DNA of 64,000 nucleotides from Blepharisma japonicum (lineage: Eukaryota; Ciliophora; Heterotrichea; Heterotrichida; Blepharismidae): assembly GCA_949751835.1 (NCBI GenBank), contig CATKHK010000065.1, positions 62,001 to 126,000 of the forward strand, given 5' to 3'. This document shows positions 1-64,000 of the stretch, piece by piece. Within the stretch, counting starts at the first letter, position 1, and every line of letters starts with the position of its first letter. The notes under the pieces are model-generated. The model worked only from the letters and a program-made list of their open reading frames with translations, searched no databases and was not told the origin of the DNA. The translations under genes were made by a program, and so were the position numbers.

Positions 1-812
1 TTTAGCAGATCTTTTAATGTATGATTGTCATTTTTAAAGCTCTTCAGAGATTCTTTGTTATTTAGCTTCTCATTTTTTAGCTGAAGTTTCAAAGATTCGA
101 TTTTTCCTTGAAAATAACAGTTCTCTTTATTTTTGTCACTTAAATTTGAATTTAATTCCATATTTTCAACTGCAAGCTTTTTGAATCTTTTCTTTAATAG
201 CTTCAATGTATGTGTAGCTTCTTTTAATTTTCCATTTATTTTCTCTGTTTCCTGACTTTTAGCTTTCATTTCTTTATCCAAAAAATTAATCCATTCATCA
301 TATCCATTTTTTATCTGCCTCAGAACTTTTGAATATGGATTTTCAATTGTGATCAGTTCTTCCCACATTTTATTATAAATTTTGAACTTATCTAAGCTGA
401 TTATACATTCTTCCCCCAATTTTTGCATTTGGTAATTAATTTTCGATTCCAGTGCATAAATGTCCAAATTTTTTTCAATTGTGGACTTAGTTGAAGGAGT
501 CGCAAAATCGGAGCTCACTTGTTCGATTTCTGACATCGTTGTTGTGAAAAAGCTTTCAGGGCTTTTGGAATTTGATAAAGAATTAAATATAAGCTTAGAC
601 TGTGAGTGCGATTTTGGAAAGGAGTCATGGAAAAGCGTTTGTTCTAAATCTTTCGGATTTTTCTGTAAATCAAGTTTTGATTGCAGGTTTATGGCAAATG
701 AGACGTTTTGGTCTACCATTGGCGACCGTGATCTTTGGAGAAAGGATCGACCTTGCGGAGTTCCTGATCTTATTCTTATAGATTTATCATTCAGCTTTTT
801 ATCGTGGCTCAT
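1..812 (-). CDS. Coiled-coil protein, TSNAXIP1-N-like (partial, 3' end outside window)
   Basis: An open minus-strand frame of 270 codons starts at ATG 812-810 (MSHDKKLNDKSIRIRSG) and runs off the left edge without a stop. The first ~120 residues are Ser/Arg-rich and low complexity. Residues ~130-175 contain a block with LGEECIISLDKFKIYNKMWE followed by PYSKVLRQIKNGYDEWI. This block resembles the N-terminal domain of translin-associated factor X-interacting protein 1 (TSNAXIP1_N), found in axonemal and sperm proteins. The rest is a lysine/leucine heptad-rich coiled coil. The call rests on recognising that motif by eye; a generic coiled-coil protein is the alternative. No TGA occurs in this part. 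Confidence 0.6.
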   Translation of the reverse strand, partial: MSHDKKLNDKSIRIRSGTPQGRSFLQRSRSPMVDQNVSFAINLQSKLDLQKNPKDLEQTLFHDSFPKSHSQSKLIFNSLSNSKSPESFFTTTMSEIEQVSSDFATPSTKSTIEKNLDIYALESKINYQMQKLGEECIISLDKFKIYNKMWEELITIENPYSKVLRQIKNGYDEWINFLDKEMKAKSQETEKINGKLKEATHTLKLLKKRFKKLAVENMELNSNLSDKNKENCYFQGKIESLKLQLKNEKLNNKESLKSFKNDNHTLKDLL

Positions 813-1516
813 TTTTATATTTTTGGAGTTTTAGAAATTTATATTTAATTAATTTAAATTGAAAATTTTGAGATAAAAGTAATAAGACTATGAAAAAATC
901 CGCAAGGCAGCTAAAGATTTTAAGCTTAAAATTAATTATTTATCTATGTGCCATGATTTTTGAAAACGGCTGGCGTAAGGTTGACATATTTATGATTTAC
1001 AGCCTTTAAATCTCATTTTTTTATTTTATTTAGCAAATTATAAATTAATCAATTATTGCAAAATAATCTTGCCTAAATTGAATTGCGAATAGGATCAATA
1101 TTTTCTTTTCAAATGCATGTAGCTATTTTATTTTTCGAAAAATTTTGAATCAATCTTACTTTAAATCATAGCAAATCTTAATTAGCATTGATCACAAGGC
1201 ATATAAATAATTATTTTTATCTATATAAAAATAATCTACTTTCTGCAAAATATACAGATTTATGCTAACTTTTTAGGTTAAATTTTATAAGTAAAAAACG
1301 ATTAAGAGAAGCTTTGCTATTTCGAGCACTGAAATTTTCTTGGGTTATTTTTTACAGATTCAAAGACATTATATTCGTAGGCACAGTATTTTTTATGTTT
1401 GCTATAAGCAATTAATTATATTTAGCCCTTGATTCCAATCTTTGAAGCATGCATTGATTGGACTAATAATTTGAATAATTATTATATCCAATTATTAATT
1501 TCAATAAGTAAATAAA
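813..1516. other. Intergenic, AT-rich
   Basis: No frame longer than a few dozen codons was seen on either strand, even with TGA read as Trp. The one structure noted is a perfect AT-only hairpin at 1210-1235 (11-bp arms ATTATTTTTAT/ATAAAAATAAT, 4-nt loop). It is of the kind expected by chance in such AT-rich DNA. Confidence 0.5.
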
Positions 1517-2227
1517 CTACCTTATTCTTCTATCAATTTCATTTTCATCCAAAATTTGTACAGCTTTTGGCTTCTTTTTATTGCTTCTAATTTTCTTTGG
1601 CCTATTATATACATCATAATCTTCAATTTCAACTTCCATATCTTCATAAATCATTTCTTCCATAAGCTCTTCAGCATAAACTCTATCAAAATCCTCTCTC
1701 CCAAAAGCATGCCTGATTTTCGGCTTTTCAACCTTGAAATTTTCAACTGTTTGCCATTGATTAGACTTTTTTCTCTTAGAAGAACTGGGTTGATTCTTTT
1801 TTGGGGTCCCAAAGTGTGAGAGAGAAGGCATACATTCATTTTCCAAGTGCTTTTTTAAGTCCTTTCTCATGATATATGCCAAACATTTATGGCATTGTTC
1901 TGTTCTGATAGAGCAAAGGTCCTCATGATCAGCGGACTCAAATTCTGAAAATATGCACTCACAAAATGGGCATTGGAAGAAATTATGAGGGCAAGAGTGG
2001 GCACTAAGCTCCCAAGCATCCATTTTAGCCTGGCAATACAGACATTCAGTGCTTTTATGCTTCAGTACCATATGAGCTTCTGAGTCTTTAATGCTGACAG
2101 TGTCCCCGCACACGCATTGAAATATGAACCTTTCACAGTGAGCTATATGAAGATCATATACTCCAGGGCTGACTGATTTCCCACAATTACAGCAGAGCAG
2201 CTCTTTTTCCATTATATAAGAATTCAA
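1517..2227 (-). CDS. TRAF/XAF1-type zinc-finger protein
   Basis: This is a 236-aa protein. The N-terminal ~135 residues carry serial Cys/His clusters: LLCCNCGKSV, FQCVCGDTV with a downstream H, TECLYCQAKM with SAHSC, FFQCPFCECIF with DHEDLC, and EQCHKCLAYI followed by LKKHLENEC. This spacing (C-x2-C ... H-x3-C) is that of TRAF-type fingers as in XAF1/TRAFD1, so protein or RNA binding is possible. The C-terminal ~100 residues are charged and Lys-rich (KKNQPSSSKRKKS) with an acidic stretch, consistent with nuclear location but not proof of it. ATG 2227 is the first in frame; a second ATG five codons on (MEKELL) is equally plausible. No in-frame TGA and no intron with a stop. Partner and pathway unknown. 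Confidence 0.75.
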   Translation of the reverse strand: MNSYIMEKELLCCNCGKSVSPGVYDLHIAHCERFIFQCVCGDTVSIKDSEAHMVLKHKSTECLYCQAKMDAWELSAHSCPHNFFQCPFCECIFSEFESADHEDLCSIRTEQCHKCLAYIMRKDLKKHLENECMPSLSHFGTPKKNQPSSSKRKKSNQWQTVENFKVEKPKIRHAFGREDFDRVYAEELMEEMIYEDMEVEIEDYDVYNRPKKIRSNKKKPKAVQILDENEIDRRIR

Positions 2228-2701
2228 ATAAAAAGGATAGTCAACTTTTAAAATTTAACATTAATTTCTATTCAAATCCTTGAGAAGCATTTATCCTAAA
2301 TTTCTTAAATTCAAAATAAAATAATATTTACATTACATGATTATTAAAATGGATGATACCATTGGTTTAGCTAGCTTATAGCAGGCTTAAAATGAAGTAT
2401 GACATTATTGATTCTGGCAGGTAAGCCTAGGACGATTTTTATTTATAATAAATATCAGTAAAAGAAAGCTATTTGGTTTTCCTTAACTATTCTCTGCTAT
2501 GCTATCAGATTGCCCTTATTAATAGAAATGCGGCAGTTTGCATAGATTAAAAGATATCTTCTCCAATATTTACAACGTATTAATTATAAAAGTAATTTTT
2601 AGAGAATATCTTGCATGCATTGGTAATAAGAAGGGTGCTCAAAATAGGATATTCTTAATAATAAGCAACTAAGTAATTAATAATCTATGTAATCTTATAC
2701 A

Positions 2702-3048
2702 TCAAAAGATATGGAGCCCAAGGAAAATGGAATTTTCAGAAGTGTGTACCCATGCTGTGGAGGCTAAGACCTTTAGAGTGCAAGAGAAACTCAAGTTGGT
2801 TTTCCTCGACAGCTGGAAAGACGACCATCTTAAGAGCCAAATGCCAGTAAAAAGAACTAATTTTTGGTGATCAGCAGAACCCTTATGGCTTTTATTGGTG
2901 AAATAGTAGACAAGAAGTGTGGAATATAAGCAATAACTTAATGCTAAGCGCAGGAAACAGTTTAAGAACTCAGCAATTTAAAATTGCAAGCCTGGATGGA
3001 AACTATTTGGTTGGATATGGAAATTTAGCTTTTGTGAACTTAAATTAA
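2702..3048 (+). pseudogene. Coding-like relic in three frames (or unrecognised RNA gene)
   Basis: The stretch is visibly less AT-rich than its flanks. It contains three consecutive protein-like segments in different frames: one from ATG 2712 (MEPKENGIFRSVYPCCGG, then TAA), a second with KTFRVQEKLKLVFLDSWKDD, and a third with LIFGDQQNPYGFYWWN (the second W is TGA) ending in GNLAFVNLN and TAA at 3046-3048. No 15/16-nt GT...AG intron joins them. The simplest reading is a gene fragment with frameshifts. An RNA gene is the alternative: CCAGTAAAAAG and CTTTTATTGG flanking ~2840-2890 could pair. Neither reading is proven. Confidence 0.35.
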
Positions 3049-3346
3049 ACATTCATATACAATATCATTTACTTTAATATTGCTGATTTTCCTCAATTGA
3101 TTGCATTTACACTGAAAAATATTTTTCTAAGCATATTATATTATGGCAAGCAGAAAAATAAACCATAAATATTAAAGCATATGCATAGATAAGACTTTTA
3201 CAATCTTTTTAATAAAATTTACATACGCTAATTATAAATTCTAATTAACTGAAAAGAACTAAAAATTATATTCACTAAAATTATACTTTTATCTATTTTG
3301 TAAAAGCTTGAAATTCAACAGAAAATTGAACTCTTTAAATATAATA

Positions 3347-6300
3347 ATGAAAATATTTCTATTTCTTTGATGAATTGTCTTACAAATCTCATACGCATCA
3401 ATCTCTAGAACTCCAATTGTGTCATCACGACAGTATATTTCTAATACAATAACTACTCAAAGCTTAACAATTTCATCATCAACTTATTGATCTTTTTCCT
3501 GCTTTTACCATCAAATCACATCAATTTCATCCTCAACTCCCTATAGCATTTTTTCAATTCATACTTCTGGTTCTTTAACAATGCTTATTCAGCTCTCACG
3601 AAACCAGACAGCTTTTACGCAATCTTTATCTTTAGGTACCACCACTCAGACCAATCAGGAACTAGTTGTGAGTGTAGCTGAAAATCTTGAAGATTGATTT
3701 TTAATAAATTTCGTTGTTTCTTGGAGTGGGACAAATCAAAAGAATGATTTACTATTTAAAGTAACTAGTGTAAGTACAGGAGATACAGTGTATAGTTCAA
3801 TAACAGGGATTACAAATAACTCTGTTACAAGTCTCAATGGCAACTATAAAATTGACTTTGGAGATTCTACTTTTGCAAGCACAAATTGAGCACTTATATA
3901 CGATCTGATGTATTTTAATGACGCATATTATACAAATCTTACTGGATCAAGTAATACTACTACTGCTATATCTACAAGCAATTGCCCATCAAGTACATCT
4001 ATATCTTTATCAAGCTCCTTATTGATAGCTATAAAAAATAGTAAATATTCAATTCAACTTCCATTCTCTATATCAAATTTTGCATATGAACTTGGCTGCA
4101 CTATTTCTTTGACTTCTCCAACCGATGGCTCTGCAAGTTGCAGTACAAATGGACTCTTTACTATTAATAGCCCTGCTTCTTCTGCGAGCTATAGTTTTTC
4201 ATCTGAATGTAGCTCAGTCACTTACCCTTTAACTGTTACAATTAATATAGCAACAACTAATCAATTGAAAATATCACCTTTTACTACACATAGCTATAGC
4301 CTAAATAGCTTAGCAAAGATTCCAGTTCAGTTTACAGATTCTGTATATAACACAGCAACTGATGCATATGCTTATATATTGACTACAAACTCGACAAACA
4401 TGTTTTTAGACACTTATACTTCTACAACTCCATACATCATATGGGCTATAACAAGCAGTGAAACTGCTGCTATAACTATAAAAATAACTGATATAGGATC
4501 TCAAACAGATAGTATTTCTGATACCTTTTATACTGAAGCATCAACAAGCTCACCCACTGTTACTGGTCCACAGATTAAAACTCAATCCATCCCAATCTAT
4601 TGTGTTTCAAATAGAATTTGTATTTGTGCAATATCTGATCTAATTTCTAACCCAGACAGCCTTACGCTCACTATTATACCTACTAAATTTACTGCAACAA
4701 GTGTTTATTTATACCTCATATCAAGTGATTCTACTAATTTCACTGAAAGTTTGAGTGTTACTGACAACTACGCCAATATATATTCTCTTAGCGCTGATGT
4801 AGCTCTTAGTTCTCTATTATTAATTAATTCACTACCTAGTCAATGATATTCTGACTCAACAAACAGCATTAATTATCAATTGATAGTTAAATATGGCTCG
4901 ACATTAATAACAAATTATAATACACCAGTACTTGAAACCCCATCCCCTAGTTCATACCTTTCATTTTCAAGCGGCAGCATAACTGGCACAGCTCTGAGCT
5001 CATATAATGGGCTACTGTATGCAATTTACATAGAAAAATCTTATCCCAAGACTTATGGATATATGTATTTCTCATATGCTTATATCACATGCCCATCGCT
5101 GCCAAGCAATTCAAACTCATTTCAAGCTGTTTATGGTGTTTTATTTACATCTGGGAGCTTTTTTTCAGATAGCCAAGGGATGTATACATATTCAATTTCT
5201 AGCTCAGATTCATCTATTAAGATTGACCAATTCAGAGGGCTTATCACATGGCCTAGTCCTACATCATCAATTTCAGTGACAGTTACCATTTCAGATAAAC
5301 GATGCTCTGCAAGGAGTTTATCTTATCAGATCGCAGTAAGCGGAAATAATGTTGGAAACCTTGCACTTCCATCAGCCGATAAATTTCTTGTATTTTACCA
5401 TTCAACCTTTTCAACTCAAGCCACCACAAGTTTGTCCAGTATTAGCTTAGTAACTATATCTCCAAATGGCATTATTACAGCTACATCCTCAGGGACAAAC
5501 ATAGATTTGACAGATACAGACGTAACTTATCAATCAAGCACAATATTTAGTCTTTCTGCAACAGATGGGACCAATTCATGCAGTGCCAGCTTTTATGTTA
5601 CGATTTATATGCCTCCAATTCCTTCAATACAATCTTCGCTGTGGCCTGCGGACTATTATTGTTTAACTGACTCAACTTATACTCTTGATCTCAGCAAATG
5701 TAATTTTTACTTAGATGTAACTTATTATATAAACCCATACGAAGGGAGCTTTAATATCAGTCCGGGAAGTAATATGCCTTTTACTATCAGTGGAATGCAA
5801 TTAAGTTGATCAAATCCTTCAGCTTCTCAGTCCTTTGAAATCAAGGCCTGCGTCAATTCGGAGTACTGCAATACACAAACGTTATCAGCTGTTGTGTGCC
5901 ATAATTTTCAATTAAGCATTCCATCAACTGCAACTTTATATGCTCATGTTAAATTCACGCTGAGCGTTACAGCAACAGATAACAGCAATAATATCTCAAA
6001 TTCATTATTAACTTGCTTATATCTTACAGGTGAAAACCCCTCAGACATGACAATTGACTCAGCAGGACTTATATCTTGGACACCATCTGACTATTATGGA
6101 GGAAAAACTATAAGCATTACAGTAAATGCTTGCTATACTGCTAATTCAGCTATCTATACGGGTAATTTCTATTTAGATTCTAAAACTATTGCTTTAACTA
6201 TTAATACTTGGAGCTTGCTTACTCTAAATACAAATTCAATTCCTGTAAGTGAAACTTCTTGCTTAATTACCGCTTCTAATATAAATCAAGACTGCAAGCT

Positions 6301-9300
6301 TGCTGACAGTCTCGATACTATTTTAGGAATAACTCCTGACCAAAGGCAGCCTTATACCTTATTGACCTCCCCAACTGATTCTTCATATACAATTACAAGT
6401 GACAATAAAGTGCTATGGAGTCGGTCATCAGAGACCACTGATGAGGCATCAAAAGCTATTACTGTTGTTGTCACTGACAAGCAAGGCGGTGTCATCTATC
6501 TAACACCCTTCCAATTTTTCCCTAATTATCAGCCAATAATATCTCCATTGTCTCTAACGCCATTTGAGTCAAGTAGCAGTACTACAAATGCCTATTTAAA
6601 CTCGTACTGGGAAAGATCTTTTACTATAACTGATGGTACATTAACTTATCCAGGAAATTTGCCTGCTACAAGTTTATATATATCAAGTAGTCCGAATCAA
6701 GATATTAAAAATGACAATGGAGTCTTAAAATGGACACCAATAAATATTAGCCCTACTGGGAGCAATGTAATTATTACTTTAACCTATACTGATACTGGAA
6801 CGCCACCTGCTACAGTAACCAATACTTATACCATTACTGTTTATAGCAATACCCCTCCCTCTATGATGCAGAATTTCCCTATCACTGCTTTAATTTGGTG
6901 AGCAGGCCAATCCAATACTATAAATCTTCAGGACTATATAGTTGACTCTGATTCAAATGACTGAGGATTTCAATTGGTCAGCCCCACTAATCTCTCAATG
7001 CAATTATCAGGCTCTGAATTTTCATGATCTCCTACAACTGATTTGATCGGAACCTTTGTAGCAGTCAACATCACATTTTGGGACATTCCCTCATATGGAT
7101 TTAACTCTCAAATCCTCAATTTGAATGTCCAACCTGAGCCTTGTCTATCGCTTACAAACTATAATGCAGACTATCAGAAATACTTCAGAGCACAAGCACA
7201 ATTGTGTTCAGACATGCTCACTTATTTAAAAATTTCTTGGGTAAAATTTGAACTTACTACTACAGGCTTGCCGTCTGATTTTAGCATTGACCAAAATTAT
7301 GGAGATATTATATGGGTAAGTCCAAATGGCCCTTTAAGTTTCGAGGTGAAGGTTACTTATATTAATTCAAACCTATTTTATAACAACTACTACACATGAG
7401 GCTTTTCAATCACAATAAGGCCATCATCAATATACCCAAAATTCGGCAGTAATATTCCGATCGCTGATGATATAAAGACTGCTACTTCTGGAACCTTATG
7501 GAATTTAAGTGTCCAGTGTAGTCATCCTTTAGAAAATGTAGATATTACTGTTACTGCAAGTAAAATGGCATACAGGATTAGTGGATCTACGACTAGTTCG
7601 CCGTATATCTCTACTGCTACGCTGAGCTGAACTCCAACTGATTCTGATTTAGACTCAGGCTTGGTATTATTAAACTGCACCACAGAAACCAGTAGCATAA
7701 CTACAACATATGCATTTATTCTTGCTCCAATTAATAGAACAAGAACCGTTCCTAAATGTACTGGTGCTAGCTTAAGTCTTAACGAGTATTCAAATGCTAA
7801 TTACCAAATGATATGAACTGATCAAGATGCATTATTCCACGACATCACAATATATGAGACTTCTCCTAGTGGTCTAGCCAATTTTACACTATATAAATGA
7901 GGGTATTTTGAGTGGCATCCAGTTGAACCTAGCAATAATTTTCAAATGGGCTTGACTATCCAGGATAATTATACTACAGGCAATTGCTATTTAAATTTGG
8001 TCTTTACATTTGACTATCAAGAACCTTGGATAACAAATGCAATCAATGCTAAATCCTGTGAAGACACCCAAGATAAGACTTGCAGTATTGATGTTAGTCT
8101 CCCAATAGCTGGAAACGTTTCAAGCTATAGTATAAATGATACGAGCAATTTCATAAACTATGATACATCAACGGCGACTTGAAATCCAACTATAGTTTTA
8201 CCATATGTATATATTGGCTATAGTGGAATAGGATATAATAAAACAAATGCTACTACTACAACAATGCTATGCCATGGTATTCAATGCAGATTGTGACCTG
8301 TAATTCTGTATATTGATAGTCCTAGCGTTGGTACGTTGTGCACAAAGTCTGGCGATTCTTTAACCTGTCAAGTGTTTACCCCAGCTTCTCAATTGACTCT
8401 TAATATTCTTGGTTATAATTTTGGTAATTCTCCTCCCAATGTATGAGTTGGCAATAAGAATTGCTCATTAATAGCTTACACAGATACTACTATTTCCTGT
8501 ACTATTCCCATGCCAACTTTTGGATATGCGCAGAATCTATTGATTATTGTAAAGAGAAATGATTTAGGCTATACTGGGTCACCAAAAAAATGGTTTAATT
8601 ATTATCAAAATGCTCAGCCAATTTTATATCCGCCAACTATATCACCAATCTATATGTACCCAGACGATAATGATAATATTATAGTGCCTCTATGAGCAAA
8701 TTATATATTACCAATATGTACTTGCAAAGCAGTTGCAGGAGGGAATACTATAACTGGAACATTTTCTTATCAAGGCACCCAATATTCCGAGTGCTCATTT
8801 TCGCCTTCTTCCTCTTTTGCAGCTAATACTAACTATAATGTACAGTTATGCTGTAGCACATGCAGCTCTCAAAACTACTTTATACGAATAGTGAGCATAA
8901 GTTTCAGCATAAATAGCAACTCAGATTCAGGGCATAACCACGGTCTATATGATGTTACTACAACTATGACTTTTTCAGGGACTTATACAGTGTCAAATAT
9001 TATATATAAGCTTGGAAACAGATATTTTGCGTTTAGTAGTCTAAATAGCGCTTCCCAAAGTGAGTTTATATTTCAAATGCCACCTTACTCTGAAAGCAGC
9101 TTAAGCCCTTTCATAAGGGTTTCACTTAATCATGGCCTAACTTTTACATCTAATTCTACATCACAAACATTTAGTTTTGCAGGGCTTTGCACACTTGGCC
9201 AATATATAAGTGGTAGCAGCTGTGTTACTTGTCCTTCAGGTCATCAATGTACAAGCCTCTTTACTACACCTACAACTTATTATTTTTCTCCTGAAGTTTG

Positions 9301-12300
9301 TGATCTTGGCTATTTTCAAGCCAACACTGGACAATCTTCCTGCAGCATTTGTCCCAAAGGCCAGCAATGCTATTGCCGAGGTATGGACGCTTCAGTTAAT
9401 TGTGATGCAGGCTTTATGTGCGGTACTACAGGTACAGTAAAGAGATATAAGCCTTGCGTTGATGGTAGTTGGTGTGATGCAGCTATTAACAATGAAACAG
9501 AGGTATTAAACCCAAGTGTAATTTCATCTCAATTGAATCCAATAGAATGTGATGTAAACAGCTACTGTCTATATGGAACTTACTCACACGTAATTAATAC
9601 CACTGATCTTTATATGGCTCAGCCTTGTGCTACCGGATATACTTGTGCAAGAGGAAGTAAAAATAAATACGGAATTTTAATGTGCCAATCTGGATATTTT
9701 TGTATTGATACTTCTAGCAAAACAATAAGCTCAGATCTTGCAAATATAGATTTGACTACCTGTGACGGTGCATTCTGCCCATGCCCTAAGGGCTATTTTT
9801 GTCCATCAACTACAGAAAGAAAGCCTACAATGTGCAACTTAGGATATTATCAGAATAAAACAGCTCAAGCTAGTTGCGATCCATGCCCTGCTGGATACTA
9901 TTGTCCACAATCCACAACCTCACCACCTAATGCAACAGTAATCTGTCCTAAAGGCTATAAATGCCCAGCATTAAGCTCAAAATATACAGCATGTGTAGTT
10001 GGGACCTGTCAAGATCAAACAGGAGAAAGCGACTGCATTCTATGTCCTATAGGAACTTATATCAATCAGATCGCTCAAACAGTCTGCAAGCAATGTGATA
10101 AAGGCTATATATGCCCAGTAACAGGGATATCTACAAATAAGGTTGATTGCCCCGCTGGGTATTATTGTGTTGCTGGCACAAATCAGATGAATAGTGGCTG
10201 TGATCCCACTTTTATATCAAATTCTTCTGATACTTTGGTTTATCCAAATGCATGTGGCAAGGGATACTATTGCCCTAAAAATTCATATAATGCAAAGCCA
10301 TGCGGTGTCAGGACTTATAATAATGATACTTGCAAAGCAGTATGCGTAAATTGTCCTAATGGATATATGTGCAGTGAGGCAGGGATGTCAGAACCTACAG
10401 CATGCCCAGCTGGGTATACATGCGTAGACTTCACTCAAGCTCTTTGTCCTGCTGGATATTATTGCTTAACAAAAACAGAAACAACTGATCCAGCATCTCC
10501 GCTTGAGAATAGACCTTTACCTTGTGCTGCCGGACACTACTGTGTAGGAGGTAATACCTGAGGAAGTTATCTCCCTAGTGATGATAACTCTGCATCAGTT
10601 TGCAGTATTGGACAATTTATGAACCATACGGCTGCATCTTCATGCTATACTTGCCCAGGAGGATACGAGTGTCCATCCAATGCTTTAACAGAGCCTTCTT
10701 TGTGTCCAGGTGGAACATACCGTCCTGAAGGGCTAACTCCAATAAACTGTGTTCAATGTGCTGAAGGCACTTATAATAACCACACAGGATCATCAGACCC
10801 AAATGACTGCATAGATTGCCCTGCAGGTATAGTATGCACTTCATCAGGAATTGCCTGACTTAATAGCTCCAATACAGAGGAGTGCTCTGGTGGCTATTAT
10901 TGCCCAGCTGGTACAAGCCGTGGGACAAAAAACAGCAATAGGTGTAGCGAAGGGTATTACTGTTTTACTGGTACTAAATCATATGAAGAATCGTTAAAAA
11001 ATGTGTGCCCTGCTGGGAGATATTGTGCGGCTGGAACAGCAGCGACTGAAGAAGCATATGAAAAATGCCAAACCACAAGTGATTGCAACATTGGAGTTGC
11101 CTGCACTCCAGGATATTACTGCCCCTATGGAGTAACAACTATGCAAAAATGCCCAGTAGGAACAACATCTAGCTCTGGAGCAATAAGTATAAAAAAGTGT
11201 TATAGGGACACTTCGAATTTTTATGATGTGTCCATATTAAAAACAGCTGATGCATATCCTGTGTATACTATTGAGCCTAATACTTACCAAGAATTCACAC
11301 TGGATTATACAAGCTACTATGATGGTGCTATGGTTCCAGTCGATCTTCAACAAACGACTATTATAACTCCTGTTGACTCTAAGGGAAGAAGATTGTCTGA
11401 TACAGACCCTACGAGAGTACTAATTATAAGTCATCAAAATTATGGAACGAAACAAAGCATACCTATAAATAATGTTGAGGAATACGTCCTTGATGGAAAT
11501 AGAACATTAGTTTTAGGAATTCACTCTAATATTAGAGCTGAGGTGAAGTTTGAATTGGAATTTTTAGATGGAGAATACAACTCAAAATCCAATTGGGTTG
11601 CAACTGACACGAGTGTGACCACAATGAACCAAATAACTTCAGTTACTTATAGCTCTGGATTTTTGTGTGTGATCACAAGAAATATTGGCTCTCTAATGAG
11701 TGATCCAATAAACTTGTATAAGATATTTCAACTAAACTCAAGCTATAAGCCTACTGATTCATACATGAACTTTGAAAACCGATTTTACCTAACGTTAATT
11801 ACAAATGATGCTCAAAATGCTGATTGAGTTAAAAATTCTACTAATCAGTATTCTTATTCAATATGGGATAACATAACTGTAAGTTCATATCCCACATCCT
11901 ATCTTCCTTATATAACAGATTGTTATCCAAGATATGGTTCAACTCTTTCTATTTCAAACCTAATCAATGATAAAATGTGCACTAAAGTTTCAAACCCAGT
12001 TCCTATTGACCCTTATGGATTGTTTACTGAAGTGGTAGGGGACAGTTGCTCTTACAAATTGTCATGTGACTATGGTCAAGATCTATCAAACTTAAATAGA
12101 CAAGCTCGTTGATATGAAGCAGAAACTGCTAAAAATAATGCAAAAGGAACTTCAAAGCAAAAACATCCACCTTTTTATATAACGAGAAAAATGGTTTCAA
12201 GTGATGAATTACCACGTTTAACAGATTTATCTGCAAATACTACAGATTTAATTCCTGTAAGAGTATCCTGAGAACTCGGGGGAACTGCATGGGTTGCTGG

Positions 12301-14389
12301 AGATGTCCCAAGCTCTATAAAGCTCGAGTTAGGATATTATTTAAAAGGGAGACACAGCAAAGAGATTCTTATAGGGAACATGATTTTTTCAGATTTTATC
12401 CCAGGGAAATCATTTGGAGACAACACAGTTTATTCATTTACATTTAGTTTTTCAGCTTTATCATGGATAGATACATTTGATTATAACGGATTTGCAACGA
12501 ATGAATATGTATGGCTGCTATTTTTAGCCACACTAGGAGTTCTCTCATCAATTTCTGTGTGTTTGTTGTTACCATCACTAATATGGTGTCCAGCATCTCG
12601 TAAAATTCGCGGAATCTTATATATAAAAGACCAAATATTAAACTCAATCGCTGGCTTTGCTATAATTGCAGCCCCTCTGTCTATAGAGATGTTTGTGCTA
12701 TGGTCGTTTTTTGTATGGGGAGGAGTTTTGAACTATGAATTAGGTAGTTTTCAAGATAAAATTCCTATAACAAACTCAGATGATGATCGAATTACAACAT
12801 ATCAAGCAGGTAGACTTGGAACTTGCTTTATATTGCTAGGACTTGCGCTCGTTAAATGGGGAACTGATTTTTTAATCCCTCCTAATGTACAAACAGGCTT
12901 TTCTTATCAAGCAGAAATACAGAAATACAAAGAAGTCGAAGAACTGTCAAGAAGGCAAGGACAAATTGTAGGCTATACTGTTCTTACAGCTATTATTGGG
13001 GTTATTTTAGTTTCTGTCTCAGACAGCCCAGTTTTCCAAAGCTATTATTTTTTAATACTCCCAGCTTTGAAAATTGTCGAATATTTGTTTGGGCTGATGG
13101 CTTTAAGAAGTGTAAAAGAGCAGCTTTATTCAATGCCAATTAGACTTGGGATGAAAATATCAATCTATACTATGATGCTTGGTCTTGAAAAACTTTCTGA
13201 AATGTTAATAGCATTTGTGATTATTTTTGTGATGAGAATACTTGAAGAAAGCGTTTTTGTTAAATTTCACCATATGTATATATTAAGCTACCTAAGCAAA
13301 GGATTTGAGAAAAGTAGCGAATTAAGAGCAAAAGATAAAAGATCAAGAAGGAAGTTTATTAATGCAATAGCAGAATTAGGGGATAAGTCAATGAATGTTA
13401 TGAATTCGTGGGTATTTCCATACTCTGTTTTGTTTATATATGCATTTTACCAATTTACTGCTTATTCTATGATACAAATCCACTATCTTTATTTTTTTAT
13501 TTTTGTTATGTTTTTCGCAGCATTAGAGCCAGTAGTCCAGATCCTGATTAATTATTTAAGAATTTTATCAGATAGAACATATTTTTGTCCAGAGATTCAT
13601 GAATATGCTGATGTTAATTTTAGGCAAAGAATGTCTACCTGGTCTTTAAGCTTGATAAAAATTCATGACGAATCCTTAGATCTGCCTAAGCAAGTAGAAA
13701 AATTATTTTGTACTGGGTTTAGTGGCCAATTATATATAATTCTTGCTATTTTTAGCCTTGGTATTTTTATGTTTACTATGGGACTTAAATTTATAAGCTT
13801 CAACAGTTTTTCTCCATTTCTTGACTACTGGATGTTTTTATATGGATTATTTGCGTACGTCACAAGTTTCATTTTAAGGACTTTTATCCATCGAGTGGGA
13901 ATCAGATTTGCATGGAAAATATCTAAATTAAACAAACTCTACCAAAAGGATGCAAGAGGGGAAATTATAAGATCAAGAGAAGATTATATTCAAGATAGAT
14001 TTATGAAAGCTTCTTTGGATAATAATTTAAGAGAAGAATATACTGACCAAGAAATAGGGATTGGAGAAACCAGTGAAGAGATCATTAAACTTATAAAGGA
14101 TTGCTCAAATCGGTCATTATTAAGCTACAAAATAGGAGAGAGAATGAACAAGTTTGATTTTATAAATAGAGTTGACAAGGAAAGAATTTTTGGTAGCTTT
14201 ATGAGAAGAGCCGATGCATTTTCATCAGCCTTTTTGAGAGATAGGATTAATAATGTCTCAGACCCAGTTTATAAGATTTCATTGATAACAGCTCAAAGAT
14301 TAAAAGAAAACAAAAGTCTCCCGAAATTTCCTACAGAATTAGTATATGATTGGAAGGAGGCAGATGATTTAAACAATCAAGAAATGTAA
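3347..14389 (+). CDS. Giant cysteine-rich multi-domain membrane protein (3,680 aa)
   Basis: One frame runs from ATG 3347 to TAA 14387-14389 with no frame change. It is broken only by TGA codons (more than twenty), read as Trp. The start encodes a signal peptide, MKIFLFLWWIVLQISYA, whose WW is TGATGA. Residues ~60-1640 are Ser/Thr-rich beta-repeat ectodomain with recurrent G-x-I-x-W-x-P motifs (GLITWPSP, GLISWTPSDYYGG, GVLKWTPI, LSWTPTDSD), as in dystroglycan-type cadherin/He_PIG modules. Residues ~1675-1740 resemble an IPT/TIG domain (LNILGYNFGNSPPNVWVG). Residues ~1945-2620 are a GCC2/GCC3 (ephrin-receptor-like) Cys-rich array (CPAGYYCP repeats). After a ~400-residue extracellular stretch come about ten hydrophobic segments (~3050-3520) and a charged cytoplasmic tail. 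Known relatives are uncharacterised ciliate GCC2/GCC3 proteins. A surface receptor or adhesion role is inferred. No intron was needed. Confidence 0.9.
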
Positions 14390-14622
14390 AATTATTTAAT
14401 TTTAGATGTTTTCTCCCATCTTTGATAGAAAAATAATTTCTTTTCTTGAGAATTAGTCAACAATAATAAAGAGAAAGTTTTATATAAATGGACTATTTAA
14501 TTATCTTTAAGAGAAATAAATTAATGACTTTTTATTTTTATCTTAGAATAAAGAAAATTAAAAGTCTATATCTCAAACTTTAATTATTAAATAATTTTTA
14601 AATGAGATATAAATAGCAAAGA

Positions 14623-15168
14623 ATGCAGGAATATAAGATAATTAATGGAATCAGAGGAAGAAATTTTAAGAGATCTCAACTTGAGCCAATAAAATGTAGA
14701 CCAAGCTATAATTCCTACTTATCAGCACAAAACTCATCAAAGTTTTTTATGTATGATAGTCAAAGTTCTGATGAAATGGAAGGAAATGAAACAATAGCCC
14801 ATGGAATTAAGGTTGTTATTAAAACTCCTACAGAGTTTTCTGTTAATTCTAGTTATAACGACTTGAGCTTTAAAAATCCTTCAAATTACTCAGCAAAACA
14901 TACTAGTAAAAGTCTTGAGAGATTTACTAATAATTTTAGCAGGATAAAAAAGGCAAAGATTATTTCGGTATATAGTCAAAAAAACCTAACGAAAGAAAAT
15001 AAGATAAAATTGCCTCCAATACAAATAGAGCATAATTTTCTAAAACACTCAAAAAAATCAAAGAAAAAAACTTTAAAAGCAAGTGTTGTAAATATGCAAG
15101 AGTTATTTTCGGCTGCCTCAATGCAAAGTCATAAAAGTAGAGGACATAATAACGAGTTTTTTATGTAA
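14623..15168 (+). CDS. Small basic Ser/Lys-rich hypothetical protein
   Basis: A 181-aa protein, ATG 14623 to TAA, without TGA. It is rich in Ser, Asn and Lys (SKKSKKKTLKASVVNMQELF near the C terminus), looks mostly disordered, and has no recognised domain, signal peptide or membrane segment. It lies 233 bp after the giant gene on the same strand. Codon use and composition resemble the other genes here, so it is probably real, but its function is unknown. Confidence 0.6.
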   Translation: MQEYKIINGIRGRNFKRSQLEPIKCRPSYNSYLSAQNSSKFFMYDSQSSDEMEGNETIAHGIKVVIKTPTEFSVNSSYNDLSFKNPSNYSAKHTSKSLERFTNNFSRIKKAKIISVYSQKNLTKENKIKLPPIQIEHNFLKHSKKSKKKTLKASVVNMQELFSAASMQSHKSRGHNNEFFM

Positions 15169-15526
15169 TTTTTTATAGTTTTCTTTTGCACTTGTGCTAG
15201 ATATAAAATAAAAAATTTAATAAAATTTCATAGATTGAATATTTTCTTAAAATTCAAGTCACAATTAAAATTTCTTTGAATGCTAATTCTCGAGATTCAT
15301 GTTTGCTAATCCCATTTTTTGATTGAAAATACCGCAAATTGCATATATTAAAATCTGGTGCCATTATAATTCATTTAAAAATGTTGTTAGTCCGTTTTTT
15401 TATTAAATTCTTGAGATAGCAATGCTCATGCCACTCAAGACATAAGCACTTTAATACCTCAAAGTTATTTATTTTATTATAAAATAATCGGCTTAAAAAT
15501 ATATCTTATTTATTATTAAAAACATC
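15169..15526. other. Intergenic, AT-rich
   Basis: Nothing recognisable; frequent stops in all frames. It presumably holds the 3' end of the upstream gene and the promoter of the coiled-coil gene at 15527. Confidence 0.5.
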
Positions 15527-18010
15527 ATGCAGAATAACTTCCCAGCCCCTCTAGGTGAAATGATAAACTTTAGAATTGATACCTCCAAGCTTCAATCGAA
15601 TTTAGATTATTTGCATAACTCAATTGTAAGCACGAAAAAAGAGATTGACACTTCAAACTCTCATTTTCAATCAGATCTAGCTGGTATTCATTCAGAAATA
15701 GATGAATTGAAAAAACTTGAACCGAAAATTGCTAGCTTTAGCGATCATATTAGTGAATCTGAAAATTTAAAAAGAAGAATTGATGCCTGAGATGACAGAT
15801 TTAAGAGCTTAGAAGAAAAGATCTTTAATGTCCAGTACGAGGCCAATGCAAATTTAAAAGAATTGTCAAATACAATAGAAATCACTATTAATAGTACAAA
15901 GAACGATTTGGAAAATACAATAAATGACATCAGGCAAGATTTTGAAGAAAGTTTCTCAAAGAAGCTGGGATTGATAGAAAAAACAAATTCTGAGAAATTT
16001 GAAAGGCTTGAAAATATTCTCAACTATGAGCTTAAGAGGAGATGCACTCTAAAAAAAGTAAAAAAGCTTATAAAAACAGAATTACTTAAAAATCCACAAA
16101 CAGCGCAAAATTCTATTATGAATAATAAAGAAACTGAAGAGGGTGGAAAAAAAGATGAAAAAGATGAAGATAGCGTGGACGACTACAACTTGAATGAGAT
16201 ATTTCTTAGACTTAATAACATAGAAAAAAGGATGAGCGCTGAACGACAACAAGTAGCAGTTTTTTCTCAAAAATCTGAAGAAATTCCCCAAACAGATGCA
16301 GTGCCTGACAAATCTGAGTTATTGAACGAATTTCAATTGAAATTTATCAGAATTGTAGGTGAAATTAATCAATTAAAAGAAATTTTAAATTCGATTCCAA
16401 ATAAGCCGGCTGAACAAAATCCTGAGTTATCAGTATCAACAGAAGGCTTTAATTCATTTGAAATTCTTGATAAAAAAATTTTATCAATGGAAACTTCCTA
16501 TTCCAGAACTATCGAAAACCTCAAAAGCCAAATTGAAAATATGAAATATGCTCCAAGCTTAGACAAGCGAAAGCAGAGTATTTCAGTGAAAAGCATCCAT
16601 GACTTAAATAATCTAGAGCAAAACATATCTGCCCACATAGAATCTACAACTGAGCAAATATATAAAGAAATTAATTCTATAAAGTCAGAAATTTTGACAA
16701 TACAGAACAATTTGACCTTAAAAGTATTCAGGGCAGAACTAGAAGAAATTATTGAAAAATTAAATAAACAGAAATCTAGATTAGTACAAAAGGTAGAAAC
16801 TCCTAAAAATAATGATAATGTCGGGTTTGATTTTAAATCTCTGGAAACCAGAGTTAACTCTATGTGAATTAGCCTTGAAAAAGTCCATAAAATGGAAGAA
16901 GCTTTTCAAAAAGTAATTAATGACAATCTTGATGTAAAAATACATAAATTTGATGAGAAATTAGACAGCCAGTATAAGGAATTAACAGAAAAAATGCAGG
17001 AGCTACAGAGGTTTTGTGTAGCTGAAACTGGAGACAAAGCAGATCAGATTGATATTTTTATAGAAAAAGTGCAGATGATTGAAGAAGAAATAAGAATGGT
17101 AAAAGCTCATAGAAGGCCAACAGTACAGTTACAACCAATCGAAAGCCAAAATATAGGAAATGAGAAACAAGAAGAAGAGGAAGAAGAAGAATCGGATAAG
17201 TCTTTAGATAGCAGCTTCCAATATAAAACCCTTACAAGTCAGATAAAAGTTCAAGATGCATATATAAAGCAAGCTAATTCTAACATACAAAAGCTTACAT
17301 TAGATGTAAAACGAATTCAAGAAATTATTGATAAAAACCAAGAAGACGGCCTAAACGCTTACTTAAACCAGCTAGAAGAGCTAAAAACTAACCTTTCAGA
17401 AGTAATGATAAAAGTCCAAGAAGGTTCCAGACTAAACCAAAGAGATTTTTCAATGCTTACTGATCTATACCAAATAGTTGAAGGCAAAGGAAACAAAGAT
17501 GAAATTTTGGAAAAAGTGGATAGAAGAGAGCTGAAACAAGCTTACTGGAACTTATCAAAAAAAGTGAATTTTATATAGATTGATAGTGTTCAAGGAGAGC
17601 TTAAAACTATTGAAGAATCCAAACATAGAGTTGTAGCAAAAATAGATAAACCGACATTGTTTAAACAGAAAGATAATAACGAATGTTTAGCTTGTGGACA
17701 AAATATTCCAGCTCCTTCTTATAGTGCCAGAGAATGGACAAACACTGGCAGTTTTCCTGCACTAACCCACTCAAGAGTATTTTTTAGTTAGTTTGGGCCT
17801 GGGTTTTCAAAGATTTTGCCTATGGTTCATGCCTCAAGTGAAGCGTTTATCAATCTTCATCTGAAATCAAAATCTGAACTACCTTTTCCAGTAATAAAAC
17901 CAATTGAAAAAAGCATCGATAACAGCTTTAAAGCACTATCAAGCACCCGCTCTAACAAAACCTCATCAAGAGCTGCTAGAATATCTACCACTATTAGCAA
18001 AGATAGATAA
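15527..18010 (+). CDS. Long coiled-coil protein with DUF4795-like C terminus; two 15-nt introns
   Basis: Exons are 15527-17563, 17579-17776 and 17792-18010 (817 aa). The introns are GTGAATTTTATATAG and GTATTTTTTAGTTAG. Each is exactly 15 nt and would add an in-frame TAG if retained. Two TGA codons (near 15788 and 16865) are read as Trp. The protein is nearly all coiled coil with acidic low-complexity inserts (EEEEEESDKSLDSS). After the first intron comes RVVAKIDKPTLFKQKDNNEC then CLACGQNI, which resembles the DUF4795 domain of QRICH2/C16orf96, proteins known from sperm flagella. The tail is basic and Ser-rich. A structural ciliary role is inferred. Its 3' end converges with the next gene, with 23 bp between stop codons. 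Confidence 0.82.
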
Positions 18011-18033
18011 TTTTATAAATATTAATTATAAAT

Positions 18034-21000
18034 TTAATATATAAGCGGAAGTTTGTAAGGAGCTCTTGCTGAAAGTCCTCCTGGGTTACGGACATCCTCA
18101 TCTTCTTGTTTTTCTATTTTTTGAGTAGAATAAAATTTTTGTTCTTTTGAAATGTTTAATTGATATTTAGGCATTAAAGAAACTTTTGTTTGAGGCTGAG
18201 GAGTAGTAGACATCAGGACAGATTTGGAAAAAGGTGAATTAGTGGTTTTTTTGATTGACCTTAAGGAAGGGGTTACTGTTCTTTTACTTTTGAACTGTAA
18301 TTCAGAATGCTGCTTTGGTGTAATTAATTTAGGTTGACTTATAGTTACATATTTTATATTTTTTGCTAAATTGTACCATATCTCTTTATAATCCTCACAA
18401 TTTTTAAAATTTTTCCCTAAATTTTTAGCCATGTATTTTAATACTGATTGCATTAGCCGACGTCATTTTCCTATTGGCTGCTGCTCTTTAGTCAAGTAGT
18501 AATGAATAATAAAGGCAAGTTTATAAATATTGTGCTGCTTAAGGAGTAGAATAACTTCATACGCACGCTCAGCATATTGATCTGTCGCTATGAAGTTGCA
18601 TAAATAATTAGTAATTGCATCTTTTCTTCTTTCACTAACACGCCTATTTATAATTTTTTCTCATATATTATCACATTCATCTTCTTCAGGCATAGCGTTT
18701 AATTTCTGAATCTGCTTATCAAATTCAAGCCCATATTTTTCAGCAGCATAAAATACTCTCTTTGTATATTCCTTAGCCAGAGGAGAAGAGTTTTGAGCCA
18801 AAACGCTTTGTCTGGCAGTGTAATATTTGGTTAAGCTTTGTATGTAGAATAATTTCCCAAACGCTGATTTCTGTTCAAACTTTAAATTACTATCTTCAGC
18901 ATCTTTAGTCCCTTGCTCTTTTTGAGAGGCTTTGTAGTTTCTTAAAATATCTAAATCGATTTCTGTTTGAGTAGATTGGTTTTCTTTTTTTTCAAAATAT
19001 TTGGATATTGCAGTAAGGATTAAATCTTTGACATTCATATTATCTTTGACTTCCAGTCTTAAAAAATCTTTAAATCCTGAGGCTTTAGGAAGATTTTTAT
19101 TTTCCAAAAGATCAGAAGATATGATGTTGATTATTTTCCCTTCAAATGATTGTGGATGATACTTATACTTGATTTTTAAATTTTTGTTTATATTAACATT
19201 TTGTATCACAATTTCTCCTTTATCATTTTTTACAACTTGTGTTATTATTCTTTTGTTTTGTTTTTCGTTCCTTATACCTTCTTTTCCATTGGTAATCTCA
19301 ATGCTATCGCTGTAGTTTTCATCAGAATCACTTTTAATTTCATCATTATCGCTCAATTCAGTTCCTAAATATCGAATTTCTTCTTCATTCTCATATTTAT
19401 TTTCCTCATTATTTGAATAATTTTCATAAAAATTTTCTTGAGTTTGATATTTATTTTGCTGGTCCAAAAACCGTTCTGTATGCATTGTAGAAGGACTCTC
19501 ATTCGTATAAGATATGTCTCGCTTTAAAATTTCTTGAGATTTTTTTGTCTCTTCCACAGATAATTTAGCAGATGTGTTAAGTTTTGGAACAATAGAAGGT
19601 TTATTATGATGATTAGCTTTGGATTTGCCCGTAGACTTATCCCTTGTGGCATCATCTTCGATTTTTTTTGAAATTGCTTCATAAGTTTCTCTTCCTTTTG
19701 GAGTACTTAAATTTGTATTCAAGGGCTCATATTTTGGTAAGTATTCTTTTATTCTTGAAACTTTCTCGCTTTTATCACTTTTTTCGCCTCCGTTACCCAA
19801 CTCAGGGATTATTTGTGCAAGACTTTCGATATCTTGTATATCAGCAATTCGTTCATTTTGAGGCGTTTTTACCCTTCTTCTTAAAGACTTTTTCCTATTT
19901 TTCTTAGGCGACTTGCTTTTTTGGAGCATGAGGTAATGCTCTTGCTCTATTAATTCCTGTAAATTTGCTATTTTTTCGTATCTTTGCCTTTCACCATCAG
20001 TTATGATATTATCTATTCTCAACTCGTTCAAAATTTTAGTTACTCTCATGCGAGTTGCTTCTTCATTTGTGGCAAGAGAAAGGATACCTAAAGATTCTCT
20101 GACATCATACAGCCTTTTTATTAAAAATTCTTGCAATGGGCTTTCAAGAACATCGCCTTCTAAAAATAATTTTTCCAGCACATCATATCTTTCCTCAGCG
20201 ACGCACATCTTGCATTTTTCTTTATGGTCATTTATTAACCTCGATTTATCTATAAGCAAAAGAAAGCAGGTTGTCAACATTTTCATTTTCGAGAAATTAT
20301 ATGAATTTTGCTGTTCTAAATTCCTTAGTGTTTGAAAAGCAGTTTTAAGTTTCCCATCCAAGCCTTTAATTATTTTTTCAGCCTGTGTTAGCTTTTTTTC
20401 CAAGATTCTCTTAACCGACAAGATTTCTTTATATTTCGTTCCCATCGATTCTAAATCAATCCCTTCATCTGCAATTATTCTCGCAATTTCAGATTCTTCT
20501 TTCACATAGTTTTCATTTTGTATTGAATATTCATCTTCCAAAGTCATAGCAACTCTGTCAATATCCATTCTATATTTCTCTCAATTTTCTTCAATAGTTT
20601 TTTCAAGTCTATCTATTTTCACACCAGCTTTTTCTTTAATCCAGTTAAATTTTTGCATGTACTTTGTGTCAACTCTGTTGAATTTGTACTCATATTTTTT
20701 GACTTCTTCTTTTAACAACTTCTCAAGCTCCATATGCCTAGATCAAGCTTCGTTGCTAATTTCCTGAAACTCACCCATGGTTATCGGTTGAATTTTGGTG
20801 ATTTCAGTTAATAAAGATACAATACGGTCGTTATGGAATGATCCTTTTTTGTTATTCTCGTTGGGATTTTTCTCAGCTTCTGATTCATCTTTTATAGACT
20901 CTTTTGCTATCATAGTTTTCAATGAGGCCACTTGCTGCTGGATTAGTCTGTAGTTGTTTAAGAAAAGACTTCCTGATCTTTCTATGAAAATTTGTTGTTC

Positions 21001-21252
21001 TAATTCGGCCTCATCAATTTTTTTGTTTTTTATTTGGGTTTTTCTTCTTTGAAACTTCGCGATTTCCCCACTCATATAGGGATAAAGCTTGACAAATGCA
21101 CTTAAAATGATTTTCTGGGCTTTTTTTTCCTTGAGGATTCGTTCTGCAATTTCTCTTGGGATGTTACTTTTGAAATTTTGATTCAGTTTTCCTTCGTTTA
21201 GGATAGAAGCAACAAAATATTCTGTTACTCCAATTTTTAGGTCATCACTCAT
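18034..21252 (-). CDS. Large charged coiled-coil hypothetical protein (1,072 aa)
   Basis: A single minus-strand frame runs from ATG 21252 (MSDDLKIGVTEYFVASILNE) to TAA 18036-18034, joined through in-frame TGA codons (at 20745, 18663 and 18465, among others), and is open throughout. Residues ~1-170 are helical; residues ~230-400 are coiled coil (KILSVKRILEKKLTQAEKI-type heptads with CKMCVAEERYD). A long acidic/Ser/Asn region follows (ELSDNDEIKSDSDENYSDS), then a helical C-terminal third including YFEKKENQSTQTEIDLD. No catalytic domain was recognised. Its start lies only 20 bp from the glutaredoxin stop. Function unknown; a cytoskeletal or scaffold protein is a guess. Confidence 0.8.
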
Positions 21253-21272
21253 AACAATATTTTTATTTAATT

Positions 21273-21629
21273 TTAGAGCTCATTAATTATATCGTAATAA
21301 TCTAAGCCAATTCTCATAAAATGCTTTTGAACTGTGCCTTGTCTAACACCTTGCAGTAACTCTGAATATCCTCCTATATGTACTCCTCCTATAAAAATAT
21401 TAGGCACAGTTTCTTGATTGGTAATTTCTTTTAACGCTTGCCAATATTCATTACCTTTAGGATGATTATTCAGTTCAAGTATATGTGGGGTTACTCTCAT
21501 CCTCTCTAATAAGGATTTAGCTCTTTTACAATAAGGACAATATGTAGTACTAAACATAACGCATTTATGACTGTGAATTATCTCTTCTACCTCGGACCTA
21601 TACGGTGAAGGCGACTGTGAACCTCCCAT
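21273..21629 (-). CDS. Dithiol glutaredoxin (CPYC)
   Basis: A 118-aa protein with the canonical glutaredoxin signatures: active site TTYCPYCKRAK (Cys 31 and Cys 34), the cis-proline segment ETVPNIFIGG, and the glutathione-binding GG in HIGGYSELLQG. Glutaredoxins use glutathione to reduce protein disulfides and mixed disulfides; two active-site cysteines permit the dithiol mechanism. The N terminus MGGSQS fits the N-myristoylation pattern (Gly2, Ser6), so membrane attachment is possible but unproven. Length is normal for the family with a ~15-residue extension. It sits between two minus-strand genes with 20-21 bp on each side, so its promoter and polyadenylation signals must overlap neighbouring transcripts or be very short. 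Confidence 0.93.
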   Translation of the reverse strand: MGGSQSPSPYRSEVEEIIHSHKCVMFSTTYCPYCKRAKSLLERMRVTPHILELNNHPKGNEYWQALKEITNQETVPNIFIGGVHIGGYSELLQGVRQGTVQKHFMRIGLDYYDIINEL

Positions 21630-21650
21630 ATTATTATTAAAATATATAAA

Positions 21651-24600
21651 TTAGTCTATTTCAGAGGAATAAGCAGGAGCTGTATGTCTCGTAAGGTACT
21701 CGCCTTGGCTGTTTTCTGATTGGGATAAGTTAAAGCTTTCTTCAGAATTTTCTGATGAAGAACTGTAGTTAGGATTCATGCGAACTGGGAGAGGAGGAGT
21801 TTGTTTCGAGCTTTGACTAGACTGATAACTTGAATGGTAGCTTGAACTCATGCTAGAATATTTGTTTCCTGACGATGAAGAGTTGGAGTAGCTTTGATGG
21901 CCACTGTATCCTTGATCAGAGTTTACTCGTTTTTGAGTAATATCGTTTGCTTTTGATAAGTAATCATTGTATCCTTTCTCTCCTTCTGCTACAGGTTGAG
22001 CATAGTCTACAGAGTCACTGAGGCGTTTTTCAGTATCATGAAGAACTTTTTCAAAAATATTTTTCTCTCTAAGTTCTTTTTCCTTAAACAGAATTTGCTG
22101 CTCAAGTTGCTTTTCAGCTCTTCTTTCTATTTCCAGCTTAAGTATTTCTTCTTGTAGCTTCTTTTCTTCCATCAGTGATTTCTGCTCTTGTTCTTTTCTA
22201 ATCGTAATTAATTTTTCTTCAGCTTCTCTTTGTGAATTTTCATTTTCTATCTCTAGCATAGCTTTTTGCTGCTTTAATCTTTCGTTTAGTTGGTTTTCCC
22301 TTTCCTGAATAATAATTTCAAATCTTTCTTTAGCTCTTCTTAGCTCATTTTCTTGCTCATATTGTTGCAGCTCATTAAGGTTTGCTTCTTCTTTTTTCTT
22401 CAAAATTTTGAGATGTCTTTGGTAATCTTGATTAAATTCCTCATTTCTATGCAGCTCATCTTCTGCTAAATGTCTGAGTTTTCTTTCTTTTTCTAGGTCT
22501 AAGATTTTTATTTCCCTTTCAAGCTCTTCAACCCTTCTACTTATGGCGTTTTTAGATAAGAGTTTTTGGTTATCTTCAAGCTCTTTTTCATCTTTTTGCA
22601 AGTTTTCTCTTGCTAATTGTGAAATTTTTCTTTCCTGCTCTTCTAAAGCCCATTTTGCTTGCAATAAGCGATCTTTTAAGTCGACTTCTCTATCATAGAA
22701 CAGGTCAGGGATTTTTGCTTTTTTAGATGACTCTTCAGTTTCTCTTGCTTTAAGAAGTTCAAGAAGTCTTTGGGTTGCCCGATATTCAAGGACATTAAGT
22801 GCTTCTTCTTCCATCAAGTTCTGCTGATAATAATCTTGCCGATTTTTATTAAATTCAATATCGCCATGCAATTTTTCTAATAGTGCTGCACGTCTATTTT
22901 TCTGTCGATCCACATAACTTTTGCCTTCTTCTTCAATTCTTTCTATTTGGCGAAGTCTTTTTTCTCTAGCCTCTCTGTCATTTTGTTTCATTACTTCCAA
23001 TCTCTCTTTTTCTTCAATTTTAAGCTGCTGAAATTTTTCTCTTTCTGCATTTATTGCAGCATGCGTTCTTTGCTGAAATTCATCTTCTTGTTCTTCGATA
23101 TTATCTAATCTTTTTTGTAGGCCTTCTTTGTATTCTTTTTCTTTGTTTTTAAATTCTTCTTCAGTTTTAATTTGCTCTGCAATGTCATCAATGGATTCAA
23201 CTACATATTTAGGATATCCTGTAAATAGAGGATACTGAATTGGAGTTAATGGCAATTTTACATTGAAAGCAACAACTGATGTTTTAGTGCCAGCGTTATC
23301 GAATAAATTGAAAACGTTTTTCATGAATTTTTTGACTTTTAATGGCCGCTTTGTGCTGAAGAAATTTATGAGCTCTTTTTTCTTTTTTAGAGCAAAAATC
23401 CTTTTTTTGTAGTACATGATATACATTGCAATCATATAAAGAGTAAGTTCGGGCTTGTCCCAGTCTGTAAATAAAAAGTCCACAATTTTTACCCAATCTC
23501 CATGCGGGACTACATCAAAAAGCCATGATTTTAATAGTGGCCAAGTAATCATGGATAAATCGCCCAATTTTTCTGACAGAAAATTATGCACTTGTGGATT
23601 ATTTGCCATTAATATATTATCAATGCTTTGCAAGCAAACTACAGGTGCATTAGGAAAGAATTCAAACCAATGCTGCGACCAATGCACAATTACTGACGCT
23701 ACAACTTCAAAGCAGCTTAAGTCATCTCCAGGATAAACTTTTCCAAATGGATGCACAAATTTTGGCAAATAATCAATCTCTCCAAAAAATGGGCTTCAAT
23801 AAGCCAATGCTGAGCAAATTTTTTCAGTTTTGTCATAATCATTGTGGCTTATATTTTTCATGTCTTTAAAAATATAAGAGAAATTAGGATGAGTTCCTCT
23901 GTCAGCTAATCCTTTAAATGCTTCTCGATTTCCAGGAGTTTGTAATAAAAACCTCCAAATCAAGCTTCTATGCTCCTCTGGGTATTCCCCATAGTAATGT
24001 AAAATTCTTCTAAGCTGGCAATGCTGAATTTTACAGTCGTGAGGGTCTAGTTTAGCTTGTTTAAACAAGTTAATAAAGAGTTCATGCTGACATTGAAGAG
24101 TTTCAGAATTAGAGCTTGAGGCTGAAGGAGTGGAAGAAATTGACATATTGGTCCCTATTTTAGTAAATAAAACGTCTTCTTTGGGGTGTAATGGAGGATT
24201 AGAATCAAGTTGGGGATGTATAAATGTCTCATTATACGTACACTTTGGTAGCTTAGCATACACTAAATCTTCTTCAAGTCCTATGGCTATTCGCTTATTC
24301 GCTAGTTTTATATACTTTTGAATCAAAAGGTTAGCATCATATACATTTACGACTCCATTCGACATCAAAAATAGTTTATCATTTATAATTTGAAAATCTG
24401 CTATAAAAAGTGTGGATGCTTGAAATTCTACTTTAATCTTGCATTCAACTGGGTCAATAAAATATAGTCTTCCGTTATTCGCACTTAAGACTATGAATTC
24501 TTTATAGCATTGGATTTTATTAAAATTTTTGACACCAGGAATAGGCCCAAAAGAGTATTCAAGTTTCTGTGGGGAATCAAGCCTCCACACTTTTATAGAT

Positions 24601-25262
24601 AAATCTTTTCCAACTCCATACAAAATTCCTTGATTAAAATCATACATGTCAATATTGCTCATTGCAAATTGCTTTTCCAGATCATTTGTTGACAAACTTC
24701 ACTGAAAGATTGTCCCTTCTCCAAAGCATGTCAAAATTGATTGCCCATCTGGACTGAATTTTACCATTGAATAGCTGTTGGATCTTGCAAACATAGTTCT
24801 AATTTTCTTTCAATTGTTCATATCCCAGATCACTACAGCATCTGAGGAGTAGCTTAAAATGCTTTTTCTTATATGGTTGATGTCAAAGCCTTTTATTTCG
24901 AATTTATGATCAAAAAATGATCCAACCTTTTGACCATTCGAACTATAAATTTCTAGTCCTTTTGGCTTTAAAGCTAATAGTAAATAGTCATTTTCAGGAG
25001 TGATGAGAAGCTTGGAAACTTGAGAAGATTTACGAACTGGCTGAAAGAATCGGTTTTGTGATAGGAGGAATTGAGTTGTATTACCTCGTGTGTCTGATGT
25101 ATAGAGAATTTCTGAGGAGGATGCGTAAAAAGAGGTTGCTGAAGCAGGAGTTGAAGAAGAGGGAGAAAAATCAATTGAAAGAAAAAGACCATCTGGAGAT
25201 GGGTCAGGTTTCTTAGGCCAAATTCTTCCGGAAGGCGCTGAAATAGTCAATGTATTTGCCAT
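21651..25262 (-). CDS. TBC1D31: TBC1D31 (WDR67) homologue
   Basis: A 1,203-aa frame from ATG 25262 to stop 21651, reading TGA as Trp. N-terminal WD40-type repeats fill residues ~1-320 (VVIWDMNNW, FSPDGQSILTCFGEGTIFQW; both final Trp are TGA). The TBC region follows at ~405-690: HRSLIWRFLLQTPGNREAF, CSALAYWSPFFGE (Trp = TGA), LSCFEVVASVIVHWSQHWFE. From ~690 to 1075 there is a long charged coiled coil, then a Ser-rich tail. This order (WD40, TBC, coiled coil) and the ALA-WSP-F/FEVVA blocks match TBC1D31, a centriolar-satellite/basal-body protein in animals. The canonical TBC Arg finger and Gln finger were not recognised, so Rab-GAP activity should not be assumed. It diverges from the dynamin gene across 302 bp. 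Confidence 0.9.
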
Positions 25263-25564
25263 TTTGAGTTTTTAAATTGTTTGAATTTGCATGTAATTAA
25301 AAGATTTATTTCTATGCAAATTTGTCATAGCATTGCATTTTCTCCATAATATGCTAAAGATTTTTTTCCATTCCATTTAGATTATATTAGAATTATTATA
25401 AAAATGTAGAGACAAGATGATCCATATTAATCAATTGCATAAATTTTTACTTTAGTTTTGAAATCTACTAATTTTTTCACAACGATTTCTTACATCATTA
25501 TTTATTCCTTCAAAATAACTGTCCTGAAGCCATCATCTGACACTATTACAATGATGCTATAAAT
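25263..25564. promoter_or_regulatory. Shared divergent promoter region
   Basis: 302 bp between the divergent starts of the TBC1D31 homologue (minus) and the dynamin-related gene (plus). AT-rich with no ORF. It must contain both promoters, but no specific motif can be defended by eye. Confidence 0.5.
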
Positions 25565-27601
25565 ATGGAAAAGCTTATTCCCATTATCAACAGATTGCAA
25601 GATACCCTTTTGTCTGCAAATATTCCTAATTCAATCAGTTTACCTCAAATTGTCGTTGTCGGCTCTCAATCATCTGGCAAGAGCAGCGTTTTAGAAAGTA
25701 TTGTAGGAAGAGATTTTTTACCCCGAGGATCAGGGATTGTAACTCGATGCCCTTTGCAGCTGAAACTTGTACGGATTAATGAAGATGAAGAATATGGCAT
25801 TTTCTCTCATGTGGGCGACTGTAAGTTTACTGATTTCAGCCTGATTCGTGACGAAATTATTAATCGAACCCAAGAATTAACAGGAAATGGGAAAGGGATC
25901 ACAACAAAACCAATTGATCTGACTGTCTACTCACCAAGAGTGCTTGATATTAGCTTAGTGGATTTGCCTGGGATTGTGAAAATTTCTGTTTCAGGGCAAA
26001 GTGAAGTGATTGCAAAACAAATCAGACAAATGATTATTGAGTATATTCAAAACCCAAATGCTATTATTTTAGCTGTATCTCCTGCTAATAATGATTTAGC
26101 TAACTCAGATGCTCTGCACATTGCACAGATGGTAGATCCCAGAGGAGAAAGAACTTTAGGGGTGCTAACAAAAATCGATATTATGGATAGAGGCACAGAT
26201 GCTCTGAGCATGCTGAATGGATCTGTTTTTCCACTAAGATTAGGCTATGTAGGAATTATTTGTAGAAGCCAAGAAGACATAAATAATGGAATGCCGATGG
26301 ACATTCATTCACAATTAGAAGACAGATTTTTCAAGGAAAGTCCTATCTATGGACGAATTTCAGACAAACTTGGAGTACGCTATTTAAGAACAAGGCTCAA
26401 TAAACTTCTTATGGATCATATAAACGCCACACTTCCAGAAGTCAAAAAAAATATCATGGACTTGCTTCAAGCAGTAGAATCAGAACTAGAATCCTATGGA
26501 CAAATTATTAACGAAAAAGAAGAGAAATCGGCATTTTTGCTAAACATTATCCAAAAAGTTGTAAAAAGCTACCATGATAACATTGCTGGGAAAAATCTAA
26601 AAAATGTGACTGAAGAATTGCTTGGAGGGGCAAGAATTAACTATATTTTTCACTCAACTTTTAAAAATATGATTAGTAGTATCAATCCACTAGACGAAGT
26701 GTCAGATCAAGATATTAGAACTGCTATTATGAACTCTAGTGGACTAAGAGGATCATTATTTGTCCCAGAAGCTGCTTTTGAAGTCTTAATTAAACAGCAA
26801 ATCCCTAGACTTAAAGATCCTAGTCTAAGATGTATGAGCCTTGTCTACGAAGAACTAAAACAGATTATATATAAACTTGACATCCCAGAGCTCGAAAGAT
26901 TTTCCAATTTAAAAGAAAAGGTCAGTGAAGTCATCAACAATCTGTTGTCAAGATGTCTTGAACCTACCGGGCACATGATTTCTGACATAGTCGAAGTAGA
27001 AATGGGCTATATCAATTCCAAGCATCCACAATTTATAGGCGGGACAAATGCTATTCTTGAGCTCCAAAACGTTATAAAATCCCCTTCACAAGATATGCTT
27101 ATTGATAAAAAACCTGTCACGCCTGTGCCTGCAAGAAGAGAGGAAACACCTCCACCTTCTTCATCATTTTGACCTTTCTCGAGAAGCCAAACTAGGCCTC
27201 AAAGGGAGCTCAAATTTGAAGACTTGGAAAATGAACGCCAAGACAATTCTGGCCCACCTATGAGAATAAGAGCAAATATGAATCCGACACAAGAAGAATC
27301 CCAACAAACTGAACTTATTAAAATTTTGATAAAATCATATTACAATATTGTGAAAACAAACGTATCTGATTTGGTTCCAAAGACCATTATGGGGTTTTTG
27401 GTGAACAAATCCAGAGAAGAACTTCAAAGAGAGCTAGTTAAAGAACTCTACAAAGATAGCTTATACGATCTATTATTAGAAGAAGCTGGAAATATAGGTC
27501 CGAGAAGAGAAAAATGCGTTAAGATTGCGACTGGGCTTAGAAAGGCTATAGATATTTTGAATGAAGTTCGAGAATACAGAATAGCAGATTGTTCCCAATA
27601 G
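25565..27601 (+). CDS. Dynamin-related GTPase (DRP1/Vps1 class)
   Basis: 678 aa, ATG 25565 to TAG 27599-27601, with one TGA (27173-27175, FWPFSRS) read as Trp. The GTPase domain shows the P-loop GSQSSGKSS (residues 33-41), switch I GIVTRCPLQL (Cys where most family members have Arg), switch II VDLPG, and G4 TKID in LTKIDIMDRGTDA. A middle/stalk domain follows to ~510, then a Pro/Ser-rich linker without a PH domain, and a C-terminal GED (~570-678, ELIKILIKSYYNIVKTNVSD). Lack of PH and proline-rich C-terminal domains places it with DRP1/Vps1-type proteins that divide mitochondria or peroxisomes or act in endocytosis. Which membrane is not readable from sequence; ciliates have lineage-specific endocytic DRPs. 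Confidence 0.95.
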
Positions 27602-27696
27602 CATATATAAATTTACTAATAAAATGCTTATTTATAAGTCATATTTATCAAAATCATTATAAAATTGTGAAAATAATATAAGCTTTCTTAAATTAT

Positions 27697-29100
27697 CTAA
27701 ACCAAAAGTACAACTTCATCAGGAAAACACTCGAACACCAGAATCTCATTTTCATCGTCTAGCTTTTTCTCTAGTTCTCTTACTTCTTCTTGATGCTTTT
27801 TTGCGTTGAATTCCATAACTTCACTGGTATTTAATGTACTGCTTGCTTGGTCTCTTGGATGGAAAAGATGTGCACACATGTCCAAGATGATTTTTCTGTT
27901 TTCTGGATCTTCATTTTCCAGCTCTGAAGACTTCACGCTATAGTTTTCTACGAATTCTGAAATTCTATCGTTAAATCCTGTGTTTTCTTGCTGTGCTGCA
28001 AATCGATCATTTGCCATAGAAGTTAGAGAAATTAATAAATGAATGATAACGCAGCTTTCGACGCCTTCTGCTTGGATCATTTCTAAGAGGCTTTGCATTA
28101 CACCTGAAGCATCTGATTGGTGGGTCTCTAAATAGAGGAGGCCAGAATGACTGCTGATTAAAGAGGATAGTAAAGCGCTCCCGTAATCAAGGGAATATGG
28201 GTGCATGTACTCTTTTTGCAGTATATGCCTTTCAAGAATTTCTTTTGTGAGCCATTGAATGGCTTCTTGCTCTACTAAATGACTGACAACTGCTTCATTT
28301 CATAAGGACATTTTTTGAAAAATTCCTAATACAAATCGCTGACCTAGACTACCTGGAGCTTCTTGTGTTAAGATTTCAGTAAAAGCGATAATTATTTGTT
28401 GATAGTTTTGCTTAAGTGCTGCTGTAACACCCTTTGGGATAGAAACCATTACAGAAACCAAAGCCAAAATATTAATTTTCATAGAACCTTGTGTATTCTT
28501 TAATAATCATACTAAATGCCCTGCAAATGGGTCAACTTTCACTATCACTTCGACAATTTTCCTTCTATGTTTCGGTGAAACAGCCAAAGCTGCTGTTCTT
28601 ATTTTTGCCAGTTGCTCCTTAAGTCCAGCAAATTCGCGATTTTTAAAAGCGCTTTGGATTTTGTTTTTCAAGCTTTTTAGCTCAGCTTCTCCTACAATTT
28701 CTAGAGCTTCTTTTTCTTCTATACGACAATCGCTCATAAATAATTGGTTATATCTCGTCAACTGTTCTTTGTAAACATCAGTTGCTTCTTTCATTATATT
28801 TATGCTTTCTAGTTTTTGAGTTGCATCAATTGCAAGGGCTAATAGCTGTTTTCCAGCATGTATGACTATATTGTAGTTTTTTTCTATAAGTTTGAATTGC
28901 TTTTCTTTTAGCGCTTCCCTTGCCGCTATGGCTGCTTCACCTTTTGATAGTGCGTAAATTTTAGGCATTGATGGGATATCGTCTTCTTTTATACGTTGCT
29001 TTGGAGGTTTAGCTTCTTCTGTGAAGGACTTTAAGGATGCTTGCATATTGTGAAATTGCAAATATTCTTTGATTATTTCTTGAACAAGTCCTTCTTCCAT
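27697..29100 (-). CDS. LisH-domain, armadillo-like helical protein (ARMC9-like)
   Basis: The frame reads through TGA codons at 28299 and 28506 and ends at 27697. ATG 29100 (MEEGLVQEIIKEYLQFHN) is preferred. An upstream in-frame ATG at 29238 would add 46 residues that do not look like protein, and the LisH motif begins right at the chosen start. The product is 467 aa: LisH (~1-35), helical linker, then all-helical repeats (AALKQNYQQIIIAFTEIL; HPYSLDYGSALLSSLISS). The LisH plus armadillo-type layout and the SLDYGSALL block recall ARMC9, a ciliary basal-body/tip protein, but identity is tentative. Other LisH-ARM proteins are possible. It converges with dynamin at 95 bp. Confidence 0.7.
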
Positions 29101-29400
29101 TTTTATTGATAAAAATATTTTGGTGATAGTTATGAGCTGCTTAGTCAAATCAAAGCCTGTAAAATTCGTTATCATGTGTTTCTTAACAGATATTGTATGA
29201 TTTCTAAAGCTTTTTATGAATAATCTATATTCAATCAAAATTATAATTTAAAGAAAAAAGAATAATTGCATAATTACAATTAAATAATTATTAAATAATA
29301 CTTATGGAAGAATGCTGATTTATTCACTATTAATATGAGAAAGTAAGAGCAATTTTTATTCATTTTTTCTGAATAAGAGAATTTTCTTTCATATTATTAC
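29101..29400. promoter_or_regulatory. Divergent promoter region (LisH gene / 7TM-RGS gene)
   Basis: About 300 bp of AT-rich DNA between two divergent genes. The plus-strand gene's true start may lie inside it: ATG 29335 is in the RGS frame but is followed by TAA at 29344 and 29374, and no normal 15/16-nt intron removes them. Confidence 0.4.
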
Positions 29401-30780
29401 TTGGGACAAATAGAAACCTTTTCTCCAATTTATTCTATTGATGATTTTCTTACATGTTTTAAAGATAATGAAAATTTCATAATGCTGTTTTACATTCTAG
29501 GAGGAATTATAACAGCAATATACGTAACAATAGGAGCTCTGCTATTTTTAAAATCCAACAATATACAAATTTTATCGAGATCGCCAATCCTTTTGTACAT
29601 TTCCCACTATGCGAATCTTATCGAGACACTACTGATTCTTCCTGTTGCAACAGCGTTGCATGATCCCGAAGACAGAAGCCACGTATCAGACACAGTTTGG
29701 AGGTTAAGGGAGTGCGGGATTATTGTAGCCCACTATTTGGTTTACATTCCCTATGTCCTTCGTGGATATCGGCTCTTTTTTGTCTTTAATTTAGATAAAG
29801 ACTGAGATGACGCGAATAGCAAATTTAGAAAATATAACTATCGAACTAAGCAAGTTTGGCTTATTAAGATGCTGGGACTTTTAATGATCCCTCCTGTCGT
29901 ATTATGCATTATTATTATGCTCTATCCTCCAGCTGGATATTATTTCCCTATATCAGATAGGCATTATGGTATTGACGAAGACATTGCAGGTGCTATTTAC
30001 GTTTTTGTATGTTTTCTTGAACAGCTATTATTGATTTTTTTAGTATATTACGTACGCAACGTGCATGATGATTTTAACATGACAAACGAGCTCGCTTGGG
30101 TCACCCTCTTTTGGTTTTGCACTCCTATTTTTTCAACATTTTCTCAATTTGATGCAGGAAAATGATTAATCACAACGTTGTTTAGAAATGGGCTACTTAT
30201 GATCAGATCTTCATTAATTCCGTTAATTCTTTCATTTAAATCGAAAGAAAGCTTTGAATCAATCACTTTGGATGTTTTAAACTCTTTGACACTTATAATG
30301 CAGAATGATTTGACTTTAGAAGCTTTTGAGAAGTTTTTAACAACAGAGCATCCTGGAAGATATTCTGATAGCTTTACATATGAGCTCTTTTTGCAAGGAC
30401 TACCATTATTTGAATTTTATATAAAATGTGAGCTTTATTTAAATGACCCAAGTAATCAAAGTTTTTCTGAAATCAAAAACGAATACGAAACTTCTCTCCC
30501 AGAAGAAATATTAGAGATTATCCTAGAAGAAAATATTACCATTGAAAATATAAAAGAAGCAAAAAATCTGTCATTTGATATCTTAGAAAAGTATTTTTAC
30601 CCTAAATTTATGAAAAGCGAGGAATTCAGTGAAGTTCGAAGGAAAATAATAAAACAAGAAATTTATACATTTAGAGTAATGCAGACTTCATTTCACAGTA
30701 ATTTCTATTTAGTTTCTTTGGCAAAAGGGAAAAAATTAAACTCATTAATCCCAAGAAAGAAAGTAGAGAGTGTTTTGTAG
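29401..30780 (+). CDS. 7TM receptor fused to RGS domain
   Basis: The frame 29401-30780 (TAG) is continuous through TGA codons at 29803 and 30163. The start is unresolved: the frame opens after TAA 29374-29376, the first ATG is 29482, and upstream residues (SIDDFLTCFKDNENF) look genuine. Seven hydrophobic segments are seen: MLFYILGGIITAIYVTIGAL, PILLYISHYANLIETLLILP, CGIIVAHYLVYIPYVLRGY, MLGLLMIPPVVLCIIIMLY, GAIYVFVCFLEQLLLIFLVY, AWVTLFWFCTPIF, and LLMIRSSLIPLIL. A C-terminal RGS-like domain of ~140 residues follows (LTLEAFEKFLTTEHPGRYSD ... LPLFEFYIKCELYLNDPSN ... DILEKYFYPKFMKSEEF). RGS domains accelerate GTP hydrolysis on G-alpha. The 7TM-RGS layout is known from Arabidopsis RGS1 and some protists. 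Plasma or ciliary membrane location is inferred. Confidence 0.85.
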
Positions 30781-30808
30781 ATTAAATTTATTATTAAATT
30801 TATACAAA

Positions 30809-32428
30809 TTATTGCTGCATCAGTTTTAAGTCTTCAGCAATAGCAAAATTACAAGCAGTTTGGCTTCGCAAAAATTCTAAAGATACCTTTTCTGCTATTT
30901 CTATCAGTGTTAAGCCATTTTCTTCGCTAACTTCAAAGACTCCTAAATCTGTAATAATCATGTCGACACATTTTTTCCCGGTCAAAGGGAGAGTGCATTC
31001 GTCCATAATTTTTAGACTTTCTCCAGCTATATGTTCCATGCATACAATGCATTTTTTGCAATTTTTTGTGAGTTCCATTGCTCCTCCCATTCCAAAAGCT
31101 CGCTTTCCTGGGATTATTCAATTAGAAATATCTCCATGTTTCGATACTTGGCAAGCACCAAGCATAGTTACATCTATGTGTCCACCTCTAATAATATCGA
31201 AGCTCATATCGCTACTAAAAACAGAACTTCCTATGCTTAAAGTTATTGGCTGTCTGCTTGGATTCATTGAATCTGGGTCAATTTTTTCTCTGCTCGGAAA
31301 ACTGCTCATCCCTAAAACTCCATTTTCGCCATGCAGCAAGACTCCATATTTTTCATCAACATAATTTGAAACTATTGTTGGAATCCCCAGGCCCAAGTTT
31401 ACGCTCATTCCTGGCTTAATTTCTTTAGCAGCTCTTTTGGCAATCCTTAGCCTTTTTTCCAATCTTTCTTGTGATAAGTTGTCTTGGAAAATTTCGACAT
31501 CATTTTCTGTTTTTACAGCTAAAACACCTATGCGTTTTTCATAGTAGTTCACTTTGATAACTCTATCAACATAAATTCCTGGAATGTGGATCATGTCAGG
31601 CGTTAATTCACCATCTTCCACAATTTCTTCTACTTCTGCTATAGTAATTTTTGAAGCTCCAGCCATTAAAGCATTAAAGTTTCTTGCAGTGCTTTTAAAT
31701 ACTAAATTTCCTTTTGAATCTGCTTTCCAAGCTTTTATTAAGCTGAAATCAGCTTTATATGATTTTATCATAAGAAACTTTTGTCCATCAAAATATTTAA
31801 CTTCTGGGATTTCAGAAAATTTTTCAACGCTTTCTCCTCCTAGTGAATACTTTACTGGGACATTGCCAGTTTCTAAGATAGTATCAACACCTGTTGATGT
31901 AAACAATGCAGGAATTCCTGCTCTTGCTGCTCGAACTTTTTCAGTGAAATCTCCTTGTGGAACTATATTTAGTTCGATCTCTCCGTTAAAATATTGGCGA
32001 TTTAACTCACGGCTGCCAATGAAGGTTGTATCAACTACTGAAGCAAGTTTGTTTTTAACAAGCAAACCAGGTCCATAGTCATCTGAGCCTCCAGTACCAG
32101 CAATTATGTGTAAATTTGATATATGCTTCTGCACAAGGCCACGAATCAAGTTTTCAGGGACTCCACACATTCCAAATCCACCAATCATTATCTTACTGCC
32201 ATTATTTATATCAGACAGGATGCTATCTAAGTTGTCAAAAATCTTATTAGGACATAAATGTGTACAAGCTGGCTGATTTTCTTCAAAAAAAGCTGCACTA
32301 GATATCATAGGGTTGCTTTCATTAAAATTGTGATCAAAAGTAAGATTTTGTTCAATGAAGTCAGAGTTTTGCTTATTTCGGTTTTGTAGTGGTAACATAT
32401 TTAATATTAAATTTTTTAATTTAGCCAA
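30809..32428 (-). CDS. OXCT1: Succinyl-CoA:3-oxoacid CoA-transferase, mitochondrial (SCOT)
   Basis: 539 aa from ATG 32428 to TAA 30809. SCOT moves CoA from succinyl-CoA to acetoacetate for ketone-body use. Both halves of the fused eukaryotic enzyme are present: the alpha part (IMIGGFGMCGVPENLIRGL; GTGGSDDYGPGLL) and beta part (INLGLGIP-type NLGLGIPTIVSNYVDE; catalytic-glutamate motif GENGVLGM). The TGA at 31115-31117 falls in GDISNWIIPGK, where the family has an invariant Trp, which is strong evidence for UGA=Trp. The first ~45 residues are basic/hydroxylated with no acidic cluster, consistent with a mitochondrial presequence. Convergent with the RGS gene (28 bp between stops). Confidence 0.95.
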
Positions 32429-33172
32429 TTTTTGTATTTCAATAGCAGATCAGATCAGTATGCCGAAACCCCTATTTTTAGAGTATACAATAGATTTAAT
32501 AATTGAGTTAATTTTATCTAAAATGCCTGCAATATATTATTGATTCAAAAATTAAGAATAGTTGAATTAAAAAATTCATAATTTCATGCATTATATGCCT
32601 ATTTGTGAGCAAGTTCTCATTTCTATCACTCCATTGATTTAAGAGAAAATAATCAATATCCAAACTCTTTATTATAGCTTATTTCCTTAAATAACTTTTT
32701 ATTTATAAGTATTTTATCATTTTCAACTTTAAAATCTGTGATATTATCTTTTTAAGAGCTGTTCTTGTTTTCATTATAAAGAATATTAGTTTCATGCTTC
32801 AAAAATATTTAAATTTAATTTCTATGATAATAAAAATAAATTCTTCGTTCTTAAATTATTGACAAGAAAATTCTGAAGGATCAATAGATGGAATCTATGG
32901 AAATTTATTATATTTGCATAGAATTTAATTCATATGCTTACACAACAAGGATATTGATAAGTTTTAGCGCAATATGAGCACTCGAGACTTCTCATGTGAT
33001 TATGACATATTTGCTGATTTTAAAATATTCTACTCTATCCCTTATTAATTTGACAGCTCTCGTATTTTTACAACAGAATATAGATCAGCTACAGCTCTAT
33101 ATTTAACTAAGAATAAATTTAAGCATTTTACTTATTTGCTAGTAAAATATGTTATACTAGAAATAATCACCT
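32429..33172. other. Intergenic, AT-rich
   Basis: 744 bp without a convincing frame on either strand, TGA considered. It lies upstream of both flanking genes (SCOT minus, Rab7 plus), so it must hold two divergent promoters; no motif stands out. Confidence 0.5.
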
Positions 33173-33784
33173 ATGGCATCAAAGAAGACACAACTAAAAA
33201 TAATTGTCCTCGGAGACTCAGGAGTTGGAAAAACATCGCTATTAAATCGATTTGTTGAAGCTAAATTCACACAGCTATATCGAGCCACAATTGGTGCTGA
33301 TTTTTTGATGAAAGAAATTGAAGTCGAAGGCCAAACTGTAAATTTACAACTTTGGGATACAGCAGGCCAGGAACGATTCCAATCATTAGGGATGAGTTTT
33401 TACAGAGGCGCTGACTGTTGCCTCTTAGTTTATGACATGACTAACCAAAAAACATTTGAAAGCTTAGGAAGCTGGAAAGACGAATTTCTCAAAGCTTCTT
33501 GTCCTGATGACCCTAAAACTTTCCCTTTTATTGTGATTGGAAATAAAAGTGACAGAGAAATTGACAGAGCTATTTCATATAATAGAGCCCAGCAGTGGGC
33601 TAATTCTAATGATGTGGTTTTCCTTGAGGCCTCAGCAAAAGATGATCTAAATGTGAACGAAGCCTTTATTGAAGGTGCAAGAAAGGCTCTGAAACGTGAA
33701 CAAAAAAACCAGTTTATATTAAATACTGCAGTAAACTTAAAAGTTGCAACCCCAGTTAAGAAAAAGAAGACAAAATGTTGTTAG
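33173..33784 (+). CDS. RAB7: Rab7 small GTPase
   Basis: 203 aa, no introns or TGA. All Rab signatures are present: P-loop GDSGVGKTS (residues 14-22), switch I YRATIGADF, WDTAGQERFQSLG, NKSD for guanine specificity, SAK at the end of the G domain, and a C-terminal CC prenylation site after a Lys-rich hypervariable tail (VKKKKTKCC). The RATIGADFLMKE and WDTAGQERFQSLGMSFYRGAD sections are the Rab7 subfamily pattern. Rab7 drives late endosome/phagosome to lysosome traffic; in ciliates it marks food vacuole maturation. Typical length. Confidence 0.96.
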   Translation: MASKKTQLKIIVLGDSGVGKTSLLNRFVEAKFTQLYRATIGADFLMKEIEVEGQTVNLQLWDTAGQERFQSLGMSFYRGADCCLLVYDMTNQKTFESLGSWKDEFLKASCPDDPKTFPFIVIGNKSDREIDRAISYNRAQQWANSNDVVFLEASAKDDLNVNEAFIEGARKALKREQKNQFILNTAVNLKVATPVKKKKTKCC

Positions 33785-34193
33785 AATCATTTAAATTATT
33801 CATAAAAGCAAATTCAAAAATGATTAAAAGTAATAAAATAATTAGCTTCTTTTTCACATTCATAAAGAAATCTCACTATTATAAATTTCATACCACTTAT
33901 TAATGCTCTTGTTTGTCTTAGCAAATCTTTTCTAAACATTTTATTGGCTCTAAGCTAAAGTGCAGTGAATTTCGGTCTATTTTTGGGCAGAATATTAGAG
34001 ATGATGCATTAAATTGAGCTTGATATAATAAACCTTCTAATAAATAATAATAACTTTTGCATCTTCTCATAAACTTTCATCAAATTAAAATCAACAAATG
34101 TCTAACTTTTATGCTTTGGAAAAGATCTTGAACTTCTGGATAGCTTCTAATTAAGGTTCTCAAATAAAATTAAATTCATATGTATTTTAATCA
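33785..34193. other. Intergenic, AT-rich
   Basis: 409 bp; no supported gene or repeat seen. Confidence 0.45.
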
Positions 34194-34632
34194 ATGGAAT
34201 TTTCAGAAGAAGAAATAAATAGACTGCGAAAAGAGGTCGATCATTGGAAATCCTTGTATTTCCAAAGTCTTCAAAGAAATCAAGATCTCGAAGCACAGTT
34301 GGGAACTGGCTATAAGGAGCGCAAACCACCAAGCCATGAACGACCATATCAAAATAGGCAGGAAGATCGCAGACAAGAAGACCGTAGGCAAGAAGACCGC
34401 AGACAAGAAGATCGCAGGTCTTCACCACCTAAAAACAAAACAGGACCCAGTAAATTGTTATTCAGAGTACATAAAAAAGCAAGATCACCAGCTGGATCAG
34501 ATAAAAAATAAATTGAGGCTCGCATGCTCAAATAATGATAAGGCTTTATTAATAGAAGCGATTAATGAAGCAGAAGAAGCTGGAATGAACGATATTGATC
34601 ACGCCAAAAGGAAGCTGAATTCTTTAAGATAA
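34194..34632 (+). CDS. Small charged coiled-coil protein with RQED repeats; one 16-nt intron
   Basis: Two overlapping frames are joined by a 16-nt intron GTAAATTGTTATTCAG at 34450-34465. Exons 34194-34449 and 34466-34632 give 140 aa. Exon 1 starts MEFSEEEINRLRKEVDHWKS (coiled coil) and holds a tandem repeat of 15 bp encoding RQEDR about four times (~34361-34420). Exon 2 encodes YIKKQDHQLDQIKNKLRLAC and AINEAEEAGMNDIDHAKRKL, a helical hairpin of the sort found in ciliate/axonemal small proteins. Without the intron, exon 1 would end at a TAA before the helical part. No known family recognised. Confidence 0.75.
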
Positions 34633-35167
34633 TAAATTCCTTTTGCTTAATAACTAAGGAATAAAGGTAGGCGCATCGGATTAGAGATTTAGATAATTAT
34701 TAATTTTAATAAAGAGAAAAACATTTCTTATAAAATAGATAGCAATGAGAAATTAACGCAATTATCTATTTATGCTGCAAGCCCTTACTTATTTGAAACT
34801 ATTAAATTAAAAGATTTATCATCTTTAATAATCATAATTTTATTAATTATTTTTATCTCTTTAAATTGATGTTCTTCTTGAAACTTAAAACAATCCACAT
34901 GAAAATTTATTTGGCTTTACTATTTCGTCCAAATCTAGCTTAAAATTACCTTCAAACCTTCTAATTGAAATAAAAATTTTTTCAAGTAGCAATATTTACT
35001 ACCTCAAAAGAGAGCTAAATACAAAAACGTTTCCCTCAAAAGCTAACTTCCAAGCATTCTTTTAAAATTACTCAATTTCTGAACTAATCTGAAACAGTAA
35101 ATGTTGACATTTTAAGATATTTTTTATTGTTAAAATTGTTGATATATACAGTGTAATAGTTTAAAAG
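34633..35167. other. Intergenic, AT-rich
   Basis: 535 bp with no supported gene; scattered A/T runs only. Confidence 0.45.
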
Positions 35168-35968
35168 ATGTCATCAGGATCATACAGAAGTTTAGGTTTA
35201 AGAAGCGGTCTCCAAAGATACCTTTCAAGAAACAATCCACAGAATGTAAGGTTCCCTATTCCAAGACAACAAACTTCATACACTTATGCAAAAGTTGCTG
35301 AATATATCGAGAAAGATTTGAATAAAGCTGAAATTCTCTATAGAAGAGCTATAGAAAACGGAGAAAGGCCAGAATCAGCACTCAAAGATTTAGCAGGAGT
35401 TCTCCATCAGCAAGGCAAGACAAAGGAAGCATGCGACCTGCTGCAAAGTCACAAACATCTGTTCGTATCTGATCAAGCCAGATATGAAAATTTGTTGAGG
35501 AACCTCCAAAAGCAAATATTCCCTTCCCAAAATACATTCAATAAAGCCGTCAAAATTTCTGGACTTGGAATTATGTCAGATGAACTTACAATCCGCGGAA
35601 TGTTCCAGAAACCTTCAAGAATTCTTCATATAGAAATCAATTCAGATCTAGATTCTGCAGGAAAGAGTAAATTCGCAATAATCAGATTTGCAAGTCATTC
35701 AGCTGCTAGGAAAACATTAGAAGGGCTAATAGACATGACCAGATATAAACTTGAGTGGGTTTCAGTTAATGGGGAAATCACAGGTGAGGTTATTTTTGAT
35801 ATGACAGCGACAGCTGGAAATATTATCAAAAGCTCACCTCAAAAAAGAAACCCTGAACCAGCTTATTATGAGTACTTTGCAGATAAACCATACCAGCCAT
35901 TTGACGATATTGTTGATGAATTGCTTGAAAATTCACTTTTTACCTATTTGGCAAAGCCATCTTTTTAG
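35168..35968 (+). CDS. TPR-like plus RRM-like protein
   Basis: 266 aa, ATG 35168 to TAG, no TGA. Residues ~38-100 form two helical hairpins of TPR type (AEILYRRAIENGERPESALK, DLAGVLHQQGKTKEACDLLQ). Residues ~125-215 have the beta-alpha-beta rhythm of an RRM (KAVKISGLG, then FAIIRFASHSAARKTLEGLI), although RNP1/RNP2 aromatics are weak. An acidic tail follows. Whether it binds RNA is not shown. A TPR+RRM pairing of this size is not a family I can name; orthologues in other heterotrichs would be the natural test of the domain call. Confidence 0.72.
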   Translation: MSSGSYRSLGLRSGLQRYLSRNNPQNVRFPIPRQQTSYTYAKVAEYIEKDLNKAEILYRRAIENGERPESALKDLAGVLHQQGKTKEACDLLQSHKHLFVSDQARYENLLRNLQKQIFPSQNTFNKAVKISGLGIMSDELTIRGMFQKPSRILHIEINSDLDSAGKSKFAIIRFASHSAARKTLEGLIDMTRYKLEWVSVNGEITGEVIFDMTATAGNIIKSSPQKRNPEPAYYEYFADKPYQPFDDIVDELLENSLFTYLAKPSF

Positions 35969-36454
35969 ATAGGTAGAAACTTATTTATAAGATTGATTAT
36001 AATTTTAACAATATTTATAAAAATTATTTCACATTAGAATCTACCTAAGAAGTTTAAATATTATAATGCTCTATATTAATCTTTAAAAAATTCAATTAAT
36101 TTCATACCCTTATGGTATATCATAACTAGAAAATAATCAAATTGTATTCACAAATCAATCATATCAAGCAAAATTATTAAAAAAATATTAAAATTTTCGG
36201 TATGATTAAAGAAAGGGGTAAAAAAGTAAACTAATCTCCCAAAAATCAAATATATACTAAAAAAATATTATTCAAAAGATTTAAATGTGCTTCATTTCCA
36301 TATAAAAAATTAATATAAATATCAGTAGTTTCAAATTGCTTTTCGATGACCATATATAATATTTAATAATATGGAATATTTTTGAAGTTTTCAGGCCTTC
36401 ATTAGCCTTGCAATAATGTTGTGGATAATTTCTTAACCATTTCTCAAATAAAAA
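35969..36454. other. Intergenic, very AT-rich
   Basis: 486 bp with long A/T runs and no supported gene. A short minus-strand frame near 36281-36478 is composition noise. Confidence 0.45.
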
Positions 36455-37471
36455 ATGACTGCTCAAGAGGTGGTGCATTATTTCGTTCTCTTGCTTGCAG
36501 TTACCGCTTTAGGTTCCGCTGCTACTGCATTCGAAGAAATAACATCAGTTTCCCCTTTTATGAAGGCTTGCTGACGTTTAGAAATCACTTCCCTCCTACA
36601 GTTTATTCCAGCTTTCTTCGAGTGGCGAAAAAATTCATCTGCAGTGAAATCCATGATAATTAGATTTTGACTCTTTTCTATAATATCAGGGATATGCCTT
36701 GCTCTCACATTTTGTCTCTGGTGCTTGAGCTTGGATTTAACTTCAATTGCTCATTCGCTGCTTTTTTCGTCAGCTTCACCTTTAGTTATTGTGGTTTCTT
36801 ACTTTTTCCTATGCAAAAAAGTCACATTTTTGGAAATTTTAGGAGTTGTGATAGGCTTTGCAGGGCTTGCTATTTGTATATTAGGGAGCAAAGCAAGCGA
36901 AGGATCTACATGGTATGGAGATCTGCTTGCATTTGGAACTGCGATTGCGCTGGCTCTTTATATTCTAACTGGAAAAAGAGTAATGAGTTGCAATATTCCT
37001 ATGTGGAGCTATTTAGCTATTGCCAATTTACAAGCTGCGATTTGGTCTTATATTTTTGCTTTGATAGACGGAGACAGTGCAATTGCAGGGATTCAATGAA
37101 TTTATACAAAAGACTGGATTATGGCTTTATATTTAGGAGTTGTGCCAGGAGCGTTAGGAAATGGAGCGTTTAGTTATCTGATTAAATACATGTCAGAGCT
37201 TGTTATTTCTGTATTTATTAACTTTCAGCCAGTATTAGGGTCAATTATTGGGTGGCTTTATGGAATCCAAGAGCCTCCTTCAGTTTATACATGGATTGGA
37301 GGAACTGTCGTCACGACTGGAAACATCCTCGTTGCGGTGGCAGGGGCTCTGAAAAATGAAAGGGAAATCAAAATCGAAGAAGAATACGATGAAAACAATA
37401 ATGAAAAAGGCAATGAAAACGGTAAAGAAATAAGGAAAAGGCTACTAAGCTTTAATATGGATCAAGTCTAG
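36455..37471 (+). CDS. EamA/DMT-family multi-pass transporter
   Basis: The frame from ATG 36455 to TAG 37469-37471 (338 aa) is open with TGA as Trp (KACWRLE, IIRFWLFS, IAGIQWIY). It starts MTAQEVVHYFVLLLAVTALG and has about ten hydrophobic segments in two EamA-like halves. The first half includes ASPLVIVVSYFFLCKKVTFL and LGVVIGFAGLAICILG; the second includes YLGVVPGALGNGAFSYLIKY, NFQPVLGSIIGWLYG and IGGTVVTTGNILVAV. These are the DMT/EamA hallmarks (helix-end EP/QP-like motif and terminal GG-x-hydrophobic helix). The C-terminal tail is acidic/Asn-rich. DMT proteins export small metabolites or nucleotide-sugar-like solutes; substrate unknown. Confidence 0.88.
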
Positions 37472-37556
37472 GCGTTTATTTAAATTCATGTATCAAATGA
37501 TTTTAAAATTAATTAAACTCCAATAGAATTAAAATATCATTAAATTACCATAATAG

Positions 37557-38141
37557 CTATATCCCTGATAAACTATGATTTGATATATTTTCATTCAGTT
37601 TCATAGAAAACCTTTCTTGAGATTTTAGTATTGGCATTAAGAGCTGCTCTTTTATAAGAAAAGTCGGCTTTGGAAACATCATCATAGGGGCACAAGTGCT
37701 TTTAGATTTTTTAACTTCTTTCTGGTCTGGGGAATAAGACTTCGTAATTAAAATGTTTTCAGGAATTCTGAACCTTTTAATTCTGCTAACTGGAATTTGT
37801 ACTACTGGCCTTGCTTTTTTGATGGAATCTTTGGAGTAAATAAAGTCTAAGATTTCTTTTTTTGAAGCATTAAAAGATCTCTCAAAGAATCTTCGTTTGT
37901 TTGAAGGGGTATGTGATTTATAACGAGTTATCTTCCTATTTTCTTGAGAAGTAGCTTGCTCTGTGTGATTTGAAGGAGTCATATTTCGGTGCATTGATTC
38001 AAAGATTGGGGATAATTTGTAGGACTTGTGTGGGTTGGAAGAATTTGAATCATTTAAGTAATTTTCAGCAAATTTCACGATGAATTTCCGCTTGTCCCTT
38101 GTCTTTTCAAGATAGCCTTGCAAGTCGCTTATATCAAGCAT
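37557..38141 (-). CDS. Hypothetical basic protein
   Basis: 194 aa, starting MLDISDLQGYLEKTRDKRKF, no TGA. Rich in Ser, Lys, Arg and Pro, with no membrane segment or known domain; SRIKRFRIPENILITKSYSP is typical of its disordered second half. Convergent with the transporter gene (85 bp between stops). Function unknown. Confidence 0.55.
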   Translation of the reverse strand: MLDISDLQGYLEKTRDKRKFIVKFAENYLNDSNSSNPHKSYKLSPIFESMHRNMTPSNHTEQATSQENRKITRYKSHTPSNKRRFFERSFNASKKEILDFIYSKDSIKKARPVVQIPVSRIKRFRIPENILITKSYSPDQKEVKKSKSTCAPMMMFPKPTFLIKEQLLMPILKSQERFSMKLNENISNHSLSGI

Positions 38142-39929
<1,788 letters not shown>

Positions 39930-40215
39930 GCCTCTTAACTAACAGTCGTTATGACTAATCTTTGCATTGCTTAAAATTTCTTTCTTATTTTATTTTCTAT
40001 GCAATTGAATGATAAATTTTTATCATTGTTTTCACTGTAGGAAGATGTAGATTAAATCCATTTGACGTCATATAACTGCCAGAATGAAATGAAAGAAAAT
40101 TAAAAAAATCCTTATCCTCTCTTCATATATGCTTTATCATTTTATACTAATTATTCGATTTTAAATGGTTTGATATTTTTAAGTGTTTTGCATTTATTCA
40201 ATTACTAATTTTCAA

Positions 40216-42399
40216 ATGGCAGATGATTTTATTGATTATTTGAACTCTTTCAACATCCAAAGCTGCTTAGTGGCTTCTTCTATAGAAGACCTTAAAACTG
40301 GCATCCCTCTCTGTGACTTAATTTCTTATTTTTCCAAAACTCCCGCACTTGAAGGTGTGATACGCAAGGAATCTAAATATATTTCTAAAAAGGAACAAAG
40401 CCTCCACAACCTTCAAATTGCTTTAAATGCTTTGAATTCCTCTTGAACCCCCGAGCAAGTATATCAAAGTCAAGAAATGTTGATTTCTCTTTATAAAACT
40501 GTAGCAAGGATAAGCAAGCCTTCAAATAATCAAAAAATTTTGGAATTTCAAAGCCCAGAAGACAGTCCAAAAGTCCCTCTAAAGAAGAGAAATAGCAATA
40601 TTTGCTCCTTGGGATCATCAATAAGACATGATCCATTAAATTTAAGCTGTCCAGAATATTTCGAAGAAAGCACAGTGGTCCATCCCTCCCCATCTCCAAT
40701 GCCAATGACTTCAAGCATAACTCCAATCACTGAAAATAGAAAATTAATCATTTCTGATTGGCTATTATCAATGGGAATTTTGCCCAAAAATGCAAAATTA
40801 GATGACATTCCTGAAATTTGCAGCGATGGAAAATTATTTTGCGAAATTCTCAATCGAATTGCTGGAAGGACCAAAGCTATACAGGGATATGACAAAAATC
40901 CAAAAACTAAAACAGCAATGAAAGGAAATATCCAAAAAGCTCTCAAATACCTGAAAAGTTTCCCTAAATTTTCTAGTCAAGTTCTATGAGATATAGATCT
41001 GATTGTCAGCTCAGATAGTTACGCAGCTTGACATTTGCTTGATGATATCAGAAATTTTTTCCCAAAATATATTCCAAGAAGTCCAAGCTTATCATTAACA
41101 AGGAAAACTAGGAACAACTCAATTGAAAGAAATAACAGCACTTCTCCTATATTAACTCAATCTTTTGTAAACAATAAATCCCAAGTACTGACTCGCCAAA
41201 CACCAAGTCCAACTCCATCTACTATATACCCACGCTCAACTTCTTATACAAACACTACTACTCCTATTCCTTTTGAAGTTACTGATTCTATGAGTTTAAA
41301 TACCCAGCAAAGAATCAGATCTTGGCTCTCTGGACTAGAACTCGATCATTTATTAGATTTCCAATATAAGCATTTCTTGCAGGACCCGCTGAGAAATGGA
41401 ACTCTTCTTTGTGAAGTTGTGAGTATTTTAGAACAAAAAGTCCCAATTGTTAGAAATCCAGTAAGCATAAATGAAATTAGGAAAAATATAGACAGCGCCA
41501 TGTATGTGCTTCAGAAAAGAAGAGTTCCTATACCTAGCATAGTGCTGAGGAATAAAGATAGCATAATCCAAGGAAATGCTGAGAGCACATGAGGATTATT
41601 ACATTCCTTAATGATCTTATATCCAATGGCCACCAAAAAGCAATCTAATAATGAATCTATGAAGAGAGAAAGTAGCTTGCATAACGACAGCACTTTTTTC
41701 AGCAAAAAGCCAATAACTAGAACATCAAGCTTGGATTTTTCGCAAAGATTAAACATGAGTTTAGTCAACGATAAACCAAATACTAGTACATGAAAAAGTA
41801 GAGGAAACCAAAGCATGATTTTTAACTCATTCAATTCCTCATTACTTAAAAATACAGAAAATAACGAAAACTACCAGTTGAATAGATATGAATCACCTAT
41901 TAATATTTCTGTAAGAAAACTTGTAAAAAATAAGACAAGTGCTTTTGATTGGTTTGATGTTAGCAAAACACTGACCACAGACACGCAAAAAAGTATCATT
42001 AAGTCAATTTTGCCTAATAATTATAAGTGGGTTTATAATATTGGAATCAGCATCCCTAAAAGCTTGGATTTAACAGATGACGTTATAGAAGATTTTCAAA
42101 GCGGAGTTCTTTTGAGCCAAATTGTATCAAAATTAGAAAAATATCCTATAAAAGGCATACAAATGAATCCAAAAACAAGTGCGGCTATGCTGCATAATAT
42201 AAAGATGGCGTTTGAAGTGCTAAAGACCAAAGCAAGCTTTAGCAGCAGATTGATGTTTGTAGAAGAAGAGATTTTGAAAGGAGATGGGAATATAGTGAGG
42301 GATTTACTTGGAGAAATTTTTCGAATATATCGGCATACAATAGCTGTTTTATCAAAATTTAGAAGGGGTAGAATAGTAAAAAGTGAGACATTTACATAA
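40216..42399 (+). CDS. Protein with about four CH-like domains
   Basis: 727 aa from ATG 40216 (MADDFIDYLNSFNI) to TAA, reading several TGA as Trp. Repeated calponin-homology-type blocks occur at residues ~1-80 (LKTGIPLCDLISYFSK), ~175-280 (ISDWLLSMGILPKN, CSDGKLFCEILNRIAGR), ~355-475 (RIRSWLSGLELDHL, LRNGTLLCEVVSILEQK) and ~605-710 (FQSGVLLSQIVSKLEKYP, AMLHNIKMAFEVL). Each has the CH core of a W-containing helix 1, then D/NG-x-LLCE, then a conserved N-I-x-x-A-L helix. Ser/Thr-rich linkers separate them. CH domains bind actin (in tandem pairs) or microtubules (singly). Four spread-out divergent copies do not match fimbrin or alpha-actinin, so a cytoskeletal linker role is inferred only. First and last copies are the most degenerate. 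Confidence 0.8.
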
Positions 42400-42724
42400 T
42401 TTTATTATAAATAATAATCAGTCTGTTTGAAAATCTTTACTAATAGTTTAGATATGATTTTTTTTAATTTATCAGATGATAGCTTATTGATAAGCTTAAT
42501 CATGTATTGATATCAAGCTCTTATATTTTAATCATAAAGAATATATAAGGAAATATATATCAAAAATTACATAATAAATAGCATTATCTATATTTATCTG
42601 CCTTAGGTCTAATTTTAAAATTACTTTGTTAAAAACAGTTAGATTTATAAATGTGGCATTAAATTAATTTTCGTTTTTTTTTGTTATATGCTTCATAAAA
42701 TTTCAATACTTAATAAAATATTAA
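42400..42724. other. Intergenic, AT-rich
   Basis: 325 bp; nothing recognisable. Confidence 0.4.
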
Positions 42725-44368
42725 ATGATAGCTTGCCAACTGCAAGAATGCTTAAGTAATGCTATTTCATTTTGTTGATGAGAATCAATTTCTTGAATGT
42801 GTGAATGTCACTTGAAAGATCATCTCAAAAATAATATCAATTCAAAGCACAAATTTATGTTTTTCAATAATCAAATTTACACTGAAACAAAGCAAGCTAT
42901 TGAAAATGCAGTAGAATTTATTATTGGCAACTTAGAAAGCTATAAGGAGAAACTAATTTCAGCCCAAAGTAATTATGCCTCTAAATTAAGCATTGAGCTG
43001 TCTAAATCCATAGAAAAAATTAATTCAACACAAGAATCTTACAAAAATATTAATATTCTCCTCCAAGAAAACGCAACTGAAAACTGCACATTTATAAAAG
43101 TAATATTATATATTTATAATAAATTTGAAGCCATTGAACTATTTACCAAACATTTGGTAAAAAATTCTTTTGATCCCGAATCTCTGTGCCAAAAATTTCA
43201 ATCGAATAATCTAATAAAAATCCCAGCCAATAGCTTGATTTTTGATATTTTGACGATTGAGAATAGAATAAAAAGGCTTTTATCTCATTGATCAAATTCG
43301 CAATTGATACCTTTTAAAATTCCAATGATGCACCTAGATGACTCTAAAGCTATTTGGGATGAAGTCAAGATTTTGAAGGTATGCATTCAAAAGATTGAAA
43401 ATAATTATCACAAAGCATTATCTACTTATTCGCCTTTGATCCATATGAAAACTAGTAACGATCTTTCTTTGGATTTTTTGCAAAAAATCTATATAGAATT
43501 TTTAAATATAAAAAAATTATTCGAAGTATTCTTAACTCAAAAAGAGATTAGTCTTAATCGTCATGAAAAGATTTTAAGCATATACTGGAAAGGAGGAACC
43601 AACGATATAACAATTGCTTCATTTGACCCTATAATGAGAGAAATCATAATTGATTCAACTACAACTGATGTAGGTAAAGATATGCCAGGCTCAATTGGTT
43701 CATGCTCATCTATTATAGCTTTACCAAATTCTGAGATTTTTTGTTACGGTGTGCACGATATTTATGAGTGTTTTATCATGGACTGCAATCATCATATAAA
43801 GATTATTCCAATATCACATAACTGCAAATTTGCAGGAATTGTATATTTTGAAAACAATATATTTGTCTTTGGAGGTAAGACTAATTGGAAACCGCACCGA
43901 CGAGCAAGAAAATACAATATAGATATGGATAGCTGAGAAAAATTAGCAATGCTACCAAAACCTGCTTCCTCATGTGCATGCTTAGTATATAAGCAAAAAA
44001 TTTTGCATTCAGGGGAAGAGCATAGTGCTCTGTACCTTTATGATATTAAATTAGGTAGCTACTCTGAGGTTTTTAATGGAATAGGCAAATCAAATAAAGT
44101 GTTGTTTAGTTCAGACTCTAAAGTATATATTATTGAAGGAAATGGGGGAATTTATGAAAGTGAAAAAGATAATGAATACAAGTTTAATAGGGCTGGCAAT
44201 TCTTCGCTTTTTAATGGCTCTGGGCAAAGCTATTGAATTAGTAAGTACGGCTCAATTTATTTTAGCAAATGGATTGAAAATTATGGACTTAATTATTATT
44301 GCTTCGATCTAAACACCAAAAAAATAACTCTTGTCAAAGATTTGATATGGCAAGTTTTCTTACCTTAA
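42725..44368 (+). CDS. B-box-like finger / coiled-coil / kelch protein, copy 1
   Basis: 547 aa from ATG 42725 to TAA 44366-44368, with TGAs read as Trp, including a WW from TGATGA. Residues ~4-35 carry a Cys/His cluster (CQLQECLSNAISFCWWES ... CECHLKDH) like a B-box zinc finger. A helical/coiled region follows to ~270 with DSKAIWDEVKILKVCIQKIE. The C-terminal ~270 residues are kelch-like beta repeats (GSCSSIIALPNSEIFCYG; AGIVYFENNIFVFGGKTN; WEKLAMLPKPASSCACLVYK; KVYIIEGNGGIYESEKDNEY). Kelch propellers bind partner proteins, often as ubiquitin-ligase adaptors; here the partner is unknown. The next gene is a tandem paralogue 252 bp away. Confidence 0.85.
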
Positions 44369-44620
44369 TTTATTTATTAAACAGTTTATTTTTTAATACT
44401 CTTCTATTTTGACCCTCAGGTATTGTAAAGTGCTGATAATAGTTCTATTAGTAGTGCATTGAAAAATAATATTCCTAAACTTTTATAAACAAACATTCCT
44501 TCACTTATCATGCATAAAGTCAGGAAACTAATTCCAAATAATAAAATAAAATGTTATAATTGATTAAATAGGAATCGATTTTTGTTTCACCATTAAATTT
44601 CAAAATCCACTAAAATATAA

Positions 44621-46324
44621 ATGGTAGTCTGTCAACATCAAGAATGCTTAGAAAAGGCGATATCATTTTGTTGATGTGAATCAATCTCTTTGATGTGCGA
44701 ATATCATTTGAAAGAACATCTTCAAAATAATATCAATTTAAAGCATAGTTTCAAGTTTTTCCATAGCGAAATATATACTGAAACTATGCAAACTATTGAA
44801 AATGTTATAAAAACTATAATTGATGGCTTAGAAAACTACAATAACAAGTCAATTTCTGCTCAAAGACTTGCTACTGCTAAACTAAGTAATGAATTATCTC
44901 AATCCATGAAAGCTATTATGCTCAGTAAGTCAAAATGGCTAGCACTCCTAGCAGATTGATCACAATATGGGTATACTTTAGCACAAGAATCTAACAAAAA
45001 TACTTATGACCTTCTAATCAAAAACACACTTGAAAATGAATTATTTATTAATTTAATTTTATCGAGCTCTAATAAGCCTGAAGTTATTGAATCGCTCATC
45101 AAACTTTTAATAAAAAATTATTTCAAGCCTGAATTACTTCAAAAAAAAATAAATTGGAAAAACCAAAAACGAAGCAATGCCGAAAAACTTATTTTTAAAA
45201 TTTTGATAACTGAGAAAAATATAAAAGAACTTTTAGCAAGCTGATCAAATTCACCACTGTCACCTTTTAAAATTTCTTTTACATATCTAGATGATTCTAA
45301 AATGCATTGGGATAAAGCTAATGCTTTAAAAGCTGACATTCAAAAGATTGATAAAAGCTATCTCAGAGAGATAAATAATTATTCATCTTCAACTCATATG
45401 AGAGCTAGCAATGATCTTTCTTTTAAAATTTTAAGCAAAATTTATGAGGATTTTCTAAATATTGAAAGTTTATTTAGCCAAACTCTAGATCAAAAAGAGA
45501 TTTATCTTGGTCGACTCGAGAAGATTTGAAACTTATATTGAAAGGAAGTAATAAATACTTTGGCAATAGTTTCTTTTGACCCAAAAACTAACGAAATTGC
45601 ACTCGAAACTTTAAAATTTCAGACAGATGATGACTGGCCTTCTGGAGGCCTAAGTTCATCTATTATAACTCTTCCAAACTCTGAAATTTTTTGTTATACT
45701 GCATGTGATAGGTATAAATCGTTTATTAAGAACTCAGCTGATCAGAAAAAAATCACCATTGAGTCGCCGGACTCTACAAAACTTTATGAAGGCCTCGTTT
45801 ATTTTGAAAATAGTATTTTTGCTTTTGGGGGTTCTACTAATTGAAATATTTTCGGGTCTGCAAAAAAATACAATTTAAAAAAAAATAGATGGGAAACATT
45901 AGCACCATTACCTAAGCCTGCTTCCTCATGCTCTTGCATAGTATATAAGCAAAAGATTTTATTATCAGGACGAGATAATAAATCATTATACCAATATAAC
46001 ACAGCAATCAGTAGTTATTCTGTGATCCTAAACAGCTTATGCAAATATAATAAATTGTTATTTAGCTCAGGCTCAAAAGTCTACATTATTGAAGGATTAG
46101 GAGGAATTTACGAAAGCGAAAAAGAAAATGAATATAAATTTACTGTGATTAAAAATTCAATCTCTTGTAATGGATACGGACAAAATTCATGAATCAGCAA
46201 AAATGATTCAATTTATTACAGTATGTGGTATGAGCATTATGGGATTAAATATTATTCCTTTAATCTAAAAACCAAAAAAACAATCCTTGTGAAAGAATTG
46301 ATATGGAATAATTATTTACCTTAA
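44621..46324 (+). CDS. B-box-like finger / coiled-coil / kelch protein, copy 2
   Basis: 567 aa from ATG 44621 (MVVCQHQECLEKAISFCWCE) to TAA 46322-46324. Collinear with copy 1 in the Cys/His finger (extra Cys at the second W position), coiled region and kelch repeats (SSSIITLPNSEIFCYTACD; EGLVYFENSIFAFGGSTNW; WETLAPLPKPASSCSCIVYK; KVYIIEGLGGIYESEKENEY). Many conserved Trp are TGA. The middle region has ~20 more residues than copy 1, which accounts for the length difference. Only 27 bp separate its stop from the ATG of the RING gene downstream on the same strand, the tightest same-strand spacing in this island. Confidence 0.85.
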
Positions 46325-46351
46325 TTTATCAATAAAATTAAATTTTTCAAT

Positions 46352-47863
46352 ATGTGACTTATAAGTCTTATATTTTTCTCGCTCACAAATAATATAGCTT
46401 GCCAAGTATTGACACAGGATTCTCAAATTGAGTATACATCATTTACAGTGACAAATGATATGATATCAAAAGATTTAATAATCCAGCTTTCGTCAAAATC
46501 TCAACAAACCCCAGTGCTATTATTAGTCAAAGAAGGCGCGAAGCCAAGCTTTTATTTTAATAATACGGCTGATTTATATCATGCTGATGCTGATTATGAA
46601 GATTTCCAATCATGAATTCAAAATTCAGACAGTTCTTATGTAACCATTAAGGAAGATAGCCTTACTGTTGGAAGTACGTTTTACATTGGAATTTATTCTG
46701 AAAATTTAGGAATTTCTTATTCTATATCTAAGTACTCAAAGACAGACATCAATGCATGCATTCCAGAATGCATCTCTGCAAATTATAGCACTTGTGCGAA
46801 TGGTGCTTGTCAGTGTTCTGGAAATTCTTCAGGCTATGACTGCAGCATTATGTATACAGTCATAAATTTTGAAGATAATAGGACTTATTCTATGCAGCCT
46901 AACCAATGAAATCTTTTTATTTTTGATTGCCGCAGCACCTATGGCTTTACCATAAACATTGATAAATATACTGGAGATCCAAAATTTTACTTTGCTCCAT
47001 TTTTATCAGACTTGTATCTACCTAGTATGTTTTTTGAATCATTTTATTTAACTTTTGGAGAAGCTGAAACACGGTTAAGTAAAGATGAGTCAGATAATCA
47101 GTGGGGATTTTGAACTTATTCCGTTTTTTGCCATGGAGAAAATAGCTGCGAGTTTTCAATAGAAATTGATGATTACTCTCAATCACTGAGTACTAAACTT
47201 ATATGATGAATAGCTGTTATTGCTATTGTTTCATTTTTATTGTGCATAATAACTCCTTTTGCGATAAGATCTATAGTAAGGGCCAGATATGCTCAAACAG
47301 CAGAAACGAATCTTCAGAGGCAACCAAAGCCATTAACGTCAGAAGAAATGGAGCTCCTTTTTCCATCTGTTGAATGAAATAAACTAGGTAAAGAAGAAAA
47401 TACATGTGCTGTTTGTTTAGAAGATTTTGAAGATAGCGCAAAAGTCCGAAAATTAAGCTGTGACCATGTTTTTCATTCAATCTGCATCGACGAATGAGCA
47501 AAGTCAAAGGCAAAATGTCCATTGTGCAAGAAAATAATGATTTGTGAAGAAAATAGAATTGATTCTGTCTTAGTATTACCAAGAACAAATTCACAATCAG
47601 AAAATCTGATTAGAGATCAGCACCAAGAGAATGAGGAAAGTAATGAAGAAGAGAAAGAAGAAGAAAAAGAAGAAGAAAAGGAAAAAGAAGAAAGTTTGAG
47701 AAATGAGAAAGATGAAAAAAACTTTGAAGGTGAATATTTAAATGAAAATAAAGAAGAAAATGAAAATATAAAAGAGATAGAGTTTGATGAAAATGAAATA
47801 ATTATTCGACGTAAGAAAAAAAGACGTGAAAACACAAGTGATGAAGAGATAATACTAAGCTAA
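46352..47863 (+). CDS. Membrane RING-H2 E3-like protein, copy 1
   Basis: 503 aa from ATG 46352, two codons earlier than any TGA-free reading would allow: MWLISLIFFSLTNNIAC (W2 = TGA) is a signal peptide. A lumenal/extracellular domain follows, containing DADYEDFQSW and an EGF-like Cys cluster at ~135-155 (CIPECISANYSTC, CQCSG). A membrane span lies at ~283-306 (LIWWIAVIAIVSFLLCIITP; WW = TGATGA). A cytosolic RING-H2 finger sits at ~352-395: CAVCLEDF, CDHVFHSIC, then the E2-contact Trp in IDEWAK (TGA), CPLCKK. The tail is Glu/Lys repeats. The ectodomain-TM-RING layout is that of transmembrane ubiquitin ligases such as RNF13/GRAIL, though the ectodomain here is not clearly a PA domain. Paralogous to the minus-strand gene at 50286. 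Confidence 0.9.
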
Positions 47864-48653
47864 TTGTAATTATGTAAATGCAAAAGAAACTATTGATACA
47901 TATTCTGTGCAAATGCTATAATAAGTAATTCTTCAAATTAAGGATAGAACTATAAGCTTGGTCCTTTCATTGTAAATGCTACAGACTTCTCCTTATTATA
48001 TATTCAAGCCATTAATCGCAGCATTATATTTTTGCAAGCACCTATTTTAGCCTGTCTTTTTTAAAATTGTATAAAATGCAGATAAATTTAGCATTTTTCA
48101 GAAATCCATTTTAATATCAAGATTCATTTTCAATTTTTTCAAAGTTAAACCTGTTCTCTTGCGCAACTTTTCCAATGGAATTACTTCAGCTATTTATTTT
48201 TTAAGCCAAAGCAACACTTTAACTATGGGGCCAGGCTCTTTACAGGCTTTATTATAGCAATCTCATTATCTAATACCTGAATTAGCATTAATATAAAGTT
48301 TTACAGCACAAAGCCTTTCTACACCTCTAGATAACTACTTTATAGGCAAACTAATTCTTATTCAATCATATTTACATATCAAATTTCAGCTATTTTTCAA
48401 TCAGACCCCCATCAAATGAATACAAAAGCATCTCCCTATTATAACAAAAATATGAAGAAAAATTATTCCTATGATATCAATTATGGCTCATAATTATAAA
48501 AAAATTATTCAGCCCGCTCAGCCTGTTTCTTGGTTACTCAATAGCCTGTGTTTAATATTCTACCCTCTTCAGAAAAAATCCACCAATAGTTTTCAAGATT
48601 GCCAAAAAAATGGTGATTTTAGCGTGGAATTTGAAATGAAAATTATAATTAAT
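47864..48653. other. Intergenic, AT-rich
   Basis: 790 bp. Short frames only. An in-frame extension upstream of the H1-like gene from 48471 has no histone-like composition and is taken as leader DNA. Confidence 0.45.
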
Positions 48654-49181
48654 ATGGCTAGAGCAGCACCAAAATCAAAACAAACAAGCAAAGCAGCAGC
48701 AAAGAGAGCAGCACCAAAGAAGGTCATTACCAAAAAGGCAGCAGCACCTAAAAAGGCAGTTGCCAAAAAGCCAGTCGCCAAGCCTAAGGTTGAAGAAAAG
48801 AAGGTAGAAGTTGCAGCAAAACCAGCCCCAGCTCCAGTTTCAAAGAAAGCTCCAAAGAAAACTGCACCTAAGAAAGCGCCAAAAGTAGCACCAAAAAAGA
48901 CTGTACCTAAATCACCAAAATCTCCAAAGTCACCAAAGTCTCCTAAGGTTGAGGCAGTCCCAGAGCCTGCACCTGTTGAAGAAAAAAAGACACCAGCTAA
49001 GTCTGTTGACAAATCTCCTAAACCAAGTGCTAAAAAATCAGGGCCTACTCCTAAGAAAACTACAACTCCAAAGAAATCCCCAGCGAAGACACCTAAAAAG
49101 ACTCCTGGGAAATCAGCAAGCAAAGCTTCAGCTTCTAAAAGTGTTAAATCATCAGGAAAGGCGATATCCCGCAAAAAATAA
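48654..49181 (+). CDS. Histone H1-like Lys/Ala/Pro-rich protein
   Basis: 175 aa from ATG 48654 (MARAAPKSKQTSKAAAKRA) to TAA. Composition is almost wholly Lys, Ala, Pro, Ser and Thr, with SPK/TPKK motifs (a run of four SPK units near the middle, and TPKKSPAKTPKKTPGK later), the DNA-binding and CDK-target motifs of linker-histone tails. No winged-helix globular domain is present, as in known ciliate macronuclear H1. It should bind linker DNA in macronuclear chromatin, and phosphorylation of SPK/TPK sites is expected from the family. The upstream in-frame ATG at 48471 is rejected because the 61 added residues are of unrelated composition. Confidence 0.85.
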   Translation: MARAAPKSKQTSKAAAKRAAPKKVITKKAAAPKKAVAKKPVAKPKVEEKKVEVAAKPAPAPVSKKAPKKTAPKKAPKVAPKKTVPKSPKSPKSPKSPKVEAVPEPAPVEEKKTPAKSVDKSPKPSAKKSGPTPKKTTTPKKSPAKTPKKTPGKSASKASASKSVKSSGKAISRKK

Positions 49182-50285
49182 ACTGCCTAAATAATAAACT
49201 TTCCATTTTATAATTTGTAAATTATGACGAATAGGTGTCATCCATTTTAAACATGCGTTTTAACTTTCGTAAGATAAAATTAAATTAATACCATGAAATA
49301 GAGAAATCTTCGGCTCTTATAACGCCACAGAAGCATAATAAGTATATAAAACTTGCCAATGCTTTTATGATCCTAAATTCTAAAATTGAAACCTTAGGTT
49401 AAATTATGACAAGAGTCATTGCATATTAGTATTCACTTAAATTAAATGCAATAGGCTTATTTTATGCAGGGCAAGCTTTCGTTTCAAAATTATTTTGCAA
49501 GTTTAAGGAAGCTAGTATTTAGATGGCAAGTGATTAACACTATAAAATAAAAAATTATATCAAAGGGTGACTCATTTTACGAGGTTGTTAATGGCTCATA
49601 CTTAAAAAAATTTGTAATCGAGTTATTTTTAGTGGATGGATAGATTTCCAACCAAACAATGCCAATTTTGCTTATAATGAGTAGCGCTATAAAAGTTAAA
49701 GTTCGTATCAAAGGGTATTATTATTATTATTATTTGGGGAGCTGCTGATGGCTATCATATGTTTAAAAATTAAAAGTTTGTAATCGAGTTGTGTTTTGGC
49801 AAAAGGATATTTTTCAACGAAGCAATGATAATTTGCTTATGAAGAGTGACAATATAACACCAAAGTTTGTATCGAGGAATGATCGCTGTTTGAGGAGTTG
49901 CTAAATAAAGAAGTCTATAAAGTGGTATAGGCCTAACTGTCTTTTAATCTTTTAAACAAAAATTCCAGCATTTGCTATACATTCATTAAATAGTTATTCT
50001 ATGAACTATTTGAATTAGATTTTATTTAAGGTGAGAAAATTAAGAATAGCAAAATTATGTTAAGTATTTGATTTGTTTTATGAAGAGTGATGTGTGATCA
50101 GTAATGGGTCGGTGGGAAAATTCGAGCAAAGGACTGCAGGGCAATAATTTGCATATATATTATATCTATATTCAGTTTTATATGCTTATACTAATATTAA
50201 AAGCTTCGATTTAAGGGACAATTTTTTAACTTATATCATTTTATACATTCAAATATTAATGGAAAATAAATATCTTAGATTAATT
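49182..50285. other. Large intergenic space holding the tandem repeat
   Basis: 1,104 bp between the 3' ends of the H1-like gene (plus) and RING copy 2 (minus). Apart from the tandem repeat at 49558-49910 nothing is recognised. It is the longest gene-free stretch inside the kelch/RING island and lies near its axis of symmetry. Confidence 0.5.
49558..49910. repeat. Decayed tandem repeat, ~150-160 bp unit, about 2.3 copies
   Basis: Unit 1 starts at 49558 (TATCAAAGGGT), unit 2 at 49706 (TATCAAAGGGTATTATTATT) and a partial unit 3 at 49870 (TATCGAGGAATGATC). Matching internal blocks in order: GAGGTTGTTAATGGCT / GAGCTGCTGATGGCTATC / GAGGAGTTGCTAA; TTTGTAATCGAGTT in units 1 and 2; TTTCCAACCAAACAATG / TTTTCAACGAAGCAATG; TTTGCTTATAATGAGTAG / TTTGCTTATGAAGAGTGA. 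Unit 2 has an ATT microsatellite insertion. No coding capacity is evident. Confidence 0.75.
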
Positions 50286-51929
50286 TTACTTCTTTTCATT
50301 GGCAATTTCTGATTCTGAGTCTGACTCTGAGTCTGAGTCTGATTCTGATTCCTTACTTTTAAATATCGGTATACGCTTGTTTATGTTTGTAGCATTCTTT
50401 TCGTTTTCAACCTTGTTTTCGTTTTCAACCTTCTTATCAAATTCTATTGCTTTTTTTTCCTCTTGCTCTTTAAATTCTTTTGAATTGCTTACTGAATTTC
50501 CAGTTTCTCCCTTAATTTGCTTTCCTCCATTTTCTTGATCTTTAACTTCATCAATTTTCTTATCTTTTACTTGCTTTTCTAAAAGGACAATTTCTTTCTG
50601 ATCGATTGGCTTGCTAGAATTTACAACCTCAGCAGGATTATTTTGATCATTGCTCTTTTTATCAGAGGAACCTCTTGAAGGTGTTGAATCTTCAACACTT
50701 TGATCCTTATCCTGTATTAGTTTCTGCTTGCATACTGGGCATGAGCCATTTGACTCACATCATCTATCAATGCATTTTAAATGGAAAATATGTTTGCAAT
50801 TTAGCATTCTCGCCTTTTCTCAGTTTTCAAATGCCATGGAGCAAAAAGAGCAAATGCTAAACTCTTTTCCAAAAATAGCCCATTGCATTTCAGGGAAGTA
50901 ATCATCCATTTCAAAGCCAGTTAAACATCTTTCCTTTTCTTTAACTATTCTTGCCTCATTTTCTTCCTTAACCTGCTTGCAGCCTTTCCTGCATACACAG
51001 AAAACCAATCCTAGAAATGGAAGGCCAACACAGACGCAGAGTGGAACAAGTCATGTAGCTATAAAACTAGAGCTGTCTGAACTCTTCCTTTCGATTATTA
51101 TACTGAATGTACAATTATCATCAATTTTTGGACAATGAACTCCATACATTAAGTAATCTATATCATTCTCAACTCCCTTCTTGATAGTATCATTTTTCTT
51201 AAATGCTAATGTGAAATTATTTGCAAATACACCTGGCAAGTATCCTTTTATATTAGAATTCTTAGATAAATTTTGAAAATATAACTCTGGCTCTCCTAAT
51301 CTTCTGTCCAGTTTTATAGTGTAGTCTTTGCCCCAAGTGTCATAATAAAAGAAGCTTCAATTATCCGATTTTAGTGTAACTGTTTTATTTTCTCCATCTT
51401 TTGTTTCATTCAAATGGGTATCACATAGCCTTCCTAAATACTCTCTAGAATCGCAATAGCAACTTCCATTTTTGCATTCTTTCGCATTCTTACTACATTC
51501 AGGATAACAATCAACAGTCTCATTTTTAGTGCTATTTGTAATCCAATACGTAACTGGCAGATACTCTGAATAAACTCCAATATTTCAGACATCTCCATCT
51601 TTTAGTTTGCTCTTAGGAAGAGTTATCAAGCTTGAAGTCTGATTTCTACTTCATGCTTCAAAATCGTTATAGTCTGCATCATAATCATAGGTGCCATTTA
51701 TTTCATTGAAACTAAAGCTTGGATTTATAGTTTTTTTCATTAGAAGTAGCATAGGAACTTGCTTATCTTTTGTTGATAATTCTATTAAAATGTCACTTTT
51801 CCAAAAGAGAGTGCTGTTATCAATTGGCAATTGAGTAAAAAACATCGTGGAATCTTGCGTAACTTGCTCCCTGGCAGCTATTCTTGCAATCAGAAGAATT
51901 TCTACCAATTTGACAAAATTATAGAACAT
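50286..51929 (-). CDS. Membrane RING-H2 E3-like protein, copy 2
   Basis: 547 aa from ATG 51929 (MFYNFVKLVEILLIARIAA, signal-like) to TAA 50288-50286, open with TGA as Trp. The ectodomain is clearly homologous to copy 1 (SDILIELSTKDKQVPMLLLM; YDYDADYNDFEAW; EGF-like CYPECSKNAKEC and CYCDS). A membrane span lies at ~288-312 (TWLVPLCVCVGLPFLGLVF) next to a basic Cys-rich juxtamembrane stretch. The RING-H2 is at ~360-403: CSFCSMAF, CKHIFHLKC, IDRWCE (Trp = TGA), CPVCKQ. The long Lys/Glu tail ends in alternating Ser-Asp/Ser-Glu. It lies in opposite orientation to copy 1. Expected function is ubiquitin transfer at an endomembrane; substrates unknown. Confidence 0.9.
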
Positions 51930-52374
51930 ATTTATTACAAAATATCCTGGATTGCACAGTTATCTATTCATGAAAAAGATGTCCATCCCAATTAAATAAA
52001 GCTAAGAGCGAGTGAAGACTTTCATTTGAATTGATGATGGAGTCGCAACAAAGACTTAAAAATTTCAAGCATTAAGGAAAAGTTATTAAATCCCTTAAAA
52101 AACTTATAAAATATTCCATAAATACTCATATATAAAGAACCATAATAATGCATTTAAGATACTTTGCACGAATTAGAGAATAAATGCGTGCAATTATGCT
52201 TTGGGCTAGAATCCAGCCATCTATAAATAATAGGTTATTATAAAAAAATATCAATTTATATCCAGAGGAGTGATTAATAAAAAATTAGATTCTATTTGCA
52301 AGTTTAAACATTTGATAGAAATTAAAGAAAAAAATTAATTCAGCTTCGAAGAAACTCAGATGAATATCATTTGA
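51930..52374. other. Intergenic, AT-rich
   Basis: 445 bp upstream of RING copy 2 and downstream of kelch copy 3; no supported feature. Confidence 0.4.
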
Positions 52375-53718
52375 TTACGAAATGCTGATCTTTCTATCCA
52401 AAATTAGTTTCTTTGTTTCCAAATCAAATCTGTAAAAAATAGTATTATCATACGATGCTGCTCCCACAAAGATTGAATTATTATTATAAGTTCTGGAAGA
52501 CATTAAGCCAATTATTGGATTTGAAATGCTAATTTCATTTCAATTATATTCATCAAGAAGCTCGCTTTCATATGTCTTATCACAAGAGTTGAAAACATAG
52601 GCTCTTCCTTTTGCTGATATTAAAACTTTGTTATAGCTTAAATTAAAAGTGAGCACTTTCGAATAACTGTTTAATTGGATGTCATACTTATATAGACTGT
52701 CATGATTACTACCAGAAACTAATATGCTTTCTTTGAAAGCCAAGCAAGAGCAGAAAGGAGAATTTTTAGGCATTGAACAAAGTTTACTTCATTTTTCTCG
52801 TTTTAAATCAAACTTTTCCACAGAGTCCAAATCTTTAGTTCCAAATCCACCGAAAACGTAAACATTATCGTCAAAATATATGGACCCGCACATAAATCGA
52901 GGTTGTCCTGATTTTAATATTTTTACATCAAATTGAGAATTAATTATGCATGTTGTCCCTCTTGCAGGATATTCATTTCCAAAACAAAATAACTCACCAT
53001 CAGGAAGCTGCGTAATGCACGTTCCTATTGAAAGCTGTTTTTGAAAGTTAATCGTTCTAAATTCTTGTGTTTTGGTTTCTGTGTCATATATTATAAAATT
53101 TCCTTCATCGCAAAGATCTTTAGGAAATAAATATAGTTGCTTATTTTTATAAATATCAAAACTTCTTTTTTTATGAACCAGTTTTTTCAATAAATTTTCA
53201 AACTTCTCAAAAATTTTGAACTGACTAAAATAAACATTAAGTAAATTCTTAACATCTGAATAACTATTCATAAATAACTCAAAATTTCTATAGCTTTGAA
53301 GATAATTTCTAATCGTTTGGCACTCTGCTTTCAAAGATGCAATTAAATAATGGATTTTATCAATCTCTGATCATTTTTCAATAAATTCATCATAGCAAGA
53401 GAATGTTAAACAGAACTGCTTATCAGTGAAACAATAAAACTTCCCTATTAGCTGATTGAATTCTTTTTTCAAATTATTAATTTCATAAATATTTTTTGCC
53501 ATTTCCTCTAAAAATTTATCTACTAGATGCTGTGCAATTTGTTCATCCTGTAAAATTGAATCATTTCTTTTATCAAAATATTGGCAAGTGGCTTTTATTG
53601 TTTCAAATAATGCATTTTTATCAGTTTTACTCCAATTTTGAGGTATTAGATCTTGATTTCTCTTTTCACTACAAGAGTTTAAATGACTTAATTCATAGAA
53701 AAGATGCTCATTTTCCAT
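52375..53718 (-). CDS. Kelch protein, diverged copy 3
   Basis: 447 aa from ATG 53718 (MENEHLFYELSHLNSCSEKR) to TAA 52377-52375, continuous through TGA codons. A coiled-coil N-terminal half (DEQIAQHLVDKFLEEMAKNI) is followed by kelch-like repeats that align with copies 1 and 2 (GTCITQLPDGELFCFGNE; CGSIYFDDNVYVFGGFGT; CSMPKNSPFCSCLAFKE; KAYVFNSC-like block with TYESELLDEYNW). The N-terminal Cys/His finger of the plus-strand copies is absent, so the protein is ~100 residues shorter. It runs opposite to copies 1 and 2. Probably the same propeller role; loss of the finger suggests a changed partner. Confidence 0.82.
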
Positions 53719-54048
53719 TTTGATTTATTTAAGAAATATGTATAAACATATGCCACTTAAAATAAGCTGATTAATAATTCTAATACCCATTCCAAAATTC
53801 TTCTTTTTTTTATGAGGTTTTATAAAAGACTTAAATATTAAAGATTGATTATTAGTATCAATTTAGCATATAAATATTAATATTAAAGGAGATGTTTTTT
53901 TAGAGTGAACTACTTTCATTCAATTTAAAATTATAAAAACGTTTGCCAGAATGAATGTGAGCTCCTCTTTCATTAAAGATTATCAGGCTTCCTAAAGTCT
54001 TCTATTGATATTTATTTCCAAGCATGGACATCTCCACCTTTGATTCAT

Positions 54049-54417
54049 CTAAAATAAATTCAATCTCTCTAATTTTATGAAAATCTTTATTGTATTTTCT
54101 TCAAAATCGTAAGAATGTCTAAAGAAAGACTCTATATCCTGAAATCAAAATATTAACTTTAAAAATAGACTCGATCAATACAACCAATTGCTGATTTGAA
54201 CTAATTAATATTATTTGAGTTCAAAATCAAAATGTTCTAATAGATTTAAAGATTTCTTGAATAGTCTATTCTTCAAAGGAATAATATATAGATCATTTGC
54301 TGGAAAATCCAAGGAAATAATACATGTAATTTCATTAAACTTATGATCAATTGCACTAATTAAAATATTATTCTGTCTCCCAAATATTAAATGAAAGTAA
54401 TTAGTTTCTTTAATTTT
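54049..54417 (-). pseudogene. Coding-like fragments, probable gene relic
   Basis: Two minus-strand stretches look like protein but lack starts and are closed by TAA/TAG: 54417-54211 (KIKETNYFHLIFGRQNNILI ... EHFDFELK, stop) and about 54200-54049 (ISNWLYWSSLFLKLIF, DIESFFRHSYDFEEN, stop; one W is TGA). No normal short intron links them to each other or to the small ORF upstream at 54482-54772. A decayed gene, or a real gene with an indel in this sequence, would both fit. Confidence 0.4.
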
Positions 54418-54481
54418 CTATAGGAGTGTAATTTTTGAAAAGATTTTTCAAAATAGGTTCTGCTTCCTGAGAACAATAATT

Positions 54482-54772
54482 TTATATAAGTGTCCCTAAA
54501 ATTAGATAAGAAACACCAATTCCACTTCCAACTAGCAAATAAGCACCTACTTTTTTCCCCAAAGGCAATTTATAAATTTTTTTAGAGCTAAGAGCTGTGA
54601 TAGTTAAATACATAACTGGAAGCTGAGAAAGATTTTGCATTCATCAGCCTTTGTTATAAGCCTTTTGAAGTATATCATATTCTTCCGCTTCTAAGTCTTC
54701 AGAATCTTTAAATGTTCGTAGTTGTGATCGTATTAATTCACCTGAGAAAAGAAAGTCGACCACCCAATTCAT
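54482..54772 (-). CDS. Small membrane protein, possibly 5' part of a broken gene
   Basis: 96 codons from ATG 54772 (MNWVVDFLFSGELIRSQLRT), through TGATGA (read WW), to TAA 54484-54482. The last ~45 residues are hydrophobic with two likely membrane segments around a basic turn (LPVMYLTITALSSKKIYKLP; VGAYLLVGSGIGVSYLILG). The same frame stays open for 23 codons past the TAA (EAEPILKNLFKNYTPIEN), and coding-like fragments follow. It may therefore be the start of a longer gene that is broken or wrongly sequenced rather than a complete small protein. Confidence 0.45.
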
Positions 54773-55087
54773 TTTATTAAATCATAAACTTTTGGCAAAT
54801 CGAATAAATAGTAGCAATAAGTAAATTATTTATTTGATACAACACGAATTTAAAAACTAACTCCCACTTGAGCCTATTAATATTAAATATCTCGCGTTAA
54901 ACTAGAGTCATACAATCATGAAAAGGAGTGTCAAGTTCTAAAGCTTGAGGTGATAATTATTTGATTGAATTGTTATTTTTATTAGAAACTTTTTCTTATA
55001 AATTATTATTCGAATTAGATCAGCAAAATCTACAAATTATAAGATAATTTCAATTAGAATTGTTATATAGCTAATCATGCAATTTTT
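54773..55087. other. Intergenic, AT-rich
   Basis: 315 bp; no feature recognised. Confidence 0.4.
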
Positions 55088-55486
55088 CTAATGCCTCGTC
55101 GATAAATAATTAACAGCATCTTCAATATTGTCAAATTTTTTTGCTGCTATTTGAGCATTAATTGGGGAATATCCCATATTCTCTAATTCTTCTTTAAGTC
55201 TTATTTTATCAATGCTATTAAGTGATCTTTGCTGATTATTTGCGTTAGGATATGGGGGTCCTCTTGGAGCTTGATTTTGGGCTGGCCTTTGATTATAGTT
55301 AGGGATAGATTGGGTAGGTGGAATAATAGGAATCGGTGGTGGGGAAGTTAAATCTAGATCTACTTGAATTCTAACATCATATTGCATTAATTGTGCAGCT
55401 AGCTGATTGGCTTCTACTATGCTACCCTGGTTTATAGCTTTTTCGAAGGCTTGACACAATGCTTTTTCCCATTCTATGTTGTCCAT
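55088..55486 (-). CDS. Small UBA-domain protein
   Basis: 132 aa from ATG 55486 (MDNIEWEKALCQAFEKAINQ). The C-terminal ~42 residues are a UBA-type three-helix motif (KEELENMGYSPINAQIAAKK, then FDNIEDAVNYL), with the MGY/F loop typical of ubiquitin-associated domains. A Pro/Gln/Asn-rich linker (SPPPIPIIPPTQSIP) joins it to a short N-terminal helix. UBA domains bind ubiquitin or polyubiquitin, so it may act as a shuttle or adaptor, but there is no UBL domain as in classical shuttles. No TGA, no visible intron. Confidence 0.78.
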   Translation of the reverse strand: MDNIEWEKALCQAFEKAINQGSIVEANQLAAQLMQYDVRIQVDLDLTSPPPIPIIPPTQSIPNYNQRPAQNQAPRGPPYPNANNQQRSLNSIDKIRLKEELENMGYSPINAQIAAKKFDNIEDAVNYLSTRH

Positions 55487-56228
55487 TTTAATTAATATAA
55501 CTTTTTAGTTAATAAGTAAATATAAGATAATTGTGAATATCAATAAACTTCTTGATGATATAGATTTTGGTATTTTTGTATTATTTAATTAAAATTTTTA
55601 TAATTTATTTAAAAGAACCATTTTTTATAAATGATTTCGCCAATTTCTATCCTGACTATTAAAATGGATTTTATAGATATAATAATCAGCATAAACCAAA
55701 ATTTTATTAGAAACCCAAAAAAAAAAGAAATATATAGTTGAAATTATGAGTTATTGCTCAAAATTAAAACATAAATGATTGAGCAATGGCACTTGGTATC
55801 AGAACAAGCGCCTCCTTTAATAAAGAAATATCAAATCAAAATCAATCATTATAAGTGCTATAATTTAAAATTAGAGTAAATAAATTATGTTTAAAAAATC
55901 AAGAATGCTGAGAGGGTGAAATTTAAATTAATTTTTAATTTTTTCAATATTAAAATTCAGGATGAGTGCAAATAATTCGTAAATAAACAAATTTCTTTAA
56001 TAAATCTATAAAAAAATTTTGTAAAAGCAAATTTTATTCGCTATTTGCGCTAAATAAATTCTATTTAAAAGATCATAAGCAACTTTAATAATTTCATATT
56101 TTATTTTCTTTATGCTGCTTAAGTTTCCAAGGTAATTTATTATTTTATATAATAAATTAAATAACTAAATGATGTCTAAGCTCATATAAAGCGCTGTATA
56201 ATTGTCTGATAAAGCAAATTCAAAAAGA
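55487..56228. other. Intergenic, AT-rich
   Basis: 742 bp, very AT-rich, no supported frame. The T-run at 56222-56226 (AAAAA on plus) lies just past the tRNA 3' end and can serve as its Pol III terminator. Confidence 0.45.
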
Positions 56229-56300
56229 TGGATTAACCGGGGATTGAACCCGGGGCCTTCTACTTGCGAAGCAGATGTGATACCACTTCACCATTAACCC
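56229..56300 (-). tRNA. tRNA-Ala (anticodon CGC)
   Basis: A 72-nt cloverleaf folds without mismatch. Acceptor GGGTTAA/TTAATCC with the alanine-identity pair G3:U70; D stem GTGA/TCAC; anticodon stem TCTGC/GTAGA (one G:U) with loop TTCGCAA, anticodon CGC; 5-nt variable loop; T stem CCGGG/CCCGG with loop TTCAATC; discriminator A73. No intron. CCA is not encoded. A T5 run six bases after the 3' end on the coding strand is a normal RNA polymerase III terminator. It reads codon GCG. Confidence 0.95.
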
Positions 56301-56458
56301 ATTGATAACTATAATAATTTTTCATCACTTTTATATTCATTAAGTGTTTATTTTAGCTGAACTCTGTTTAAAAGCTATTTAAATCGCATTATTTTTATAA
56401 ATTGAAGCCACATATATTATGAAAATAAAGCAAATCATGTTTGTCTTATTATTTCAAT

Positions 56459-56896
56459 CTAATTGTTTTCTTCTTCTTTTGGCTGCCCAACAATAGACTT
56501 TTTTATTTGGTGCTTTATAAAATAACTTCCTTTTTTTTGAATTTGCTGCCTTCGCTTTAGTCCTTTTAGCTCAACTTCTTTTCTATTGCACTTATCTTTA
56601 ATTTCTTCCACCTCTTTAGCTAATTTAGCTTTGCGAACTTTTTGCACCATTATTGCTTCTCTAAGCTCATATAACTTTAGCTGAAGCGTAGTCAAAAGCT
56701 CAGGCAAATCGATTTCAGGCTCTGGAAGCAACAAAGAAGGAATATTCCGTTTTATTGAATCATTTTCTATTTTCAGCTCCTCCACACGTGATTTAGCTTC
56801 TCTAAGATCTAAACTAGCAAGAATTAACGCTTTGTGTAAAATTTTTTGCTCTTCTTCCAATGAATCGATATTTTTTGGGTTTTGCAATTTTATCAT
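56459..56896 (-). CDS. Short coiled-coil protein
   Basis: 145 aa from ATG 56896 (MIKLQNPKNIDSLEEEQKIL). Two coiled-coil segments are separated by a Pro/Leu hinge (IPSLLLPEPEIDLPELL), and the C terminus is basic. No TGA. Such small hinged coiled coils occur among axonemal and basal-body proteins, but no family was recognised. Confidence 0.65.
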   Translation of the reverse strand: MIKLQNPKNIDSLEEEQKILHKALILASLDLREAKSRVEELKIENDSIKRNIPSLLLPEPEIDLPELLTTLQLKLYELREAIMVQKVRKAKLAKEVEEIKDKCNRKEVELKGLKRRQQIQKKGSYFIKHQIKKSIVGQPKEEENN

Positions 56897-56969
56897 ATTT
56901 AATATAAAATAGACGAATCATTTTCTAAAATCAATTATTTATAAACTATAAAATCATGCAACTAATAAA

Positions 56970-58315
<1,346 letters not shown>

Positions 58316-58485
58316 TTCAATAGATTAATGAATTATATTTTAGCAAGCCTATATATTGATTGAAATTATATAAATGCTGATTCAAATATTTCTTTTAATT
58401 TTTTATTCATTCAGGTCAGGTATTTATGATCTTTTAAATGACCTATAGTAGCAATTTATGAAGAGACAATGTTAAAAGCTTATCA

Positions 58486-59929
58486 TTAATCATCATCAGA
58501 GGACCACTCTCTACTTTCATTTTCTTGGTTACCATATTTAGCATCAGCTAATGTCTGTGGTTTTGCTACACTTCCAGAAACTGGTGGTTCATGGATTTCT
58601 TTGAATCTTCTTTGAATTTGCTCTTTAAGCTGTGCAAAAGGATCTTTGGATTTGAAACCACCTAGTCCTGGTTTTCCAACATCAGGCTTTGTATCGTTGA
58701 TAACTGTCTTTTTGAGTCTTGCCAGAGGATTCTCGGTTCTGAGATCGTCAAGCATTTTGCTACGAGCATTTTCGTTAGGGTGTGATGGAATCGGTACGTC
58801 TTTTGGAGGAGGTGGGACACTAGAAACTGATGAAATAACAGAGCGTGGAGGTGGTGGAGGTGGAGGGGGTGGTGGTGGTGGAGGAGCGGTTCTTGGTTTA
58901 GATTGGGCAGGTTGTGCTGGAGGCGGTGGAGGTGGCGGAGGAGGTGGTGGTGGAGGTGGCTGAGTTCTTGGGGCTGGCTGAGTAGAAGGCTTAGGTGACG
59001 ATGATCCAGGAAGGCTTGGCAGCGGAGGCAAGTTTTCTGTTTTCGGCAGGCTTGGTAAAGGCTTAGAGCTATCCCCTAAGTTCGGAAGTGAAGGTAATGC
59101 TCCTACTTTTTTAGTTGGCTGGAAAATGAAGTTATCCTCTTCAAGGTCTTCATCCCAGTCAAGATTTGCAATTCCAGCAATATTCAACTGTGAAGGCATT
59201 TCCATTTTAGGTGTTGGGTCACTTTCAGGGACAAAATCAAACTTTTTTTCTTGATATTCTAATGAATTTGTAGAGTTTCGGAGAGTTGATGGTGCATCTG
59301 GCAGCGAAAAAGACTGAGCAATAGATGGCCTTACCAGCGGCTTTTCAACTTGCATTTCTTGCTCTTCCATTTGATAAGGATTATCTTTTGACCCAAATAA
59401 GAGGAGACTTGTTGCAAAGGCCAAAGTCTCAGGATAGTCTCCAAGGCCCATTTCTTCGTGCTTTTGAGGCTTATCAAGCATTGATGGTGTCGGAATATCC
59501 ATTGAGGTATAGAGTTCATATAACATTTTAACATCTGATACATGTGAAACTGGTGCTCTTCCTGGATGCTGGATTTCATGGACTGTGGGGTGGAATTTGG
59601 ACATTGGCTTCTGAGGAGGCAGCAATTGATCATCATGTCTGTCAATTTTTGGGAAAAGAGATGTTGATTGGATTGTGAGTGCGCGGGTTGCTCCAGCAAT
59701 AACGTCTACTTTAGATTTGGCAGCTGCAACCCTTTGAGTAATTCCATCTACCCTTGCTCTGCATTCTTTGACCTAAATAAACCTTACTCTTCCTGTGACT
59801 GAGTCCATGGTTTTGTTGAACATGTCATCTAAGTACTCAAGAACCCCAACTATTCTCTCGTAACTTTCAAATTGGTATAAATCTGTCGGAAGGACTAAAA
59901 TAGAACTCACTGGGAACAACGCTCGACAT
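58486..59929 (-). CDS. WASHC1: WASH complex subunit 1 (Arp2/3 activator); two tiny introns
   Basis: Exons (minus) 59911-59929, 59788-59894 and 58486-59772; introns GTGAGTTCTATTTTAG (16 nt) and GTAAGGTTTATTTAG (15 nt). Product 470 aa, MSSVVPILPTDLYQFESYER. Residues ~20-110 match the WASH homology N terminus (VLEYLDDMFNKTMDSV, then RVKECRARVDGITQRVAAAK). A long acidic/Ser linker follows, then two pure proline tracts of 13-14 residues, a WH2-like motif (ARSKMLDDLRTENPLARLKK), and the acidic terminus ending EWSSDDD with the Trp that contacts Arp2/3. WASH nucleates branched actin on endosomes for cargo retrieval; in ciliates and amoebae it serves phagosome recycling. The VCA order is complete. Confidence 0.9.
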
Positions 59930-60052
59930 ATTTATTGCACCAAGAATTAGCAATAATCTAGTTTAAAATTCAAATAAACTTGTTCTTTTGTTTTTTAAAG
60001 TAGCTATTACACTATTCTGAGCCCATTTTAGCATTAATCATGTAAATTACAA

Positions 60053-60661
60053 TTAGTAATCCCTAAGTTTACTCGTAATTGAATCTTTCAATTTATGGTT
60101 CTCAGCTTGAAGTAAACTGTTTTCTCTTGCCAAATCAGCAATGTCCTGAACAATCTTTTTAATTTTATCTTCTCTGGCTGCATCTTTATTAATGAACTTC
60201 AACATAAGCTCTTTATGCATATTAAGCATTTCGGAAAACTATATATCCATTACTTTGGTGCTCAAGGTGTCTTGAAACATAAGCATAACAGGAATCGGAA
60301 CACTGTCACAGTCATGATGCCTTGAAATTTCACTTGGAGTACGGATATCATGGCTCCTTCTGGGCGCATTGTCATAATACTCGATATCTGTGCTTACTTC
60401 TTTGTCGATTAGTTTCCTGTTTATTGGGCTTGGACCCTTGCTTAGGTTTCTTTGTAAATAAGGTGGAGTGGAATCGATCAAGCTGTCTCGCTTATCATGA
60501 GAATGCTTAATTCGAGCCGTTGCCTCAGCTTGAGAAATATCTTGAGGAACGGGAACTTGCATATTCTCTGCATCTTTGCCAGAGTGTACTTCTGTCATTA
60601 CATCAATTTTGTCTGAGTCTTGTAAATTGGATATCGTGAATCGGCCCTTTTTGCTTGTCAT
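60053..60661 (-). CDS. Small regulatory-looking coiled-coil protein; one 15-nt intron
   Basis: Exons (minus) 60254-60661 and 60053-60238, intron GTAATGGATATATAG (15 nt, adds TAG if retained); 197 aa. ATG 60661 (MTSKKGRFTISNLQDSD) is chosen. An ATG at 60754 in frame would add 31 residues of non-protein-like sequence. The N-terminal KKGRFTIS resembles RFx[V/I] docking peptides used by SPAK/OSR1 and WNK-related kinases, and similar GRF-T/V motifs occur in ciliate kinase tails. A disordered Ser/Pro region follows (SPINRKLIDKEVSTDIEYYD). The C-terminal ~70 residues after the intron form a coiled coil (LLQAENHKLKDSI). A kinase-docking role is only a suggestion. Confidence 0.75.
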
Positions 60662-60850
60662 TTGTAAAAAATTATTATTAGGCTGATGAAAATTAAGGCA
60701 AACATCCACTCTATTATAATAATTCCAGACTGAAATATTGCAAGCGTATTGCATTTGACTTTCGTAGATATTAAATCCGATATTATCGATAAAGCTATTA
60801 TTATTAAAAATTATAACAATTTATCGTCTTATAAAACCTGCAAATCTTTT

Positions 60851-62668
60851 TTAGCACTTCAAATTATTTTGCAATCTCTCCAAGCTTTCCTTGCAGAGTC
60901 TTAATTCTTCAATCAATGCTTTATTTTCTTCATCTTTTATTCCAAGCTGCGCATTTAGCTCTGTAATGATACTTTCCTGTTCTAGCATTATTTTCAGCCA
61001 CTCTGAGTGTGGTAAAGGTATTTCTTCATTCGTTAGAAGCGATCTTCCAATTTGCAATGGAATGTCCAATCCTTTGCAAAAGATAGGGAAATGAGGTTTC
61101 GACCTGAACGAAATCAAGCTATTCACACATGGCTCTTGAGGGATCGACATTCGTCAGTCACCCAAAGTGCTCCTCAGATCAGGAGAGCAGAAATTGACTT
61201 TTGGAGATTCGCAATCAAGCGCTTGCGAAAATGGGACCATTTTTTGTGGAAGTGAGTCTTCTTCTTCCACCTCTTCTTCCTCAATTGAATTTTGAACATT
61301 TGCAATGGATACATGGCTTTCGTCAATTACTGAAGTTGAGGTGTTTTGACTTTGTCGCCATAGCTTTAGCCGTGTGCTGCTTCGCTCTTGATTTTGAAAG
61401 TCAACCAAGAGGTCTTCATTAGACTGCAAACTCATCATTTTCATATCTCGCAGCTGCTCAGCTACCAGAATTGCAGATTGCATTATTTCCAACTTTGACT
61501 GCAGCCTTTCTTTTTGTTCTTCAATTTCATCAATTTCTGAGGTCGATAATTTATTGATTTTGCTTTTATAGTCATCAATTAATGTAATTTCAAACTGCTG
61601 TAAATTTTCCCGAAGTTTTGAGATATCTGCAAGATATTTCAAGAGAAGAGAGTTTTCTTCATTAAGAGTGGTGCGTATAAGGACTTGAGATATACTGCGA
61701 GCTCTTTCTGCAAATTTTAATGAATTCAAACTTTCATCATATGCTGTACTGGATGGACTAATAGTGGTTATTAAGACTAATTTTGCCTCTCCTTGCAGAA
61801 TTGGACGTAAAAGTCTTGTTAACTTGCTTTCTCTGTAAGGAATTGGAGTTTTGTTTTTTACGTCACTAAGTCTTAATATAACTGTGCCTAAAGCCAATAA
61901 GCTTCGGTTAATGAATTTTGCTTCTTTTACTCTTTCATTTTCAGTAGAGGAAACACTTTCACTTCCAGCAAGGTCAATTAAGCTAACAGTACCCATCAAT
62001 AAGTCTTCTTCTGTTCTGTCTTTGCTTTCAATGATAATTTTAAACCTAAATAGCTCTTACCAACAATGAGACCGAGAGCTTTTGTCATTAAAGTTTGTTG
62101 ATGCAATTCGCTTGTGTCCATCACCGATTTTCAGAAATGAATAGACTTGGTCTGAGGTCTTGCAGATTTCCTCAGTTACATTGATTATCACAGTGCCTCG
62201 GTTTCTGTCTTCCAAAACTTGCAAGTTTACATTGCTGGGATTCAATAAATCATTGATGCACTCATTATAAATTTCCACATATGAGCATCTCAGTAAATAT
62301 TCGCGCTCAGGAGTTTCCTCAATATATCCAAAAATATTGTGTATTGATAAAGGGATAATCCCAGGGTTTGACTGTTTATTCCCACACATAGTAAAGGTTT
62401 TGCCACTTGTTGTTTGGCCATAGCATATGATGCACCCACTATAGCCGTCCATAGCTTTTCAGATCACTTGTTCACCTATTTCATCAAAAATTCGTTGAGT
62501 GGTGGAATTCATGCCATATAATCGGTCAAATGAGAATTGCTTGTCTCCTTTTTTGTTTTTGAGGTTAGTATTTGAAGTAACTTCTCAAGCTGTCAGCATT
62601 GGGTTTTCATTAGAAAGAAAAGGCCTTATTCGCACTGCAACTTTAATATTTTCACTTGTGGAAACCAT
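60851..62668 (-). CDS. N-terminal-motor kinesin (kinesin-7/CENP-E-like); one 15-nt intron
   Basis: Exons (minus) 62061-62668 and 60851-62045, intron GTAAGAGCTATTTAG (15 nt, adds TAA if retained); 600 aa. The motor shows IKVAVRIRPFL, P-loop YGQTTSGKTFTM, switch I NDKSSRSHCWFKI, switch II LIDLAGSES, and RESKLTRLLRPILQG. The P-loop form YGQT-SGKT is typical of kinesin-7. The usual hydrophobic after SSRSH is replaced by Cys-Trp, spanning the splice site. A neck/coiled coil follows from ~330 (ISKLRENLQQFEITLID), then an acidic stretch (EEEEVEEEDS) and a C-terminal coiled coil. Start ATG 62668; ATG 62677 in frame is an alternative. A plus-end microtubule motor is expected from the family; cargo unknown. 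Confidence 0.9.
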
Positions 62669-62705
62669 TTTTTGCATTTTAAATAGAAACAATATAAAGA
62701 ATTAA

Positions 62706-64000
62706 CTAGTAATATTTATGAAGCAGGTCGTGAAGTTCTTGGATCGCCTCGTCGTATTGCATGGAGTTTATGTCACCGTCAATCAAAGGAATTGACAAAT
62801 CATCTGGAATTTTCTTCTGTTTGTAGTCCTGCTTCATTTGATAATTTTGCACATAGGAAAATTGCTTTTCAGGCTTTTTCTTAGTCAATTTGTCAAGAAA
62901 CTCTTGCACACTTCTTCGAGCGAACTCATCACTTTCGTCGTAGTTTGGCTTAGCTTGTAGGGAGGGCTTAAAAGTGCAGTTCTCCAAGTCTTCGTTTGCT
63001 TTCTTTTCCTTAATTTCTTCAATTCTGCTTGTTTTCAATCTCTCCCAATTATAAAGTCTTTGAATAGTTTTGCTTGGGTCCGTAGCAGTTACTGGCGAAA
63101 TCGTTTTGGGATGAAAAGTGCATTCTAGGTCCCTTTGGCTTTCTTGGTAGTCGTTTCTTAATATCTCAATTTTTTCGCGTTTTTCAAAATTCAAATCATA
63201 TAAACTTTTCCATCTTGGAGATGTGCTTCGAGCTCTTGGATCTATAGAAGTTGATTTATTAATTGATGGTTTAAAAGGAAATGGCTCAGCTTCAATTGTA
63301 CTGTGCTTTGTAGAGCGATTTCCAAATGGTCCTAATTTAGATGCAATTTTCAATGAATTCTCATCTAAAGTTGGACGGAAAGGAAATTCTTCTTTAAATG
63401 TGGCCTCTGAGCGCACTGAAGACAGTGCTGGACGTTCTGATATAAAATCTCTATTGATTTGGGGCTGAAAAGAGAACTCAGATTTAAGCTCTTTTCCTAT
63501 TTGATCTTTTTTGTCTTTGTATATTTTCTGATATAATGCAAGTCGATCTACTATATCGCCTTCCCTTACAATTTTTGATGCAAAAGGGGTTATTACTGGA
63601 ACTGCGTTAACTTTTGATTCTCTTTCATTACTTGCTAGTCTTTCTTGGGCATTTTTTTTGCTCCTCTGGCCAGCTATTAAAAGCCTGTCCTCAATTTTCC
63701 CAGCTCTTCCTTGGCTATTCGTTATTTCAATAGATTTTTTCGAAAGAGAAGGACCTGATAATTTCGTTAACTCTTGCTTAATTTGTTCTAATTTTTGATT
63801 TTCTCGCTTCCTCTGAATAAGATTAGCTTGCTTATGAAGATATTCCTGACGATCTTGAATCTCTCTTTTAGTAGCTTTGACAGGTTTCTTCTCAGCAGCA
63901 ATCTTATCGTCTTGCATTTTTTTCAGTCTAATTGAAAATCACCTTTCTTCTAAATGTCTACGGTCGTTAAAACTCGCTTTTTTAGCAAGGCGTTCAGTGG
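62706..64000 (-). CDS. Repeat-motif (F-x-F/C-T-F-x-P) protein, 5' end outside window
   Basis: The minus frame ends at TAG/TAA 62706 and remains open past ATG 63917, through a TGA (LEERWFSIRLKK), to the right edge, so the true start is outside. At least 431 codons. A recurring short motif is seen: FSFQPQINRDF, FPFRPTLDENS, FPFKPSINKS, CTFHPKTISP, CTFKPSLQAK, each followed by charged helices (YNWERLKTSRIEEIKEKKA). Serial F-x-P-x-[IL] motifs between helices are typical of ciliate and algal flagellar/basal-body proteins, often microtubule-inner or associated. No enzyme domain. It ends 37 bp from the kinesin's alternative start. Confidence 0.75.

Follow-up and report, generated by a model that had tools for sequence, protein, structure and literature searches.

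Six genes in a 64,000-nucleotide stretch of Blepharisma japonicum DNA (the window, on contig C65) lie in the mirror order K1> K2> R1> H1> <R2 <K3, which raises the question of how kelch and RING-H2 paralogues came to be arranged in this way and whether their products work together. A preliminary description read the two arms as an old inverted duplication followed by tandem duplication on the left arm, and proposed the kelch and RING-H2 proteins as a membrane ubiquitin system. With the ORFs of the window called with TGA as Trp, six single-exon ORFs (K1, K2, R1, H1-like, R2 and K3) were present, their kinds, order and strands as described:

42725..44368, plus strand: K1, 547 aa; N-terminal zinc-finger-like block, helical middle and kelch propeller
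44621..46324, plus strand: K2, 567 aa; architecture as K1
46352..47863, plus strand: R1, 503 aa; RING-H2 and acidic tail
48404..48462, plus strand: non-coding block upstream of H1; 85% identity over 60 columns to the C11 copy
48654..49181, plus strand: H1-like, 175 aa; rich in Lys, Ala, Pro and Ser
49540..49910, no strand: intergenic short direct repeat with a 166-nt step; single genomic copy found
50286..51929, minus strand: R2, 547 aa; R1 family, long branch, weakly placed within the 8-member clade
52375..53718, minus strand: K3, 447 aa; kelch protein without the N-terminal zinc-finger-like block

The repeat placed between the arms is also present, as a direct repeat near 49.6-49.8 kb. A DNA search of the genome with 49540-49910 returned the self-match and no further copy, which speaks against a dispersed repeat at 49.5-49.9 kb. 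An Rfam scan of positions 38000-58000 at gathering scores gave one tRNA as its sole match. All genomic comparisons were made within a single ciliate genome, that of Blepharisma.

Predicted proteins of the island

R1 and R2 share 32% identity over 476 columns, and Pfam detected zf-RING_2 in both (3.5e-13 and 2.6e-10, respectively) and in 8 of 8 family members. The C3H2C3 zinc ligands (C352, C355, C370, H372, H375, C378, C389 and C392) are invariant in the eight aligned members, as are W382, P390 and K393. By eye, R1 has a hydrophobic N-terminus, an ectodomain with an EGF-like Cys cluster, and one hydrophobic segment. No Pfam family scored above the cut-off in the ectodomains of R1, R2 or R_C11, a relative on contig C11, and the model of R1 (with R2), at a mean pLDDT of 40.8, was too poor for a fold search. 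With all RING-H2 zinc ligands kept, R1 and R2 are probably membrane RING-H2 E3 ligases; judged from these sequence features, they are likely single-pass proteins with a cytosolic RING and an ectodomain that would bind something outside the cell or in a lumen. RNF13, GRAIL and ZNRF3 are E3 ligases of the PA-TM-RING type. R1 and R2 resemble these in having an N-terminal ectodomain, one hydrophobic segment (by eye) and a RING-H2 finger, and the RING profile of the R1/R2 family matches the RNF13 and ZNRF3 structures. They differ in that the ectodomain carries repeated blocks around the EGF-like Cys cluster and no PA domain was found, either in the complete Pfam results for R1, R2 and R_C11 or among the best 25 of 38 Pfam families for the eight RING members.

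Kelch was found by Pfam in K1, K2 and K3. K1 and K2 are 52-55% identical and form a tandem pair, in agreement with the tandem duplication described for the left arm. K3 shares 34% identity with K1 and 27% with K2, mainly across the propeller; propeller blocks common to the trio had been noted before. The N-terminal zinc-finger-like block of K1 and K2 is absent from K3. The layout of zinc-finger-like block, helical stretch and propeller is shared by K1, K2, the C11 genes KA and KB, and their relatives. The finger follows the pattern C-x4-C-x7-C-x-C-x6-C-x2-H-x3-H in K2, with a variant containing x5 in KA and KB, and in K1 a W replaces one Cys of the pattern. Pfam made no B-box call for the K1/K2-type finger, and a profile search of the N-terminal finger alignment against the PDB gave nothing up to E = 10. 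Long helices appear in the K2 model (with K1 and K3), which, at a mean pLDDT of 44.3, was likewise too poor for a fold search. K1 and K2 are likely soluble proteins in which the kelch propeller would pick substrates or partners.

The succession of finger-like block, helical stretch and propeller in K1, K2, KA, KB and their relatives recalls TRIM/RBCC proteins, but no RING was found by Pfam in K1, K2, KA or KB, the finger is unrecognised as a B-box, and the propeller is a kelch propeller. Similarly, a kelch propeller is shared with the BTB-kelch CUL3 adaptors (KLHL), and the kelch profile matches KLHL20, KLHL12 and KEAP1, whereas no BTB or BACK domain was found by Pfam in K1-K3 or KA-KC.

A related cluster on contig C11

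The trees did not join the two arms. In the RING tree (16 rows), the sister of R1 is R_C11 (C11:339982-341556; support 100/98). In the kelch tree, which has 42 rows from matches above 80 bits with many kelch members, including L076-L080, outside it, the sister group of K1/K2 is KA/KB, likewise at 100/98. AU tests rejected R1+R2 (p = 0.024) and K1+K2+K3 (p = 0.025), which are modest p values, with R2 a long branch. The members of the two arms are thus not each other's closest relatives, contrary to the inverted duplication first proposed.

Instead, the relatives of K1/K2, R1 and H1 lie within about 16 kb of one another on C11, so that neighbouring genes of the window have nearest paralogues that are also neighbours; since all of these nearest relatives are on C11, the genes appear to have been copied as one cluster. 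When flipped, the C11 order reads R1'> H1'> big ORF> <KC <KB <KA, and R1> H1> is collinear in the two copies. DNA similarity between C65 and C11 is 64% over 1138 columns for R1 and 73% over 667 columns for H1, and it extends in collinear order to the upstream block (85%/60). Rough dS values between the copies are 0.99 for H1, 1.71 for R1 and 1.81 for K2/KB; at 1-1.8 they are near saturation, and they are compatible with one old event. Within the tandem pairs, dS is 0.16 for KA/KB and 1.1 for K1/K2, compatible with separate tandem events.

We consider it likely that the island is a local cluster drawn from two large gene families, part of which was copied once, long ago, to C11. One old duplication would have carried a K1/K2-type gene, R1, the H1-like gene and the DNA upstream of H1 to C11, after which each copy would have been rearranged and would have gained a tandem kelch pair independently, K1/K2 on C65 and KA/KB on C11. 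R2 and K3 would belong to the same two families as older and more distant relatives, in which case the mirror order stems from clustering and rearrangement and not from inverted duplication. Extra moves are needed, because the kelch pair is found to one side of R1-H1 on C65 and to the other side on C11, where a large ORF also separates H1' from the kelch genes. The history of the island would then be mostly ordinary gene-family evolution.

A kelch-RING unit might instead have undergone inverted duplication before the C11 copy arose, with C11 having lost the counterpart of R2 and kept that of K3 (KC). AU tests did not reject a clade of R2, R1 and R_C11 (p = 0.206), K3 with K1/K2/KA/KB (p = 0.463) or K3+KC (p = 0.441), the single best tblastn match of R2 is R1 (8.3e-59), and R1>H1>...<K3 is collinear with R1'>H1'>...<KC. 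We nevertheless regard this older inversion as unlikely. The free trees join R2, a long branch, to C7b and C60b, weakly (77/78 and 58/94), and K3 to a kelch gene on C174 (83/66), and the best tblastn matches of K3 are genes on C2, C36 and C59, then KC, with K1 and K2 absent among the 94 matches listed, which comprise scored candidates only. Nor was an inverted-repeat trace found in the DNA: the left arm against the reverse-complemented right arm gave a best blastn E of 0.018, and inverted sequence pairs in the island span only 20-38 nt, although an old inverted duplication could have lost its DNA similarity, so that this lack is compatible with an old event.

Slightly less probable again is a large-scale or whole-genome duplication that gave rise to the C60/C7 pair and left the C65/C11 block as a remnant. 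To the left of K1 is a CH-domain gene whose paralogues include genes at C60:239-242 kb and C7:693-695 kb; R1-type pairs lie about 27 kb and 52 kb away from these, respectively, and R_C60a pairs with R_C7a in the RING tree (86/98). However, paralogues of the CH gene also lie on C94, C40 and C89, the best paralogues of two other window genes lie elsewhere, and window ORFs of at least 60 aa outside the island match nothing in 24 kb of C11 (E 1e-4). A paralogon was rejected, as one of the three flanking genes tested fits loosely and two do not.

Kelch and RING neighbours across the genome

Pairing of kelch and RING genes had been described as conserved. Within 5, 10, 15 and 20 kb, a kelch neighbour was found for 6, 10, 18 and 22 of 163 RING places, against 5.0, 9.9, 14.7 and 19.3 expected under uniform placement. 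The RING places (150 plus 17 added) were merged to 163, with six positions approximate and two C7 RING genes counted twice, making 161 in reality; the kelch places (77 plus 65 further) show that the family of K1/K2 occupies at least 142, and these lists are lower bounds (957 and 1030 first-look candidates). Adjacency in the listed places is thus at chance, at 10 kb 10 observed vs 9.9, which speaks against it as a genome rule and leaves the co-working membrane ubiquitin pair unsupported. The description was right that a kelch and a RING gene duplicated together, which happened once, for C65/C11: the C11 neighbourhood is the one other place where close relatives of both families were found together. 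Since this neighbourhood is the copied segment itself, it cannot count as separate evidence that the two kinds of protein cooperate.

We think it very improbable that the island's kelch and RING proteins form a membrane ubiquitin-ligase module with genes held together by selection. A K1/2-type kelch gene and R1 did duplicate together, within about 16 kb on C11; a kelch match is followed by a RING match on the same strand less than 1 kb away on C30, at 335.6-337.9 kb, a candidate kelch-RING fusion; and two other members of the kelch family, one of them on C36, encode a U-box in the same ORF as kelch (5.4e-19 and 1.1e-11), a fusion tying the family to ubiquitin, with U-box/kelch neighbours at 4 vs 0.12 expected. 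The U-box, however, ties kelch itself, not its pairing with RING, to ubiquitin, and from 5 to 20 kb the kelch neighbours of the listed RING genes are about as common as expected by chance. By eye, no kelch-looking ORF stands in the ~1.5-kb flanks of the C60/C7 RING pairs, and none of the listed kelch matches lies within 20 kb of them. H1 is an equally conserved part of the C65/C11 block, so that linkage is not peculiar to kelch and RING. Nothing found points to K1, K2, R1, R2 and the H1-like protein forming one machine.

We give as little credence to a very large heterotrich 'module-helical-kelch' family, with a U-box or B-box/AN1-like finger as the module, serving as a ciliate counterpart of the TRIM repertoire whose adaptors are paired in this cluster with a membrane RING-H2 ligase. 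In that reading K1/2, R1 and H1, along with a conserved element upstream, would have been duplicated and then retained as one unit. Judged by titles and abstract openings, none of the papers listed in literature searches described such a system in ciliates or other protists.

The H1-like gene and wider meaning

The H1-like gene was found at two places in the genome search, in the window and at C11:338887 (73%), and the block at 48404..48462 lies at the same distance from the H1 ATG in both copies. The H1-like protein (P0006) had no Pfam match at E up to 1, and thus no winged-helix globular domain was found. By analogy with Hho1 of Tetrahymena, which has no globular domain either (PMC6957481), it is likely a linker histone of this kind. 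The likeness to the macronuclear Hho1 consists of an H1-like tail composition and no recognisable globular domain; a difference is that the Blepharisma gene is present in two copies, on C65 and C11.

Once the nearest paralogues across the genome are known, even a striking mirror arrangement of genes can be accounted for with no inverted duplication. The locus also provides two leads. One is a kelch family with varied N-terminal modules, including a U-box, which would make a large ciliate ubiquitin-ligase repertoire testable; the other is the conserved sequence that precedes a linker-histone-like gene present in duplicate.

Gene order and setting of the island

The gene order and strands claimed in the preliminary description hold: two tandem kelch genes (K1 and K2, +), a RING-H2 gene (R1, +), a Lys/Ala/Pro/Ser-rich linker-histone-like gene (H1, +), a repeat, a second RING-H2 gene (R2, -) and a third kelch gene (K3, -). 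K1 and K2 are 52% identical over their full length. K3, which lacks their N-terminal block, is 34% identical to K1 and 27% to K2, chiefly in the propeller, and the 32% identity between R1 and R2 spans ectodomain, hydrophobic segment and RING.

TGA must be read as Trp for most island genes to stay open full-length; H1 has no TGA. In the assembly (45.2 Mb, 224 contigs; the window is G000:C65:62001-126000), three units of the telomere-like repeat CCCTAACA gave 168 overlapping matches (control, 0), and the listed ones sit at contig ends or close to them. Passages of a report on the Blepharisma stoltei macronuclear genome (PMC9942806) describe 41 Mb, 66% AT, UGA as Trp, CCCTAACA telomeres and 15-16-bp introns. 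From the TGA reading, the repeats near contig ends and these described features, we infer a heterotrich, Blepharisma-like macronuclear genome.

To the left of the island, at a distance of a few kb, lies a polyubiquitin gene of about five repeats (38784-39904, +), and to the right of the island is a small ORF (55091-55486, -) whose UBA-like match falls below threshold; this flanking placement is probably coincidence. The CH-domain gene adjoining K1 (40216-42396, +) has paralogues on contigs C60 and C7, where the distance to the R1-type RING pairs is about 27 kb and 52 kb, respectively; two other window genes tested showed no comparable link to such pairs.

A copy of the cluster on contig C11

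In genome-wide tblastn searches with K2, the matches to K2 and K1 were followed by two C11 genes (C11:328771, E = 1.6e-46; C11:326073, 1.1e-43), then C149, then K3 (4.6e-27). The top match of R1 was C11:340072 (45%, 1.6e-125), above two C60 genes, two C7 genes and then R2 (33%, 6.1e-60), and the H1-like protein had two matches, its own gene and C11:338887-339408 (73%). K3 matched best on C2, C36 and C59, then C11:330799, with K1 and K2 absent among its 94 listed matches. Since R1 was the first match of R2 (8.3e-59), with C11, C60 and C7 close behind, R2 does point to R1 if judged by score alone.

Genes of the C11 segment
C11:325569-327227, +, kelch gene KA
C11:328759-330420, +, kelch gene KB
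C11:330559-331836, +, kelch gene KC
C11 about 331.9-338.4 kb, -, large ORF
C11:338884-339414, -, H1'
C11:339982-341556, -, R1' (R_C11)

Flipped, the segment reads R1'> H1'> large ORF> <KC <KB <KA, its R1>H1> part collinear with the window. The two copies agree at 64% over 1138 columns for R1 DNA, at 73% over 667 columns for H1 with ~95 nt upstream, and at 85% over 60 columns in a separate non-coding block (window 48404-48462; L070:5606-5664 in an extracted C11 stretch). Lying about 250 to 190 nt 5' of the H1 ATG in both copies, this block is a candidate regulatory element. Window ORFs of at least 60 aa outside the island had no match in 24 kb of C11 (E 1e-4). Three small RING-only ORFs (105-118 aa; L070:8382-8738, L071:954-1271 and L071:2043-2360) adjoin R1', their RINGs 43-53% identical to that of R1.

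Origin of the mirror order

The mirror order had been taken for an inverted duplication, a reading not borne out by trees: R1 groups with R_C11 (100/98; RING tree, 16 rows) and K1/K2 with KA/KB (100/98; kelch tree, 42 rows). The members of the two arms are not each other's closest relatives; what stands is that one K1/K2-type kelch gene and R1 were copied together once. R2 falls inside an eight-member clade without a firm place, K3 groups with a C174 kelch gene (83/66) and KC with a C2 gene (82/62). An inverted duplication may have happened earlier than the C11 copy, as AU tests rejected neither R1+R2+R_C11 (p = 0.206) nor K1+K2+KA+KB+K3 (0.463); K1+K2+KA+KB+KC (0.253), K3+KC (0.441) and all six kelch genes together (0.401) were likewise not rejected. 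One later than the copy is rejected, with modest strength, because R1+R2 and K1+K2+K3 gave p values of 0.024 and 0.025.

Rough Nei-Gojobori dS (dN/dS) values were 0.16 (0.61) for KA/KB, 1.1 (0.30) for K1/K2, 0.99 (0.16) for the H1 pair, 1.71 (0.25) for R1/R_C11 and 1.81 (0.40) for K2/KB, with dS saturated for R1/R2 and K3/KC. The island is best explained as a gene cluster that was copied, with each copy then forming tandem kelch duplicates independently, and it is mostly ordinary; its mirror order is not evidence of an inverted duplication.

Kelch, RING and ubiquitylation

Other kelch/RING pairs were sought among 163 listed RING places (161 without two double counts) and 142 listed kelch places, and proximity was at chance level: 6, 10, 18 and 22 RING places had a listed kelch match within 5, 10, 15 and 20 kb, versus 5.0, 9.9, 14.7 and 19.3 expected. 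The window is in this set, and C11 joins from 10 kb on. No kelch match is listed within 20 kb of the R1-type pairs of C60 and C7, and none of the ORFs in their flanks (roughly 1.5 kb) looks like kelch. On C22 (86-115 kb), two kelch matches flank a one-strand array of six RING matches, none among the listed matches of R1. At C30:336013-337518, a kelch match is followed within 1 kb by a RING match of the same orientation, and the two could represent a kelch-RING fusion. As for the suggested co-working kelch-RING pair, the mirror order is no evidence for it, and a partnership of K1/K2 with R1/R2 finds nothing in its favor beyond the single shared copying event.

All eight RING-H2 ligands are invariant in 8/8 aligned R1-family proteins, as are the Trp, Pro and Lys residues with roles in E2 binding and activation in known RING ligases. 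In profile searches the R1-family RING matches structures of RLIM, RNF13, RNF38 and ZNRF3; the ectodomains of R1, R2 and R_C11 hit no Pfam family above cut-off. Nine aligned kelch-gene N-termini share C4, C9, C17, C26, H29 and H33, a block that by eye we take to resemble a B-box or AN1 and that Pfam and PDB profiles did not recognize. Two other kelch-family members (C36:17840 and C31:110094) combine U-box, helical and kelch parts within a single ORF.

Coordinates of these two U-box-kelch ORFs in extracted stretches
L025:1483-3093, -, Pfam U-box 5.4e-19
L034:1486-2793, -, Pfam U-box 1.1e-11

Two further U-box/kelch neighbors occur on C3 and C12. Because U-boxes are fused or adjacent to kelch, with four kelch places, the two fusion ORFs included, having a same-strand U-box at most 1.5 kb upstream versus 0.12 expected, the propellers of part of the kelch family probably serve ubiquitylation via fusion, and K1 and K2 may have a role in it as well.
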